Source: Cupriavidus neocaledonicus (GTDB lineage Bacteria; Pseudomonadota; Gammaproteobacteria; Burkholderiales; Burkholderiaceae). Taken from it: a stretch of DNA of 64,000 bases. This document shows positions 1 through 64,000 of the stretch, piece after piece (the first letter of the stretch is position 1; each line of letters begins with the position of its first letter). The position numbers were made by a program, and so were the translations under genes. The stretch lies in assembly GCF_000372525.1 (NCBI RefSeq), contig NZ_AQUR01000100.1, positions 124,001 to 188,000 on the forward strand, given 5' to 3'. The notes under the pieces are model-generated. The model had not been told where the DNA came from, searched no databases, and was given only the letters and a program-made list of their open reading frames with translations.

Positions 1-744
<744 letters not shown>

Positions 745-820
745 TCAACCTGCGCGTGTGTCAGGCGCATGTCATGTGCGCCGGCGCGGCGCGCATCGCG
801 GCTGCCTGGCGCCTGCCGGC

Positions 821-1114
821 TCAGGCAACGCCTTCGACCACGATCATGTTCATCTTCGCCGCATGCTCGCGCGACTTGCGCGCGGCGCGGTAGGCCTCGC
901 CGTCGTGGAAGGCCCTGGCGGCGTCGTAGCTGGGGAATTTCAGCACCACCACGCGCGTCGGCGCCCACTCGCCCTCGAGCGGCTCGATCTTGCCGCCGCG
1001 CACCAGCACCTCGGCGCCATGCACCTGCATGGCCTTGCTCGAAAGCACCTTGTATTCCTCGTACTGCTGGGGGTCGGTCACGTCGACGTAGGCGATGATA
1101 AAGCCCGCGGCCAT
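821..1114 (-). CDS. DUF1330 family small protein
   Basis: A 97-residue protein of the DUF1330 family (dimeric ferredoxin-like alpha/beta barrel fold). The opening MAAGFIIAYVDVTDPQQYEEY and the central GGKIEPLEGEW stretch match the family layout. No enzymatic activity is established for the family, and I assign none. It sits between kdsA (about 90 nt upstream) and eno (about 120 nt downstream) on the same strand, so it is probably co-transcribed with them. The ATG at 1114 is the only sensible start for a family member of this length. Confidence 0.9.
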   Translation of the reverse strand: MAAGFIIAYVDVTDPQQYEEYKVLSSKAMQVHGAEVLVRGGKIEPLEGEWAPTRVVVLKFPSYDAARAFHDGEAYRAARKSREHAAKMNMIVVEGVA

Positions 1115-1205
1115 GGAGAATCTCCCGATTTTTTGTATTGTCTTTCGATATGGTTTGTCACCGCCGGCGTCCGCGAGCGGCGCGGCGGCGACAAACGGAG
1201 CGGGC

Positions 1206-2075
1206 TCAGGCGCAGGCCGGCCAGCCGAAGTTGTCTTCCAGGAAGCCGGCGCGCTTGACCAGCGTGTCGAGTTCCTTGAGCACGGACAGCAGTTCCTTCA
1301 TGCGCGACAGCGGCACCGCGTTGGGGCCGTCGGACATGGCCTTGCTCGGGTCCGGATGCGTCTCCATGAACAGGCCGGCGACGCCGGTGGCGACCGCCGC
1401 GCGCGACAGCACCGGCACGAACTCGCGCTGGCCGCCCGAGCTGGTGCCCTGCCCGCCGGGCAGCTGCACCGAGTGGGTGGCGTCGAACACCACCGGGGCG
1501 CCGGTCTCGCGCATGATCGCCAGCGAGCGCATGTCCGACACGAGGTTGTTGTAGCCGAACGAGACACCGCGCTCGCAGGCCATGAAGACGTCGTCGGGCA
1601 GACCGGCTTCGCGCGCGGCATCGCGCGCCTTGTCGATCACGTTCTTCATGTCGTGCGGCGCCAGGAACTGGCCCTTCTTGATATTCACCGGCTTGCCGCT
1701 CTGCGCGCAGGCACGGATGAAATCGGTCTGGCGGCACAGGAACGCCGGCGTCTGCAGCACGTCGACCACGGCGGCGACGGGCTGGATCTCGTCGATCTCG
1801 TGGATGTCGGTCAGCACCGGCACGCCGATCTCGCGCTTGACGTGGGCCAGGATCTCCAGGCCCTTCTCCATGCCGAGGCCGCGGAACGACTTGCCCGACG
1901 AGCGGTTGGCCTTGTCGAACGACGACTTGTAGATGAACGGGATGCCGAGCTCGGTGGTGATGGCCTTGAGCTCGCCCGCGGTGTCCAGCGCCATCTGCTC
2001 CGACTCGATCACGCACGGACCGGCGATCAGGAAGAACGGCTGGTCGAGGCCGGCCTCGAATCCACAGAGTTTCAT
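1206..2075 (-). CDS. kdsA: 3-deoxy-8-phosphooctulonate synthase (KDO-8-phosphate synthase)
   Basis: A 289-residue, full-length KdsA. It condenses phosphoenolpyruvate with arabinose 5-phosphate to give KDO-8-phosphate, the precursor of the inner-core sugar of lipopolysaccharide. Visible family motifs are [11 protein letters not shown] near residue 15, KSSFDKANR near residue 52, LTDIHE in the middle and the C-terminal [10 protein letters not shown] segment. It lies 27 nt downstream of pyrG on the same strand and upstream of DUF1330 and eno. Enolase makes the PEP that KdsA uses, which fits the neighbourhood. The start ATG at 2075 gives the usual family N-terminus. Confidence 0.98.
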
Positions 2076-2102
2076 GACTGTCTCTCCTGCTTGCGCCGGG
2101 CC

Positions 2103-3787
<1,685 letters not shown>

Positions 3788-3905
3788 CATGAGAGCCCGT
3801 TCCCCGCCGACCCGGAAATTGTGACAGCAGCCCGCCTCCGAGGTGCCGATCGCCATGGTGCGGCCGCAATCCCGCTACGCTGCGGCGCATGCGCCGCACG
3901 CCGGC

Positions 3906-4712
3906 TCAGCGCCCCTGCTGGCGCATCGCGCCGATCAGTTCGCGCACCAGTTGGGCGGTCTGCTGGGGCCGCTCCATCGGGTACAGGTGGCCGCCCTCGA
4001 TAAAGCGCAGGTTGGGCCCGACCAGGCGCCGCGTCGCCCCCAGCCCGCACTGGCGCACCTCGCGCGAGCGCGTGCCGGCGACAAAACCGACCGGCACCGG
4101 CGCGCCGCGCGCAACCTTGCGCCCGAGGCTGGTCGGCAATGTGCGGTAGATCCAGTATTCGACCTCCCGGTCGAAGCGCAGCCGGCGCTCGTTGTCCTTG
4201 CCGGTGGGTTCGGTGCCGTGGATGGCGTAGTCACGCAGCACGTCGTGATCCCATACCGCGAAGTTGGGCTTGGCGCGGAAGTGTTGCCAGACCGCCTCGG
4301 CGTCGGGCCAGTGCGTGCGCCGGTTCTTGGTCACCGCCGCCGGGCCCGGCTTTTCATCGATGCCCAGCATCTGGGCGGTCTTCAGCAAGGACGCGCGCCA
4401 GCCGGCGATGATCGGCGAGTCCAGCATAACCACGCCGCGCACCCGGTCCGGGCGGCGCAGCGCCGCCATCAGCGACAGGAATCCGCCCAGCGAATGGCCC
4501 ACCAGCCACACCGGCTCGCGGTACTGGCGGTCGATGTCGCCGAGCAGCTCTTCCACCAGGTGCGGCCAGCCGCGTGTCACCGGGAATTCCGGCTTGTGGC
4601 CGTAACGGTCCACGGCGCGGAACTCGAACTCGCCGTCGAGTTCGCCGAACAGCTTGCGGTAGGTCGTCACCGGGAAGCCATTGGCGTGTGAAAAATGGAT
4701 GATCTCGCGCAT
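3906..4712 (-). CDS. Alpha/beta-hydrolase fold protein
   Basis: A 268-residue alpha/beta hydrolase. The nucleophile elbow GHSLGG lies near residue 93, and a late histidine in EGGHLYPMERP is the likely catalytic His. The N-terminus (MREIIHFSHANGFPVTTYRK) matches a subgroup often labelled alpha/beta hydrolase or predicted lysophospholipase. The substrate cannot be read from sequence. It begins 13 nt after the stop of the Anbu-type peptidase gene on the same strand, so it is probably the distal gene of the ATP-grasp/alpha-E/transglutaminase/Anbu operon. Whether it is functionally part of that system is an inference. Confidence 0.85.
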   Translation of the reverse strand: MREIIHFSHANGFPVTTYRKLFGELDGEFEFRAVDRYGHKPEFPVTRGWPHLVEELLGDIDRQYREPVWLVGHSLGGFLSLMAALRRPDRVRGVVMLDSPIIAGWRASLLKTAQMLGIDEKPGPAAVTKNRRTHWPDAEAVWQHFRAKPNFAVWDHDVLRDYAIHGTEPTGKDNERRLRFDREVEYWIYRTLPTSLGRKVARGAPVPVGFVAGTRSREVRQCGLGATRRLVGPNLRFIEGGHLYPMERPQQTAQLVRELIGAMRQQGR

Positions 4713-4725
4713 GACCTGCCGTCCC

Positions 4726-5547
4726 TCAGTCGGGCTTGCGCGGATGCACGCGCCTGGCCCGCACGGGCTGGGCCCAGCGGTCGGCCTCGCCCGAGCGCGC
4801 CAGCGAGAATTCCGCGGGCGCGGCCGGGTCCCATTCGGGGTTATGGATCTCGCCGAATACCTGGCGCAGGCGATGGCCCCAGGTGTCGCGGATCATGCGG
4901 AAATAGGCGTTGCGCTCGTCGATATTGACGAAGTGGTTCACCTGCAGCGAATCGGCTTCATAGACCAGCAGGTCCAGCGGCAGGCCCACCGAGATATTCG
5001 ACTTCAGCGTCGAATCCATCGAGATCAGCGCGCACTTGGCGCCTTCGGCCAGCGGCAGCGACGGGTGCACGACGCGGTCGACGATGGGCTTGCCGTACTT
5101 GGCCTCGCCGATCTGGAAGTAGCAGTTCTCGGGCGTGGCCTCGACGAAGTTGCCGGCCGCGTAGACATTGAACAGCCGCGCCCGTTCGCCGCGCACCTGG
5201 CCGCCGAAGATCAGGCTGACATTGAACTCGATGCCGGCATCGCGCAGCGCGTGCGCGTCGCGCCGGTGCACCTGGCGCACCGCCTCGCCGACGATCGAGG
5301 CGGCCTCGAACATGTCGCGCGCGGTCCACAGCGAGCGCTTCTCGTCATGATCCTCGATCAGGATCTGGCGCACCGACTGGCTGATCGCCAGGTTGCCGGC
5401 GGTCATCAGCACCATCACCCGGTCGCCGGGCTCCTCGAACACGGTCATCTTGCGCGCGGTCGAGATGGCGTCTACCCCGGCATTGGTGCGGGAGTCGGAC
5501 AGGAATACCAGGCCGGCATCGAGCCGCATGGCTACACAATACGTCAT
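4726..5547 (-). CDS. Anbu-type (ancestral beta subunit) proteasome-like peptidase
   Basis: A 273-residue Ntn-hydrolase of the proteasome-type protease family COG3484 (Anbu). I chose the ATG at 5547 because removal of Met exposes Thr2 (MTYCVAMRL) as the expected N-terminal nucleophile. Asp18, Arg20 and Lys33 then fall where proteasome beta subunits have Asp17, Arg19 and Lys33. A longer reading frame runs upstream, but starting there would bury the threonine. Known Anbu proteins form open-ring or helical assemblies, and their substrates are unknown. The gene is the fourth in a run ATP-grasp, alpha-E, transglutaminase-like, Anbu, the arrangement typical of this family. No strong ribosome-binding site is visible. 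Confidence 0.92.
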   Translation of the reverse strand: MTYCVAMRLDAGLVFLSDSRTNAGVDAISTARKMTVFEEPGDRVMVLMTAGNLAISQSVRQILIEDHDEKRSLWTARDMFEAASIVGEAVRQVHRRDAHALRDAGIEFNVSLIFGGQVRGERARLFNVYAAGNFVEATPENCYFQIGEAKYGKPIVDRVVHPSLPLAEGAKCALISMDSTLKSNISVGLPLDLLVYEADSLQVNHFVNIDERNAYFRMIRDTWGHRLRQVFGEIHNPEWDPAAPAEFSLARSGEADRWAQPVRARRVHPRKPD

Positions 5548-5661
5548 GGTTTGTCTTGGTGTTCTTGGTGGCGGCCGGCCCGTGCCGGCAGTGGCCTGCA
5601 TCTCTCCGGATTCTAGCGCCCGTGCACCGGCACGGCGCCGCGTCTGGAAGCAAGCACCTAA

Positions 5662-6501
5662 TCAGTTCGAAAGTGGCGTGATGGTTACATTGACTTCCAG
5701 CGTTTCGCCGGCGCCGCCTTCCAGGATGCCCCGCACTGGTGCCGCCGACGCGTAATCGCGCCCCACCGCCAGCCGGATATGGCGCTCGTCGGTCAGGCAG
5801 CCATGCGTGATGTCGATGCTGCACCAGATTTCGCCGGCCGTGTCCAGGCACACGTCGGCCCAGGCGTGGCTGGCCAGTTCGGTGGCAGCCGGGTCGTAGA
5901 AATACCCGCTGACATAGCGCGCTGGGATGCCCAGCGCCCGGCACGCCGCCACCATCACCTGCGCCTGGTCCTGGCACACCCCGCTACCCAGGGCGAAGGC
6001 CTCGGCGGCCGAGGTGCCGACATCGGTGGTATTGGGCTTGTAGCGCACGCGCTCGCCGATGCCGCGCGCCAGCGCCAGCAGCGCATCGATGTCGTGCCCG
6101 GCCGCCAGGAACGGCGCGGCAAACGCCCGCATCGGCTGCGGCGCCGTGGTCAGCGGCGTGCTGCCGAGGAAATACAGCGGCGACACCCGCGCCTCGCCGT
6201 CCGGCGGCGCATCGCAGAATGCATGGTGCCCGTCGCGGTCGAGCTCGCCATGCGGCGGCAGCACTTCGACCTCCCCGCTGGCCTCGATGGCGATGGTGCT
6301 GGCGGGCCCGGCCACCGTGAAGTTGTGGACGATGTTGCCGAAGCCGTCGCGCGCCGCCGACGGGTGGCCCGGCGTCGACAGCTGCCAGTGGTCAACGGTC
6401 TGCAGCGGACCCGAGCGCGGCTGCAGCCGCACTTCGTGCACGCTGCGCCGCACCGGTTCGGTGTAGTGGTAGACGGTATGGTGGTGGATCTTGTATTTCA
6501 C
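5662..6501 (-). CDS. Transglutaminase-like cysteine peptidase family protein
   Basis: A 279-residue protein with a bacterial transglutaminase-like N-terminal beta domain (about 1-90) and a transglutaminase core. The catalytic triad is visible as Cys176 (GVCQDQA), His212 (SHAWAD) and Asp230 (SIDITHG). Members act as peptidases or amide-bond cleaving/forming enzymes; the substrate here is unknown. The start is a GTG at 6501 giving the standard family opening MKYKIHHHTVYHY. It lies 46 nt downstream of the alpha-E gene and upstream of the Anbu peptidase, on the same strand. Confidence 0.93.
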   Translation of the reverse strand: MKYKIHHHTVYHYTEPVRRSVHEVRLQPRSGPLQTVDHWQLSTPGHPSAARDGFGNIVHNFTVAGPASTIAIEASGEVEVLPPHGELDRDGHHAFCDAPPDGEARVSPLYFLGSTPLTTAPQPMRAFAAPFLAAGHDIDALLALARGIGERVRYKPNTTDVGTSAAEAFALGSGVCQDQAQVMVAACRALGIPARYVSGYFYDPAATELASHAWADVCLDTAGEIWCSIDITHGCLTDERHIRLAVGRDYASAAPVRGILEGGAGETLEVNVTITPLSN

Positions 6502-6547
6502 GGTATCAGGGCGCGGCGGCGGCCCGGGGGCTAGCCGGCGGCCCGGC

Positions 6548-7537
6548 TCAGGCCGCCTGCAGCGGCACCAGGAAGTCCCGGCTGATGCCGTTGCCGAGGT
6601 CGCCGATGCGCTCGAGAAAGCTGGTCAGGTACGCATGCAGGCCGACGGCAAAGATATCGTCGATGCGCGCGTACTTCAGGTCGGCGTGGAGTTTACCAGC
6701 CTGCCGCTCGGTTTCCGCCGAATGCTGGTTGCGCACCGTATGCAGGATCGCCACCACCTCGTCCATGCTCGACACCAGCGAACGCGGCATGTCCGGCCGC
6801 AGGATCAGCAGCTCGGCCACGCGCTGCGGCGTGATGACCGCGCGGTAGACCTTGCGATAGACCTCGAAGCCCGATACCGAGCGCAGGATCGCCGCCCAGT
6901 GGTAGAAATCGTTGTGCCCCCCCTGGTCAAGGTTGAGCTCGGCCTGCTCGCCATTCCCGCCCGCCCCCATCTCCGCACCGGACGACGCCTGGAACTTGAC
7001 GTCGAGGATGCGCGCGGTATTGTCGGCGCGCTCCAGGAAGGTGCCCAGCCGCATGAAATGGAAGGCATCGTCCTTGAGCATGGTGCCGAACTGCACCCCG
7101 CGCGCCAGGTGCGAGCGGAACTTGACCCATTCGAAGAAGCGCGCCGGGTCTTCCTTCAGCACGCCGTCGGCAATCAGGCGCTGCACCTCCAGCCAGGTGG
7201 TATTGACGGTCTCCCAGACCTCGGTGGTCAGCGAGCCGCGCACCGCGCGCGCGTTTTCGCGCGCCGCGCGCAGGCAGCTCATGATCGACGAGACATTGGT
7301 CATGTCGCGCACCATGAAGTCGATCACGTCGTCGCGCGACAGCAGGCCGTACTTGTGGTCAAAGACCTTGGTCAGTTCCGAGATGTCCAGCATGGCCCAC
7401 CAGCCCTGCTCGGCCACTTCGGCCGATTGCGGCAGCAGCGAGGTCTGGTAGTTGACGTCGAGCATGCGCGCGGTGTTCTCCGCGCGCTCGGTGTAGCGGG
7501 CCATCCAGAACAGGTGGTCGGCGGTGCGGCTCAGCAT
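6548..7537 (-). CDS. Alpha-E domain protein (DUF403/COG2307)
   Basis: A 329-residue, almost all-helical alpha-E protein. The opening MLSRTADHLFWMARYTERAE and the repeated LERADNTARILDV motif in the middle are diagnostic. The family's biochemical role is not established. It is nearly always found with a circularly permuted ATP-grasp ligase and a transglutaminase-like protein, and comparative-genomics work places the trio in peptide ligation or modification. It lies 23 nt downstream of the ATP-grasp gene, so the two are surely co-transcribed. Confidence 0.95.
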   Translation of the reverse strand: MLSRTADHLFWMARYTERAENTARMLDVNYQTSLLPQSAEVAEQGWWAMLDISELTKVFDHKYGLLSRDDVIDFMVRDMTNVSSIMSCLRAARENARAVRGSLTTEVWETVNTTWLEVQRLIADGVLKEDPARFFEWVKFRSHLARGVQFGTMLKDDAFHFMRLGTFLERADNTARILDVKFQASSGAEMGAGGNGEQAELNLDQGGHNDFYHWAAILRSVSGFEVYRKVYRAVITPQRVAELLILRPDMPRSLVSSMDEVVAILHTVRNQHSAETERQAGKLHADLKYARIDDIFAVGLHAYLTSFLERIGDLGNGISRDFLVPLQAA

Positions 7538-7560
7538 GTGGGCTCTCCCGAATCGGCGTT

Positions 7561-9036
7561 TTATCGTTCCAGCACCCAGGTGTCCTTGGTGCCCCCGCCC
7601 TGCGAGGAATTCACCACCAGCGAACCCTCGCGCAGCGCCACCCGGGTCAGCCCGCCTGGCACCATCCGCACCTCCTTGCCCGACAGCACGAACGGGCGCA
7701 GGTCGATATGGCGCGGCGCGATGCCGGCCTCGACATAGGTCGGGCAGGTCGACAGCGCCAGCGTGGGCTGCGCGATGTACTGCTCGGGCCTGGAGCGGAC
7801 CACCTCGCGAAAGGCATCGATCTCGGCGCGCGTTGCCGCCGGCCCGACCAGCATGCCGTAGCCGCCGGCACCGTGGGTTTCCTTGACCACCAGTTCGGCC
7901 ATATGGTCCAGCACGTACTGCAGGTCATCGGCGCGCCGGCACATATAGGTCGGCACATTGCTGAGGATCGCCTCTTCGCCCAGGTAAAAGCGGATCATGT
8001 CAGGCACGTAGGGGTAGATCGACTTGTCGTCGGCGACGCCGGTGCCGATCGCATTGCAGATGGTCACGTTGCCGGCGCGGTAGACCGACAGCAGCCCGGC
8101 GGCGCCGAGCGCGGAATCGGGGCGGAACGCGAGCGGGTCGAGGAAGTCGTCGTCGACGCGCCGGTAGATCACGTCGATGCGCTGCGGGCCTTGCGTGGTG
8201 CGCATGAACAGGTGGTTGTCCTCGACGAAGAGGTCGCTGCCCTCGACCAGCTCCACCCCCATCTGCTGCGCCAGGAAGGCATGCTCGAAGTACGCCGAGT
8301 TGTACATGCCCGGCGTCAGCACCACCACGGTGGGATCGGCGATGGCCTGCGGCGAGACCCCGCGCAGCATGTCGAGCAGCAGGTCGGGATAGTGCGCCAC
8401 CGGCGCCACGCGGTTGCGCGCGAACAGGTCCGGGAACAGGCGCATCATCATCTTGCGGTTCTCGAGCATGTACGACACGCCCGACGGCACGCGCAGGTTG
8501 TCTTCCAGCACGTAGAACTCGCCCTCGCCGGCACGCACCACGTCGATGCCGGCGACATGGGCATAGATGTCGTGCGGCACGCTGACACCGAGCATCTCGG
8601 GCCGGTACTGGGCGTTGTTGTAGATCTGGTCGGGCGGGATCACGCCGGCGCGGATGATGTCCTGGCCGTGGTAGATGTCATGGACGAAGCGGTTCAGCGC
8701 GGCCACGCGCTGGCGCAGGCCTCGTTCCAGCAGCGCCCATTCGCTCGCCGGGAAAATGCGCGGCACCACGTCGAACGGAATGGTGCGCTCGGTGCCGCTG
8801 TTGGCTTCGTCCTTGTCGCCATAGACGGCAAAGGTGATGCCCACGCGCCGGAACACCAGGTCGGCCTCGGCGCGCTTGTTGGCCATGGTGCTTTCGGTCT
8901 GGCGCGCCAGCCATTCGGCGAAATGCCGGTAATGCGGGCGCACCGCGCCCTCAGGCAAGGCCTGTCCCGCGTGGATCAGCGCCGGCGCTTTGTCCTCGCG
9001 CCAGTCCAGCATCTCGTCGAAGTACCGCGCCGCCAT
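7561..9036 (-). CDS. Circularly permuted type 2 ATP-grasp protein
   Basis: A 491-residue predicted ATP-dependent carboxylate-amine ligase of COG2308. The ATG at 9036 gives the family opening MAARYFDEML. Family segments seen are GITFAVYGD, FDVVPRIF, the VLEDNLRVPSGVSYM region around residue 165 and KETHGAGGYGML toward the C-terminus. The family is predicted to form peptide bonds, but no substrate is known. A reading frame continues about 70 codons upstream but has low-complexity, out-of-family composition, so I did not use it. It is the first gene of the five-gene run that includes the Anbu peptidase. Confidence 0.95.
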   Translation of the reverse strand: MAARYFDEMLDWREDKAPALIHAGQALPEGAVRPHYRHFAEWLARQTESTMANKRAEADLVFRRVGITFAVYGDKDEANSGTERTIPFDVVPRIFPASEWALLERGLRQRVAALNRFVHDIYHGQDIIRAGVIPPDQIYNNAQYRPEMLGVSVPHDIYAHVAGIDVVRAGEGEFYVLEDNLRVPSGVSYMLENRKMMMRLFPDLFARNRVAPVAHYPDLLLDMLRGVSPQAIADPTVVVLTPGMYNSAYFEHAFLAQQMGVELVEGSDLFVEDNHLFMRTTQGPQRIDVIYRRVDDDFLDPLAFRPDSALGAAGLLSVYRAGNVTICNAIGTGVADDKSIYPYVPDMIRFYLGEEAILSNVPTYMCRRADDLQYVLDHMAELVVKETHGAGGYGMLVGPAATRAEIDAFREVVRSRPEQYIAQPTLALSTCPTYVEAGIAPRHIDLRPFVLSGKEVRMVPGGLTRVALREGSLVVNSSQGGGTKDTWVLER

Positions 9037-9403
9037 GATGGCCGCTCCTCCATGTCGCGGGCTCCGGCGCTGCAGCGCGCGTTCGCGCCGCTGCCGGCCG
9101 CCCTGGTTGCCCTGGCTGTCTTGCCCTGCCACGCGGCGCGCCGGTTGGCACAAGCCGCGTGATGCCGTCGAGTCACTGGCCCTTCCAGCATACCCGTGCC
9201 GGCGAAAGCCGCAAGGTGGGCCGGCGCGCGCCCAGTGCCACCGCACCCGCGCCGCCCCGGCACCAAAGCCAAGCTAGCAAGATGCCTGCCAGCGCACGCA
9301 AAAACGGCCGCCGGCGAGGCCGGCGGCCGTGTTGCGATCCATGGAAAAAAAACCGGAAGCCCGCCCGCAGACCATGCCCCTCCGTGGCCACGGTGGCGGC
9401 AGG
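9037..9403. other. Intergenic stretch, no gene seen
   Basis: This 367-nt gap separates the end of gntK from the start of the ATP-grasp gene, both read on the minus strand. It must hold the promoter of the ATP-grasp/Anbu operon, but I see no convincing -35/-10 pair in the GC-rich sequence. Its one clear element is the hairpin terminator at 9298-9330. Reading frames across it look like GC-bias artefacts. Confidence 0.6.
9298..9330 (-). terminator. Intrinsic terminator of the edd-gntK transcript
   Basis: A perfect 12-bp stem (ACGGCCGCCGGC with its complement, 9304-9315 and 9319-9330) with a 3-nt loop. On the minus strand it is followed by a run of T residues, as expected of a rho-independent terminator. 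It lies about 75 nt beyond the gntK stop codon. The + strand lacks the T-run, so it works mainly in the minus direction. Confidence 0.85.
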
Positions 9404-9910
9404 CTAGCGCGCCGCGCCGGCGCCCTGCCGCGCGGTGGCCTGCAGGATGGTCTCGACCAGCGCCTCGGGTGGCTGGCGGATGTCGAGCGCCAGCGCGTCG
9501 CCCGGTTCTTCCAGCGTATCGAACTGGCTTTGCAGCAGCTCGGGGTTGAAGAAATGCTCGGTGCGCGCGGACAGCCGCTGGCCGATCAGCGCGGCATCCC
9601 CCTTCATGAACACGAAAGTCACGCCGCCATCCGGCGGCGTCAGCCGGTCGCGGTAGGCCTGGCGCAGTGCCGAGCAGGTGAACACATGGGTGCGGCCCTC
9701 GGCCCGGGCGCTGTCGATGGCCGCGCGCATCGCGGCCAGCCACGGCCAGCGGTCTGCGTCGGTCAGCGGGATGCCGGCGTGCATCTTGGCCTTGCTGGCG
9801 TCGCTATGGAAGTCGTCGGCGTCATGGAAGCCGCAGCCCAGCCGCTGCGCCAGCAACTGGCCGACCGTGGTCTTGCCGCTGCCGGAAACGCCCATCAGGA
9901 TATAGATCAT
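9404..9910 (-). CDS. gntK: Gluconokinase
   Basis: A 168-residue gluconate kinase that makes 6-phosphogluconate from gluconate and ATP. The P-loop GVSGSGKT is at residues 7-14, followed by the family segments FHDADDFHS and the [11 protein letters not shown]-like [15 protein letters not shown] chose ATG 9910 because GGAG sits five nucleotides upstream; a start at 9949 would add 13 residues but has poor spacing. It lies 164 nt downstream of edd on the same strand. Its product is the substrate of Edd, so the pair feeds gluconate into the Entner-Doudoroff pathway, probably under HexR control. Confidence 0.95.
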
Positions 9911-10074
9911 GTCTGCTCCGTCGGTCTTGGTATCGGATGGTGTGGCCATCCTTGTCGGTTGCCTGCCTGTCCTGGTCGGTCCGGCCGAACGCGGTTGCGG
10001 CCGCCTCCAAGGACGTCGCGGGGCGCTGTGGTCCCCGCGCGAAACTTCGCGATGAAAATCGGCCTCCGGCCCGG

Positions 10075-11967
10075 TTATTGTGCGACGGATCGCACCGGGG
10101 CGGTATGGCCATCGGCGCCGGTGGCTGCGGCATCCAGCTCGGACAGGTCGAGTGCGCTGCCGCCCTCTTCCGCGATCCGTGCGTGGCGCCGGAACAGGCC
10201 GAACAGGCCGCGCCCCAGGCTGAACTGCGCGAACGGGTCGGCCGGCGCGCGCGCCGGCACGCGTGCCGCGAATTCGACTTCGTCGCCGAGCCATTGCAGC
10301 GTGCCGGCGACGGCGTCGACACGGATGCGGTCGCCGTCGCGCACGCGCGCCAGCGCGCCGCCGGCGAGCGCCTCGGGGCCGACGTGGATCACCGCCGGCA
10401 CCTTGCCCGAGGCGCCGGACATGCGCCCGTCGGTCACCAGCGCCACCTTGTGGCCGGCGTCCTGCAGCGCGCCCAGCACCGGGGTCAGCCGGTGCAGTTC
10501 CGGCATGCCGTTGGCATTGGGTCCCTGGAAGCGCACCACCGCGACCAGGTCGCCGCCCAGCTCGCCGGCATCGAATGCTGCCTGCAGCGCCTCCTGCGAA
10601 TCGAACACCCGCACCGGGGCTTCGACCACGCGGTGCTCGGGCGCGACCGCCGAGACCTTGATCACGCCGCGGCCCAGGTTGCCCTGCATCAGCCGCAGGC
10701 CGCCCTCGGCGGAGAACGGCGCGGCGGCCGTCGCCAGCACCTGCGGGTCGCCGCTGTGCGCGGCGCCGTCGCGCCAGCGCAGCACGCCGTCCGTCATCAC
10801 CGGTTCCTGCGCGTAACGGGCCAGGCCCGGGCCGGCCACGGTCTGCACGTCCTCGTGCAGCAGGCCGGCCTGCAGCAACTCGCGGATCACGAAGCCGGCG
10901 CCACCGGCGGCATGGAAGTGGTTCACATCGGCCGAGCCATTGGGATAGACGCGCGCCAGCAGCGGCGTGATGCGCGACAGCAGGTCGAAGTCATTCCAGT
11001 CGATGACGATGCCGGCGGCGCGCGCCATCGCCACCAGGTGGATGGTATGGTTGGTCGAGCCGCCGGTGGCCAGCAGGCCGACCATGGCATTGGCGATGGC
11101 GTGCTCGTCGACGATGCGCGCCAGCGGCAGATAGCTGTCGCCGCGCGCGCGCAGCGCGAGCGCGCGCTGCGCCGCCGCGGCCGTCAGCGCATCGCGCAGG
11201 CCGCTGTCGGGATGGACGAAGGCCGCGCCCGGCAGGTGCAGGCCCATGATCTCCATCAGGAACTGGTTGCTGTTGGCGGTGCCGTAGAAGGTGCAGGTGC
11301 CGGCGCCGTGATAGGCCTGGCATTCGGCCTCCAGCAGCGCATCGCGGCCGACCTGGCCGGTCGCGTAGAGCTGGCGCACGCGCGCCTTTTCCTTGTTGGG
11401 CAGCCCGCTGGCCATCGGGCCCGCGGGGACGAACACCATCGGCAGGTGGCCAAACTGCAGCGCGCCCATCAGCAGCCCCGGCACGATCTTGTCGCACACA
11501 CCCAGCATCAGCGCCGCATCGAAGGTGTTGTGCGACAGTGCCACCGCGGTGCCCATGGCAATCGCATCGCGCGAGAACAGCGACAGCTCCATGCCGGCGT
11601 TGCCCTGCGTGATGCCGTCGCACATCGCCGGCACGCCGCCCGCCACCTGCGCCACCGCGCCGACCGCGCGCGCGGCCTCGCGGATCACGGCGGGATAGCG
11701 TTCATAGGGCTGGTGCGCCGACAGCATGTCGTTGTACGCGGTGACGATGCCCAGGTTGGGCGCATGCTCGACGCGCAGCTTCAGCTTGTCGCTGGCCGGC
11801 AGCGCGGCAAAGCCGTGCGCCAGGTTGGCGCAGGACATGCCGCGCAGCGGCCCCAGTTCCGCCTGCGCGCGCTCGCAGCGGGCAAGGTAGGCGGCACGGC
11901 TGGCGCGGCTGCGCGCAACGATGCGGTCGGTAACGGCCTGAAGCTCGGCATGGACGGCGGAAGGCAT
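10075..11967 (-). CDS. edd: Phosphogluconate dehydratase
   Basis: A 630-residue 6-phosphogluconate dehydratase, the first committed enzyme of the Entner-Doudoroff pathway, producing 2-keto-3-deoxy-6-phosphogluconate. Family motifs include [38 protein letters not shown] and [13 protein letters not shown]; the cysteines in these segments are the [4Fe-4S] ligands of IlvD/Edd enzymes. I chose ATG 11967, preceded by AAGGA about 10 nt upstream. In-frame ATGs at 12000 and 12006 lack a ribosome-binding site. The gene is divergent from a HexR-like regulator, and a palindromic operator lies in its leader. The aldolase gene eda is not in this window. Confidence 0.96.
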
Positions 11968-12030
11968 GGGGTGACGGTCCTTATGGGCGGAAAGAGGCAT
12001 GGCCAAGCGGCGCGCTGCGGCGCCGCCGCC

Positions 12031-12045
12031 TGTAGATTTTCTACA
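12031..12045. promoter_or_regulatory. Operator palindrome 1 (edd side), likely HexR site
   Basis: The sequence TGTAGATTTTCTACA is a perfect inverted repeat with 6-bp arms (TGTAGA/TCTACA) and a 3-nt spacer. It resembles the TGTA-N7-TACA pattern reported for HexR. A perfect minus-strand -10 TATAAT at 12057-12062 places it just downstream of the likely edd transcription start, where a bound repressor would block elongation or initiation. Confidence 0.85.
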
Positions 12046-12056
12046 GATCGGGCGCC

Positions 12057-12062
12057 ATTATA
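12057..12062 (-). promoter_or_regulatory. -10 element of the edd promoter
   Basis: On the minus strand this reads TATAAT. It is 11 bp upstream (in the edd direction) of operator 1 and about 90 nt before the edd start. The -35 region is weak, which would suit a regulated promoter. Confidence 0.55.
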
Positions 12063-12182
12063 CCCAGCCCCCGCCGCCGGTCGTCATGATCTTGCGGAAA
12101 AATCGCGCAGAAAATGCCGGGATCAGGGCAAACCCCAAGCGCAAGCTCTGCCGCAATTCCGACAAGATGCGGCGCCAATCGT

Positions 12183-12197
12183 TGTAGAATCTCTACA
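12183..12197. promoter_or_regulatory. Operator palindrome 2 (hexR side), likely HexR site
   Basis: TGTAGAATCTCTACA has exactly the same 6-bp arms and 3-nt spacing as the copy at 12031-12045. It lies 34 nt upstream of the hexR ATG and overlaps a TAGAAT/TACATA -10-like sequence. This suggests autoregulation of hexR. Confidence 0.85.
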
Positions 12198-12231
12198 TAT
12201 CCTTTCCACGCCGACACCGCCGCCAGCCGCC

Positions 12232-13194
12232 ATGCGCGACCGCATCCTTGCCGTCTACGACACCCTTCGTCCTTCTGAACGCCGCCTGGCCGACTATGTC
12301 GCGCGCCATGGCGCCGCCGTAATCCGGCTGTCGATGCCGGAACTGGCCGAGCGCGCCGGCGTGTCGCAACCCACCATCGCGCGCTTCTGCGCGGCGCTGG
12401 GCTACGACGGCTTCCGCGAATTCAAGCTGCAGTTCGCGCAGAACGTCGGCGGCGGCACACCCTTCGTGCACCAGGATGTCGCCGCCGACGACCGCCCGGC
12501 GGACATCGCCGGCAAGGTGTTCGACCGCACCATCGCCACGCTGATGAGCGTGCGCAACGCGCTGTCGGCCGACCAGATCGAGCATGGCATCCAGCTGCTC
12601 GCCGGCGCGCGCCGCATCGAGTTCTACGGCTGCGGCAACTCCGGCATCGTCGCGCTCGACCTGCAGCACAAGTTCTTCCGCCTGGGCATGCCCACCGTCG
12701 CCTATGCCGATCCGCACGTGTTCAGCATGTCGGCGGCGCTGCTGGCCCCCGGCGACGTGGCCGTGCTGGTCTCCAACAGCGGGCGCACCTGGGACATGCT
12801 GACCGCCGCCACGCTGGCGCGCAGCAGCGGCGCCAGCGTGCTGGCGCTGACGCATAGCGGCTCGCCGCTGGCCCGGCTGGCCGATGTCTGCGTGTTTTCC
12901 GACGTCGAGGAAGACAGCGAGGTCTACACGCCGATGACCTCGCGCATCAGCCACCTGGTGCTGGGCGACGTACTCGCCGCCGGGGTCGCGCTGGCGCGCG
13001 CGGACACCGTCGCGCCGCGCCTGCAGCGCGCCAAGGCGCATCTGCGCGAGCGCCGCATTGCCGGTGCCGAGCCCGCGCCGTCACGTAGCCGCGGCCGCAC
13101 TGCGGCGGCCGAGCCGGCCACGCCGGCCACGCCGTCTACCTCCGCCAGGCCTGCACCGCCCGCCGCACGCCCCAGCCGCCGCAAGGCCGGCTGA
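12232..13194 (+). CDS. hexR: RpiR/HexR-family transcriptional regulator
   Basis: A 320-residue regulator with an N-terminal RpiR helix-turn-helix domain (residues about 1-77; MPELAERAGVSQPTIARFC is the recognition region). A SIS sugar-phosphate-binding domain follows (about 110-250; FYGCGNSGIVA and VSNSGRTWDM). HexR proteins repress Entner-Doudoroff and related genes and release DNA on binding 2-keto-3-deoxy-6-phosphogluconate. Divergence from edd, with two matched operators between them, supports the name. Residues from about 280 on form an Ala/Pro/Arg/Ser-rich low-complexity tail not expected in the family. The ATG at 12232 has no good Shine-Dalgarno but gives the standard N-terminus. Confidence 0.9.
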   Translation: MRDRILAVYDTLRPSERRLADYVARHGAAVIRLSMPELAERAGVSQPTIARFCAALGYDGFREFKLQFAQNVGGGTPFVHQDVAADDRPADIAGKVFDRTIATLMSVRNALSADQIEHGIQLLAGARRIEFYGCGNSGIVALDLQHKFFRLGMPTVAYADPHVFSMSAALLAPGDVAVLVSNSGRTWDMLTAATLARSSGASVLALTHSGSPLARLADVCVFSDVEEDSEVYTPMTSRISHLVLGDVLAAGVALARADTVAPRLQRAKAHLRERRIAGAEPAPSRSRGRTAAAEPATPATPSTSARPAPPAARPSRRKAG

Positions 13195-13217
13195 CCGCTC
13201 CGCGACGCCCGCGCGCC

Positions 13218-15650
13218 CTAGCGCGGCGCCGGCGGCCGTTCCCGCCAGTAGCGCGGCTCCGCCTGCCGGAACATCGACAGCGTGTAACCCGCGCGCGCCG
13301 TGTCAAGGGTTACTGCGCCGGTTTCATCGGTGCGATAGCGCAGGATGCCCGAGCGACCAAAGCGCTCCCACACTTCGGCGTTCGGATGGCGATAGCGGTT
13401 GCCATAGCCCAGCTGGAACACCGCGGCCGCGGGCCCGACCGCCTCGATCCAGTCCGCGCCGGACGACGTGGCGCTGCCGTGATGCGCCACCACCAGCACG
13501 TCGGCGCGCAAGGCTTCAGCCGGCAGGCGCGCGATCAACGCCCGTTCCTGCGCCAGGCCGATATCGCCGGTCAGCAGCAGGCTGTGCGCGGCCGTCTCCA
13601 CGCGCAGCACGCAGCTGCGCGCATTGCTGGCGATGTCGGCGTGCTGCGAGTGTTCAGGCAGCGGATGCAGCACGGCAAAACGCACGCCATCCCACTGCCA
13701 TTGCTGTCCCGCTGCGCATGGGCTCCACTGGGCCGGGCCGGATCCATGACGAAACGCCTCCAGCAGCGGGTGGCTGGCTGGCGCACCGGTGCTGCGCGCC
13801 ACCACGTCGACCGTCCCCGCAATGTCCGCCACGCCACCGGCATGATCGATGTCTTCATGGCTGACCATCAGGTGGTCGAGCCGCGTCACCCCCTCGGCGC
13901 GCATTAGCGGCACCACCACCTGCGCGCCCGCGCTGGACCCCGAGGCATAGCCCGGCCCGGTGTCGTACAGCAGCGCATGCGAGCGCGTGCGCACCAGCAC
14001 CGCCGTGCCCTGCCCGACATCGAACATCACCGCGCGGAACTGGCCGTCGGCAACCGGCGGGCCGCGCGCCACCAGCATCGGCAGCATCACCAGGCCGCCA
14101 TGCCGGCGCAGGCGCGCCGAGGCCACGGGCGCCACCAGTACGGCCACGCCAAGCGCAGCCAGCAGCAGCGCTACCGGCCCGGCGCTGGCGGCCTCCCACA
14201 TCGCCCAGGGCAGCATGGAGAACCATGCCAGCACGGCGGCCAGCCCCACCATCGCAAGGTGGGCGACTGCCATCACCGGCGCGGCCAGCCACAGCGGCAG
14301 CGCGGCGCCCAGCAGCGCCAGCGGCGTGATCAGCAGGCTGACCACCGGGATGGCCACCGCGTTGGCAAACGGCGACACCACCGAGACCTGGCCGAACAGC
14401 AGCAGCGTCAGCGGCACCAGCCCGACGGTCACGGCCCACTGGGTGCGCGCGCCCGCGGCAAGCGTGGCCCGCAGCCGTTGCCAGTGCCCCGCGATCGCGG
14501 CGTCGCGTCCCGGCCGCGACGCGAAGAAGATCACCGCGACGGCACCGAAGGACAGCCAGAAACCGGGCAGCATGACCGCCCACGGATCCAGCAGCAACGC
14601 CATCAGCGCCGCCCACGCCAGCACCACCGACGCCGGCGGCGCGCGTGCGCCCCACACCGCAACCGCCGCGACGCAGAGCATGGCCACGGTGCGCAGCGCC
14701 GGGATCTGCATGCCGGCCAGCATGCCGTAGCCCAGCGCGGTGGCCACCGCCACCCCCAGCGCGGCTTGCCGGGCGGGAAGCCACAATGGCAAGGGGCGGC
14801 GCAGGTAGCGGCCAACGCCGAACGAATGGCGCCACAGCAGTCCGGCAAGCGACGCCGCCATGCCGGCCACCATGGTGATATGCAGTCCCGAAATGGCCAC
14901 CAGGTGGCTCACGCCGGTACGCCGGAACAGTTGCCAGTCTTCCGCCTCGATGCCGCGCTGGTCGCCGATCACCAGCGCGACCAGCACCGCCCCATAGCGC
15001 GCCCCCGCCGGCAGCGCGGCGCGCAGGTGGTCGCGCACGGCGGCACGCCAGGCTTCGATGCGCCAGGCCACCCGCTCCGAGGTGGCATCCTGCGGCGGAC
15101 CCAGGGCGCGGCGCACGTAGCCGGTGGCGCCATAGCCTTGCGCCAGCAGCCAGTAGGCGTAGTCGAAGCCGAACGGATTGGCAAGCCCGCGCGGGCGCCG
15201 CAGGCGCAGCGTCAGCGTGAAGCGTTGTCCCGGGCTCAACTCGAGCGGCGCGTCACGCCAGCTGAGGATGACCCGGCCAGGCAGCGGCTGGTGCGGCCCC
15301 GCGGCCTGCTCGACGGTGAACGCGAAGCGTGTGCCGGCGGGGGATTGCGTGGGCAGCCCCGCGACCACCCCGCGCACGTCGAGGTCGCGCGCTTCCAGCG
15401 CCACGGGCAGCCATTCACGCAGGCGCAGCTCGGCGCGCCAGGCAGCCCAGCAGTACGCCATGGCAAAGGCCAGCGCCGCCAGCGCCAGGCCGTGCAGCAT
15501 GGCAGGCAGGCGCCTGCCCCACAAGGCCATGCCGATGGCGCACAAGGCCAGCAGCGCTGCGCCCAGGCGCAGGCCGTGCGGCTGCGGCAGCGTCGACTGC
15601 TGCTGCAGGCTCCAGCACCCGGCCACGAATGCCACCACGAAGCAACGCAC
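13218..15650 (-). CDS. comEC: ComEC/Rec2 family DNA-uptake channel protein
   Basis: An 810-residue inner-membrane protein with the three-part ComEC architecture. It has an N-terminal DUF4131 region with the first membrane segments, a central competence domain of many hydrophobic helices (HLVAISGLHITMVAGM near residue 230 is diagnostic) and a C-terminal metallo-beta-lactamase fold domain with the metal motif SHEDIDHAGG. ComEC carries single-stranded DNA into the cytoplasm in natural transformation. The start is a GTG at 15650 with a very strong Shine-Dalgarno (GGAGGAGGT) just upstream. It is convergent with hexR and 71 nt downstream of tatD. Other competence genes are not in the window. Confidence 0.95.
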   Translation of the reverse strand: MRCFVVAFVAGCWSLQQQSTLPQPHGLRLGAALLALCAIGMALWGRRLPAMLHGLALAALAFAMAYCWAAWRAELRLREWLPVALEARDLDVRGVVAGLPTQSPAGTRFAFTVEQAAGPHQPLPGRVILSWRDAPLELSPGQRFTLTLRLRRPRGLANPFGFDYAYWLLAQGYGATGYVRRALGPPQDATSERVAWRIEAWRAAVRDHLRAALPAGARYGAVLVALVIGDQRGIEAEDWQLFRRTGVSHLVAISGLHITMVAGMAASLAGLLWRHSFGVGRYLRRPLPLWLPARQAALGVAVATALGYGMLAGMQIPALRTVAMLCVAAVAVWGARAPPASVVLAWAALMALLLDPWAVMLPGFWLSFGAVAVIFFASRPGRDAAIAGHWQRLRATLAAGARTQWAVTVGLVPLTLLLFGQVSVVSPFANAVAIPVVSLLITPLALLGAALPLWLAAPVMAVAHLAMVGLAAVLAWFSMLPWAMWEAASAGPVALLLAALGVAVLVAPVASARLRRHGGLVMLPMLVARGPPVADGQFRAVMFDVGQGTAVLVRTRSHALLYDTGPGYASGSSAGAQVVVPLMRAEGVTRLDHLMVSHEDIDHAGGVADIAGTVDVVARSTGAPASHPLLEAFRHGSGPAQWSPCAAGQQWQWDGVRFAVLHPLPEHSQHADIASNARSCVLRVETAAHSLLLTGDIGLAQERALIARLPAEALRADVLVVAHHGSATSSGADWIEAVGPAAAVFQLGYGNRYRHPNAEVWERFGRSGILRYRTDETGAVTLDTARAGYTLSMFRQAEPRYWRERPPAPR

Positions 15651-15721
15651 GGCACCTCCTCCGATGATCTTGCATGAACGGAGTTGTACCCGCGCGCAGG
15701 CGCGGCAAGCTTGTCAGCCTG

Positions 15722-16582
15722 TCAGGAAGATGTGGAAGTTGTGTGACCGCCAGAAAGCGGAGGCGCCATGGTGTCGGCGAACGCCGCCAGTCGCGGCAGC
15801 GCCGCCACGGCGTTGCGCCAGGTTGCCTGCGCCAGCGTCGTGGCGTCGATGCCGCGCAGTTCCGCCATCACGCGTGCCACGCCGGCGACCTCGGCGGGTG
15901 TGTTGCGCGCCTTGTGCTGTTCGCCGAACTGGTCGTCCGACAGCCATGCCGGCGCGATGTCTGGCGCATCGGTTTCCAGCACCAGCGCGTCCAGCGGCAG
16001 CTCGGTCGCCAGCCGGCGGATCTGGCGCGCGCGGCTGAAGGTGACGTTGCCGCCGAAGCCCAGCTTCAGGCCCTGCTCGACGAAGCGCCGCGCCTGTTCG
16101 TGGCTGCCGTTGAAGGCGTGGGCGATGCCGCGCTTCACGCCGAGCTTGCGCAGCTGCGCGCCGACCTGGTCCTGCGACTTGCGCACGTGCAGCAGCACCG
16201 GCAGGTCGAACTCGCGCGCGAGCTTCAGCTGTTCGACGTAGAGCCAGGTCTGGTGGTCCGGGTCCAGTCCCGCGACGAAGAAGTCGAGCCCGATCTCGCC
16301 GATGCCGACGAAGCGCGGGTCGCCCATGCTGGCGGCGACCTGGCGCCGCAGCGTGTCGAGCTCGGGCTGGCCCGCGCCGGGCGAGCACAGCGGGTGGATG
16401 CCCAGCGCGTAGACGCAGCGCGCATCGCGATGCGCCAGCGCGCGCACGGTATCGAAGTTCCACGCGGCCACCGCCGGCACCACGATGCCGCGCACGCCAG
16501 CGGCCTCGGCCGCGTCGGTGACCTGCTCGCGGTCCGCGTCGAACTCGCCGGCGTCGAGATGGCAATGAGTGTCGATCCACAT
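15722..16582 (-). CDS. tatD: TatD family metal-dependent hydrolase (DNase)
   Basis: A 286-residue TatD-type amidohydrolase-fold nuclease. The metal motif THCHLD is at residues 4-9, GIGEIGLDFF near residue 93 gives the glutamate ligand, and LETDAPDIAP carries the late aspartate. Family members are 3'-5' exonucleases acting in DNA repair and DNA fragmentation. I chose ATG 16582 because the metal motif must be near the N-terminus; upstream in-frame sequence overlaps lolD and is not family-like. It starts 13 nt after lolD stops, so it is probably in the lolC/E-lolD-tatD-comEC run. Confidence 0.95.
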   Translation of the reverse strand: MWIDTHCHLDAGEFDADREQVTDAAEAAGVRGIVVPAVAAWNFDTVRALAHRDARCVYALGIHPLCSPGAGQPELDTLRRQVAASMGDPRFVGIGEIGLDFFVAGLDPDHQTWLYVEQLKLAREFDLPVLLHVRKSQDQVGAQLRKLGVKRGIAHAFNGSHEQARRFVEQGLKLGFGGNVTFSRARQIRRLATELPLDALVLETDAPDIAPAWLSDDQFGEQHKARNTPAEVAGVARVMAELRGIDATTLAQATWRNAVAALPRLAAFADTMAPPLSGGHTTSTSS

Positions 16583-16595
16583 GGCCGCGGCCGCC

Positions 16596-17336
16596 TCAGC
16601 GTTCCTGGTGCAGGTGACCGTCGCGCAGCCGCAGCACGCGGTCGCAGCGGCCGGCCAGGTCGAGGTCGTGGGTGACGATGACAAAGCTGGTGCCGAGCGT
16701 GCGCGACAGTTCCAGCATCAGGTCATAGACGCCGCCGGCGGTGTGGTCGTCGAGATTGCCGGTGGGCTCGTCGGCCAGCACGCAGGCCGGCTGGCCCACC
16801 AGCGCGCGCGCAATGGCGACGCGCTGGCGCTCGCCGCCGGACAGCTCGCCCGGCCGATGCCGCGAGCGCCCGCCCAGCCCGACACGCTCCAGCATCGCCT
16901 GCGCGGTCTCGCGCGCGGCGGGCTGGGTCAGGCCGCGGATGCGCAGCGGCATCGCCACGTTGTCGAGCGCGGTGAATTCCGGCAGCAGGTGATGGAACTG
17001 GTAGACAAAGCCCAGCGAGCGGTTGCGCACCACATTGCGCTCGCGCTCGCGCAGCGCCGTGAAAGGCTTGCCGAGCAGCGCGACGCGGCCGGAATCGGGC
17101 TCGTCGAGCCCGCCCAGCACATGCAGCAGCGTGCTCTTGCCCGAACCGGAGGCACCGACGATGGCCACCTTCTCGCCGGCGTTGACGCGCACGTCGACGC
17201 CGCGCAGCACCTCGACGTCGAGCTCGCCCTGGCGGAAGCGCTTGGTCAGGCCCTCGGCCACCAGCACCGGCGCGCCGGTGCGCGGCTGGCCCGGGGCAGG
17301 CGTGGAAGTAGCGGCTTGCAGCACGGCTTCACTCAT
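16596..17336 (-). CDS. lolD: Lipoprotein-releasing ABC transporter ATP-binding protein LolD
   Basis: A 246-residue ABC ATPase that powers release of outer-membrane lipoproteins from the inner membrane to LolA. Walker A is GASGSGKST, the signature is [15 protein letters not shown] and Walker B ends in [10 protein letters not shown]. The stretch [11 protein letters not shown] is typical of LolD. It overlaps the upstream membrane-component gene by 8 nt (ATG inside the end of lolC/E), so the two are translationally coupled. Confidence 0.97.
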
Positions 17337-18579
17337 AGCGCAGCGCCTCCGCCGGGTTGACGCGGGCGGCGCGCCAGCTGGGATAGAGCGTGGCCAGCGT
17401 GGCCAGCACGAAAGAGATGATGCCGATGGTGGCGATGTCGTTCACGCGGGGATCGGAAGGGAGTTGGCTGATGAAATAGATGTCGCGCGGCAGGAACTGC
17501 ACGTGCAGCAGCCGCTCGATGAAGGGCACGATCACGTCGATATTGGTGGCGATCAGCGTGCCGCCGGCCACGCCCAGCAGCGTGCCGATAAAGCCGATGG
17601 CCACGCCCTGCACGATGAAGATCTTCATGATCGAGCCCGGCTGCGCGCCCATGGTGCGCAGGATGGCGATATCGGCCTGCTTGTCGGTGACGGTCATCAC
17701 CAGCGTCGACACCAGGTTGAACGCGGCCACCGCGATGATCAGCGTCAGGATGATGAACATCATCCGCTTCTCGGTCTGCACCGCGGCAAACCAGTTGCGG
17801 TTTTGCTTCGACCAGTCGCGCAGGTACAGCTCGCCCGACATGGTTCCGGCCAGTTCCTGCGCCACCAGCGGCGCGCGCTGCATGTCCTGCAGCTTCAGCC
17901 GTACGCCGGTGGGGCCGCTCAGGCGGAACAGAGTCTCGGCGTCTTGCAGGTTGACCAGCGCCAGCGCGCTGTCGAACTCGAAGTGGCCGGACGAAAACAC
18001 GCCCACCACGGTGAACTGCTTGAGCCGGGGCAGCACGCCCGCCGGCGTGATGGTGCCCTGCGGCGCCAGCAGCGTGACCTTGTCGCCGACTTGCACGCCC
18101 ATGGCATTGGCCAGCTCGTTGCCCAGCGCGATGCCGAAGCTGCCCGGCACCAGCGCCGCCATGTTGCCGGCGCGGAACTGGCTGCCGATCTCCGACACCT
18201 TGGGCTCCTGCGACGGCTCCACGCCGCGCAGCAGCACGCCGCGCACGGCATCGTCGCGGGTCAGCATGGCCTGCGCCGCCACGTAGGGCGCGGCACCGAC
18301 CACTTCCTTGTTCTGCAGCGCCTCGGCCGCGGTCTTCTGCCAGTCGGGCAGCGCCGACGGGCCGATCACCTCGATATGCGCCAGCACCGACAGCATGCGG
18401 TCGCGCACTTCCTTCTGGAACCCGTTCATCACCGACAGCACCACGATCAGCGCGGCCACGCCGAGCGCGATGCCCAGCATCGAGATCATCGAGATAAACG
18501 AAATGAAGGTGTTGCGGCTGGCGCGCTTGCTTGCGCGGGTGTATCGCCAGCCGATCTGCCACTCGTAGGGAAATTTCAA
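17329..18579 (-). CDS. lolC: Lipoprotein-releasing ABC transporter permease, LolC/LolE family (LolF-like)
   Basis: A 416-residue inner-membrane permease of the Lol system. A membrane helix near residues 25-47 and three C-terminal helices flank a large periplasmic domain; [23 protein letters not shown] is the first helix region. The start is most likely TTG at 18579, giving the family N-terminus [16 protein letters not shown], with AGGAA about six nucleotides upstream. The next upstream in-frame start would add 23 unrelated residues. Only one permease gene is present, so the complex is probably a homodimer of one LolC/E-type subunit with LolD. Confidence 0.93.
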
Positions 18580-18727
18580 GAGGATTCCTGTTGGTTCGGG
18601 AAAGCGCCAGTGCCCGTCGGGGCGCCGCCGGCGGCACGCAGGGCACACTGGCGGGCGGCGCCGCGCTCACGTCGCGGCCGGGTCCGGGACTGGCGCGAGC
18701 CAGCCGGGAGTTTACAATCTCGCCACC

Positions 18728-19858
18728 ATGATGACGCACCTGACCCTGATTGTGCCCTTTTCCGTCCCGCCCGGCGCCGGCGACGACGGCCGCGACGACG
18801 TCGTTCCCGGCGCGCTGCTGCGGCAATTGGAGCTGCCGGCGCTCGGAAAGTTGCTGACCCGGGCCGCGCCCGGCCCGCGCGAGCGGCACGACGACCCTTT
18901 CCTGCGCAGCCTGCCGCAGGAACGCTGGCTGGCCGGCAAGGCCGGACTGGACACGGTGCGGGTGCCGCTGGCGCCCTATATGCGGCTGGCCGACAGCGTC
19001 GGGGCCGCCCCGGACGCACCGACGGGGGTCCAGGCCCCCGCCGACGGCCAGTCCTGGGCGTGCCTGGAGCCGGTGCACATCCATGCCGCGCGCGATCACC
19101 TGGTGCTGATGCCGCCGGGCCAGCTCGGCCTGCGGCCGCAGGAAGCCACCGCGCTGCGCGAGGCCATCGACGCACTGCTGCAGGAGTCCGGCATCGCGCT
19201 GGAGACGCCCTGCCCGCAGCGCTGGTACCTGCCCGAGGCCGTGTTCGGCCCGCTCGAGGCCACCACCCCGCTGCGCGCGGCGGGCCGCAATATCGACATC
19301 TGGATGCAGGCCGGCGCGCGCGCGCGCGACTGGCGCCGGCTACAGAACGAAATCCAGATGACGTGGTTCGACCACCGCGTCAACCAGGCCCGCGAGGCCG
19401 CCGGCGAGGTCCCGGTCAATTCGGTCTGGCTGTACGGCGGCGGCGCGCTGCAGCCGGTGCCGCGGCTGGCCGATACGGTGCTGAGCGGCGACCCGTTCCT
19501 GAGCGGCCTGGCGCTGGCCGGCGGCAGCCGCGTGCTGCCGGTGCCGGCAGGCCTGGTCGGCGCGGCCGCGCTCGAAGGCTCGGTACTCGCGATGCTCGAC
19601 AGCGCCACCGAGGCGCATATCGCCGAGGACTGGGGCCTGTGGCTGGACCGCATGCACGCGCTCGATGCCGACTGGTTCGGTCCGGCGCTGGAAGCGCTCG
19701 CGGCCGGCCGGATCGGCGCCGTCACGCTGGTGCTTGGCGGCGAGAACCACTTCGCCGAGTTCACCGTGCGGCGCGCCGACCTGCGCAAATTCTGGCGCGG
19801 CATGGGCCAGCGCGGCGACTGGCGCGCGCTGCTGTCCGACCTCGCCTTTGCCGCCTGA
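18728..19858 (+). CDS. RpfE-like / phosphoglycerate mutase-related protein (COG4255)
   Basis: A 376-residue cytoplasmic protein of a family annotated as RpfE-type regulatory protein or cofactor-independent phosphoglycerate mutase-like. The residues WFDHRVNQAREAAGEVPVNSVWLYGGG are characteristic; VWLYGGG is the best-conserved part. Function is unproven and the phosphoglycerate mutase label rests on weak similarity. It is divergent from lolC/E and 36 nt upstream of recJ, with which it is probably co-transcribed. A TACAAT -10-like hexamer ends 9 nt before the ATG, leaving little room for a leader. Confidence 0.8.
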   Translation: MMTHLTLIVPFSVPPGAGDDGRDDVVPGALLRQLELPALGKLLTRAAPGPRERHDDPFLRSLPQERWLAGKAGLDTVRVPLAPYMRLADSVGAAPDAPTGVQAPADGQSWACLEPVHIHAARDHLVLMPPGQLGLRPQEATALREAIDALLQESGIALETPCPQRWYLPEAVFGPLEATTPLRAAGRNIDIWMQAGARARDWRRLQNEIQMTWFDHRVNQAREAAGEVPVNSVWLYGGGALQPVPRLADTVLSGDPFLSGLALAGGSRVLPVPAGLVGAAALEGSVLAMLDSATEAHIAEDWGLWLDRMHALDADWFGPALEALAAGRIGAVTLVLGGENHFAEFTVRRADLRKFWRGMGQRGDWRALLSDLAFAA

Positions 19859-19894
19859 AGCCATCGCTCCCGACATTCCACTGCCGCCCCGCCC

Positions 19895-21598
19895 ATGACC
19901 CGGATCGCCATCCGCCAATATTCTCCCGAACACGCCAGCGCGCTGGCCGCCACCGGCCTGCACCCGACGCTGGCGCGCATCCTGGCCGCGCGCGGCGTGG
20001 CCCGCGCCACGGAACTGGCCACCGACCTGCCCGAACTGGTGCCGCCCGCGGCCATGAAGGGCATCGGCCACGCCGCGACCTACCTGGCCGACGCCATCGC
20101 CGCCGGCAAGCGCCTGCTGATCGTCGCCGACTATGACTGCGACGGCGCCACCGCGTGCGCGGTGGGCGTGCGCGGGCTGCGCATGCTAGGCGCGCGGGTC
20201 GAATACATCGTGCCCAACCGCTTCGAGTACGGCTATGGCCTGACGCCCGAAATCGTGGCGCTGGCGGCGAAGCAGAATCCGGACGTGATCGTCACGGTCG
20301 ACAACGGCATTGCCAGCGTCGACGGCGTCGCCGCGGCCAATGCGCTGGGCATCGACGTGGTGGTGACCGACCACCACCTGCCGGGCTCGGAGTTGCCGCA
20401 GGCCGCGGTGATCGTCAACCCGAACCAGCCGGGCTGCGAATTCCCCAGCAAGAACCTGGCGGGCGTGGGCGTGATGTTCTACGTGCTGCTGGCGCTGCGC
20501 GCCGAACTGCGCCGGCGCGGCGTGTACACCCAGCAGAACCAGCCGCCGCTGCAAACGCTGCTGGACCTGGTGGCGCTGGGCACCGTGGCCGACGTGGTCA
20601 AGCTCGACACCAACAACCGCATCCTGGTGGCGCAGGGCCTGCGCCGCATGCGCGCCGGCCGCATGCAGCCCGGCGTGGCCGCGCTGTTCCGCGCCGCCGG
20701 GCGCGAGTCCGCGCGCGCCAACACCTTCGACCTTGGCTTCGGCCTGGGGCCGCGCCTGAATGCGGCCGGCCGGCTGGCCGACATGTCGCTGGGCATCGAG
20801 TGCCTGCTGACCGACGATGCCAACCGCGCCTGGGAAATCGCCCAGGAGCTGGACAGCATGAACCGCGAGCGGCGCGACATCGAGGCCGGCATGCAGCAGG
20901 AAGCGCTGCGCATCCTGGAGCAGCCCATGGCCGGGCTGGCCGGCGCGGATGCCTCGCGCTTTACCGTCAGCGTGTTCAACGATACCTGGCACCAGGGCGT
21001 GATCGGGATCGTGGCGTCGCGGCTCAAGGACAAGTTCCACCGCCCCACCATCACTTTTGCGCCGGGCGACGACACCACCGTCAAGGGCTCGGGCCGCTCG
21101 ATCCCGGGCTTCCACCTGCGCGATGCGCTCGACCTGGTGTCCAAGCGCCACCCCGGCATGCTGCTCAAGTTCGGCGGCCACGCCATGGCTGCGGGACTGA
21201 CCGTGCGCGCCGAACGCTTTGCCGAGTTCCAGGAAGCGTTCGAGGCGGTCGGGCGCGAATGGCTGACCGACGACCAGCTGGCGCGCGTGATCGAGACCGA
21301 CGGCGATATCGAGGACCAGTGCTTCAGCCCGGAGTTCGTCACCCTGCTGGAACAGCAGGTGTGGGGCCAGGGCTTCCCGGCGCCGACCTTCTGCGGCGAG
21401 TTCGACGTGCTGCGCCAGAGCGTGCTCAAGGGCAAGCACCTGAAGCTGCAGCTGGGGCGCGGCAGCCAGCGCTTCGACGCGATCTGGTTTAACCATGCCG
21501 ACTCGCTCGGCGCCAGCGCGCAAGTGGCCTACCGGCTCGACAACAACACCTTCAACGGCGTCACCCGCGTGCAGCTGGTGATCGAGCACGCGCAGTAG
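19895..21598 (+). CDS. recJ: Single-stranded-DNA-specific 5'-3' exonuclease RecJ
   Basis: A 567-residue RecJ of normal length. It degrades single-stranded DNA 5' to 3' in RecF-pathway recombination, base-excision and mismatch repair. DHH-family motifs are present: VADYDCDGATA near residue 75, VDNG, VVTDHHLPG near residue 157 and the C-terminal DHHA1 motif GGHAMAAG. It follows the COG4255 gene by 36 nt and converges on the LytM lipoprotein gene. Confidence 0.98.
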   Translation: MTRIAIRQYSPEHASALAATGLHPTLARILAARGVARATELATDLPELVPPAAMKGIGHAATYLADAIAAGKRLLIVADYDCDGATACAVGVRGLRMLGARVEYIVPNRFEYGYGLTPEIVALAAKQNPDVIVTVDNGIASVDGVAAANALGIDVVVTDHHLPGSELPQAAVIVNPNQPGCEFPSKNLAGVGVMFYVLLALRAELRRRGVYTQQNQPPLQTLLDLVALGTVADVVKLDTNNRILVAQGLRRMRAGRMQPGVAALFRAAGRESARANTFDLGFGLGPRLNAAGRLADMSLGIECLLTDDANRAWEIAQELDSMNRERRDIEAGMQQEALRILEQPMAGLAGADASRFTVSVFNDTWHQGVIGIVASRLKDKFHRPTITFAPGDDTTVKGSGRSIPGFHLRDALDLVSKRHPGMLLKFGGHAMAAGLTVRAERFAEFQEAFEAVGREWLTDDQLARVIETDGDIEDQCFSPEFVTLLEQQVWGQGFPAPTFCGEFDVLRQSVLKGKHLKLQLGRGSQRFDAIWFNHADSLGASAQVAYRLDNNTFNGVTRVQLVIEHAQ

Positions 21599-21625
21599 CG
21601 TGCCCGGGGGCGCGGTGCGCCCCGC

Positions 21626-22351
21626 TCAGCCGCGCGACGGCAGGTAGCTGGCCGGATTCACCGGCTTGCCGTTGCCGCGCACCTCGAAGTGCAGTTCGCT
21701 CGGGCTCGCGCCCATGCGCCCCACGTCCTGGCCCGCCGACACCTGCGCGCCCTCGCTGACCAGCGGCTGGTCGAGGTTGCCGTAGACGGTGAGCCAGTCG
21801 TCGTTGTGCTTGACGATCACCAGCATGCCGTAGCCGCGCAGGTTGCCGACGTGGATGGCGCGGCCGGCGGCGGCGGCGCGCACCGTGCCGTTGGCCGGCA
21901 CGGCGATGCTCAGGCCCTTGCTGGCGGGCGGCGCGAAGCCGGTCGTGACGCGGCCGTCGGCCGGCCATTGCAGGCGGATGCTGCTGGCCGGCGGCCGGGA
22001 TGCCGCGGCGCCGTCGACCCGCGGCGTATCGGTCACGGCCTGCCCGGTGCCGCTCGACGCCGTGGCGGTGCCGGCAGCGGCGCCGGGCGGGCGCACCCGG
22101 ATCAGTTGCCCCACCTCGATCTGGCCCGGGCTGGTGAGATCGCTGTTCCAGCGGGTCAGGTCGCGCACGCTGCGGCGGTGCTTGCGCGCGATCGAATACA
22201 GCGTGTCGCCGCGCTCGACGCGGTAGTAGCCGTCCGGCACGGGCCCGCCCGTGGTGCCGCAGCCGGCCGTGATCGCCGCCGTCGCGGCCGCCAGCAGCAG
22301 GGCCAGCGTACGGCGCCGGCCTGGCTCGAGGTCATGTCTGGTTTTCGTCAT
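21626..22351 (-). CDS. LysM / degenerate LytM (M23) lipoprotein, NlpD-like
   Basis: A 241-residue predicted lipoprotein. A basic signal and hydrophobic helix end in TAGC, with Cys31 as lipidation site. A LysM domain follows (about 43-87; [16 protein letters not shown]), then a linker and a M23/LytM domain (about 130-240). The zinc ligands are missing: the usual HxxxD position reads KGLSIA and the HxH position reads LHFEVR. The domain is therefore catalytically dead, like E. coli NlpD and EnvC, which activate amidases instead. The likely role is activation of a peptidoglycan amidase during cell separation. It is convergent with recJ and divergent from prfB. Confidence 0.9.
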
Positions 22352-22509
22352 GCGTCCTGTTCTTGGTCTCTGCCGGGGGCGGCTTGCGACCCGTATTATC
22401 GCCGCGCGCGCCGCCCGGCACCGCCGGATAGACCGCGCCGGCGCCGTTGCGTTCGGTTCGGGGCGCCGTCGAGACGCCTGGCAAGCCCCGATCTGCCGCG
22501 CCGATCCGC

Positions 22510-22515
22510 TATAAT
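22510..22515 (+). promoter_or_regulatory. Candidate -10 element of prfB
   Basis: TATAAT, a perfect -10 hexamer, lies 27 nt upstream of the prfB ATG. The -35 region is GC-rich and weak. AGGAA six nucleotides before the ATG is the ribosome-binding site. Confidence 0.5.
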
Positions 22516-22542
22516 TCGAGGTTTTCGAAGCGCAGGAACATC

Positions 22543-23647
22543 ATGGAAGCAGAACGCCTCAACGCCATCTCCGGTGCCATCTCCGATCTCCGTTCCCGGA
22601 CGGAAGATCTACGGGGGTATCTTTGACTACGATGTCAAAGTAGGAAGGCTGGACGAAGTCAACGGCCTGCTGGAAGACCCCGACGTCTGGAACAACCCCA
22701 AGCGGGCCCAGGACCTCGGCAAGGAAAAGAAGATGCTCGAGGGCGTGGTCGGCGTCCTGGGCAAGCTCACCGATGACCTCGTCGGTGCCGAAGAGCTGTT
22801 CGAGCTCGCCAGGGAAGAAGGCGACGACGACACCCTCGAGTCGATCGAGACCGACGTCAAGGGCTTCGAGGCGGTGGTGGCGGACATGGAATTCCGCCGC
22901 ATGTTCTCCGGCGAGATGGACCAGGCCAACGCCTTTATCGACATCCAGGCCGGCGCCGGCGGCACCGAAGCGTGCGACTGGGCCTCGATGCTGCTGCGCC
23001 AGTACCTGAAGTACTGCGAGCGCAAGGGCTTCAAGGCCGAAGTGCTGGAAGAGTCCGAGGGCGACGTCGCCGGCATCAAGAGCGCGACCATCAAGATCGA
23101 GGGCGAATACGCCTTCGGCTACCTGCGCACCGAAACCGGCGTGCACCGCCTGGTGCGCAAGTCGCCGTTCGATTCGTCGGGCGGGCGCCATACCTCGTTC
23201 TCGTCGGTGTTCGTCTATCCCGAGGTGGACGATTCGTTCGAGGTCGAGATCAACCCGGCGGACCTGCGCGTGGACACCTACCGCGCCTCGGGCGCGGGCG
23301 GCCAGCACATCAACAAGACCGATTCGGCCGTGCGCATCACGCACATCCCGACCGGGATCGTGGTGCAGTGCCAGAACGACCGCTCGCAGCACCGCAACCG
23401 CGCCGAAGCCATGTCGATGCTGAAGTCGCGCCTGTACGAGCACGAGATGCGCAAGCGCCAGGCCGAGGCCGACAAGCTCGAGGCCGGCAAGACCGACGTC
23501 GGCTGGGGCCACCAGATCCGCTCCTACGTGCTGGACCAGAGCCGCATCAAGGACCTGCGCACCAACGTGGAAATGTCCAACACCCAGAAGGTGCTGGACG
23601 GCGACCTGGACCCGTTCATCGAGGCCAGCCTCAAGCAGGGACTTTAA
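22543..23647 (+). CDS. prfB: Peptide chain release factor 2 (needs programmed +1 frameshift)
   Basis: A 367-residue RF2, which terminates translation at UGA and UAA. Translation from ATG 22543 reads 27 codons and meets an in-frame TGA at 22624-22626. After a +1 shift on CTT it continues from GAC at 22625 for another 340 codons. Family motifs lie in the second part: the stop-recognition SPF (KSPFDSSGG) and the catalytic GGQ ([10 protein letters not shown]). The coding region is therefore 22543-22623 joined to 22625-23647. This is the well-known autoregulatory frameshift and not a mutation. Confidence 0.98.
22612..22627 (+). promoter_or_regulatory. prfB programmed +1 frameshift signal
   Basis: The sequence CGGGGGTATCTTTGAC contains the internal Shine-Dalgarno-like GGGGG, the slippery CTT codon, the in-frame TGA stop and a following C, which weakens RF2 termination. 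When RF2 is scarce, ribosomes shift +1 and make the full protein. Confidence 0.96.
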
Positions 23648-23747
23648 GACCGTACCCGCCGCCGGCCGGCGGCGGCACAGCAACCCATCCATCGCTGTAC
23701 CGCCGCCCGCGCCATGCCGGCACGACGGCCTTTCCGACCGGGGCACC

Positions 23748-24506
23748 ATGAGCGAAGCCAATCACCTGTACATCATCACCGGCGCCTCGCGCGGGCTGGG
23801 CGCGGCACTGACCAACGCCCTGCTGGTGCCGGGCAACCGCCTGATCTGCGTTGCGCGCAGCCGCAACACCGAGCTCGAGCGCATCGCCACGCTCAGCGGC
23901 GTGCCGGTGGCCTGGCACCTGCAGGACCTGGCGCAGGCCGGCCCTGCCGCCACCTGGCTCGCCAGCGTGCTCGACACGCTCGACCTGCCGCCGACCAGCG
24001 CCACGCTGATCCTGAACGCCGGCGTGGTCGAGCCGATCGGACCGGTGGCGGCGTTGCAGGAAAAATCGCTGGTGCCGCACCTGCTGACCAACCTGGCGGC
24101 GCCGATGACCATGACCGCGGCGTTCCTGGAACGCACCGAGAAGTTCGGCTGCCCGCGCAAGGTGCTGGCGATCTCCTCCGGCGCGGCACGGCGCCCGATC
24201 GAAGGCTGGAGCGCCTACTGCGCCGGCAAGGCCGGGCTCGACATGTTCATGCGTTCGGTCAACGCCGAGTACGCCCATGCCGAGGCGCCGCACACCGTGC
24301 GCGCGGTGGCGCTGGCGCCCGGCGTGATCGATACCGGCATGCAGGCCACCATCCGCAATGCCGATTTTGCCCAGGTGCAGCGCTTCCGCGAACTCAAGGC
24401 CAACCAGCAACTCGCCTCGGCCGAGGAAACCGCCGGCCGCATCGTCGCTTACCTGCACCGCCCGGATTTCGGCACCACCGAGCTGGACGATCTCCGCAAT
24501 TACTGA
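23748..24506 (+). CDS. Short-chain dehydrogenase/reductase (SDR)
   Basis: A 252-residue classical SDR oxidoreductase. The cofactor motif GASRGLG is at residues 12-18, the NAG motif is in LILNAGVVEP, and the catalytic serine (AISSGAA) precedes Tyr-x3-Lys (AYCAGK). The overall layout resembles the benzil/sepiapterin reductase-like subgroup, so NADPH use is likely, but the substrate is unknown. It lies 100 nt downstream of prfB and 48 nt upstream of lysS on the same strand, so it may be co-transcribed with them. Confidence 0.9.
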   Translation: MSEANHLYIITGASRGLGAALTNALLVPGNRLICVARSRNTELERIATLSGVPVAWHLQDLAQAGPAATWLASVLDTLDLPPTSATLILNAGVVEPIGPVAALQEKSLVPHLLTNLAAPMTMTAAFLERTEKFGCPRKVLAISSGAARRPIEGWSAYCAGKAGLDMFMRSVNAEYAHAEAPHTVRAVALAPGVIDTGMQATIRNADFAQVQRFRELKANQQLASAEETAGRIVAYLHRPDFGTTELDDLRNY

Positions 24507-24554
24507 AGCCATACTGAACCCGCGCGCTGCCCGGCGCGCGACCGACACGACATC

Positions 24555-26111
24555 ATGACCGAACCGAACCGCGCCCAGGCCCCGGCGCAGAACAAGGCCG
24601 CCGCCGCCGACACGCCCGCCGTCGACGAAAACAAGATCATCGCGGAGCGGCGCGAAAAACTGGCCGCGCTGCGCCAGCAAGGCGTGGCCTTCCCCAACGA
24701 TTTCCGCCCCACCCACCAGGCCGCCGCGCTGCAGGCGCAGTACGCCGACACCGAGCAGGCCACGCTCGAGGCCGCGCCGGTCGAGGTCGCCATCGCCGGG
24801 CGCATGATGCTCAAGCGCGTGATGGGCAAGGCCAGCTTCGCCACGGTGCAGGACGGCAGCGGCCAGATCCAGTTCTACATCACCCGCGACAAGGTCGGCG
24901 AAGAGGTCTACGCCGCCTTCAAGCACTGGGACCTGGGCGACATCATCAGCGCGCGCGGCGAGCTGTTCCGCACCAACAAGGGCGAGCTGTCGGTGCAGGT
25001 GCGCGAGCTGCGCCTGCTGTCCAAGTCGCTGCGCCCGCTGCCGGACAAGTTCCACGGCCTGGCCGACCAGGAAATGAAGTACCGCCAGCGCTATGTCGAC
25101 CTGATCGTGTCGCCGGAAACGCGCAATACCTTCCGCGCGCGCACCGACGCGATCTCGTCGCTGCGCCGCCATATGGCCGACGCCGGCTTCATGGAAGTGG
25201 AAACGCCGATGCTGCACCCGATCCCGGGCGGCGCCGCGGCCAAGCCCTTCATCACGCACCACAACGCGCTCGACATGCAGATGTTCCTGCGCATCGCGCC
25301 CGAGCTGTACCTGAAGCGCCTGATCGTCGGCGGCTTCGAGCGCGTGTTCGAGATCAACCGCAACTTCCGCAACGAGGGGGTGAGCCCGCGCCACAACCCC
25401 GAGTTCACCATGATGGAGTTCTACGCGGCCTACACCGACTACCGCTGGCTGATGGACTTCACCGAGGACCTGATCCGCAAGGCGGCGATCGACGCGCGCG
25501 GCAGCGCGGTGCTGACGTACCAGGAGCGCGAGCTGGACCTGTCCAAGCCGTTCCACCGCCTGACCATCTGCCAGGCGATCCAGAAGTTCGCGCCGCAGTA
25601 CACCGACGCGCAGCTGGCCGATGCCGAATTCCTGCGCACCGAACTGAAGAAGTTCGGCGTCAACACCAACGCGCCGCAGTTCCTCAACGCCGGCCTGGGC
25701 ACGCTGCAGCTGGTGCTGTTCGAGGAAACCGCCGAAAGCCAGCTGTGGGAGCCGACCTTTATCGTCGACTACCCGGTCGAGGTCTCGCCGCTGGCGCGCG
25801 CCTCGGACACGGTGCCGGGCATCACCGAGCGTTTCGAACTGTTCATCACCGGCCGCGAGATCGCCAACGGCTTCTCCGAGCTGAACGACGCCGAGGACCA
25901 GGCCGACCGCTTCCGCAAGCAGGTCGAGCAGAAGGATGCCGGCGACGAGGAAGCGATGTACTTCGACGCCGACTATATCCGCGCGCTGGAATACGGCATG
26001 CCGCCGACGGGCGGCTGCGGCATCGGCATCGACCGGCTGGTGATGCTGCTGACGGATAGCCCGAATATCCGTGACGTGATCCTGTTCCCGCACCTGCGGC
26101 GCGAAGACTGA
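24555..26111 (+). CDS. lysS: Lysyl-tRNA synthetase (class II)
   Basis: A 518-residue LysRS that charges tRNA-Lys. An N-terminal OB-fold anticodon-binding domain ([19 protein letters not shown] near residue 80) is followed by the class II catalytic domain. Motif 1 lies around [15 protein letters not shown], motif 2 around [15 protein letters not shown] and motif 3 is [10 protein letters not shown] near the C-terminus. A bidirectional terminator follows about 80 nt after the stop and is shared with the isc operon coming from the right. Confidence 0.98.
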
Positions 26112-26189
26112 TGGTTCGCGCCCCTCTCCCGCATGCGGGAGAGGGAGCAATCCGAGCGGTCGATCAGTTCGATCGTCGGGCTCCAAAGC

Positions 26190-26218
26190 AAAAAGGCCGG
26201 CATCAAGCCGGCCTTTTT
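26190..26218. terminator. Bidirectional intrinsic terminator between lysS and the isc operon
   Basis: A 12-bp perfect stem (AAAAAGGCCGGC and its complement) with a 5-nt loop ATCAA. Each strand ends in five T residues, so it serves both lysS (+) and iscX (-). Confidence 0.95.
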
Positions 26219-26240
26219 GTTTATTCCTGACATCAGGAAT

Positions 26241-26435
26241 TCATTCCGCTTCCTCGATCCACGCCTGCTGGATCGCCTCCAGGATCTTCTCGCCCGAGCG
26301 CGCCGGATCGTCGGCAAAGCCGTCGAGCTCCAGCACCCAGCGGCGCAGGTCGGTAAAGCGCACGCCGGCCGGATCGACATCCGGGAACTTGTCGTACAGG
26401 GCTTCGGCGATGGCGTAGGTATCGGTCCACTTCAT
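26241..26435 (-). CDS. iscX: Fe-S cluster assembly protein IscX
   Basis: A 64-residue acidic protein matching IscX (YfhJ) over its full length; MKWTDTYAIAEALYD is the family start. IscX binds IscS and iron and modulates the rate of cluster assembly. It is the last gene of the isc operon, 34 nt after fdx and just before the shared terminator. Confidence 0.96.
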   Translation of the reverse strand: MKWTDTYAIAEALYDKFPDVDPAGVRFTDLRRWVLELDGFADDPARSGEKILEAIQQAWIEEAE

Positions 26436-26469
26436 GGGCTTGTTCTCCGCTGGGATCGGTGCCGTCGGC

Positions 26470-26808
26470 TCAGTGGCCTTCCTTGGCGTGGTTGATGGTG
26501 TACTTGGGAATCTCGACGGTCAGGTCTTCCTCGTCGACGATGGCCTGGCACGACAGGCGCGAATTCGGCTCCAGGCCCCAGGCCTTGTCGAGCAAATCCT
26601 CTTCCTTCTCCTCGGCCTCGTTGAGCGAGTCGAAGCCCTCGCGCACGATCACGTGGCACGTGGTGCAGGCACAGGACTTCTCGCACGCGTGCTCGAGATC
26701 GATGCCGTTGGCGAGCAGCGAATCCAGCACGCTGACGCCCTTCTCGGCCTCGATCACCTTCCCTTCCGGGCAGTATTCGACGTGGGGCAAAACAATGATC
26801 TGTGGCAT
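26470..26808 (-). CDS. fdx: ISC-system [2Fe-2S] ferredoxin
   Basis: A 112-residue adrenodoxin-type ferredoxin that supplies electrons for Fe-S cluster assembly. The [2Fe-2S] ligands are in ACEKSCACTTC (C-x5-C-x2-C) and the later RLSCQA. I chose ATG 26808 because it gives the family opening MPQIIVLPH; a longer frame reaches into hscA and is not family-like. It lies between hscA and iscX. Confidence 0.97.
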   Translation of the reverse strand: MPQIIVLPHVEYCPEGKVIEAEKGVSVLDSLLANGIDLEHACEKSCACTTCHVIVREGFDSLNEAEEKEEDLLDKAWGLEPNSRLSCQAIVDEEDLTVEIPKYTINHAKEGH

Positions 26809-26848
26809 GTCGTTTCCTGGGTTCTGTAGTGCGGTGCAGGCGCGGTGA

Positions 26849-28714
26849 TCAGCCCAGCTCCTGTACCTTGCGCCCCGCCAGTGCGCTCTTGATCGAGCGG
26901 TCCATGCGGCGGGCGGCGAATTCATCGGTGCCGTGCGACAGTTTTTCCACCGTGGCGCGGATCGCAAGGTGGTCTTCACCCCGGGCGATCTCGCGCACGT
27001 CGGCGATCAGCGCTTCGACCTGTGCGCGCTCCTCGGCCGACAGCAGGTCGCCATCGGTCTGCAGCGCACGCTCGGTGGCCTCGACCAGGCGTTCCGCCTC
27101 GACACGTTCCTCCGCCAGCGCACGGCTCTTCATATCGTGCTCGGCCTCGCGGAAGCTGTCCTGCAGCATGCGCGCGATATCGTCGTCGGCCAGCCCGTAA
27201 GACGGCTTGACCGTGACCGACGCTTCCACGCCCGAGTGCGTCTCGCGCGCGCTCACCGACAGCAGCCCGTCGGCGTCGACCTGGTAGGTCACGCGGATGC
27301 GCGCCGCGCCGGCCACCATCGGCGGGATGCCGCGCAGCTCGAAGCGCGCCAGCGAACGGCAGTCGCTGGCCAGCTCGCGCTCGCCCTGCAGCACGTGGAT
27401 CGCCATCGCGGTCTGGCCGTCCTTGAAGGTGGTGAATTCCTGCGCGCGCGCCACCGGGATGGTGCTGTTGCGCGGGATGATCTTCTCGACCAGGCCGCCC
27501 ATGGTCTCGACGCCCAGCGACAGCGGGATCACGTCGAGCAGCAGCCAGTCCTCGCCGGGGGCATGGTTGCCGGCCAGCAGGTTGGCCTGCATCGCCGCGC
27601 CCAGCGCCACCACGCGATCCGGATCGAGGTTGGTGAGCGGGCTCTGGCCGAAGAAATCGCCCACCGCCTTGCGGATCGACGGCATGCGCGTGGCGCCGCC
27701 GACCAGCACCACGCCCTTGACGTCTTCGGGCGTCACGCCGGCGTCGCGCAGCGCCTTGCGCACCGGCGCCAGCGTCTTCTGCACCAGGTGGGCAGTGATC
27801 TGCTCGAAGGTCTGGTCGGTCAGCGTCAGGTGCACGATCTCGCCGGATTCCAGCACTGCGTCGATCACGGTGCTGTCCGCTTCGGACAGCGCTTCCTTGG
27901 CGGCGCGCGCGCGCACCATCAGCAGGCGCATGTCCTGCGCCGACAGCGGCTGCAGGTTGGCCTGCTCGACGATCCAGCACAGCAGGCGCTGGTCGAAGTC
28001 GTCGCCGCCGAGCGCCGAATCGCCGCCGGTGGCCAGCACCTCGAACACGCCCTGGGTCAGCTTGAGCACCGAGATATCGAAGGTGCCGCCGCCGAGGTCA
28101 TACACGGCATAGATGCCTTCGGCGGCATTGTCGAGGCCGTAGGCAATGGCCGCGGCAGTGGGCTCGTTGAGCAGGCGCAGCACTTCCAGGCCGGCCAGGC
28201 GCGCGGCGTCCTTGGTCGCCTGGCGCTGGGCCTCGTCGAAATACGCCGGCACCGTGATGACGGCGCCGACCAGGTCGTCGCCGAGGCTGTCTTCGGCGCG
28301 CTGGCGCAGCGTGGCCAGGATCTCGGCCGAGATCTCGACCGGGCTCTTCACGCCGGCCGCGGTCTTGATCTGCACCATGCCGGGCGCATCGACGAAATCG
28401 TACGGGCTGTGCTCGATATTGGCGACGTCGCGCAGGCCGCGGCCCATGAAGCGCTTGACCGAGACGATGGTGTTCTTGGGATCGCGCACCGCTTCTTCCT
28501 GGGCCCGGTAGCCGATATGCGCGGTACGGTCAGGCAGGTAGCGCACGACCGAGGGCAGCAGCGCGCGGCCGCGCTCGTCGGCCAGCACTTCGGGAATGCT
28601 GCTGCGCACCGCGGCCACCAGCGAGTTGGTGGTGCCGAGGTCGATGCCGACGGCGAGGCGGCGTTGGTGGGGCGCCGGCGACATGCCGGGTTCGGAAATC
28701 TGGAGCAGTGCCAT
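26849..28714 (-). CDS. hscA: Fe-S protein assembly chaperone HscA
   Basis: A 621-residue Hsp70-type chaperone specialised for the scaffold IscU. The nucleotide-binding domain has GIDLGTTNS near residue 24, YDLGGGTFD and [10 protein letters not shown]; the C-terminal part is the substrate-binding domain. HscA with HscB drives release of the cluster from IscU by binding its LPPVK motif, which is present in the IscU encoded nearby. It lies 108 nt downstream of hscB. Confidence 0.98.
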
Positions 28715-28822
28715 GGTAATTCTTCGCTGTCTTGTACGGCAGGGGAAACCGCCATGCGGGGCGGCATGCGTGCGGTTTTCAGGCCGGGCGCCATTGTGTC
28801 ATGGCCCCGGCGATCTTGCCGG

Positions 28823-29341
28823 TCAGTCTTCCAGCCGGTCGACGGCCTCGCTGGTATCGTGCTCGATCTTCTCGATAAACATCAGTTGCCGCACCGCGCC
28901 GCCGGCCGCGTCGTTGTCGCCGGCATCGAGCAGCGCGCCCAATGCCGCGTGGCGCTCGCGCTTCTCCTGGCGCAGCTCGCGCAGCAGCGCATCAAGGCGG
29001 TCCACGTCGCGCGCTTCCACCGCGTCCTGCAGCGCCTCGCGCCATTCCATCTGCTGCATCAGGAACGCGGGCGACATCGCGGTGTTGTTCTCCGCCTGCA
29101 CGTCGATGCCGCGCAGCTTGAGCAGGTAGGTCGCGCGCCGCAGCGGCTGGCGCAGCGTGCGATAGGCTTCGTTGGCATGCGCGGCCCACTGCATCGCCAC
29201 GCGGCGCTCGGCATCGCCGGCCTTGGCGAAGCGATCCGGATGCGCCTGCGACTGTACGGTGCGGTAGGCCGCGTCCAGCGCGGCCTCGTCGACGCCGTAC
29301 TGCACCGGCAGGCCGAACAGCGCAAAAAAATCGTCTTTCAA
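28823..29341 (-). CDS. hscB: Fe-S assembly J-domain co-chaperone HscB
   Basis: A 172-residue J-protein partner of HscA. The N-terminal J domain contains the HPD motif ([16 protein letters not shown]), and the C-terminal helical bundle binds IscU. The start is probably TTG at 29341 ([13 protein letters not shown]), preceded by GGGGA at good spacing. A second TTG four codons upstream (29353) has no ribosome-binding site. No ATG is available near the family start. Confidence 0.93.
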
Positions 29342-29396
29342 CTGCTTCCCCAAGAAAAAAGAGCGGCCGCGCCGCCCTTCGTCCGTGCTGCCGCCG

Positions 29397-29621
29397 CTAC
29401 CGCGCGGGCTGGCTGGCCCACTCGGCCGGCGGCTCGTTGCGGTCGCACTTCAGGCAATTGACCCGCGTGCCGATCATGGCGGCGCGGCCCGCCTCGCTCT
29501 GCGTCCAGGGCCGCGACTGCCACGGCGGGTCATGCCGCACATGCTGGCCATGGCCGCAGTCGAGTTCGGCCACCCAGTGGCCTTCGTCGTCCCGGCGGAA
29601 GCCGACGATGCTGCGCTCCAC
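29397..29621 (-). CDS. DUF3565 family small protein in the isc operon
   Basis: A 74-residue protein that resembles the DUF3565 family. It begins [20 protein letters not shown] and carries conserved [10 protein letters not shown] and late VNCLKCDR segments. The Cys/His residues could bind a metal, but this is inference. The start is a GTG at 29621 with AGGG seven nucleotides upstream. It is inserted between iscA (37 nt upstream) and hscB (55 nt downstream) and must be co-transcribed with them. Function is unknown. Confidence 0.8.
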
Positions 29622-29658
29622 CGGCGGCCCTGCCCGCGTCAGCCTGCTGCGGCGTACA

Positions 29659-29979
29659 TCAGACCGTGAACGACTCGCCGCAGCCGCACTCGTCCTTGAC
29701 GTTGGGGTTGTTGAAGCGGAAGCCTTCGTTCAACCCTTCGCGCGCGTAGTCGAGTTCGGTGCCGTCGATATACGGCAGGCTCTTGGCGTCGACGATGACC
29801 TTGATCCCGTGCGATTCGAACACGTTGTCTTCCGGCAGCAGTTCGTCGACGTATTCCAGCTTGTAGGCCAGGCCCGAGCAGCCGGTGGTCTTCACGCCCA
29901 GGCGCAGGCCCACGCCCTTGCCGCGGCGTTCCAGATAGCGCGCCACATGCTTGGCGGCCTTCTCGGTCATGGTGATCAT
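29659..29979 (-). CDS. iscA: A-type Fe-S carrier protein IscA
   Basis: A 106-residue A-type carrier that hands Fe-S clusters from IscU to target proteins. The three conserved cysteines are in TTGCSGLAY near residue 34 and the C-terminal CGCGESF pair. ATG 29979 is chosen because AAGGA lies eight nucleotides upstream. It lies 40 nt downstream of iscU. Confidence 0.97.
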
Positions 29980-30019
29980 CGTTGCGTTCCTTCGTCGGTG
30001 CCGTGCTCAGTGCGACAGG

Positions 30020-30418
30020 TCAGGCGGCCTTTTGCTCGGCGCCGTGCTTCTTCTTGTAGTCTTCGACGGCGGCCTTGATCGCGTCTTCGGCAAGGATCGA
30101 GCAGTGAATCTTCACCGGCGGCAGCGCCAGTTCCTCGGCGATCTGGGTGTTCTTGATCTCCAGCGCCTGGTCCACGGTCTTGCCCTTGACCCACTCGGTC
30201 ACCAGCGACGACGAAGCGATGGCCGAGCCACAGCCGTAGGTCTTGAACTTGGCGTCTTCGATCACGCCCGCCTCGTTGACCTTGATCTGCAGCTTCATCA
30301 CGTCGCCGCAAGCCGGGGCGCCGACCATGCCGGTGCCGACCGCGTCGTCGTTCTTGTCGAACGAACCGACGTTGCGGGGGTTTTCATAGTGGTCGAGAAC
30401 CTTCGTGCTGTATGACAT
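30020..30418 (-). CDS. iscU: Fe-S cluster scaffold protein IscU
   Basis: A 132-residue scaffold on which IscS and iron build [2Fe-2S] clusters. The three ligand cysteines are in GAPACGD, KTYGCGSA and KIHCSILA, and the LPPVK motif recognised by HscA is immediately before the third. Length and order within the operon (after iscS) are canonical. Confidence 0.98.
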   Translation of the reverse strand: MSYSTKVLDHYENPRNVGSFDKNDDAVGTGMVGAPACGDVMKLQIKVNEAGVIEDAKFKTYGCGSAIASSSLVTEWVKGKTVDQALEIKNTQIAEELALPPVKIHCSILAEDAIKAAVEDYKKKHGAEQKAA

Positions 30419-30492
30419 TTGGCTTACCTCTTGCGTATCTTTTACGGGGGTCTTGCTGTTATTTTGGCGGGATCCCGCGGGTGCTCATGCGC

Positions 30493-31710
30493 TCAGTGCG
30501 CGGCCCACTGGATCGAATTCAGGTCGACGCCGTCCTTGAACATTTCCCACAGCGGCGACAGGTCGCGCAGCTTGCCGATCTTGCTCTTGAGCAGCTCGAC
30601 GGTGTAGTCGATCTCCTGCTCGGTGGTGAAGCGGCCGACCGTGAAGCGGATCGAGCTGTGCGCCAGCTCATCGTTGCGGCCCAGCGCGCGCAGCACATAC
30701 GATGGCTCCAGCGAGGCCGAGGTGCAGGCCGAGCCCGACGACACCGCCACGTCCTTGATCGCCATGATCAGCGACTCGCCTTCGACGAAGTTGAAGCTGA
30801 CGTTCAGGTTGTGCGGCACGCGATGCTCCAGGTCACCGTTCAGGTAGACCTCTTCCATGTCCGACAGGCCGTTCCACAGGCGGTCGCGCAGCATGCGGAT
30901 GCGCTCGTTTTCGGTGGCCATCTCTTCGCGCGCGATGCGGAAGGCTTCGCCCATGCCGACGATCTGGTGCGTGGCCAGCGTGCCCGAACGCATGCCGCGC
31001 TCGTGGCCGCCGCCGTGCATCTGCGCCTCGATGCGCACGCGCGGCTTGCGGCGCACGTACAGCGCGCCGATGCCCTTGGGGCCGTAGGTCTTGTGGGCCG
31101 AGAACGACATCAGGTCGCACTTCAGCTTGTTCAGGTCGATTGTCACCTTGCCGGTCGCCTGCGCGGCGTCGCAATGGAAGATGATGCCCTTCTCGCGGCA
31201 GATCTCGCCGATCTGCTCGACGTCCTGGATCACGCCGATCTCGTTATTGACCAGCATCACCGATACCACGATGGTGTCCGGGCGCAGCGCCTGCTTAAAC
31301 ACGTCCATGTCGAGCAGGCCGTTTTCCTTCACGTCCAGGTAGGTCACTTCGAAGCCCTGGCGCTCCAGCTCGCGCGTGGTGTCGAGCACGGCCTTGTGCT
31401 CGGTCTTCACGGTGATGATGTGCTTGCCCTTGCCCGAATAGAAGTTCGCGGCGCCCTTGATCGCCAGGTTGTCCGACTCGGTCGCCCCCGAGGTCCACAC
31501 GATTTCGCGCGGGTCGGCGCCGACCAGTGCGGCCACCTGCTCGCGCGCCTCTTCCACCGCGCGCTCCGCTTCCCAGCCGTACGCATGGCTGCGCGACGCG
31601 GGATTGCCGAACTGCTCGCGCAGGTACGGAATCATCTTGTCCGCCACGCGCGGGTCCACCGGCGTGGTGGCCGAGTAATCCATGTAGATGGGGAAATGTG
31701 GGGTGCTCAT
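30493..31710 (-). CDS. iscS: Cysteine desulfurase IscS
   Basis: A 405-residue PLP enzyme that takes sulfur from cysteine for Fe-S clusters and tRNA thiolation. The PLP lysine is in [12 protein letters not shown] and the persulfide cysteine is in [14 protein letters not shown]. It lies 58 nt downstream of iscR. Confidence 0.98.
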
Positions 31711-31768
31711 CGTTATGACTGCCTTGTAAGGGACCGCTGATCGCTGTGTTGCTGTCTTGCCGGCGCGC

Positions 31769-32323
31769 TCAGGACTGCGCCAGGCTGAAAACTGAATTCA
31801 CCATTCTGGCCCGGACCGGTTTTTCCTGCTTGTCGGCCTTGCCGCGCGCGGCGGCGACGACCGGCTGCGCAGCGTCTTCGCGCATGTCGTGCAGCACGGC
31901 GGGCTGGCGCTCGCGCTGCTGGTCCACCAGGTTCTTGAGGGAAACCGAGTCGAGGTACTCGACCATCTTCTGGTTCAGCGTGGCCCACAGTTCGTGGGTC
32001 ATGCAACGCCCCGAGCCGTCATCTCCGTTACAATTGCCCTTGCCTCCGCACTGGGTGGCATCCAGCGGCTCGTCCACGGCGATTATGATGTCCGCCACGG
32101 TGACGTCCTCGGCCTTGCGCGCCAGGCTGTAGCCGCCGCCCGGGCCGCGCACGCTTTCGACGATCTCGTGCCGGCGCAGCTTGCCGAACAGCTGCTCCAG
32201 GTACGACAGCGAGATTTTCTGCCGCTGGCTGATGCCGGCAAGCGTGACCGGTCCCTGGTCCTGGCGCATGGCCAGGTCGATCATCGCAGTGACCGCGAAG
32301 CGGCCTTTGGTGGTCAGTCTCAT
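31769..32323 (-). CDS. iscR: Rrf2-family Fe-S regulator IscR
   Basis: A 184-residue winged-helix regulator that binds a [2Fe-2S] cluster and represses its own operon when cluster supply is sufficient. The DNA-binding part begins [18 protein letters not shown]. The cluster ligands are seen as CGGKGNC, then GRCMTH (three Cys and a His); the second-to-third cysteine gap is 8 residues, longer than in E. coli. It heads the isc operon, and a near-consensus type 1 IscR site overlaps its promoter. Confidence 0.97.
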
Positions 32324-32361
32324 GGTGCAGGGCTCTGGGGTGATGCGTGGGGGTGAAGCTA

Positions 32362-32386
32362 ATACTTGATCGTTTCCGTCAAGTAT
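32362..32386. promoter_or_regulatory. Palindrome at the iscR transcription start
   Basis: ATACTTGA and TCAAGTAT form perfect 8-bp inverted arms around a 9-nt spacer. The right arm overlaps the iscR -10 hexamer, and the rest lies over the expected start point. It does not fit the IscR type 1 or type 2 patterns, so another regulator may bind here. Confidence 0.6.
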
Positions 32387-32411
32387 AAAGGTACCCGACT
32401 AATTCAGTCAA
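32382..32411 (-). promoter_or_regulatory. iscR promoter (-35 TTGACT, 18 nt, -10 TATACT)
   Basis: On the minus strand the -35 is TTGACT (32406-32411) and the -10 is TATACT (32382-32387), each one base off consensus and 18 nt apart. The IscR site covers the -35, consistent with repression by occlusion. Confidence 0.8.
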
Positions 32412-32415
32412 CTAC
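32391..32415. promoter_or_regulatory. Type 1 IscR binding site
   Basis: GTACCCGACT followed by AATTCAGTCAACTAC matches the published E. coli type 1 pattern (ATASYYGACTRWWW... YAGTCRRSTAT) at 23 of 25 positions; only the outermost bases differ. It overlaps the -35 of the isc operon promoter. Confidence 0.85.
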
Positions 32416-32452
32416 CCCTGCCGCACCGCACCACCCCGCCCCACCCGTCCCC

Positions 32453-34549
32453 TCAGGCCCGGCGCCCGCCTGCAGCCGCGTGCGCGGGTGCCGCGCGCGG
32501 CGGTACCAGCAGCGACAGCGGCTGTTTCAGGATGCGCCGCCGCACAGCCGCGCTCAGTTCGGCGCGATCGATGCGGCGCAAATTGCGTGACCGCAGCGCC
32601 ATATTGAACGCCAGCGCAAAGCTGACCGCCACGTTCAGCATGCCCATCAGCGCGATGCCCGCCACCGCCAGCCACAGCGCCGGCATGCGCAGCGCATCCC
32701 AGCCCAGCACCCCGAGCGCCGCGCCCACCGAGCCGGTCGACAGCGTCACATGGCGCACTTCCATATGCGGGCCGAAAAAGCTCAGGATCTCGGGCCCCAG
32801 CCCCAGCAGCAAACCCAGCGATACGTTGGCGACGATGCCCGACAGGTTGCGTTTGCAGAAGTCCGCCACCCGGGTGGCGCCGTGCGCACCGACAACGTAC
32901 TGCAGGCGGCGGTGGTAGGCCATCACGTCGTGCACGCGGTGCAGCGCGAACCAGTTGTCCGCCCAGCCCGCGAACAGGCTCGACAGCCACAGCAGCACGC
33001 CGGTAAAGGCCGCGTACAGCGGCGTCGGCCCCAGGATCGAGAAGGACTCGATAGTGGCGATCGCCTTGGCCGGCGTGATCAGGTTGGTGCCCAGCAGCCG
33101 GTGCGCCAGCCACTGCACGCCCAGCGCCACCGGGAACACCACCGCCAGGTTGCCGGCAATGGCCGCCGCGTTGGAGCGGATCATGGCGACGGTGTCGTCG
33201 ACGAAGATCTCGCGCCCTTCCGGCCGCCCCGCGTTATCGAGCCGGTGTGCCAGCGCGGGCCCGGTCATGGCCGGCTGCTTGGTCGCCAGCGTGAAGTGGG
33301 CGAAATGGATGGCAAGGAAGCTGCCGGCATAGTTGAGCGAGGCCAGCAAGCCTTCGCTGAACTTGTCCAGGTGCAGCCCGTAGATCAGGAACTTGAGGTA
33401 CACCGTGGCCACCGACACCAGGCCACCGCCCGCTGCCGCGCGCACCAGCTCGGCATATTCGCGGCGGTCGCGCGTGATGTAGTGCTCGCCGGTCTCGGCC
33501 GAGCGTTCCACCACCTTGCGCGCCAGCTGCGCGAACGAGGTGCCGGCCAGATGCGCAATGCTGCGCCGCGCCTGGGTCGAGCGGATCAGCTCGGCCACCA
33601 GGTGCGCCGGCATGCCGGGACGGCCGGGCTCGACCCACGCCGCCAGCAGCAGCTCGATGCGGCTGAGCTGTACCTTCATGCGCTCGATCTGGAACACCAC
33701 CTCGACCGATACGCCGTTCTCCTCCAGGTCCTCATACACGTGGCGCGCGGCGGCGTGGCAGCCATCGAGCAGCGCGCGGAAATAATTCAGGCGGTGCCCG
33801 AAGCTGCTGTCGTCGCGGCGCAGCCCGTCCTCGCGCAGGGCCTGGATGGCCTCGTCCAGGCGAAAGAACGGCGTGTCCTCGACACGCCCCGCCAGCCGCG
33901 AGCGGATCGCCTGGCTCAGCCCGGTGGCACGCACCTGGCTGACCAGCACCGCGATGCTGGTGGCCAGGGTGTGGCCCAGCGCCTCGCGATAGCGCGCCAG
34001 GCCCTCCGCCGCGCCGTCCGCGCGGCCGGTTTCCAGCACGCGTGCCAGCCGCGCCATCAGCGCAGCGTCGATGGCCTCGACCCAGTCGGCATCGTCGTCG
34101 CCGACGAACACCAGCGCAAACAGCGCGGCCATGTCGCTGCGGTTCGGCGGCGGCGGCAGGAAGCGGCTCTGCAGCCGGCTCACCATCTCGCTGAAGAAGC
34201 CGGGGTGCTGCGCCACGCCGGTATCGCAGAACAGGCCGGTGGGGTCGTTCTCGCGCAGCAGGCTGCGCACTGTCTGCGCAAAGCGCGCGGCCCAGTCCGG
34301 GTGCCGCTCCAGTACCTGCAGCAGGTAGCGCAGCCGCACGTGCTCCGGATGGCGGCGCGGCGCGCCCTCTTCCTGGCTGTCGGCCTCGGCGCCGAGGCCG
34401 CCGTCGCGGCGGATCCAGAAGGCCAGTTCGATCAGCCAGCCGTTGCGCTCGGCCAGCGGCGCCTGCGGATCGGCCGCGGCCAGGATGGCGTCGAGCTGCA
34501 GGCTGGCATTGCGCGACTCGCGCCATTTGCGAAACAGTTTGCGGAGCAT
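32453..34549 (-). CDS. Gcr-type 'site-specific recombinase' family membrane protein (COG4389)
   Basis: A 698-residue protein of the family annotated as site-specific recombinase after neisserial Gcr. The N-terminal ~400 residues are soluble and mostly helical. The C-terminal part holds several hydrophobic segments, for example AAIAGNLAVVFPVALGVQWL and LYAAFTGVLLWLSSLFAGW, so this is an integral membrane protein. No tyrosine or serine recombinase catalytic signature is visible, and the traditional name is probably misleading. It lies 130 nt from iscR and is followed by the LMW phosphatase gene upstream on the same strand. Confidence 0.85.
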   Translation of the reverse strand: MLRKLFRKWRESRNASLQLDAILAAADPQAPLAERNGWLIELAFWIRRDGGLGAEADSQEEGAPRRHPEHVRLRYLLQVLERHPDWAARFAQTVRSLLRENDPTGLFCDTGVAQHPGFFSEMVSRLQSRFLPPPPNRSDMAALFALVFVGDDDADWVEAIDAALMARLARVLETGRADGAAEGLARYREALGHTLATSIAVLVSQVRATGLSQAIRSRLAGRVEDTPFFRLDEAIQALREDGLRRDDSSFGHRLNYFRALLDGCHAAARHVYEDLEENGVSVEVVFQIERMKVQLSRIELLLAAWVEPGRPGMPAHLVAELIRSTQARRSIAHLAGTSFAQLARKVVERSAETGEHYITRDRREYAELVRAAAGGGLVSVATVYLKFLIYGLHLDKFSEGLLASLNYAGSFLAIHFAHFTLATKQPAMTGPALAHRLDNAGRPEGREIFVDDTVAMIRSNAAAIAGNLAVVFPVALGVQWLAHRLLGTNLITPAKAIATIESFSILGPTPLYAAFTGVLLWLSSLFAGWADNWFALHRVHDVMAYHRRLQYVVGAHGATRVADFCKRNLSGIVANVSLGLLLGLGPEILSFFGPHMEVRHVTLSTGSVGAALGVLGWDALRMPALWLAVAGIALMGMLNVAVSFALAFNMALRSRNLRRIDRAELSAAVRRRILKQPLSLLVPPRAAPAHAAAGGRRA

Positions 34550-34637
34550 GGATTCTCGTCGGGATCGGGCCGCCGGCCGCGGGCGCAGCGCGCCGCGCGG
34601 TGGGGGGAGGCCGGGAAAGACCGAGCAGCGGGCCGGC

Positions 34638-35126
34638 TCAGCCGGCCGGATGCTGCAGGCGCTGGCGCAGCTCGGCCACTAGGCCGTCGCAGGCATCCTC
34701 GATGTAGTCGAGCACGCGCTCGAAGCCGTCGCCTTCGCCGTAATACGGGTCCGGGACCTCGTCGGCATCGTGGCGGGTGGCGAAGCTCATCAGCAGCCGA
34801 ACCTTGTCGCCCGCGTCCGGGCGCAGCCGCAGCAGGCCGGCCAGGTTCTCGCGGTCCATCGCCAGGATCAGGTCGAAGCGGTCGAAGTCCGGCACGCCGA
34901 CCTTGCGCGCGCGCAGCGCCGACAGGTCATAGCCGCGTTGCAACGCATGGCGCTGGGTGCGGGGATCGGGAGCGCGGCCGAGGTGGTATTCATGCGTGCC
35001 CGCCGAATCCAGCTCCACCAGCGGCGCCAGCCCGGCGGCATCGAGCTTGGCGCGCAGCACGCCCTCCGCCGTGGGGGAACGGCAGATATTCCCCATGCAA
35101 CACATCAGGATGGCGTATGACTTCAT
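34638..35126 (-). CDS. Low-molecular-weight protein tyrosine phosphatase
   Basis: A 162-residue LMW-PTP. The catalytic loop CMGNICRS is near residues 10-17 (Cys nucleophile and Arg), and the general-acid aspartate lies in the late VPDPYYGEGDG. The ATG at 35126 gives the standard short N-terminus; a TTG six codons upstream is possible but lacks a ribosome-binding site. These enzymes often control exopolysaccharide tyrosine kinases, but no such kinase is present here, so the target is unknown. Confidence 0.95.
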   Translation of the reverse strand: MKSYAILMCCMGNICRSPTAEGVLRAKLDAAGLAPLVELDSAGTHEYHLGRAPDPRTQRHALQRGYDLSALRARKVGVPDFDRFDLILAMDRENLAGLLRLRPDAGDKVRLLMSFATRHDADEVPDPYYGEGDGFERVLDYIEDACDGLVAELRQRLQHPAG

Positions 35127-35222
35127 CGGATCAAGGCTTGGCAAGATGGCATGGAGGCGCGATTCTACCTGTCGCCCTTTGCGCCGGCCCGGCGTTGTCG
35201 TGAGGCTAGGCCGCCCGCGACG

Positions 35223-35465
35223 CTAGGCGAGCTGCTTGGCCAGGCGCTCGCCGTGCGCAAACCCGGCCACCTGCGCGGCCTCGGCCGACTTGTAGTGGTC
35301 GGTGATGCGCGAGCTGTCGGTCAGCGTGCCGGCGGCCCGGATGTTGGTGCCGGGGCGGCAGACGCGCACGGTGTACGACCATTCGCTCTGTGAACGCTGC
35401 CTGACCTGCACTTGCACTTCGTGGGTTTCATAGACCTTCTTCTTCCATTCACCGATTTCGGTCAT
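35223..35465 (-). CDS. Small conserved hypothetical protein
   Basis: An 80-residue soluble protein I do not recognise. It begins MTEIGEWKKKVYETHEVQVQ, is rich in charged residues and has no membrane segment or metal motif. Coding is supported by the ATG at 35465 with a GGAGAAcc-like ribosome site, and by its position in a tight minus-strand row with another small protein (33 nt away) and a monooxygenase-fold protein. The two small proteins are similar in size, but I see no clear sequence repeat between them. Confidence 0.7.
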   Translation of the reverse strand: MTEIGEWKKKVYETHEVQVQVRQRSQSEWSYTVRVCRPGTNIRAAGTLTDSSRITDHYKSAEAAQVAGFAHGERLAKQLA

Positions 35466-35498
35466 TGTGGTTCTCCACGGAAAATGGGGGATGTCCGG

Positions 35499-35720
35499 CT
35501 AGCTGACCTCGCCGGCGTCGATCGCGCGCATGGCACCGGCCTCCGCCAGGGCGATAGCCCCTTCGGGAGTGGGCGCGTCGCCCGCAATCGCCTCGAAGGT
35601 GGGGCCGGAAGGCTCGCCGAAGGCATCAGCGATGCGCATCTGCGCCGCAAAACCGCCGGCGGCATTCGGGACCGCGCTGACCACGACCGCGTAGCCGCCA
35701 TATTCAAACTGGCGTTCCAT
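35499..35720 (-). CDS. Small conserved hypothetical protein
   Basis: A 73-residue acidic protein beginning MERQFEYGGYAVVVSAVPNA. Predicted beta strands dominate the first half, and the C-terminal PEGAIALAEAGAMRAID looks helical. I do not recognise a family with confidence. It starts 22 nt after the monooxygenase-fold gene ends and has AAGGAGC just upstream of its ATG, a strong ribosome-binding site that supports its being a real gene. Confidence 0.7.
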   Translation of the reverse strand: MERQFEYGGYAVVVSAVPNAAGGFAAQMRIADAFGEPSGPTFEAIAGDAPTPEGAIALAEAGAMRAIDAGEVS

Positions 35721-35742
35721 CGTAGCTCCTTGTCGTTCGCCA

Positions 35743-36042
35743 TCAAGGCAGCTTGGCCGCCACCACCTCCAGCTTCTGGATCGGCGGCGTCCCCGTGAAC
35801 AGCTCCGGCGCTTTGGCCATCAGCGCCGCCGCAACCTTTCCGCTCAGGTGCGCCTCGCGCGCGGAGTCATCGGGGAAAGCATCGAAGATGCCGAACATCG
35901 ACGGGCCCAGCCGCAGCGCGAACCAGGCCGTGGTGCCGGCCTCCTGCTCCACCAGCGCGAGCCCGTCGCGCAGGAACTGCTCAACTTCCTGCTCCTTGCC
36001 CGGCTTGGCCTCCAGCGGTACCCATAGTGCTAGTTTTACCAT
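35743..36042 (-). CDS. Antibiotic biosynthesis monooxygenase (ABM) fold protein
   Basis: A 99-residue dimeric alpha/beta-barrel protein of the ABM/YgiN type. It begins MVKLALWVPLEAKPGKEQEVE, and the pattern EAGTTAWFALRL followed by FGIFDAFPDD is typical. Members include quinol monooxygenases and proteins with no enzyme activity, so no substrate is assigned. It is followed by two small genes on the same strand and lies 66 nt downstream of the uvrB stop. Confidence 0.88.
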   Translation of the reverse strand: MVKLALWVPLEAKPGKEQEVEQFLRDGLALVEQEAGTTAWFALRLGPSMFGIFDAFPDDSAREAHLSGKVAAALMAKAPELFTGTPPIQKLEVVAAKLP

Positions 36043-36108
36043 GATGCGGCTCCTAGATCAGGTGTGATGCATTTCACTATAGGCCAGCCGGAGCCGGCAC
36101 TACCCGTG

Positions 36109-38193
36109 TCAGGCAGGCGGCAGCGCGCCCTCGCCGCTGGCGCCGAACACCTGCGCCTTGAGCTTGGCCAGCTGGTCGCGCACCTGCGCGGCCTGTTCGA
36201 ACTCCAGGTTGCGCGCATGCTCGAGCATGAGCTTCTCCAGCCGCTTGATCTCCTTCGAGACCTGCTTTTCGCTCATCTCCTCATAGCGCGCCTGCTCCTG
36301 CGCCGCCTGCAGCTCGGCGCGTGCATCGCTGACGTTGTAGACGCCGTCGATGATGTCCTTGATGCGCTTGACCACGCCGCGCGGCGTTATGCCGTTGGCT
36401 TCGTTGAAGGCGATCTGCTTGGCGCGGCGGCGCTCGGTCTCGTCGATGGCCTTCTTCATCGAGTCGGTCATGCGGTCCGCGTACAGGATCGCGGTGCCGT
36501 TGACGTTGCGCGCGGCGCGGCCGATGGTCTGGATCAGCGAGCGCTCGGCACGCAGGAAGCCTTCCTTGTCGGCATCGAGGATCGCCACCAGCGAGACCTC
36601 GGGGATGTCCAGCCCCTCGCGCAGCAGGTTGATGCCCACCAGCACGTCGAAGGTGCCCAGGCGCAGGTCGCGGATGATCTCGACGCGCTCGACGGTATCG
36701 ATATCCGAGTGCAGGTAGCGCACCTTGACGCCGTTCTCGGTCAGGAACTCGGTCAGCTGCTCGGCCATGCGCTTGGTCAGCGTGGTCACCAGCACGCGCT
36801 CGCCGGCCTCGACCCGGACATGGATCTCGGACAGCAGGTCATCCACCTGCGTGGTCGCCGGGCGCACCATGATGACCGGGTCGACCAGGCCGGTCGGGCG
36901 CACCACCTGCTCCACCACCTGGCCGGCGTGCTCCTGCTCGAACTGCGCCGGCGTCGCGGAGACGAACATCACCTGCCGCATCTTGCGCTCGAACTCGTCG
37001 AACTTGAGCGGCCGGTTGTCCAGCGCCGACGGCAGCCGGAAGCCGTACTCCACCAGCGTGGTCTTGCGCGCGCGATCGCCGTTGTACATGCCGTTGAGCT
37101 GGCCGATCAGCACGTGCGACTCGTCCAGGAACATCAGCGCGTCGGGCGGCAGGTAGTCGACCAGCGTCGGCGGCGGGTCGCCGGGGCGCGCCCCGGACAG
37201 GTGCCGCGAATAGTTCTCGATGCCCTTGCAGAAGCCCAGCTCGGACAGCATCTCGAGGTCGAAGCGGGTGCGCTGCTCGAGCCGCTGCGCCTCCACCAGG
37301 CGGTTTTCCTTGTGGAAGAACTCGAGCCGCTCGCGCAGTTCGTCCTTGATCGCCTCGATCGCGCGCAGCACGGTCTCGCGCGGGGTCACGTAGTGGCTCG
37401 ACGGGTAGACCGTGAAGCGCGGGATCTTCTGCCGCACCCGACCCGTGAGCGGGTCGAAGAAATGCAGCGACTCGACTTCGTCGTCGAACATCTCCAGCCG
37501 CACCGCCATCTCGGCATGCTCCGCGGGGAAGATGTCGATAGTGTCGCCGCGCACGCGGAAGGTGCCGCGCTGGAAGTCGGTCTCGTTGCGGGTGTACTGC
37601 ATCGCGATCAGGCGCGCGATCACGTCGCGCTGGCTGATCTTGTCGCCGGCCCGCAGCGTCAGGATCATCTGGTGGTATTCGGTCGGGTTGCCGATCCCGT
37701 AGATCGCCGACACGGTCGCGACGATGACGGTGTCGCGGCGCTCCAGCAGGCTCTTGGTCGCCGACAGCCGCATCTGCTCGATATGCTCGTTGATCGACGA
37801 GTCCTTCTCGATAAACAGGTCGCGCTGCGGCACGTAGGCCTCGGGCTGGTAATAGTCGTAGTAGCTGACGAAGTACTCGACGGCGTTGCGCGGGAAGAAC
37901 TCGCGGAATTCCGCGTAGAGCTGCGCCGCCAGCGTCTTGTTGGGCGCGAACACGATCGCCGGCCGTCCCATGCGGGCGATCACGTTGGCCATGGTGAAGG
38001 TCTTGCCCGAACCGGTGACGCCCAGCAGGGTCTGGAACGAGAGGCCGTCTTCCACCCCCTCCACCAGCTGCCGGATTGCCTCGGGCTGGTCGCCGGCCGG
38101 CGGGAACGGCTGGTACAACTGGAAGGGAGAGCCGGGAAATGTGACGAATTTGTCTTCGTCCAGGGCCGGCGCGGCTTCGGCAAGGTTCGTCAT
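36109..38193 (-). CDS. uvrB: Excinuclease ABC subunit B
   Basis: A 694-residue UvrB, the damage-verifying helicase-like subunit of nucleotide excision repair. Walker A is GVTGSGKT near residue 50, the beta-hairpin tyrosines lie in [13 protein letters not shown], and helicase motifs ([19 protein letters not shown]) follow. The C-terminal UVR motif is [18 protein letters not shown]. No LexA box (CTGT-N8-ACAG) is visible upstream. It is divergent from the aminotransferase gene. Confidence 0.98.
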
Positions 38194-38365
38194 AGGGGCG
38201 TGACTAGGGAAATACCTGAGGAAAACGGGCGGATTACGCTAGAATCTTGGGGTTGTCAGCCCCCGCTTCAAGCCACGAAGAGCGCGGCCGGGCCTGCCAG
38301 CCTCCAGCGCAGTACGGAGCATTCTACGCCTTCCGTTTTTCACATAGCCGACCACGAGATTCCAA

Positions 38366-39562
38366 ATGAGTTTGTTTTCTGCCGTCGAGATGGCCCCGCG
38401 CGACCCGATCCTGGGCCTCAACGAAGCCTTCAATGCCGACACCCGCCCGACCAAGGTCAACCTGGGCGTTGGCGTGTACTTCACCGACGAAGGGAAAATC
38501 CCGCTGCTGCGCGCCGTCCAGGAGGCAGAAAAGGCCCGTCTGACCACCGCCACCCCGCGCGGCTACCTGCCGATCGAAGGCATCGCGGCCTATGACCAGG
38601 CGGTGCAGACGCTGCTGTTCGGCAAGGAATCCCCGCTGATCACGGAAGGCCGCGTGGTGACGGCCCAGGCACTTGGCGGCACCGGCGCGCTGAAGATCGG
38701 CGCCGACTTCCTGAAGCGCCTGTACCCGGACGCCAAGGTCGCCATCAGCGACCCGAGCTGGGAAAACCACCGCGCGCTGTTCGAATCGGCCGGCTTCCCG
38801 GTGGTCAACTACGCCTACTACGACGCTCCCAGCCACGGCCTGAACTTCGCCGGCATGGTGGCATCGCTGAAGTCGTTCCCCGCCAACACCATCGTCGTGC
38901 TGCACGCCTGCTGCCACAATCCCACCGGCGTCGACCTGTCGCCCGAGCAGTGGCAGCAGGTGGTGGAACTGGTCAAGGAACGCAACCTGATTCCGTTCCT
39001 GGACATGGCCTACCAGGGCTTTGCCGACGGCATCGATGCCGATGGCGCCGCGGTGCGCCTGTTCGCCGATTCCGGCCTGCCGTTCTTCGTGTCGAGCTCG
39101 TTCTCGAAGAGCTTCTCGCTGTACGGCGAGCGCGTCGGCGCGCTGTCGATCGTCACCACCGGCAAGGAAGAAGCGCTGCGCGTGATGTCGCAGGTCAAGC
39201 GCGTGATCCGCACCAACTATTCCAACCCGCCGACCCACGGCGGCACCGTGGTCGCGACCGTGCTGAACAGCCCGGAACTGCGCGCCATGTGGGAAGAAGA
39301 ACTGGCCGAGATGCGCGACCGCATCAAGCTGATGCGCCACGCGCTGGTCGACAAGCTGGCCGCCAAGGGCGTGCCGGGCGACTTCTCCTTCGTCAAGGCC
39401 CAGCGCGGCATGTTCTCGTACTCGGGCCTGACCTCGGACCAGGTCGACCGCCTGCGCAACGAGCACGGCATCTACGCCGTCAGCACCGGCCGCATCTGCG
39501 TGGCGGCGCTGAACAGCCGCAACATCGACGCCGTGGTCGACGCGATCGCCGCCGTGATGTAA
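38366..39562 (+). CDS. tyrB: Aromatic/aspartate aminotransferase (class I, PLP)
   Basis: A 398-residue class I aminotransferase of the AspC/TyrB group, moving amino groups between aspartate or aromatic amino acids and 2-oxoglutarate. The start MSLFSAVEMAPRDPILGLNE is typical. HACCHNPTGVD gives the conserved NPTG, and the PLP lysine lies in SSSFSKSFSLYGERVG. Sequence alone does not settle whether aspartate or tyrosine is preferred, so the symbol is tentative. A clear terminator follows 63 nt after the stop. Confidence 0.92.
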   Translation: MSLFSAVEMAPRDPILGLNEAFNADTRPTKVNLGVGVYFTDEGKIPLLRAVQEAEKARLTTATPRGYLPIEGIAAYDQAVQTLLFGKESPLITEGRVVTAQALGGTGALKIGADFLKRLYPDAKVAISDPSWENHRALFESAGFPVVNYAYYDAPSHGLNFAGMVASLKSFPANTIVVLHACCHNPTGVDLSPEQWQQVVELVKERNLIPFLDMAYQGFADGIDADGAAVRLFADSGLPFFVSSSFSKSFSLYGERVGALSIVTTGKEEALRVMSQVKRVIRTNYSNPPTHGGTVVATVLNSPELRAMWEEELAEMRDRIKLMRHALVDKLAAKGVPGDFSFVKAQRGMFSYSGLTSDQVDRLRNEHGIYAVSTGRICVAALNSRNIDAVVDAIAAVM

Positions 39563-39625
39563 CACCGTTGCCAGTTGCCGCGCCGCAACGGACGGCAACT
39601 GGCGCGCACATCACAAAACAATAGA

Positions 39626-39649
39626 AAAAAGCGGCTTCGGCCGCTTTTT
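39626..39649 (+). terminator. Intrinsic terminator after the aminotransferase gene
   Basis: Stem GCGGC/GCCGC with a TTCG tetraloop, extended by five A-T pairs and ending in TTTTT. The stable UUCG-type loop makes this a strong terminator. Confidence 0.93.
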
Positions 39650-39759
39650 GCATTTGTTTGCGATGTTGTAGGACGTTGTCACCGAAAAATCAGGCCAATG
39701 CCTTATTGTGTTCCGCGCATACGGAAGTACTTTAAGGTATATGCTGCAAAGCAAGATCG

Positions 39760-39788
39760 TTAGCACGGTCGTTCGATTCAGGCATAAT
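39760..39788 (+). promoter_or_regulatory. Candidate phaZ promoter
   Basis: TTAGCA (4 of 6 to the -35 consensus) and CATAAT (5 of 6 to the -10) are 17 nt apart in the AT-rich stretch before phaZ. The predicted start is about 75 nt upstream of the ATG. Confidence 0.45.
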
Positions 39789-39870
39789 CGGCGCCACACG
39801 ATTCCAGGTGTATTGTCAGTACATTGTTACTTGGTGGTACGCATTCTCAGTAAGACCAGGCAGAAACGGC

Positions 39871-41139
39871 ATGCTCTATCAATTGCATGAGTTCCAGCGC
39901 TCGATCCTGCACCCGCTGACCGCGTGGGCCCAGGCGACCGCCAAGACCTTCACCAACCCCCTCAGCCCGATGTCGCTGGTACCTGGCGCACCCCGCCTGG
40001 CCGCCGGCTACGAACTGCTGTACCGGCTTGGCAAGGAATACGAAAAACCGGCGTTCGATATCAAGTCGGTGCGCTCCAACGGCCGCGACATCCCCATCGT
40101 CGAGCAGACCGTGCTGGAGAAGCCCTTCTGCAAGCTGCTGCGCTTCAAGCGCTATGCCGACGACCCCGAGACCATCAAGCTGCTCAAGGACGAGCCCGTG
40201 GTGCTGGTGGCAGCGCCGCTGTCGGGCCACCACGCCACGCTGCTGCGCGACACCGTGCGCACGCTGCTGCAGGACCACAAGGTCTATGTCACCGACTGGA
40301 TCGACGCGCGCATGGTGCCGGTCGAGGAAGGCGCCTTCCACCTGTCGGACTACATCTACTACATCCAGGAATTCATCCGCCATATCGGCGCCGAGAACCT
40401 GCACGTGATCTCGGTGTGCCAGCCCACGGTACCGGTGCTGGCCGCCATTTCGCTGATGGCGTCCGCCGGCGAGAAGACTCCGCGCACCATGACCATGATG
40501 GGCGGCCCGATCGACGCGCGCAAAAGCCCGACCGCGGTCAACTCGCTGGCGACCAACAAGTCCTACGAGTGGTTCGAGAACAACGTCATCTACACCGTGC
40601 CGGCCAACTACCCCGGCCACGGCCGCCGCGTCTACCCGGGCTTCCTGCAGCATGCCGGCTTCGTCGCGATGAACCCGGACCGGCACCTGTCGTCGCACTA
40701 TGACTACTACCTGAGCCTGGTCGAGGGCGATGCCGACGACGCCGAGGCGCACGTGCGCTTCTACGACGAATACAACGCGGTGCTCGACATGGCCGCCGAG
40801 TACTACCTCGACACCATCCGCGAGGTGTTCCAGGAATTCCGCCTGGCCAACGGCACCTGGGCCATCGACGGCAAGCCGGTGCGCCCGCAGGACATCAAGG
40901 GCACGGCACTGATGACAATCGAGGGCGAACTCGACGACATCTCCGGCGCCGGCCAGACCGCCGCCGCGCACGACCTGTGCGCCGGCATCCCGAAAAACCG
41001 CAAGCAGCACCTGAGCGCAGAGCGTTGCGGCCACTACGGGATCTTTTCGGGCCGGCGCTGGCGCGAGGACATCTACCCGCAGCTGCGCGACTTTATCCGC
41101 AAATACCACCAGGCCCCGGTGGCCGTGGCCAGCAAGTAA
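39871..41139 (+). CDS. phaZ: Intracellular poly(3-hydroxybutyrate) depolymerase, PhaZ1 type
   Basis: A 422-residue PHB depolymerase that mobilises the carbon store from native PHB granules. The whole sequence matches, from memory, the Ralstonia eutropha intracellular depolymerase family; MLYQLHEFQRSILHPL is its start. The catalytic cysteine is Cys183 in VISVCQPTVPV, replacing the serine of extracellular enzymes. The Asp and His partners lie in the C-terminal part (EGELDDISGAG and HCGHYG-like RCGHYGIFSG). No signal peptide is present, which fits a granule-bound cytoplasmic enzyme. An in-frame extension upstream to 39808 is not family-like. A terminator follows directly. Confidence 0.97.
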   Translation: MLYQLHEFQRSILHPLTAWAQATAKTFTNPLSPMSLVPGAPRLAAGYELLYRLGKEYEKPAFDIKSVRSNGRDIPIVEQTVLEKPFCKLLRFKRYADDPETIKLLKDEPVVLVAAPLSGHHATLLRDTVRTLLQDHKVYVTDWIDARMVPVEEGAFHLSDYIYYIQEFIRHIGAENLHVISVCQPTVPVLAAISLMASAGEKTPRTMTMMGGPIDARKSPTAVNSLATNKSYEWFENNVIYTVPANYPGHGRRVYPGFLQHAGFVAMNPDRHLSSHYDYYLSLVEGDADDAEAHVRFYDEYNAVLDMAAEYYLDTIREVFQEFRLANGTWAIDGKPVRPQDIKGTALMTIEGELDDISGAGQTAAAHDLCAGIPKNRKQHLSAERCGHYGIFSGRRWREDIYPQLRDFIRKYHQAPVAVASK

Positions 41140-41165
41140 AAAACGCCCGCGCAAGCGGGCGTTTC
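41138..41165. terminator. Bidirectional terminator between phaZ and tetR
   Basis: A 10-bp stem AAACGCCCGC/GCGGGCGTTT with a GCAA loop. On the minus strand it ends in a T-run and terminates the tetR gene; on the + strand it follows the phaZ stop codon, though the T-run is shorter. Confidence 0.9.
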
Positions 41166-41189
41166 TGTCTGGGCAGCGCCGCGGGCGGC

Positions 41190-41825
41190 TCAGGGCTTCT
41201 TCAGGTAGCTCAGCAGCATGTCCGTGTGCAGCTCGGCAAAGCGCTCGTGCTCCTGCTGCGATGCCACGTCGCGGCCGATCACGGCGCTGATGGTGTAGCG
41301 GTTCGACAGCACGTAGTAGCCCAGCGCGGAAATCGTCAGGTAGAACTGCGGCACGTCGATATGGTCGCGGAACAGCCCCTGCTGCTGACCGCGACGGATC
41401 ACGTCGGCGAGCACGTCGACCACCGGGTTGATCAGCTGCTGCAGCTGCGCGGATTTCTTCAGGTGGCGTGCCTCGTGCAGGTTTTCGCTGTTGACCAGGC
41501 GGATGAACTCGGGATGCTCGTAGTACCAGTCCCAGACGAAGCGGGCCAGCGTGCGCACGCCCTCGACGGGGTCTTCGTCGACCAGGTGCAGTTGCTCTTC
41601 GGCGGCGCGGAAGTTCGCGTATTGCTTCTCGAGCACCGCCAGGAACAGGCCCTCCTTGCTGCCGTAGTAGTAGTACAGCATGCGCTCGTTGGTTTCCGCG
41701 CGCCGGGCAATCTGGTCGACGCGGGCGCCGGCCAGACCACCCTTGGCGAATTCCTCGGTGGCCGCAGCGAGGATGCGTCGGCGCGTCCCTTCCGGGTCGC
41801 GTTTGGTCTTGGGCTCTGTTGACAT
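41190..41825 (-). CDS. TetR-family transcriptional regulator
   Basis: A 211-residue TetR regulator. The N-terminal helix-turn-helix (about 14-60) includes FAKGGLAGARVDQIARRA and ends in the conserved MLYYYYGSKEGLFLAVL. The rest is a helical ligand-binding and dimerisation domain with unknown effector. I chose ATG 41825 because it gives the usual ~10-residue lead before the DNA-binding domain. A perfect palindrome 36-58 nt upstream suggests autoregulation. It is convergent with phaZ; whether it controls phaZ or the downstream rsxB-nth pair is not visible. Confidence 0.92.
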   Translation of the reverse strand: MSTEPKTKRDPEGTRRRILAAATEEFAKGGLAGARVDQIARRAETNERMLYYYYGSKEGLFLAVLEKQYANFRAAEEQLHLVDEDPVEGVRTLARFVWDWYYEHPEFIRLVNSENLHEARHLKKSAQLQQLINPVVDVLADVIRRGQQQGLFRDHIDVPQFYLTISALGYYVLSNRYTISAVIGRDVASQQEHERFAELHTDMLLSYLKKP

Positions 41826-41860
41826 GAGGTGTGGTCGATCGTTGCGCGGATTATGGCACA

Positions 41861-41883
41861 GGCCGGATTGCGGCAATCCGGCC
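41861..41883. promoter_or_regulatory. Palindromic operator upstream of tetR
   Basis: GGCCGGATTG and CAATCCGGCC are perfect 10-bp inverted arms with a 3-nt spacer. On the minus strand a CATAAT -10-like hexamer (41850-41855) lies next to it, so the palindrome covers the -35 region of tetR. This is the size and position expected of a TetR operator. Confidence 0.7.
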
Positions 41884-42040
41884 GCGCGACGCGCATCATC
41901 GCCGTTTCTGTCCGCCGGCGAAATCGGGGATAATCCTTGCGGCGCTAACACCGCAGGGTCCGCAGAGGCCCCGGTGCCGCAGGGGCCGCCAGCACATTGT
42001 CCGCCCCGGAAGGGCTGCCGTTATGTCGCCAACCGCTCAC

Positions 42041-42066
42041 AGCGCCGCGCAAATTTGGCGCTTTTT
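42041..42066 (+). terminator. Possible attenuator hairpin in the rsxB leader
   Basis: AGCGCC/GGCGCT form a 6-bp stem around a 10-nt loop, directly followed by TTTTT. It lies about 90 nt before the chosen rsxB start, with no + strand gene upstream to terminate, so it could act as an attenuator. The stem is short. Confidence 0.35.
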
Positions 42067-42158
42067 CCGTGGCCGGCGCCGCGCTGGCACGGCTGCCTGT
42101 GCGCGTGCATGTGCGCCTTTTGACTCCGCTCTTGTCCCCTGAATTGCTGTCCGTTGTC

Positions 42159-42980
42159 GTGAATCCCGCCGTCAAGTCCCTCGCCGACCGTCTCGAGGCG
42201 CTGCTGCCGCAGACCCAGTGCACCAAGTGCGGCTTCAGCGGCTGCCGCCCCTATGCCGAGGCCATGGCCAGCGGCGAAGCCGCCTGCAACCGTTGTCCGC
42301 CCGGCGGCGCGCAGGGGATCGCGCGCCTGGCCGCGCTGCTGGGCACCGAACCCCTGCCGCTCGATCCGGAACGCGGCAGCGAGCAGCCGCGCGCGGTCGC
42401 CCGCATCGACGAGAGCCTGTGCATCGGCTGCACGCTCTGCATCCAGGCCTGTCCGGTCGACGCCATCGCCGGCGCCGCCAAGCAGATGCATACCGTGATC
42501 CCCGAGCTGTGCACCGGCTGCGACCTGTGCGTGCCGCCCTGCCCGGTCGACTGCATCGACATGGTGCCCGTCACCGGCACGCGCACCGGCTGGGACGCGT
42601 GGTCGCAGGCGCAGGCCGACGCCGCGCAGGCACGCTACCTGGCGCGCAAGGCGCGGCTGGTGCGCGAGCGCGAGGAGAACGATGCGCGCCTGGCCGCCAA
42701 GGCCGCCGCCAAGCTCGCCGCGGTGCAGGCCGAAACGCCGGAGAACGACGCCGAGCGCGCCGCGCAGGAACGCAAGCGCGCCATCATCCAGGCCGCGATC
42801 GAACGCGCGCGGCAGAAGCAGCAGGCCGTGCGCCCGCGCAATACCGAAAACGTGTCGGCCGCGGTGCAGGCGCAGATCGACGCCGCCGAAGCGCGGCGCG
42901 CGCGCGCCGGGCTGACGCCGGGGCAGGATGAAACCCCTCCCGCCCGGGACCCGGCCAACGACCGGAACCAGGAACCATGA
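42159..42980 (+). CDS. rsxB: RsxB/RnfB-type ferredoxin without membrane anchor
   Basis: A 273-residue iron-sulfur protein. An N-terminal four-cysteine cluster domain ([16 protein letters not shown], then ACNRCPPGG) is followed by two [4Fe-4S] ferredoxin motifs ([13 protein letters not shown] and [13 protein letters not shown]). The C-terminal ~100 residues form a highly charged Ala/Arg/Glu helix, probably coiled coil. It lacks the N-terminal membrane helix of RnfB/RsxB, and no other rsx gene is near. I chose GTG 42159 because it starts directly before the conserved [20 protein letters not shown] segment; no good ribosome-binding site is visible, so the exact start is uncertain. Its stop overlaps the nth start (ATGA). 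Confidence 0.85.
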
Positions 42981-43621
42981 ACGCTGCCAAGTGCCGTGCC
43001 ATCTTCGAGACGCTGCGCGAAGTCAATCCGGCCCCGACCACGGAACTCGAGTACAGCTCGCCGTTCGAGCTGCTGATCGCCGTGCTGCTGTCGGCGCAGG
43101 CCACCGACGTCGGCGTGAACAAGGCCACGCGCCGCCTGTTCCCGGTGGCGCATACCCCCCGGCAGATGCTGGAACTGGGTGAAGCCGGCCTGAGCGAATA
43201 CATCAAGACCATCGGCCTGTACAAGACCAAGGCCAGGCATGTGATCGAGACCTGCCGCATCCTGGTCGAACGCCATGGCGGCAAGGTGCCGGCCGAGCGC
43301 GAAGCGCTGGAAGCGCTGCCGGGCGTGGGCCGCAAGACCGCCAACGTGGTGCTCAACACCGCGTTCGGCCAGCCCACCATCGCGGTCGACACGCATATCT
43401 TCCGCGTCTCGAACCGCACCGGCCTGGCGCCGGGCAAGAACGTCGACATCGTCGAGCAGAAGCTGCTCAAGTGCGTGCCGCATGAATTCCTGCACGACGC
43501 CCATCACTGGCTGATCCTGCACGGCCGCTACGTGTGCAAGGCGCGCAAGCCGGAATGCTGGCATTGCGCGATCGAAACGCTGTGCGAGTTCAGGGACAAA
43601 ACCCCGGCGCCGCAGCTGTAG
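42977..43621 (+). CDS. nth: Endonuclease III
   Basis: A 214-residue DNA glycosylase/AP lyase that removes oxidised pyrimidines. The helix-hairpin-helix [13 protein letters not shown] contains the catalytic lysine, and [12 protein letters not shown] contains the aspartate. The C-terminal [4Fe-4S] ligands are C-x6-C-x2-C-x5-C ([11 protein letters not shown] then LCEF). It overlaps rsxB by 4 nt (ATGA) and overlaps the convergent tetR gene by about 30 nt. Confidence 0.97.
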
Positions 43622-44255
43622 CCGCGGACGGCCCGGACGCGGGCGCCAGCACCAGCGCCAGTTGCAGCGCGGTGCGCGCGACCACGTCGACATCGGGGCT
43701 GTAGCCGTGGCGGATCCAGCGCACGGCAAGATGGACCACGCCGCCCGCCACGCCCGCCGTCAGCAGCGCGTCACGCTCGCGTCCCGGCGGCAGCAGCGCC
43801 TGCGCCAGCAGCCCGCCAAATTCATCCAGCGAATCGGCCAGCGCGCCGTCGACCAGCTTGCTGACGCCGCGGATCTCGACCAGGAACACGCGCGCCGAGC
43901 GCGGCTCGCGCTGCAGCGCGCCGAAATAGGCGCGCAGCATCGCCAGCGCCCGTTGCGGGCCGTCGTTGCCGGCGGCCTCGCCCGCCTGCACCAGGGTGTG
44001 CAGCAGGCGCTGGGTCACCGTTTGAAACGATGCCAGCAGCAAGGCTTCGCTGTTGGCGAATGACTCGTAGAAATAGCGTTCGGTCAGGCCCGCGGCTTCG
44101 CACACGGCCTTGACGGTGGCGTTCTGGTAACCGCGCTCGCCGTAGACCTGCACGGCCGCGGCGATCAGTTGCGCGCGGCGCTGGGCGCGGCGCTCTTCGG
44201 CTTCGGCGCCGCGATAGCGGCGCGCGGGAGTCAGCTCGGTGGTCATGCGCGCCAT
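43590..44255 (-). CDS. TetR-family regulator divergent from the monooxygenase (EthR-like position)
   Basis: A 221-residue TetR regulator with helix-turn-helix GYQNATVKAVCEAAGLTERYFYESF and a helical C-terminal domain. The start ATG 44255 has GGGA about nine nucleotides upstream; ATG 44246 is an alternative. It is divergent from a Baeyer-Villiger-type monooxygenase gene, with a perfect 10-bp-arm palindrome between them, the same arrangement as EthR and EthA in mycobacteria. The inducer is unknown. Its 3' end overlaps the convergent nth gene. Confidence 0.92.
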   Translation of the reverse strand: MARMTTELTPARRYRGAEAEERRAQRRAQLIAAAVQVYGERGYQNATVKAVCEAAGLTERYFYESFANSEALLLASFQTVTQRLLHTLVQAGEAAGNDGPQRALAMLRAYFGALQREPRSARVFLVEIRGVSKLVDGALADSLDEFGGLLAQALLPPGRERDALLTAGVAGGVVHLAVRWIRHGYSPDVDVVARTALQLALVLAPASGPSAATAAAPGFCP

Positions 44256-44281
44256 TATGGCATTCCCTATGGTCGGAAAAC

Positions 44282-44310
44282 TTGCCGGATCGCTTCTGAC
44301 AATCTATGTT
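44282..44310 (+). promoter_or_regulatory. Candidate monooxygenase promoter
   Basis: TTGCCG (44282-44287) and TATGTT (44305-44310) are 17 nt apart, each 4 of 6 to consensus. The palindrome at 44293-44318 covers the spacer and -10, which fits repression. Confidence 0.45.
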
Positions 44311-44318
44311 GTCAGAAG
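44293..44318. promoter_or_regulatory. TetR operator between the regulator and monooxygenase genes
   Basis: CTTCTGACAA and TTGTCAGAAG are perfect 10-bp inverted arms with a 6-nt spacer (TCTATG). The site is central in the divergent intergenic region, overlapping the monooxygenase promoter. Confidence 0.85.
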
Positions 44319-44341
44319 TGTCACCCGACCGGATGCCTGCC

Positions 44342-45895
44342 ATGCGCGATGCCAGTGCCGACGACGCAGTTCTCGATGTCCTGATCGTGGGCGCCGGCCT
44401 GTCCGGCATCGGTGCGGCACGCCAGCTGCAACGGCGCTGCCCTGGCAAGCGCTACGCCATCCTGGAGGCGCGCGACGCCATCGGCGGCACCTGGGACCTG
44501 TTCCGCTACCCCGGCATCCGCTCGGACTCGGACATGTACACGCTGGGCTACCGCTTCAAGCCCTGGCGTGGCGCCAGGGCCATCGCCGACGGCCCTTCGA
44601 TCCGCGCCTATATCCGCGAGACCGCCGCAGAAGCTGGCATCACGCGCCAGATCCGCTTCGGCCACCGCGTGGTCGGCGCGGCGTGGGACAGCACCGACGC
44701 TTGCTGGACCGTCGAAGCCGAGCGCAGCCCTGACAGCAGCCGGGTGCGGCTGCGCGCGCGCCTGCTCTATGTCTGCGCCGGCTATTACAGCTATGCCGAA
44801 GCCCACCGTCCCGCGTTCGACGGCGAGGACCGTTTCCGCGGCCGCATCGTGCATCCGCAGTTCTGGGACGAATCGCTCGACTACGCCGGCAAGCGCGTGG
44901 TGGTGATCGGCAGCGGCGCCACCGCGGTCACGCTGGTGCCGGCGATGGCCGCCAGCGCGGCGCACGTGACCATGCTGCAGCGCTCGCCCACCTATATCGT
45001 GTCGCGCCCCGGCGAGGACGCCATGGCACGCACCCTGCGCCGCGTGCTGCCCGAACGGCTGGCCTACACCGCCACGCGCTGGAAGAACGTGCTGCTCGGC
45101 ATGACCTTCTTCCAGCTGGCGCGGCGCCGGCCGCAACGCGTCAAGGCGCGCCTGGTCGGCATGGCCGCGGCGCAGCTGCCGCCGGGCTTCGACGTGGCGA
45201 CGCACTTCACGCCGCGCTACAAGCCCTGGGACCAGCGCCTGTGCCTGGTGCCCGACGGCGACCTGTTCCGCGCCCTGCGCGAGGGCCGCGCCGCGGTGGT
45301 GACCGACACCATCAGACGCTTCACCGAACGCGGCATCGAGCTGGCCAGCGGCAAGTCGCTCGACGCGGATATCGTGGTCACGGCCACCGGTCTGAAGCTG
45401 AACATGCTGGGCGACATCGCGCTCACGGTCGACGGCCAGCCGCGCCGCCCCGCCGACTGCCTGGCCTACAAGGGCATGATGCTCAGCGACGTGCCCAACC
45501 TGGTGCTGGCGTTCGGCTACACCAACGCCTCGTGGACGCTCAAGGCGGATCTGACCGCCGAGTACGTCTGTCGCCTGCTGCGCCACATGGACCGCCATGG
45601 CCACCGCATCGCCGTGCCGCGCGCGCCCGCGGCGGTGCAGCCGACGCCGTTCCTGGACTTCACCTCGGGCTATGTGCAGCGCGCCGCGGGCGTGCTGCCG
45701 CGCCAGGGCGACCGCAAGCCGTGGCGCGTGCACCAGAACTACCTGAAAGACCTGCTGACGATCCGGCACGGGCGCATCGCCGATGGCGTGCTGCAGTTCG
45801 CCAACCCGCCGGCGCTGCGCGAGCCGCGCCACGCGCAGGAGGCAACGGGCGCGGGCACGGGCGCTGCCGTCGCCGCCAGCGAGGTGCAGCCATGA
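44342..45895 (+). CDS. Flavin-containing (Baeyer-Villiger type) monooxygenase, EthA/AlmA-like
   Basis: A 517-residue FAD/NADPH monooxygenase. The FAD motif is VGAGLSGIG near residue 16, the NADPH motif is VIGSGATAV near residue 188, and the type I Baeyer-Villiger fingerprint F-x-G-x3-H-x3-W-D is complete in FRGRIVHPQFWD. The segment GGTWDLFRYPGIRSDSDMYT is typical of the EthA/AlmA group, which oxidises ketones or long-chain alkanes. I chose ATG 44342 because the earlier ATG at 44306 lies inside the operator; ATG 44333 is also possible. It overlaps the next gene by ATGA. Confidence 0.92.
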   Translation: MRDASADDAVLDVLIVGAGLSGIGAARQLQRRCPGKRYAILEARDAIGGTWDLFRYPGIRSDSDMYTLGYRFKPWRGARAIADGPSIRAYIRETAAEAGITRQIRFGHRVVGAAWDSTDACWTVEAERSPDSSRVRLRARLLYVCAGYYSYAEAHRPAFDGEDRFRGRIVHPQFWDESLDYAGKRVVVIGSGATAVTLVPAMAASAAHVTMLQRSPTYIVSRPGEDAMARTLRRVLPERLAYTATRWKNVLLGMTFFQLARRRPQRVKARLVGMAAAQLPPGFDVATHFTPRYKPWDQRLCLVPDGDLFRALREGRAAVVTDTIRRFTERGIELASGKSLDADIVVTATGLKLNMLGDIALTVDGQPRRPADCLAYKGMMLSDVPNLVLAFGYTNASWTLKADLTAEYVCRLLRHMDRHGHRIAVPRAPAAVQPTPFLDFTSGYVQRAAGVLPRQGDRKPWRVHQNYLKDLLTIRHGRIADGVLQFANPPALREPRHAQEATGAGTGAAVAASEVQP

Positions 45896-46884
45896 CCGTC
45901 GCCGTCGTCACCCTCGTCGTCCTGGCGGCGCTGCTGGCGTTGGTCCTGCTGTCCTGCGCCGCGCTATGGCTGTACACGTGGCGCACCGCGCGGCGCATCG
46001 AAGCCGCCATGCCGCCGTCGGGCCGCTTTGTCGACGTGCCGGGCGCGCGGCTGCATGTGGTGGAGCGCGGCCAGGGCCCGGCGCTGCTGCTGGTGCATGG
46101 CCTGTCGGGCCAGCTCGAGAACTTCGGCTACGGCATGATCGCGCCGCTGGCCGAGCACTTCCGCGTCATCGCCGTCGATCGCCCCGGCGCAGGCCATTCC
46201 ACGCGCACCCCCGGCAGCGCCGCCGACCTGCCCGCGCAGGCCGATGCGCTCGCCGCGCTGTGCGACCGGCTGGGCCTGGAACGGCCGCTGGTGACGGGCC
46301 ATTCGCTGGGCGGCGCGATTGCGCTGGCGCTCGCCGTGCGCCATCCGGAACGCGTCGGCGGCCTGGCGCTGATCGCGCCGCTGACGCATCCGCCCCGGCA
46401 GATCTCGCCGGTGTTCCGGGCCATGACCGTGCCGCGCGCATGGCAGCGCCGGCTGCTGGCCTGGACCCTGGTGGTGCCGATGTCGATACGCCATCGCGCC
46501 GAGGTCATGGACATCGTGTTCGGCCCCGACCCGGTGCCTGACGACTTCCCGACCCGCGGCGGCGGCCTGCTGGCCTTGCGCCCGCGCCATTTCCTGGCGG
46601 CGTCGGAAGACCTGCTCGGCGCCGCGCAGAGCCTGCCGGCGCTGCTGCGCCACTACGGCACGCTGCGGGTGCCGGTCAGCGTGCTGTACGGCCGCGACGA
46701 CCGCATCCTCGACTTCGCCGAGCATGGCGAAGCGCTGGTGGCCAAGGTGCCCGGCGCCACGCTGACCCTGGTCAGCGGCGGACACATGCTGCCGGTGACC
46801 GCCATCGCCGCCAGTGTCGACTTCGTGCGCGCCGCGGCCGCGCGGATGCCGGTGTCCGCGTCGCAACCGCCTCAATTCGCCTGA
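45892..46884 (+). CDS. Membrane-anchored alpha/beta hydrolase
   Basis: A 330-residue alpha/beta hydrolase with an N-terminal membrane helix (about residues 4-27) that should anchor it to the inner membrane. The oxyanion region LLVHGLSG is followed by the nucleophile elbow GHSLGG near residue 142 and the late histidine in SGGHMLP. Its start overlaps the monooxygenase stop (ATGA), so they are translationally coupled. An esterase after a Baeyer-Villiger enzyme would cleave the ester product; this is inferred from order and not from the sequence itself. Confidence 0.9.
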   Translation: MTVAVVTLVVLAALLALVLLSCAALWLYTWRTARRIEAAMPPSGRFVDVPGARLHVVERGQGPALLLVHGLSGQLENFGYGMIAPLAEHFRVIAVDRPGAGHSTRTPGSAADLPAQADALAALCDRLGLERPLVTGHSLGGAIALALAVRHPERVGGLALIAPLTHPPRQISPVFRAMTVPRAWQRRLLAWTLVVPMSIRHRAEVMDIVFGPDPVPDDFPTRGGGLLALRPRHFLAASEDLLGAAQSLPALLRHYGTLRVPVSVLYGRDDRILDFAEHGEALVAKVPGATLTLVSGGHMLPVTAIAASVDFVRAAAARMPVSASQPPQFA

Positions 46885-46900
46885 TCCCGGGAGACCGCCC

Positions 46901-47626
46901 ATGGCTACCACGACGGGTTCCAACCCCTACAAGCAAGATGTCTTCGCCGCGTTGCGCGCCGTGCGCAAGCTGATGGCGGACGGCAACGACACCGAGCAGG
47001 TATTCCGCATCATGCGCGCGCTCAACGGCCCGTCGATGCCGCGCAACTTCCGCCGCCTGCTGGCCACGCACGACGGGCGCCGCATGGTCTACCAGCGCAT
47101 CGAGCTGGCCGAGCGCCTGTCCGATCCCGCTTACGTGGCCGCCTTCGCGCCGGGCACGGTCGGCGCGGCCTATCGCGCGTTCCTCGAACAGACCGGATAC
47201 AGCGCCGACGGCCTGGCCAGGGTGTCCAACCTGGACCAGGAGCCGGTGCGCGAGGACGCCTACCTGTGGTTCGGCCGGCGCACGCGCGATATCCACGATA
47301 TCTGGCATGTGCTGACCGGCTACCGCGCCGACGAAAGCCTGGGCGAAGCCGCGCTGGTGGCGTTCAGCTATGCGCAGACCGGCGGCAAGGGCTGGGCCTT
47401 CATCGCCATCGCGGCGTCGCTGAAGAGCCTGCGCGTGAGCGGCAGCCTGGCCTTTGCGCGCGCCGTGCTGGAAGGCTACCGGCTGGGCCGCCGCGCCAGC
47501 TGGCTGCTGGGCGAGGATTACGAGAAGCTGCTGCACGAACCGCTCGACGCGGCGCGCGCGCGGCTCCGGATCGGCGAGCCGCGGCGTTACCTGGCCTGCA
47601 ATCCGATGCAGCCATGGACCGCCTGA
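46901..47626 (+). CDS. COQ4-family protein
   Basis: A 241-residue protein of the COQ4 family. In eukaryotes COQ4 takes part in coenzyme Q synthesis and has been linked to oxidative decarboxylation of a ring precursor. The metal-binding HD-x2-H motif is seen in DIHDIWHVLTGYRAD with a glutamate about 12 residues later. The ATG at 46901 has GGGAG seven nucleotides upstream. It lies 16 nt downstream of the hydrolase in the same operon, an unusual setting for a quinone gene. A terminator follows. Confidence 0.9.
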   Translation: MATTTGSNPYKQDVFAALRAVRKLMADGNDTEQVFRIMRALNGPSMPRNFRRLLATHDGRRMVYQRIELAERLSDPAYVAAFAPGTVGAAYRAFLEQTGYSADGLARVSNLDQEPVREDAYLWFGRRTRDIHDIWHVLTGYRADESLGEAALVAFSYAQTGGKGWAFIAIAASLKSLRVSGSLAFARAVLEGYRLGRRASWLLGEDYEKLLHEPLDAARARLRIGEPRRYLACNPMQPWTA

Positions 47627-47648
47627 CCGACGCGCCGGGCCAAGCCTG

Positions 47649-47678
47649 AAAAAAAGCGACCACGCGGGTCGCTTTTTT
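47649..47678. terminator. Bidirectional terminator after the COQ4-like gene
   Basis: Stem AGCGACC/GGTCGCT with a 5-nt loop, flanked by A and T runs of six or more on each side. It can stop both the + strand operon and the minus-strand nitroreductase gene. Confidence 0.93.
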
Positions 47679-47699
47679 GTTTGCCGGTAGCGGGCGGGT

Positions 47700-48287
47700 T
47701 CAGACGATGCGGCAGGCTTCGTCGAACGACAGGCGCGGGCCGCGCGGATACAGCTTGTCGGCCACGCCATAGCCCAGGTTGCACAGGAAGTTGACCTGCC
47801 ACTTGCCGTCCGGGAAGAACGCCGCGTTGACCTTGTCGGCATCGAAGCCGCCCATCGGGCCGCAGTCCAGGCCGAGCGCGCGCGCCGCGAGGATAAAGTA
47901 GCCGCCCTGCAGCGAGCTGTTCATCAGCGCATCGCGCGCGATCTTGGCGTCGTTGCCGGCGTACCAGGAGCGGGCGTCGGCGTGCGGGAAGAGCTTGGGC
48001 AGCTGGTCGTGGAAGGCGGTGTCGAAGGCGATGATCGCGGTCACCGGCGCCGAGCGCGTCTTGTCGACGTTGCCGGCCGAGACGCAGTCCACCAGGCGCG
48101 CCTTCTCGGCGGCGCTCTTGACGAACACGATGCGCGCGGGGCTGCTGTTGGCAGCGGTCGGGCCGAACTTCATCGCTTCATAGACCTGGTGCAGCACGGC
48201 GTCGTCCACATGGCGGTCCTGCCAGACGTTGTGCGTGCGGGCTTCGGTGAACAGTTGCGCCAGCGCGGCGTGGTCGATCTGGGACAT
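47700..48287 (-). CDS. Nitroreductase family protein, RutE-like
   Basis: A 195-residue FMN-dependent nitroreductase-fold protein of the RutE/malonic semialdehyde reductase type. [14 protein letters not shown] and [11 protein letters not shown] are characteristic segments. The ATG at 48287 has AAAGGA six nucleotides upstream. No other rut genes are adjacent, so its physiological substrate is not settled. Confidence 0.9.
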
Positions 48288-48375
48288 GCGCGTCCTTTCT
48301 GTACGGGAGGTGGGTGAAGGCGCGATTGTACCCAAGCGCCGGCGCGCCTCGCGACAGCGCCTTTGAGCAACCCGT

Positions 48376-49317
48376 TCAATTCCCTTGCATGTCGGCCCGC
48401 GCCGGCGCCGGTGCGCTGCCGCGGCGGGTCAGCCACAGCACCCCCGCCAGGATCAGGCCGCCGCCCAGCGCCTGCGCGGCGCCGATCTGCTCGCCCAGCA
48501 GCAATGCCGCCAGCACCACGGTGACCACCGGCTCGAGCGTCGACAGCATCGACGCCTGCGCCGCCCCAAGCCGCTGCAGCCCGGCAAAGAATGTCAGGAT
48601 CGCCAGCACGGTCGACAGCAGCGCAATCCCCGCCAGCGCGAGCCAGCCGCCGGCATCGGCCGGGAACTGCGGCGGCGGCGCGCCCGCGCCGGCGCGCAGC
48701 ATGCCGACGGCGCCGTAGACCAGCGCCGCCGCGGTGCAGATCACGGTGGTGGTGGCGATCGGGTTGACGCCGGCGGTCAGGCGCGCGCCGACGATGATGT
48801 AAACGGAGTAGATCACCGCCGCCGCCAGCCCCAGCGCGATCCCCAGCGGCGAGCCCGCGCCGCCGCCGACCGTCAGCCCGGCACCCACCGAGCACAGCAC
48901 CAGCGCCACCACCGCGGCGGTGGTCAGCCGCTCCTTCAGGAAAATGGCGGCGAGGATGGTCACGAACAGCGGGTACAGGTACAGCAGCAGCGCCACCAGG
49001 CTGGCCTGCGCATGGTTGAGCGCGCTGAAGAAACAGAACGACTGGCCGACATAGCCGATGCCCCCCATCGCCGCCAGCGCCAGCACGCGGCGCCACGGCG
49101 GCAGCGCGATGCCGCGCGTGCGCATCACCCATGCCAGCGCCGCCGCGGCCAGCATGAAGCGCACCAGCAGCAGGCCGTACACGTCGGCGCCGGCGGCGTA
49201 GGCAAAGCGGGCGAAGATGGCCATGGCGCCGAAGGCGCTGGCCGAGACCGCGATCAGCAGCACGCCGGCCAGCTTGTCGCGGGCATCGGTCGGAGCAGTG
49301 GGGGCGGAAGCGGTCAT
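48376..49317 (-). CDS. EamA/DMT-family transporter
   Basis: A 313-residue inner-membrane protein with about ten hydrophobic helices in two EamA repeats, for example [20 protein letters not shown] near the N-terminus. Members export metabolites such as amino acids or take up various compounds; the substrate cannot be read. The ATG at 49317 is chosen because upstream in-frame residues are Arg/Pro rich and not part of the family. Confidence 0.92.
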
Positions 49318-49417
49318 CGGGCAGGCAGGGAGTCGGCGATCCCGCATTCTACTTGGCGCCATTGCCGCGATCGCGCCGCCGGCAAGGCTCGCCCCCGTCG
49401 TCTACAATGGCGCCACC

Positions 49418-49849
49418 ATGTTCAATCCCTCACGAGAAGAAGTCCGCCGGTTCTTCTGCGATGCCTGGCAGAAGCAGATCGCAGGCGGCGTGCTGACCCC
49501 GCTGGAAGCCATCGCCGTCGACTGGATCGGCGAGCACCCGGAGTACCAGGACCTGCTGCGCGACACCGAAGGCGCGCTGGCGCAGGACTACACCCCCGAG
49601 CAAGGCCAGACCAATCCCTTCCTGCACCTGGCGATGCACCTGTCGATTTCGGAACAGGTCTCGGTCGACCAGCCGCACGGCATCCGCCAGGCCTACGAGG
49701 CGCTGGCGCGCCGGCTCGATTCCCCGCACGAAGCCCAGCACCAGGTGATGGAATGCCTGGGCGAGATGCTGTGGCAGGCGCAGCGCACCGGCCAGCCGCC
49801 GGACGGCGACCACTACGTCGACTGCGTCAAGCGCCGCGCCAGCCGCTGA
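49418..49849 (+). CDS. DUF1841 family protein
   Basis: A 143-residue DUF1841 protein, a family of unknown function common in betaproteobacteria. MFNPSREEVRRFFCDAWQK and NPFLHLAMHLSISEQV are its hallmark segments. A TACAAT -10-like hexamer (49403-49408) ends 9 nt before the ATG and no Shine-Dalgarno is visible, so a leaderless or near-leaderless transcript is possible. It is divergent from the EamA gene. Confidence 0.92.
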   Translation: MFNPSREEVRRFFCDAWQKQIAGGVLTPLEAIAVDWIGEHPEYQDLLRDTEGALAQDYTPEQGQTNPFLHLAMHLSISEQVSVDQPHGIRQAYEALARRLDSPHEAQHQVMECLGEMLWQAQRTGQPPDGDHYVDCVKRRASR

Positions 49850-49982
49850 CAGCGCCGCGCCGGTACGCGCAAAAAGTGCAGCGTACAATTCCTCACAAGC
49901 CGTTGCGGAGGTGCGTGGTAGGCTTTGGGCTCCGAGTTTTCCCTAGTTGCGTTGCCATCACCCGGCAACGTCGCGCATCTTC

Positions 49983-51281
49983 ATGCCCCGTACCGCCCTG
50001 TCCCCGCGGTCGCGGCTGGCGCCAGCCAGCCGTGCCGTCGCCCCGCTCTGCCTGTCTCTGATGCTGGCCTGGCCGCTGGCCGGCCATGCCGGCGTGGCGC
50101 TGCTGCAGCCGCCGCGCGTGATCGACGGCAACCAGCCGCTGACGCTGACCCTGGTGGTGTCGGCCGACACCAGCACGCGCCGCTACCGCATTCCCGACAC
50201 ACTCGAAGTGACCGCCTCCGGCGACCTGCAGGCGCCGGTGCGGCTGGTGCTGTGGCGCGAAGTCTCCGGCCCCGCCGTGGTCAACCTGCGCCGTGGCGAG
50301 CATCGCGCCATCCGCTACACGGTGGCGTTGCCGCCGGTGCTGCGCGGCCAGGTGCGGCTCGATGCCACCGGCATCGACGCCGCGCCGGTGCTGGTCACGC
50401 TGAACCGGCTACCGCAGCCGGGCGAGGCGACCACCTCGACGCCGCCGGTAGCCAGCCAGGCGCCGGCCGCGGTCGTGGACAGCGCCGAACCGGCCGACAG
50501 CGCTCCGGTGCCGGTGACCGGGATCACCACGGCGCAGGCCGCGGCGCCCGCCCCGGCCGACCTGCGCGACAGCGCCCGGCTGTCGTTCCACGACCCGATG
50601 TACTTCATGGTCGGTGCGAACGGCGGCGCCAACGCCAAGTTCCAGTTCAGCTTCAAGTACCGCATCTTCGAGGGCGAGGACCCGGCCTCGAAGCGCCTGT
50701 TCGACAACCTCTACTTCAGCTACACCCAGTTCTCGTTGTGGGACCTGAGCGAAGACTCGGCGCCGTTCCGCGACACCAACTACCGGCCCAGCCTGTTCTA
50801 CTACTTGTCGGATACCGGCGTGCACAACAGCGTGATCAGCCGGCTGTCGCTGGCCGCCGGGCTGGAGCATGAATCCAATGGCCGCAACGGCGCGGAATCA
50901 CGCAGCATCAACACGGTGTTCGTCAAGCCGACCTTCTATTTCGGCGACCAGAACGACTGGCACTGGCGCGTCGCGCCCAAGCTCTACGCCTACGTGGAGA
51001 AGGCCGACAACCCGGACATCGCCCACTACCGCGGCTTCATGGACCTGGGCATCGCTTACGGCCGTCCGGACTCATGGGAGTTCTCGGCGACGCTGCGCAA
51101 GGGCACGCGCAAGTGGTACGGCAGCGTCGACGCGCAGCTGACCTACCCGATGGCGCGGCTGATCCCCGGCACGGCCGGGTACCTGATGGCGGGGTATTTC
51201 GTCGGCTATGGCGAGAGCCTGCTCGACTACAACCACAAGCTGCCCTGGCAGTTCCGCATCGGCTACGCGCTGACGCGCTGA
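49983..51281 (+). CDS. pldA: Outer-membrane phospholipase A (OMPLA)
   Basis: A 432-residue protein with a signal peptide (hydrophobic core about 19-34, cleavage after GHA) and an N-terminal extension of about 180 residues. A 12-strand OMPLA barrel follows from about residue 200. The catalytic His and Ser lie in LEHESNGRNG with the asparagine further on. OMPLA hydrolyses phospholipids and lysophospholipids in the outer membrane when lipid asymmetry is lost. The extension before the barrel is longer than in E. coli PldA. Confidence 0.92.
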   Translation: MPRTALSPRSRLAPASRAVAPLCLSLMLAWPLAGHAGVALLQPPRVIDGNQPLTLTLVVSADTSTRRYRIPDTLEVTASGDLQAPVRLVLWREVSGPAVVNLRRGEHRAIRYTVALPPVLRGQVRLDATGIDAAPVLVTLNRLPQPGEATTSTPPVASQAPAAVVDSAEPADSAPVPVTGITTAQAAAPAPADLRDSARLSFHDPMYFMVGANGGANAKFQFSFKYRIFEGEDPASKRLFDNLYFSYTQFSLWDLSEDSAPFRDTNYRPSLFYYLSDTGVHNSVISRLSLAAGLEHESNGRNGAESRSINTVFVKPTFYFGDQNDWHWRVAPKLYAYVEKADNPDIAHYRGFMDLGIAYGRPDSWEFSATLRKGTRKWYGSVDAQLTYPMARLIPGTAGYLMAGYFVGYGESLLDYNHKLPWQFRIGYALTR

Positions 51282-51294
51282 TGCCGGGGTCGCG

Positions 51295-51726
51295 CTAGCC
51301 CGCCAGCGGCTTGCCGCTGGCCTTCAGGCGCGCATTGGCCACGGCCGCGGCAAACTGCCCGTGGCCGTGCCAGCCGGTGGCGCGGCCCAGCTTCTTGCCG
51401 TTCTGGAAGAACATGAACACCGGGATGCCGTGCAGGCCGAAGCGCCGCCCCAGTTCGGGGTGCGCATAGACGTTGGCGTGCAGCCAGTGCAGTTCCAGCG
51501 CGCGCACCGGCCCGGGATTGGCCAGCATCGCCTGCTTGGCCATTTCGCAGTTGAAGCAGTCGACACCCCAGAAGAACACGCACACCAGCGCATCGCCGGC
51601 CGCGGCGATGGCGCCGTCGATGGTGGTGCCGTCGACCTCGCGCATGGCAAAGGCATCAAAGGCGCGGTGGTCCAGATGCGGGGCCGCGGACGGGTCCGGC
51701 GCGCCGGCTCGGGGTTCGGTGCTCAT
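51295..51726 (-). CDS. Thioredoxin-like protein
   Basis: A 143-residue thioredoxin-fold protein with active-site CFNC (GVDCFNCEMAK) and cis-proline region GIPVFMFF. No signal peptide is visible, so it should be cytoplasmic. It begins 111 nt after the grpE stop on the same strand and could be co-transcribed with it, suggesting a stress role. Confidence 0.88.
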   Translation of the reverse strand: MSTEPRAGAPDPSAAPHLDHRAFDAFAMREVDGTTIDGAIAAAGDALVCVFFWGVDCFNCEMAKQAMLANPGPVRALELHWLHANVYAHPELGRRFGLHGIPVFMFFQNGKKLGRATGWHGHGQFAAAVANARLKASGKPLAG

Positions 51727-51837
51727 GGTTCGCTCCTGGTGCGATTGCCCCGGACAAGGCTGCAATGGGGCAGTGAGGACTGCCCGGGAACGCCCGGACC
51801 GGCAGGCACCGGGCGCCGGGCCGGCGCGGAAGGCGGC

Positions 51838-52413
51838 TTACTTGGGTGCCGCCACCGTGACCAGCGCCGGGCGCAGCACGCGGTCGGCAATGGTGTAGCC
51901 GCGCTGGAGCACGGACACCACGGTGTTGGGCTCCTGCTCCGCCGGCACCATCGAGATGGCCTGGTGGCGGTGCGGGTCGAACTTCTCGCCGACCGGGTTG
52001 AGTTCGACGATCTTGCCGCGCTCGAAGGCAGCGGCCAGCTGGCGCGCGGTCAGTTCCACGCCTTCGCGCAGCTTGGCGATATCGCCGGAGCCGTCGGCCA
52101 GCGCGGCCTGCAGGCTGTCCATGACCGGCAGCAGGTTGTCGGCAAAGTTCTCGATGGCGAACTTGTGCGCCTTGGCGACGTCTTCCTGGGCCCGGCGGCG
52201 GATGTTCTCGCCCTCGGCCACGGCGCGCATGTACAGGTCGTAATGCTCGCTGGCCTTGGCTTCCAGGGCGGCCAGCTGGGCCGCCACGTCGTCCACGGCG
52301 GTCGCCGCGGTTTCGGGCGCGCCGGTTTCCGGGCTGGCGGTGGCGGTGCTGGCCGCCTCATCGCCCGCAGGCGTCGCAGTCTGGTTGGATGGCGTCTGCT
52401 TCTGGTCTTCCAT
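51838..52413 (-). CDS. grpE: Nucleotide exchange factor GrpE
   Basis: A 191-residue GrpE that releases ADP from DnaK. The N-terminal ~50 residues are disordered and Ala/Thr rich. A long helix follows, and [15 protein letters not shown] and [11 protein letters not shown] are the family hallmarks. ATG 52413 is preferred over an upstream TTG. A possible sigma-32 promoter lies about 80 nt upstream. dnaK and dnaJ are not in this window. Confidence 0.96.
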
Positions 52414-52489
52414 GTCGATCCGTATCAATGCAGTGTCGCGGCCCGCCCTGAGGCTGGCCGCGGGTGGTAAATCGGCGTGTGCCCGATGC

Positions 52490-52517
52490 AGGTGGTGGCA
52501 GCTCGCCGCTTTTCAAG
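52490..52517 (-). promoter_or_regulatory. Possible sigma-32 (RpoH) promoter of grpE
   Basis: On the minus strand CTTGAA (52512-52517), a 14-nt spacer and CACCACCT (52490-52497) resemble the CTTGAA-N13-14-CCCCATNT heat-shock promoter; the -35 is perfect and the -10 matches six of eight positions. The grpE start lies 76 nt downstream. Confidence 0.5.
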
Positions 52518-52687
52518 AGTGGCGCCGGCGCGACGCCGAAACACACGGTTACAAAGCCCGGGCCGTTGCAAGCGACGCCTTATTGCTTTGCGTCAATGCC
52601 CTCACTAAGATTCTCAGTAAGAAAAATGACAAAAATGGCGAGGGCCAGGAGATGGTTCATTTTTGTGCCGCTTCCGAAAGGTTGGCC

Positions 52688-52861
52688 ATGCATAAGCTCC
52701 CAGTCGTGACGCTGTGCCTCGTGGCCGCATTGGCGGTCATGACCGCCTTTATCTGCCTGTCCGGCGCCTTCACCCCGCGCGATACGGAGTATGGCAGCGG
52801 CAAGGCGGTGTTCAAGCACTACATCGTTCCCTTTGTCAGCCAGGACGTCACGCAGGAATAA
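52688..52861 (+). CDS. Small membrane protein, unrecognised
   Basis: A 57-residue protein with one N-terminal hydrophobic helix (about 6-27) and a short polar C-terminus ending in FVSQDVTQE. It could be an anchored or secreted small protein. The ATG at 52688 has AAAGG about seven nucleotides upstream, a good ribosome-binding site that supports translation. It stands alone, divergent from grpE and convergent with hslR. I do not recognise a family. Confidence 0.65.
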   Translation: MHKLPVVTLCLVAALAVMTAFICLSGAFTPRDTEYGSGKAVFKHYIVPFVSQDVTQE

Positions 52862-52923
52862 GCGATCCCACCTGGCTGTCCATGTCGCGGCGGCACCGGC
52901 AACGGTGCCGCCGCGCTGCCATC

Positions 52924-53319
52924 TCAGCCGTTGAAGTCGTCGATGCGGCGACGGTCGCGCTTGGTCGGGCGCCCCTGGATCTGCGCGGAGGGCTCCGGCT
53001 GCAGGCGCCGGCGCTCGGCGTCGGCGGCCCGGCGCGACTGGCTCTCGGCGCTTTCCTGGTACAGCGTCTGCGCCACCGGCGCCGGCCCGCGCGCCGCGGC
53101 GATGCCCTTCACTTCGAGTTCCCAGCGCTGCTGGTGCGCCTCCAGCGCAACCTTGTCGCCGGGTTTGACCTCGCGCGAGTTCTTGCACAGCTGGCCGTTG
53201 ACCGTCACCTTGCCGCGCTCCACCGCTTCGGCCGCCAGCGAGCGCGTCTTGAAGAAACGCGCGCACCACAGCCACTTGTCGATGCGCTGGCGCGCATCCG
53301 CCTCGAAATCCACGTTCAT
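52924..53319 (-). CDS. hslR: S4-domain RNA-binding protein Hsp15
   Basis: A 131-residue heat-shock protein of the Hsp15 family, which binds stalled 50S subunits that carry peptidyl-tRNA. The S4 domain spans about residues 10-70 ([20 protein letters not shown]), and the C-terminal tail is Arg-rich. Its ATG overlaps the hemH stop (ATGA), so the two are translationally coupled. Confidence 0.93.
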
Positions 53320-54431
53320 GCCGCCGCTCCCCGCGCCTGCGCACGCGTGCGCCGCGCTTCCAGTTCATGCGCATGCGGCGTGGCGAGCGGCCAGCCCTGC
53401 AGGTGCTGCAGCGCAATCTCCGCCATCGCCGCGACCCACGGCGCGGCATCGTTCATGCATGGAATGAAATGGAAGTCCTTGCCGCCCGCGACCTTGAACT
53501 CAGTCTGGCCTTCCATGGCGATTTCTTCCAGCGTTTCGATGCAGTCCGCCGGAAAGCCCGGGCAGAACACGTCCACGCGCCCGGCGCCGACCTTGCCCAG
53601 TTCCGCCAGCGTCGGCGCGGTATAGGGCTGCAGCCACTCGGCCTTGCCGAAGCGCGACTGGAACGTCACCTGGTACTGTCCCGGCTGCAGGCCCAGCGCC
53701 TCGCCCAGCAGGCGGCCCGTCTTCAGGCACTCGCAATGGTAGGGATCGCCCAGTTCCAGCGTGCGCCGCGGCACGCCATGGAACGACAGGATCAGCTTGT
53801 CGCCCCGGCCGAAATCCGGCATGCCATGGCGCGCCCAGTAAGCGCTGACCTGCTGCTGCAACGCCGAGATATACGCGGGATGGTCATGGAAATGCTTGAC
53901 CAGCCGCAGCTCCGGCTGGTTGCGCCACTGCCCCAGCACCCGGAACACCTCGTCGATGGCGGTGGCGGTGGTAGTGCCCGAGTACTGCGGATACATCGGC
54001 AGCACCAGCACCTGCTCGCAGCCCTGGCGGCGCAGCGCTTCCATCACCGAGGCGATCGACGGGTTGCCGTAGCGCATCGCGCACGCCACCGTCACGTCGT
54101 GGCCGTTCTGGTGCAGCAGCCGCTGCAGCGCATGCGCCTGGCGCTCGCTGTAGACCAGCAGCGGCGAGCCCGTCATATGGGCCTCGCGCAGCCAGATCGA
54201 TTCGTACTTGAGCGCCGACGCGCGCGCGCGCAGCGGCAGGATCACGCCGTACAGCAGCGGCAGCCACGCCGCGCGCGGGATCTCGACCACGCGCGGGTCG
54301 GACAGGAATTGCTTCAGGTAGCGCCCCACCGCCTTGGGCGTGGGGGCGTCGGGGGTGCCCAGGTTGACCAGCAGGATCGCCGTGCGCGGCGCCTGGCCGT
54401 GCTGGTAGGCCGGTTCGGGGGAAAACGTCAT
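53316..54431 (-). CDS. hemH: Ferrochelatase
   Basis: A 371-residue ferrochelatase that inserts iron into protoporphyrin IX in the last step of protoheme synthesis. NLGTPDAPT near the N-terminus, [12 protein letters not shown] in the middle and LSFHGVP with the iron-binding histidine are diagnostic; a late [15 protein letters not shown] holds the conserved glutamates. ATG 54431 is chosen over a longer frame. It lies between hrcA and hslR, all on the minus strand. Confidence 0.97.
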
Positions 54432-54537
54432 GTCGCTTCCGGGTTGGCGCGATGCCGGGATGGAACGGGCGCGGCGCATCGGCGCCGGGCCCGCGCGGCG
54501 GCAATTGAGCCGCCGCTCAGACCGGGACGCCGGGCCA

Positions 54538-55572
54538 CTAGTTCTGGCTCAGCGCGCTCGACAGCAACCGCGCGGTAATGTCGACGATCGGGATCACGCG
54601 CTCGTAGGCCATGCGCGTGGGGCCGATCACCCCCAGCGTGCCGACGATCTGGCCGTCGACCTCGTAGGGCGCGGTGATGACCGCCATGTCTTCGATCGGC
54701 ACCAACTGGCTTTCGCCGCCGATGAAGATCTGCACGCCCTGCGCATGACTGGACACGTCGAGCAGCTGCAGCAGGCTGGTCTTGTGCTCGAACACGTCGA
54801 ACAGGCGCCGCAGCTTGTCCATGCTCGAGGCCAGGTCGTCGACTTCGAGCAGCTTGCGTTCGCCGCTGATGTAGACGTGGTCGTCGTCCTCGTCCTCGGC
54901 GGCGCTGCCCGCTTCGACCGCGGCCTGCATCAGCTGCGACATGTCGCGGCGCAGGTCCTGCAGCTCAAGCCGCAGGTGGCTGCGCACGGTGTCGAAGCTC
55001 ATGCCGGCATAGTGCGAGTTGAAGAAATTGGCGGCCTCGATCAGCTGCGCCGGCGTGTAGGGAAGTTCGGTCTGGATGATGCGGTTCTGCACGTCGCCCT
55101 CGGGGCTGACGATGATCAGCAGGATGCGCTTGTCCGACAGCCGCATGAACTCGATCTGCCGGAACGCCTGCGCGCGGCGCGGCGTCATCACCACGCCGGC
55201 AAAGTGCGACAGGTTTGACAGCGTGCGCGCGGCCGCGGTGATCATGCGCTGCGGGCCCAGTTGCTGGCCGCCCAGCTGGTCCTGGATCTGCCCGGTCAGC
55301 TCGGCCAGGTCGGCGTTGCGCTCGAGCGGCTTGGCGGTCAGCATCGAGTCGACGAACAGCCGGTAGCCACGCGGCGTCGGGATCCGGCCGGCCGACGTGT
55401 GCGGGCTGGCGATAAAACCCATTTCCTCGAGATCGGACATCACATTGCGGATCGTCGCCGGCGACAGGTCCAGCCCCGAGTACTTGGACAGGGTGCGGGA
55501 GCCGACCGGCTGGCCTTCGGCAATGTAGCGCTCGATCAGGGTCTTGAGCAGCGTTTTGGAGCGTTCATCCAT
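54538..55572 (-). CDS. hrcA: Heat-inducible transcription repressor HrcA
   Basis: A 344-residue HrcA, which represses groESL and sometimes dnaK by binding CIRCE elements. The N-terminal winged helix is seen in [30 protein letters not shown]. No CIRCE element (TTAGCACTC-N9-GAGTGCTAA) is visible in this window, so its targets lie elsewhere. It is divergent from nadK and upstream of hemH-hslR. Confidence 0.97.
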
Positions 55573-55650
55573 GATGTCCCGATTTTACGCAAGTTTTGGA
55601 CCTTCTGGCGGACCGGCCCGATGTGCCGCCGGATGGGCCGCCGGCGCCTG

Positions 55651-55680
55651 CTGACAACCGTCACGGCGGTATGGTCTAAT
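55651..55680 (+). promoter_or_regulatory. nadK promoter with almost no leader
   Basis: CTGACA (five of six to consensus) and TCTAAT (five of six) are 18 nt apart. The -10 ends only 6 nt before the nadK ATG and no Shine-Dalgarno precedes it, so transcription should start at or next to the first codon. Confidence 0.65.
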
Positions 55681-55686
55681 CCCGGC

Positions 55687-56604
55687 ATGTCCGCCCCAGC
55701 CAAAGCCAGCGCCGTGCGCACTCCATTCAAGACCGTCGCCCTGGTGGGCAGGTACTCCACCGCCGGCATCGAAGGGCCGCTGGAAGAGATCGCCTCCTAT
55801 ATCCTGCGCAACGGCCAGGATGTGGTGTTCGAGCGCGAGACCGCGCTGGCCACCGGGCTGACCGCCTATCCCGCCCTGTCCGCCGAGGAGATCGGCACGC
55901 AGGCCGACGTCGCCGTGGTGCTGGGCGGCGACGGCACGCTGCTGGGCATCGCGCGCCAGCTGGCCGGCTATGACGTGCCCCTGATCGGCGTGAACCACGG
56001 CCGGCTCGGCTTCATGACCGACATCGCGCTGGAAGACGCGCACACCGTGCTGCCCGACATGCTCGACGGCCGCTACGAGTCCGAGACCCGGCTGCTGCTG
56101 GCCTCGCGCGTGGTGCGCGACGACATGGACATCTTTTCCGCGCTGGCGCTGAACGATGTGGTGGTGAACCGCTCCGGCATCTCCGGCATGGTCGAGCTGG
56201 CGGTTTCGGTCGACGGCCACTTCATGTACAACCAGCGTTCCGACGGCCTGATCGTATCGACCGCCACTGGCTCCACTGCCTATGCGCTGTCGGCCGGCGG
56301 CCCGATCCTGCATCCCACGCTGTCGGGCGTGGTGCTGGTGCCGATCGCCCCGCACGCGCTGTCGAACCGGCCGATCGTGCTGCCGCACGACGCCGAGGTC
56401 ACGATCGAGGTCGCCAGCGCGCGCGACGCCAGCGTCAACTTCGACATGCAGTCGCTGACCTCGCTGCTGCCGGGCGACCGCATCGTGGTGCGGCGCTCGC
56501 AGAAGACCATCAACCTGCTGCACCCGGTGGGCTACAACTACTACGCCACGCTGCGCAAGAAGCTGCACTGGCACGAATACCCGTCCGAAGACAACCGCCT
56601 CTGA
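55687..56604 (+). CDS. nadK: NAD kinase
   Basis: A 305-residue NAD+ kinase that makes NADP+. The nucleotide motif [11 protein letters not shown] is near residue 80, followed by [12 protein letters not shown] and [15 protein letters not shown]. The ATG at 55687 lies immediately after a good promoter -10, so translation may be leaderless. It is divergent from hrcA, a common arrangement in betaproteobacteria, and upstream of recN. Confidence 0.97.
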
Positions 56605-56671
56605 GCGCCATCCAGCCGCCCCTCAGCCCGAGCCCGACCCTTCATCGGACCGACCACCCTTCCCCGCCACG

Positions 56672-58423
56672 ATGCTGCGCAGCCTGTCCATCCGTGATTT
56701 CGTCATCGTCGACACCCTCGACCTGGACTTCGCCTCCGGCTTTACCGTCTTCACCGGCGAGACCGGCGCCGGCAAGTCGATCCTGATCGACGCCCTGGCG
56801 CTGGTGCTGGGCGAGCGCGCCGATGCCGGCGTGGTGCGCGAAGGCGCGCCGCGCGCCAGCGTCAGCGCCACCTTCTCGACCCATGCCGCGCTCGATGCCT
56901 GGCTGGCCGAGCGCGAGCTCAACAGCGAGGACGACGGCGGCGTGCCGACCGTGCTGCTGCGCCGTACCGTCGATGCCGGCGGCCGCAGCAAGGCCTTTAT
57001 CAACGGCGCCGCCGCCACCCTGGCGCAGCTGCGCGAAGTCGGCGACCAGCTGGTCGACATCCATGGCCAGCATGCGCACCAGCAACTGCTGCGCCCGGAT
57101 GCGCAGCGGCTGCTGTTCGACGCCCACGCCGGCCTGACCCAGCAGGCCGCCGCGGTGGCCGAGGCCTGGCGCGCCTGGCGTGCCTGCGTGCGCCAGCGCG
57201 AAGCGGTCGAGCACCAGTCGCGCGAGATGCAGCTCGAGCGCGAGCGGCTCGAATGGCAGGTGGGCGAGCTCGACAAGCTCAATCCGCAGCCCGGCGAATG
57301 GGACGAGATCCAGTCGGAGTACAACCGGCTCTCGCACGCCGCCGGCCTGATCGACGGCAGCCGCGCCGCCCTCGACGCACTGTCCGAGGCCGACGGCTCG
57401 GTGCTGTCGGCGCTCAACGGCATCGTGCACCGGCTGCAGCAGCTGGCCGATGTCGACCCCGCGCTGCGCGACGTGCTGGCCGCGCTGGAGCCGGCGCAGG
57501 TACAGGCCGAGGAAGCCGCGCACTCGCTGACGCGCTATGTCGACCGGCTCGAGCTCGATCCCGAGCGGCTGCAGGTGGTGGAAGAGCGCATGCAGGCGCT
57601 GCACGCCACCGCGCGCAAGTACCGCCTGCCGCCCGAGCAGCTCGCCGATGAGCTGGTCGCGCGCCGCCAGCAGCTCGACGACCTGCAGGCCGCGCAGGAC
57701 CTGAACAAGGTGATGGCGCGCGAGGCCGCGGCCAAGGCCGCCTACCTGACGCTGGCGCAGCACCTCAGCCATGCCCGCCAGCAAGCCGCGCAGGCGCTGT
57801 CCGGCGCGGTCACCGACGCCATGCAGGGCCTGTCGATGGCGGGCGGCAGCTTTGTCGCCGCGCTCAATGCGCTCGACGAGGGCCAGAGCTACGGCCTCGA
57901 GCAGGTCGAGTTCCTGGTGGCGGGCCACGCCGGCGTCAGCGCGCGCCCGCTGGCCCGGGTAGCCTCCGGCGGCGAACTCGCGCGCATCAGCCTGGCGATC
58001 TCGGTGATCACCAGCGAGGCCTCGCCCACGCCCACGCTGATCTTCGACGAGGTCGACACCGGCATCGGCGGCGCGGTTGCCGAGGTGGTCGGCAGGCGCC
58101 TGCAGGAACTCGGCCGCGCGCGCCAGGTGCTGTGCGTGACCCACCTGCCGCAAGTGGCGGCGCAGGCCGGCACGCACCTGCTGGTAAGCAAGGAAACCAC
58201 GGCCGAGGCCGACGCCTCGGTGACGCGTTCGCGCATCCGCGCGCTAGACCCGGCCGGACGCGTGGTCGAGACCGCGCGCATGCTGGGCGGCACCACCGTC
58301 ACCGCCACCACGCTGCAACATGCCGAGGAGATGCTGGCGCAGGGCATGGCCGACAGCGGCGCCGGCCAGCCCGCGCGCGCGGGCAAGGACGGCAAGCGCG
58401 GCCGCCGCGCCGCCGCGGGCTGA
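56672..58423 (+). CDS. recN: DNA repair protein RecN
   Basis: A 583-residue SMC-like ATPase for double-strand-break repair. Walker A is GETGAGKS near residue 30, the middle ~300 residues form a coiled coil, and VASGGELARISLAI plus LIFDEVDTGIGG near residues 430-470 are the signature and Walker B. It starts 67 nt after nadK on the same strand. The C-terminal end is Arg/Lys/Ala rich. Confidence 0.97.
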   Translation: MLRSLSIRDFVIVDTLDLDFASGFTVFTGETGAGKSILIDALALVLGERADAGVVREGAPRASVSATFSTHAALDAWLAERELNSEDDGGVPTVLLRRTVDAGGRSKAFINGAAATLAQLREVGDQLVDIHGQHAHQQLLRPDAQRLLFDAHAGLTQQAAAVAEAWRAWRACVRQREAVEHQSREMQLERERLEWQVGELDKLNPQPGEWDEIQSEYNRLSHAAGLIDGSRAALDALSEADGSVLSALNGIVHRLQQLADVDPALRDVLAALEPAQVQAEEAAHSLTRYVDRLELDPERLQVVEERMQALHATARKYRLPPEQLADELVARRQQLDDLQAAQDLNKVMAREAAAKAAYLTLAQHLSHARQQAAQALSGAVTDAMQGLSMAGGSFVAALNALDEGQSYGLEQVEFLVAGHAGVSARPLARVASGGELARISLAISVITSEASPTPTLIFDEVDTGIGGAVAEVVGRRLQELGRARQVLCVTHLPQVAAQAGTHLLVSKETTAEADASVTRSRIRALDPAGRVVETARMLGGTTVTATTLQHAEEMLAQGMADSGAGQPARAGKDGKRGRRAAAG

Positions 58424-58490
58424 GCGTCGCGCCATCTTGCGCGGCCTTGCGTGGCATCGCGCCAATTCATTTATCGACAGGAGCTTCCCC

Positions 58491-58937
58491 ATGACCCGCC
58501 CAGCGCCGCCCACCGGCCACCGCCCGCGCGCCTCGCTGCGCGCGCTGCTGGCCCTTGCCACCGCCGCCTCGGCCGCATTGCTGGCGCTGTCCGCCTGCCA
58601 GGCCCAGCCCAAGGCCTCGGCGCCGCCGCCGGGCAGCATCAGCGACGACCGCGCGCTGGGCGACATCATGGTCCGCTTCAAGCCGCCCGCGGTGGACCTG
58701 TCCGAAGACGCCGGCAAGCTGCTGGCCGAAATCAAGGGGCCGATCCGCTATGTGGTCAAGCGGCCGATGTCGGGCGGAGTCTGGCTGGTCACGGCGATCT
58801 CGCCGTCGGCCGACGCCAGCCTCGACCAGGCCGTCGACACGCTGCGCGCCACGCCGCGCATCGAGACCGCCGAGCCCGACCGGCTGCTCAAGCCCAGCCG
58901 CAGTATTCCCACCAGCCGCGACATGCCGGCGCGCTGA
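58491..58937 (+). CDS. Lipoprotein resembling a free-standing subtilase propeptide (I9-like)
   Basis: A 148-residue predicted lipoprotein. A basic signal region and hydrophobic helix end in the lipobox LSAC with Cys36. The mature part aligns by eye to the propeptide of the S8 protease encoded next. DIMVRFK matches HIIVRWR, KRPMSGGVWL matches RRAMGGNLQL, and LRATPRIETAEPDRLL matches LRQDPRVADAVPDRWL. Inhibitor_I9-type propeptides fold their protease and inhibit it, so a tethered inhibitor or chaperone is a reasonable inference. It has a good ribosome-binding site (CAGGAG) and lies 67 nt after recN and 150 nt before the protease. Confidence 0.8.
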   Translation: MTRPAPPTGHRPRASLRALLALATAASAALLALSACQAQPKASAPPPGSISDDRALGDIMVRFKPPAVDLSEDAGKLLAEIKGPIRYVVKRPMSGGVWLVTAISPSADASLDQAVDTLRATPRIETAEPDRLLKPSRSIPTSRDMPAR

Positions 58938-59087
58938 GGCGGAGCGGACCCGTACGGAATGCGGCATTAACGAACGGGGACGAAAACAACACCGCCCTTG
59001 CACAACCCGGCTGGATCGTATTCGCTACATAACATGCCCACGCGCCGGCCCGGCCCGAGCGCGCCACGCCCCAGGGAGGAGAAATCC

Positions 59088-60719
59088 ATGCCGCAATCCG
59101 TGCTGTCCGTGTTCTGCCGCAGCTTCGCGGCCCGCCGCTGGCGGGCCATCGCCCTGGCCGCTGCCGCTGTATGCGGGGCGCTCCCGACCGGCACGGCGCT
59201 GGCAGCCGGCGCGCAGTCCGCACCGGCCTATACCGGCCACATCATCGTGCGCTGGCGCGACGGCACCACCGCGGTCGACGGCAATGGCGCCGGCAAGTCG
59301 CCGGCAGCCGCCGAAGCCCTCAAGCAGCTGAGCGAACGCACCGGCATCGCCGTCACGGCGCGCCGCGCGATGGGCGGCAACCTGCAGTTGCTGCAGGTGC
59401 CCGACGCCTTTGCCGCCGACCCCGAAGCCGCGGCGGCGCGGCTGCGGCAGGACCCGCGCGTGGCCGACGCCGTGCCCGACCGCTGGCTGCGGCTGCACGA
59501 CACCCTGCCCAACGATCCCGAGTTCCAGGTCAACCAGCCGTACCTGAAGGGCACCGGCACCGCCATCGGTGGCGTCAACCTGCCGCGCGCGTGGGACCGC
59601 ACCGGCGGCAGCAGCGGCATGGTGGTGGCGGTGGTGGATACCGGCATCCTGCCCCATCCCGACCTGCAGGGACGGCTGCTGTCCGGCTTCGACTTCATCA
59701 GCACCACCACGGTCTCGAATGACGGCGACGGCCGCGACGGCGACCCGACCGATGCCGGCGATAACCTGCCGGCCGGCTTCACCTGCCCCGGCAGCAGCAC
59801 GCCCACGCCCGAGCCCACCAACAACAGCTGGCATGGCACGCGCGTGGCCGGCGTGCTGGGGGCGCTGACCAACAACGCGCGCGACATCGCGGGGGTCGAC
59901 TGGAATGCGCGCATCCTGCCGGTGCGGGTCTCGGGACGCTGCGGCGCGCTGCTGTCCGACACCGTCGACGGCATGCGCTGGGCTGGCGGCCTGCCGGTGC
60001 CGAACGTGCCGGACAACCCCAACCCGGCGCGCGTGGTCAATATCAGCCTGGGCGGCGGCACCTGCAGCGGCATCGAACAGCAGGCTGTCAACGACCTGAA
60101 CGCGCGCGGCGTGGTGGTGGTGGCCGCGGCCGGCAACAACCGCGGCGCGGTCGAGGCGCCGGCCGACTGCAGCGGCGTGATTGCCGTCACCGCGCACGCC
60201 AACGACGGCGAGAACGCCAGCTATGCCAACGTCGGACCGCAGGTGGCAATCAGCGCGCCGGGCGGCGGCTGCGGCAACTCGCAGGTGGTCGACGGCCGCT
60301 GCACGGTCACGCCTTCGGTGATCCGCACGCTCAGCAATGACGGCAAGACCTCGCTGGGCAACTACGTGGTGGCGTCGTCGGCGGGCACCAGTTTCGCCGC
60401 GCCGATGGTCTCGGGCGTGGTGTCGATGATGTTCGCGCTCAACGGCTCGCTGACGCCGGCGCAGGTCACCGCGGCGCTGAAGAGCTCGGCGCGGCCGCAT
60501 CCCTCTGGCACCTTCTGCACCACCAATCCGGGGGTGTGCGGCGCGGGCCTGCTCGATGCCGACGGTGCGCTGCTGGCCGCGCTGGGCATGCCGCCGGTGC
60601 AGGCCGCGCCGGCACCCGCCGCGGATGGCGGTGGCGGCGGCGGCGCGGTGCCGCTGTGGAGCGGGCTGCTGCTGGCCCTGGCGGGGCTGGCCGGTTTCGC
60701 GCTGCGCCGCCGCGGCTAG
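59088..60719 (+). CDS. S8 (subtilisin-like) serine protease with GlyGly-CTERM tail
   Basis: A 543-residue secreted subtilase. It has a signal peptide (about 1-40), a propeptide (about 48-138), the S8 catalytic domain and a C-terminal sorting tail. The triad is Asp184 (VVDTGILPHPDL), His249 (SWHGTRVAG) and Ser435 (SAGTSFAAPM), with the oxyanion Asn350 (AAAGNN). The tail is six glycines (514-519), a hydrophobic helix (521-539) and RRR, which is the GlyGly-CTERM pattern. Rhombosortases cut such tails, and a rhombosortase gene lies 15 nt beyond, convergent. ATG 59088 has GGAGG upstream; longer frames are not signal-like. Surface display is the likely outcome. Confidence 0.93.
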   Translation: MPQSVLSVFCRSFAARRWRAIALAAAAVCGALPTGTALAAGAQSAPAYTGHIIVRWRDGTTAVDGNGAGKSPAAAEALKQLSERTGIAVTARRAMGGNLQLLQVPDAFAADPEAAAARLRQDPRVADAVPDRWLRLHDTLPNDPEFQVNQPYLKGTGTAIGGVNLPRAWDRTGGSSGMVVAVVDTGILPHPDLQGRLLSGFDFISTTTVSNDGDGRDGDPTDAGDNLPAGFTCPGSSTPTPEPTNNSWHGTRVAGVLGALTNNARDIAGVDWNARILPVRVSGRCGALLSDTVDGMRWAGGLPVPNVPDNPNPARVVNISLGGGTCSGIEQQAVNDLNARGVVVVAAAGNNRGAVEAPADCSGVIAVTAHANDGENASYANVGPQVAISAPGGGCGNSQVVDGRCTVTPSVIRTLSNDGKTSLGNYVVASSAGTSFAAPMVSGVVSMMFALNGSLTPAQVTAALKSSARPHPSGTFCTTNPGVCGAGLLDADGALLAALGMPPVQAAPAPAADGGGGGGAVPLWSGLLLALAGLAGFALRRRG

Positions 60720-60734
60720 CGGCTGCGGTGGTGC

Positions 60735-61379
60735 TCAGGCGGCGGCGCCGCTATCGCGCGCCGGCCGCCGCGCCAGCCACCACTCCTGCAAGACCCAGCA
60801 CAGCAGGCCGGCCACGGCGCCGGCCGCATGCGCGACGCGCACCACGCCGAAGCCCCACGCCGGATCGAACACCACCGGCGCCAGCCACGACTGTTCCACC
60901 CAGACCTTGGCCAGCACGCCCAGGCACAGCAGCACGCCGGTGATGCGCGCCAGTCCCGGCGCGCGCAGCAGCCCCAGCGCGCCCCACAGCGCCAGCCCGT
61001 GCAGCGCGCCCGAGAGTCCGCCGTACCAGGCAATCGCCGGCACGCGCAGCAGCACCAGCTGCACCGCGATGCCGCAGGCGACCAGCACCAGCAACAGGTT
61101 GCGCACCCGCGCCACGCGCGCGCAGATCGCCAGCACGCCGGTGGCGGCGAGCATGTCGGCCAGCCAGTGATGGCCGTCCAGGTGCACCCACATCGCCGTG
61201 GCCAGGCGCCACCACTGGCCGTCCACCCGCACCGCGTCGCGCAGGTACAGGCCATGCGCGTGCCACCACGGCACGAAGGTGAACGTTGCCGACAGCGCCC
61301 ATACCAGCGCCACCGCCGCCAGCAGCCCCGGCCACGATGCGCCGGCGGGTGCCGGCGTCCCCGCGGCGTCAATCCTCAC
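60735..61379 (-). CDS. rrtA: Rhombosortase (rhomboid-family GlyGly-CTERM processing protease)
   Basis: A 214-residue polytopic membrane protein of the rhomboid fold. The catalytic serine is Ser123 in YGGLSGALHGL, the S-G-x2-H-G form characteristic of rhombosortases, and the catalytic histidine is His184 in RVAHAAGA. About six hydrophobic segments are visible. It should cut the GlyGly-CTERM of the S8 protease encoded next door. The start is probably GTG 61379, overlapping the glnE 3' end by 11 nt. An upstream in-frame extension inside glnE is Arg-rich and not family-like. Confidence 0.88.
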   Translation of the reverse strand: MRIDAAGTPAPAGASWPGLLAAVALVWALSATFTFVPWWHAHGLYLRDAVRVDGQWWRLATAMWVHLDGHHWLADMLAATGVLAICARVARVRNLLLVLVACGIAVQLVLLRVPAIAWYGGLSGALHGLALWGALGLLRAPGLARITGVLLCLGVLAKVWVEQSWLAPVVFDPAWGFGVVRVAHAAGAVAGLLCWVLQEWWLARRPARDSGAAA

Positions 61380-64000
61380 CGAACACGGCCTGCCATAGCG
61401 TGCCCACCGCCGCGGTCTGCGCGGCCATCGATGCCGGCGCCACGCGCGCATGGACCTGGCCGTCGAGGCGCAGCTGATGCTGGCGCGCGCGGAACAGCCG
61501 GTAGGCGTCTCCCACCGCCAGTGCCAGCGTGGCATCGATCAGGCCGAGCTCGCCGGCCTCGCGCAGCAGCGCGATATTGCCGGCGTTGCGCGTCAGCTGC
61601 GGATGCGCGCGGCTGTGCAGCAGCACCAGGTACTGCACCGTGAACTCGATGTCTACCATGCCGCCGCGGTCGTGCTTCAGGTCGAACAGTTCGGTCGGAT
61701 TGGGATGGCCCTCGGCGACCTTGCGGCGCATCTGCGCGATCTCGGCGCGCAGCGCCGCGGCGTCGCGCTGCTGGCACAGCACCTCGCCGCGCAGCGCCTC
61801 GAAGCGGGCGCCGATGGCGGCGTCACCCGCGCAGAAGCGCGCGCGCGTCAGCGCCTGGTGTTCCCAGACCCAGGCGGTGTTGTCGCCCTCGCGCAGCTGG
61901 TAGCGGCGGAACGCGTCGAAGCTGGTCACCAGCAGCCCCGCCGCGCCGTTGGGGCGCAGCCGCGTGTCGACGTCGAACAGCGCGCCGGCCGCGGTATGGC
62001 TGGTGAGCCAGGTGATCAGGCGGCGCGCATAGGCGGCATAGACCTCGGGCGCGCGCTCATGCTCGTCGTCGTACAGGAAGATGATGTCCAGGTCCGAGGC
62101 ATAGCCCAGTTCCTTGCCGCCCAGCCGGCCATAGGCGATCACGGCGAAGCGGGGCACCTCGCGGTGGCGCGTGGCGAGCTGGCGCCACACCGTTTCCAGC
62201 GTCGCGTCGAGCATCGCGTCGGCCAGGTCCGACAGGCGGTCGGCCACCTGCTCCACCGTCAGCATGCCCTGCAGGTCCTGCAGCAGCACGCGGAAGGTCT
62301 CGGCATGGTGTTCGCGGCGCAGGATATCCATCTGCTGCTCGACCTGCCCCTCCGCGGCCAGCAGCCGTTCATGCAGGCGCTTGCGGAACGCGGCCCAGTC
62401 GGGCGCGCCGGCCAGCGCGTCGCTGTCGAGCAGCTCGTCCAGCAGCTGCGGATGGCGCGTCAGGTAGGCCGCGGCCCAGCGCGAGGCGTGCAGCGTCTGC
62501 GCGACGCGGTCCATCGCCTGCGGGTATTCGGACAGCAGCGACAGGTAGGAGGCGCGCCGGCTGATCGCCTCGAGGAAGTCGATGAAGCGGCCGATGGTGC
62601 TGTCGGGATCGTCCTGGCGCGCGGCCAGGTCGAGCGCGCGGTTGACCAGCTGGTCGAAGCGCGCGCGGCTGGCTTCGGACAGCGCGCGATAGCGCAGCGA
62701 CGCGGCGATCGCGCGCAGCCGGTCCAGCAGCGCATTGCAGTCGGTAAAGCCGGCGGCCTGCAGCCGCTGGCACGGCACCGCGCTGTCGGCGGCCTCTTGC
62801 GACGGGTCCTGGCGCGGGTTGTCCTGCGCGCGCGCGGCGCTGTCTTCCATGACGATGTCCGGCCACAGTGCCTCGCACGGACCGGCGTCGGGATCGGAGA
62901 AGGTGGCTTCGAACTGCTGCGCGACCGGTTCCTGCAGCTCGGCAAGCCGCGCCAGCAAGGCCGGCCAGTCGGCGCAGCCCATCATTTGCGCCACCGCGTG
63001 CTGCTCGTCCGGTGAGCCCGGCAGGTGGTGGGTCTGGGCATCGTCGCGGTATTGCAGCCGGTGTTCGAGCTGGCGCAGGAAGCGGTAGGCGTCACCCAGT
63101 TGCTCGGCCTGCCCGGCGGGCAGCAGGCCGCGCTCGACCGCCACCGCCAGCACCTCCAGCGTCGGCCGGATGCGCAGCGCGGGGTCCTGGCCGCCGCGGA
63201 TCAGCTGGAACACCTGGGCCATGAACTCGATCTCACGGATGCCGCCGCGGCCCAGCTTGATATTGAACGAGCGCTGCCCGCCGAGACCCAGGCCATGTCC
63301 CGCCAGGCCGCCGCTGCGCTTGGCGGCCTCGCTGCGGATCTGCGCATGCAGCGAGCGGATCGCCGCGATCACGCCGTAGTCCAGGTAGCGCCGGAACACG
63401 AACGGCGAGGTCAGCCGCGCCAGCAGCGCGGCGGTCCGCTGCGCATGGGGCGAGTCCAGCGCCGACACCACGCGGCCCTTGATCCAGGCATAGCGTTCCC
63501 ATTCGCGGCCCTGCACCACCAGGTATTCCTCGAGCATGCCCAGGCTGCAGGCCAGCGGCCCGGCATCGCCATTGGGACGCAGGCGCATGTCGACGCGGAA
63601 CACATAGCCGTCGGCGGTCACGTCGGCGAGCAGGTTGATCAGCCGGCGGCCCAGGCGGATGAAGTACTCGTGGTTGGACAGGGTGCGCGGGCCGCCGTGG
63701 GTCTCGCCGTCTTCGTCGTAGAGGAAGATCAGGTCGATGTCGGACGAGACATTGAGCTCGCGCCCGCCCAGCTTGCCCATGCCCACCACCACCAGCTCCT
63801 GCACTTCGCCGCTGTGGGCGCCGAGCGGGCGGCCGAAGGTGGCGGCAAGGTCCTCGCCCAGCACCGCCAGGCCATGCTGGATCGCCAGTTCGGCCAGGTC
63901 GGTCATGGCACCGGTGACCTCGCCCAGCGTCGCCAGGCCGCGCAGGTCGCGCTCGATCACCGCGCACATGACCTCGGCGCGCAGCCGGCGCAGCGCACGC
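61369..64000 (-). CDS. glnE: Glutamine synthetase adenylyltransferase/adenylyl-removing enzyme (partial)
   Basis: About 877 codons of GlnE, which adenylylates and deadenylylates glutamine synthetase in response to PII proteins. The adenylyl-removing domain has GMGKLGGRELNVSSDIDL near the right-hand part, and the adenylyltransferase domain has YGRLGGKELGYASDLDI. The frame stays open past the right edge, so the N-terminus is missing from the window. The stop overlaps the rhombosortase start, so the two may be translationally coupled. The gene is intact as far as visible. Confidence 0.97.
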   Translation of the reverse strand, partial: RALRRLRAEVMCAVIERDLRGLATLGEVTGAMTDLAELAIQHGLAVLGEDLAATFGRPLGAHSGEVQELVVVGMGKLGGRELNVSSDIDLIFLYDEDGETHGGPRTLSNHEYFIRLGRRLINLLADVTADGYVFRVDMRLRPNGDAGPLACSLGMLEEYLVVQGREWERYAWIKGRVVSALDSPHAQRTAALLARLTSPFVFRRYLDYGVIAAIRSLHAQIRSEAAKRSGGLAGHGLGLGGQRSFNIKLGRGGIREIEFMAQVFQLIRGGQDPALRIRPTLEVLAVAVERGLLPAGQAEQLGDAYRFLRQLEHRLQYRDDAQTHHLPGSPDEQHAVAQMMGCADWPALLARLAELQEPVAQQFEATFSDPDAGPCEALWPDIVMEDSAARAQDNPRQDPSQEAADSAVPCQRLQAAGFTDCNALLDRLRAIAASLRYRALSEASRARFDQLVNRALDLAARQDDPDSTIGRFIDFLEAISRRASYLSLLSEYPQAMDRVAQTLHASRWAAAYLTRHPQLLDELLDSDALAGAPDWAAFRKRLHERLLAAEGQVEQQMDILRREHHAETFRVLLQDLQGMLTVEQVADRLSDLADAMLDATLETVWRQLATRHREVPRFAVIAYGRLGGKELGYASDLDIIFLYDDEHERAPEVYAAYARRLITWLTSHTAAGALFDVDTRLRPNGAAGLLVTSFDAFRRYQLREGDNTAWVWEHQALTRARFCAGDAAIGARFEALRGEVLCQQRDAAALRAEIAQMRRKVAEGHPNPTELFDLKHDRGGMVDIEFTVQYLVLLHSRAHPQLTRNAGNIALLREAGELGLIDATLALAVGDAYRLFRARQHQLRLDGQVHARVAPASMAAQTAAVGTLWQAVFGED

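Follow-up and report, generated by a model that had tools for sequence, protein, structure and literature searches.

Gene organization of the locus

The window, which is the whole analyzed stretch of 64,000 nucleotides from Cupriavidus neocaledonicus, contains three adjacent genes encoding a prodomain-like lipoprotein, an S8 (subtilase) protease, and a rhombosortase, flanked by two genes which we take to be recN (left) and glnE (right). The features are as follows.

56672..58423, + strand: presumed recN, conserved left neighbor (upstream in 38 of 39 named loci)
58491..58937, + strand: prodomain-like lipoprotein, 148 aa (ORF translation; AGGAG closely 5' of the ATG)
58596..58598, + strand: lipobox cysteine Cys36 (LSAC; sequence; invariant in alignments A1, A2, A6, and A7)
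58650..58883, + strand: predicted I9/prodomain-like fold, residues 54–131 (AlphaFold2 and homology to propeptides)
59088..60719, + strand: S8 (subtilase) protease preproprotein, 543 aa (PF00082, 153.5 bits; cut-off 21.8)
59223..59501, + strand: the protease's own propeptide, residues about 46–138 (alignment A3)
59613..60494, + strand: catalytic domain (Asp184, 59637–59639; His249, 59832–59834; Ser435, 60390–60392)
60633..60713, + strand: GlyGly-CTERM-type sorting tail (MprA_tail), residues 516–542 (TIGR03867)
60735..61379, − strand: rhombosortase, 214 aa, GTG start (TIGR03902, 132.5 bits; cut-off 84)
61011–61013 and 60828–60830, − strand: rhombosortase residues Ser123 and His184 (motifs)
61369..63969, − strand: presumed glnE, conserved right neighbor (adjoins the rhombosortase gene in 32 of 39 named loci)

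The catalytic triad of the protease is intact, and each of its residues, as well as Asn350, lies within the expected motif. The C-terminal tail consists of six glycines (residues 514–519), a hydrophobic stretch, and RRR, in that order. Both the triad and the tail had been proposed in an earlier sequence-only reading and were confirmed where it had placed them. That reading had also proposed a comparison of the tail and the rhombosortase with two profiles, and the outcome was divided: the rhombosortase exceeded the cut-off of TIGR03902, but the tail scored 11.8 bits against the general GlyGly-CTERM model TIGR03501, under the cut-off of 15.5, and was recognized instead by the specific model TIGR03867 (MprA_tail; 36.5 bits, cut-off 19.7). 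The tail model and the S8 domain with its triad led us to classify the protein as a predicted MprA-type GlyGly-CTERM protease. Solved relatives align from protease residue 140–141 onward, which corresponds to residue 2–3 of their chains, and the end of the propeptide (around residue 138) was placed from these starts. The AlphaFold2 model of the protease had a mean pLDDT of 58.9 and was therefore too poor for a structure search.

The rhombosortase gene converges on the protease gene, as the sequence-only reading had described; the two stop codons are separated by 15 nt, and the GTG start shares 11 nt with the 3' end of glnE. The protein possesses SGALHG at position 123 and AHAAG at position 183, in agreement with the rhombosortase motifs SGxxH (His replacing Tyr/Phe) and AHxxG described previously (PMC3237569). 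The profile search of the whole genome found this single rhombosortase, in support of the sequence-only reading. The TIGR03501 match elsewhere in the genome (C94:88149; 15.5 bits, equal to the cut-off) was rejected as a second GlyGly-CTERM target because it is located at the start of an open frame hundreds of codons long and not at a C-terminus. The rhombosortase probably trims the tail of the neighboring protease. The same genome encodes the type II secretion system (T2SS) component gspG (198.4 bits; cut-off 88.85 in the profile search). We consider it rather likely that the three genes constitute a surface-protease module.

Homology of the lipoprotein to the protease propeptide

The upstream protein is predicted to be a bacterial lipoprotein on the basis of a lipobox near the N-terminus, which follows a hydrophobic stretch (read by eye). 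The lipobox cysteine is conserved in 18/18 sequences of alignment A1 (17 from 30 loci plus the window's own). Alignments A2 (21 rows) and A3 (24 rows) were made from the 39 named loci and the window, and A5 comprises 10 propeptides. The likeness of the lipoprotein to the propeptide, pointed out in the sequence-only reading, is homology and not chance. BLASTP aligned the two with 30% identity over 116 aa (E 9e-5), and hhalign gave a probability of 96.7% (E 4.2e-10). The mature part of the lipoprotein alone matched the propeptide with a profile E value of 1.6e-10 and a score of 61.7, and none of 200 column shuffles was as good (maximum 21.7). Against Pfam, the lipoprotein (P0002) scored 14.7 bits with PF22148, below the gathering score of 21, and did not reach the gathering score of PF05922. 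Of 13 relatives, 8 weakly matched the Fervidolysin prodomain model PF22148 (lowest E 0.00065; a score of 20.5 bits for the tabled member), and one matched PF05922 (E 0.2).

The AlphaFold2 model of the lipoprotein has pLDDT values of 91–97 in blocks of residues 51–130, and the predicted order of elements, beta-alpha-beta-beta-alpha-beta, is that expected of a prodomain. In a structure comparison (VIA), subtilisin propeptides appeared at Z 7.3–7.6, where the best of them (3cnq_P, Z 7.6) was level with unrelated ferredoxin-like chains. They appeared in VIA only; no subtilase propeptide was among the best 50 Foldseek matches listed. A profile search of the PDB with the lipoprotein alignment found no propeptide (best E 0.039, unrelated). 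From the homology and the predicted fold, we judge that the lipoprotein is likely to be a lipid-anchored prodomain that exists as a separate protein and belongs to one family with the propeptide of the protease.

The C-terminus of the lipoprotein lies 4–6 residues past a conserved D-x pair in G793/G670, G756, G619, G611, and Ralstonia. This end would be at about the expected propeptide cut position, as estimated from the starts of the solved relatives. In Cupriavidus, G004, G256, and G225, the C-terminus extends beyond the expected cut site. In the tree, the lipoproteins of the window's genus cluster with those of Ralstonia and G004 and not with their own protease's propeptide. On this grouping, recent duplication of the propeptide of the adjacent protease was dropped as the origin of each lipoprotein.

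Conservation of the locus within the family

Among the 200 family genomes searched, 45 matched the lipoprotein profile, and six were left out: in G059, G106, and G169, the S8 match contained the whole of it; in G025 and G122, the overlap with the S8 match was complete except for 18–24 bases; and for G179, reading the locus revealed no lipoprotein. The lipoprotein gene is immediately upstream of the protease gene in all 39 remaining genomes, 35 of which carry the convergent rhombosortase gene on the same contig. Across Cupriavidus and Ralstonia, the three genes are found together, which answers the co-occurrence check suggested earlier. One of the 39 loci (L058) starts at the lipoprotein gene, and recN is found in the others; the seven loci not counted for glnE stop short of that gene.

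This association bears on the idea that the lipoprotein resides at the outer membrane or cell surface, where it would control or dock the displayed protease or inhibit foreign proteases. None of the aligned lipoproteins has Asp directly after the lipobox cysteine, and the absence of this residue is read as outer-membrane location. In addition, G876 and G870 possess the lipoprotein with no S8 protease within the 18 kb read. However, the same protease accompanies the lipoprotein in 39/39 family genomes, so the lipoprotein appears to be a partner rather than a general inhibitor, and we regard a surface regulator as improbable.

Diverged relatives and type II secretion

Outside the window's genus, 18 genomes had a rhombosortase over the cut-off, and 17 of these loci were retrieved (G581 was left out). 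Profile A1 matched only the protease propeptide in G225 and was insensitive to distant relatives; profiles A6 and A7 were therefore built. One wider search gave 18 matches (one from the window's genome, six short lipoprotein frames, and 11 S8 frames), and the other gave 12 (one from the window's genome, three lipoproteins, seven S8 frames, and G1065). The G1065 match is another lipoprotein without the core and was not counted. Diverged versions of the lipoprotein were found in other families; their neighbors in G256, G225, G756, G611, G793, G670, G619, and G798 are S8 proteases whose tails are Gly-rich and of the sorting type, and a weaker candidate was seen on reading the locus of G456. The protease retains its N-terminal propeptide in all cases aligned.

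The cluster adjoins gspF within a T2SS operon in five genomes, which represent four families; two of the five have a convergent rhombosortase gene in the same order as in the window, and one has a different tail, JDVT-CTERM. The three rhombosortases there scored 128–159 bits. In G678, which belongs to the same genus as G798, an S8 gene follows gspF, and no lipoprotein was detected over the 1.8 kb read beyond. The lipoprotein was also missing within about 6 kb at 6 of 7 rhombosortase–S8 loci from other Burkholderiales families. The genome-wide matches to the lipoprotein profile in those genomes were only frames of 602–736 residues, an absence that is not secure because the same search, made with A7, missed the G456 candidate.

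The six loci at which no lipoprotein was found would suit an old propeptide duplication that merely hitchhikes beside the protease with no functional link. This explanation seems very improbable to us, since dN/dS of the lipoprotein is 0.23–0.32 (five Cupriavidus pairs), diverse relatives share an invariant lipobox cysteine and an almost invariant SG core, the association turns up at more than one genomic location, and the tree does not place the lipoproteins of the window's genus with the propeptide of their own protease.

The gspF-adjacent clusters raise another explanation, namely a role of the lipoprotein as a membrane chaperone or foldase specific to T2SS, like CpaB or the lipase foldases, which would be required for folding or handing over the protease and not for inhibiting it. 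Its gene adjacency and membrane anchoring resemble those of the Acinetobacter T2SS chaperones, as far as the excerpts of PMC4713064 describe them. Against this stand the protease's own propeptide and the occurrence of rhombosortase-linked S8 proteases with no lipoprotein nearby, and we consider the chaperone role rather unlikely.

Proposed role and relation to known systems

We favor, with moderate confidence, the view that the lipoprotein is a lipid-tethered prodomain which may serve the protease in trans, be it as a safety catch in the periplasm, as a folding aid, or as both. The protease would leave via Sec carrying its own propeptide, and its C-terminal helix would hold it in the inner membrane. 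The lipoprotein would then bind to the catalytic domain at the periplasmic face of the membrane and re-inhibit any protease activated too early, ahead of secretion; it might also aid folding. Because the protease keeps its own N-terminal propeptide, inhibition is favored over a role as sole foldase. After tail sorting, the protease would follow the type II route to the surface.

The sequence-only reading had regarded a subtilase with a dedicated rhombosortase as undescribed. This claim fails because dedicated pairs are in print: Table 3 of Haft and Varghese 2011 (PMC3237569) lists adjacent single-target pairs in R. eutropha H16 and JMP134 as well as in C. taiwanensis and Ralstonia, and the legend of Figure 3A mentions GlyGly-CTERM tails on S8/S53 proteases. 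Although the table is limited to identifiers, its targets are presumably, judging by genus and adjacency, this same protease, for whose type an NCBI tail model (TIGR03867) exists. Those pairs share with the present locus the enzyme family (TIGR03902), tail type, single-target adjacency, and genera; they differ in that the words "lipoprotein" and "propeptide" have no occurrences in the main text of that paper. The pairing is thus already known, and the lipoprotein appears to be the new part; in agreement with the sequence-only reading, no description of a tethered propeptide-like lipoprotein was found in the literature searched, which was covered in part.

Vibrio cholerae VesB and RssP likewise combine a serine protease, GlyGly-CTERM, rhombosortase cleavage, T2SS, and surface display; in the excerpts of PMC6219818, VesB activity depends on the rhombosortase, and its surface display on T2SS. 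However, VesB is trypsin-like (PMC13393428, in excerpt), V. cholerae has several rhombosortase targets, and a prodomain-like lipoprotein is not named in the PMC6219818 excerpts. The CpaB and LipB/Lif chaperones are also membrane-anchored periplasmic partners encoded beside a T2SS effector gene, but, according to the excerpts of PMC4713064, they have a transmembrane-helix anchor instead of a lipobox and SRPBCC or lipase-chaperone domains instead of a prodomain. Plasmodium SUB1-ProM is likewise a separate protein that resembles a subtilase propeptide; its gene lies close to subtilase genes, and it was shown to inhibit the product of one of them. It is eukaryotic, and neither a sorting tail nor type II secretion is mentioned in the excerpts of PMC6993865.

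The presence of the lipoprotein next to gspF in T2SS operons from several families of proteobacteria would point to an old role. We tentatively propose, at somewhat less than even odds, that such lipoproteins constitute a general safety catch in the type II pathway, serving as lipid-tethered trans-inhibitors for C-terminally sorted S8 proteases with either tail (GlyGly-CTERM or JDVT-CTERM). If this is true, prodomain-like lipoproteins are an undescribed general feature of the pathway. A prodomain that is anchored by a lipid and whose gene accompanies those of the protease, the sorting enzyme, and in some cases the secretion operon is a concrete, testable candidate for keeping a folded periplasmic subtilase harmless during tail processing and while it waits for secretion. 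It would bring to bacterial surface sorting a kind of stand-alone propeptide inhibitor that is known in Plasmodium.

Organization of the module and the known protease–rhombosortase pair

The sequence-only reading had assigned three genes to a surface-protease module, and all three were confirmed at the following coordinates.

58491-58937, + strand: prodomain-like lipoprotein (window sequence)
59088-60719, + strand: S8 protease (Pfam PF00082, 153.5 bits)
60735-61379, - strand: rhombosortase (NCBIfam TIGR03902, 132.5 bits, above the cut-off of 84)

The protease retains the intact subtilase triad (Asp184, His249, and Ser435) and ends as had been claimed, with a Gly6 run from residue 514 followed by a hydrophobic stretch and RRR. 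The tail matched the TIGR03867 'MprA_tail' model (36.5 bits, cut-off 19.7) but not the general model TIGR03501 (11.8 bits, cut-off 15.5). The rhombosortase gene faces the protease gene. Its GTG start overlaps the end of the gene that we take to be glnE by 11 nt, and therefore the two are probably translated together, as judged from gene positions. The stop codons of the protease and rhombosortase genes face each other 15 nt apart (60719-60735), leaving little space for separate terminators.

The suggestion that a subtilase with a dedicated rhombosortase was undescribed does not hold, because such pairs were printed by Haft and Varghese in 2011 (PMC3237569) and the NCBI collection already includes a model (TIGR03867) for the tail of such proteases. 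The same paper defined both the rhombosortase and GlyGly-CTERM families, noted that single-target genomes tend to have the target gene adjoining the rhombosortase, tabulated adjacent pairs including those of R. eutropha H16, R. eutropha JMP134, C. taiwanensis, and Ralstonia strains, and named S8/S53 proteases with this tail in the legend of its Figure 3A. In the case of Vibrio VesB, the rhombosortase is needed for activity and the type II secretion system (T2SS) for surface display (PMC6219818). The module is a known pair plus a recurrent third component, the lipoprotein, which is apparently undescribed.

Some loci may carry additional targets. In nine of the ten Ralstonia-type loci (L063-L072; the carriers are L063-L071), a second S8 protease follows the first, and three also contain the start of a third. 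The second copies likewise end in Gly-rich, hydrophobic, and basic tails, and the published one-target count for Ralstonia may therefore be too low. L127 (G184:C2:2093100-2105600) and L128 (G121:C6:447900-460400) are second rhombosortase loci, where the neighboring target frame is unrelated, about 840 residues long, and ends in a Gly/Ser tail; two rhombosortases have been reported for C. metallidurans (PMC3237569). Other Burkholderiales rhombosortases (L112, L113, L118, L119, L122, and L124) adjoin Gly-tailed open frames of 295-429 residues, which may represent a further dedicated target.

The lipoprotein as a stand-alone prodomain

Sequence and model comparisons indicate that the lipoprotein is a stand-alone prodomain. 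Its proposed likeness to the propeptide of the neighboring protease was borne out by BLASTP (30% identity over 116 residues, E 9e-5) and by profile-profile comparison (probability 96.7%, E 4.2e-10). The mature part alone scored 61.7, against a maximum of 21.7 in 200 column shuffles and 14.7 for the reversed profile. For residues 54-129, AlphaFold2 predicted with confidence a domain of beta-alpha-beta-beta-alpha-beta order. The model matched solved subtilisin propeptides with Z of 7.3-7.6, but unrelated proteins sharing this common fold scored equally well. The Fervidolysin prodomain model was matched weakly by 8 of 13 diverse relatives; the tabled match (20.5 bits) is just below the gathering score of 21. 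The lipobox cysteine is invariant among the aligned lipoproteins, and dN/dS values of 0.23-0.32 in five pairs show purifying selection on the gene.

A tree was inferred from 40 prodomains and 104 columns, with two long rows and one of odd composition. The lipoproteins of Cupriavidus, Ralstonia, and genome G004 formed one group (98/93), and the propeptides of the proteases from the same organisms formed a separate one (96/94). For all 13 lipoproteins, the free tree needed four label changes, and they formed one side of a branch in 0% of 200 bootstrap trees. A single lipoprotein clade was not rejected when enforced (p-AU 0.574), and the enforced tree had the higher likelihood; a single old origin is allowed by these sequences.

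Co-occurrence within and beyond the family

Co-occurrence of the three genes across Cupriavidus and Ralstonia was confirmed by a search of 200 genomes of the window's family, taken as Burkholderiaceae. The lipoprotein search matched 45 genomes, six of which were left out as not lipoproteins. The remaining 39 (22 Cupriavidus, 16 Ralstonia, and one of genus g4) all have the lipoprotein directly upstream of an S8 protease, by coordinates. A rhombosortase above the cut-off was found in 38, convergent on the same contig in 35 and on another contig in three; none was found in the 39th, G166, whose contig ends inside the protease. The named-genome scan used the lipoprotein to locate its 39 loci, all of which therefore carry it. 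recN precedes the lipoprotein in 38 of them, and as far as each locus extends the genes run lipoprotein, protease(s), rhombosortase, glnE. In other genera of the family, 13 S8 relatives showed no Gly-rich sorting tail by eye and no lipoprotein in the 3-4 kb or so fetched. Since a common history may link these genera, the count within the family is by itself weak evidence.

Beyond the family, we searched 399 genomes of the order with a profile of 18 lipoproteins (A1), and 274 of the class and 249 of the phylum with wider profiles. With A1, the lipoprotein itself was detected in three Cupriavidus genomes and G256, and G225 was reached via its protease propeptide. Besides the window's own genome, short lipoprotein frames occurred in six genomes of the class sample, all beside an S8 protease, and in three of the phylum sample (G974, G876, and G870). 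In G974 the lipoprotein adjoins an S8 gene cut by the contig end; the related G876 and G870 (L207 8375-8824 and L209 8827-9342) showed no S8 gene in the 18 kb read.

The surroundings of these genes vary. G256 (family f10) keeps the lipoprotein, a Gly-tailed S8 protease, and a convergent rhombosortase in the window's order among other genes. Two genomes of one genus, G793 and G670 (f136), have these genes in this order between gspF and gspG of a T2SS operon, and G619 (f85) has S8, lipoprotein, S8, and rhombosortase at that position. The three T2SS-operon rhombosortases scored 135.1, 128.1, and 159.3 bits. In G798 (f144), gspF is followed by S8 and lipoprotein genes, with no gspG or rhombosortase in the stretch fetched. 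In G225 (f27), lipoprotein and S8 genes between gspF and gspG overlap by four bases including the stop codon; the S8 tail is of another sorting type, JDVT-CTERM (30.1 bits, cut-off 27), and the genome gave no rhombosortase match. GspF and GspG of G225 exceeded their model cut-offs and GspC fell below its own; the remaining gsp names there are presumed from gene order, and those elsewhere from likeness to G225 proteins. The S8 tail of G756 (f77) is also JDVT (35.2 bits), and that of G611 resembles it by look with no model match; neither had gsp genes in the stretch read. The tails of G004, G256, G793, G670, G619, and G798 had neither TIGR03867 nor TIGR03501 among the matches listed and are Gly-rich by eye. 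In G939 (L220 1707-5640, +), the gene of an S8 protease that lacks a sorting tail is immediately followed by gspE- and gspF-like genes.

G456 (f49) contains a weaker candidate, a lipoprotein-like frame of 110 residues with a profile E of 4e-5. It immediately precedes a Gly-tailed S8 protease; the rhombosortase of this genome is some 40 kb away.

L219 3857-4330, - strand: diverged lipoprotein-like frame
L219 1799-3853, - strand: S8 protease, with a further S8 frame after it

Among the rhombosortase loci of other Burkholderiales families, 17 were fetched; seven have a neighboring Gly-tailed S8 protease, and only G256 has the lipoprotein; a permissive re-scan found no further short frame of this kind. 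Over the whole genomes of the six other S8 loci, the wider profile A7 matched only frames of 602-736 residues, an absence that is not secure because A7 also missed the G456 candidate. G678, of the same genus as G798, has an S8 gene after gspF and no lipoprotein detected in the 1.8 kb read beyond. From these loci, it seems that a rhombosortase can sort an S8 protease without the lipoprotein.

Possible role of the lipoprotein

A free-standing subtilase propeptide of Plasmodium inhibits its protease (PMC6993865); among the open-licence papers listed by the literature searches, we recognized no bacterial counterpart. The lipoprotein ends 4-6 residues past a conserved D-x pair in G793/G670, G756, G619, G611, and Ralstonia, at about the expected propeptide cut position. 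In the window's genus it continues further, in this genome as far as 17 residues past the pair, an extension that a simple product-inhibitor model does not predict. The main rival explanation, by analogy with the T2SS chaperones CpaB and Lif (PMC4713064), is that the lipoprotein may be a folding or hand-over factor, which would be compatible with a restraining role. Because the aligned proteases retain their own propeptides, the most likely explanation of a membrane-tethered second prodomain is that it would act as a catch, holding or recapturing the protease before its exit from the periplasm.
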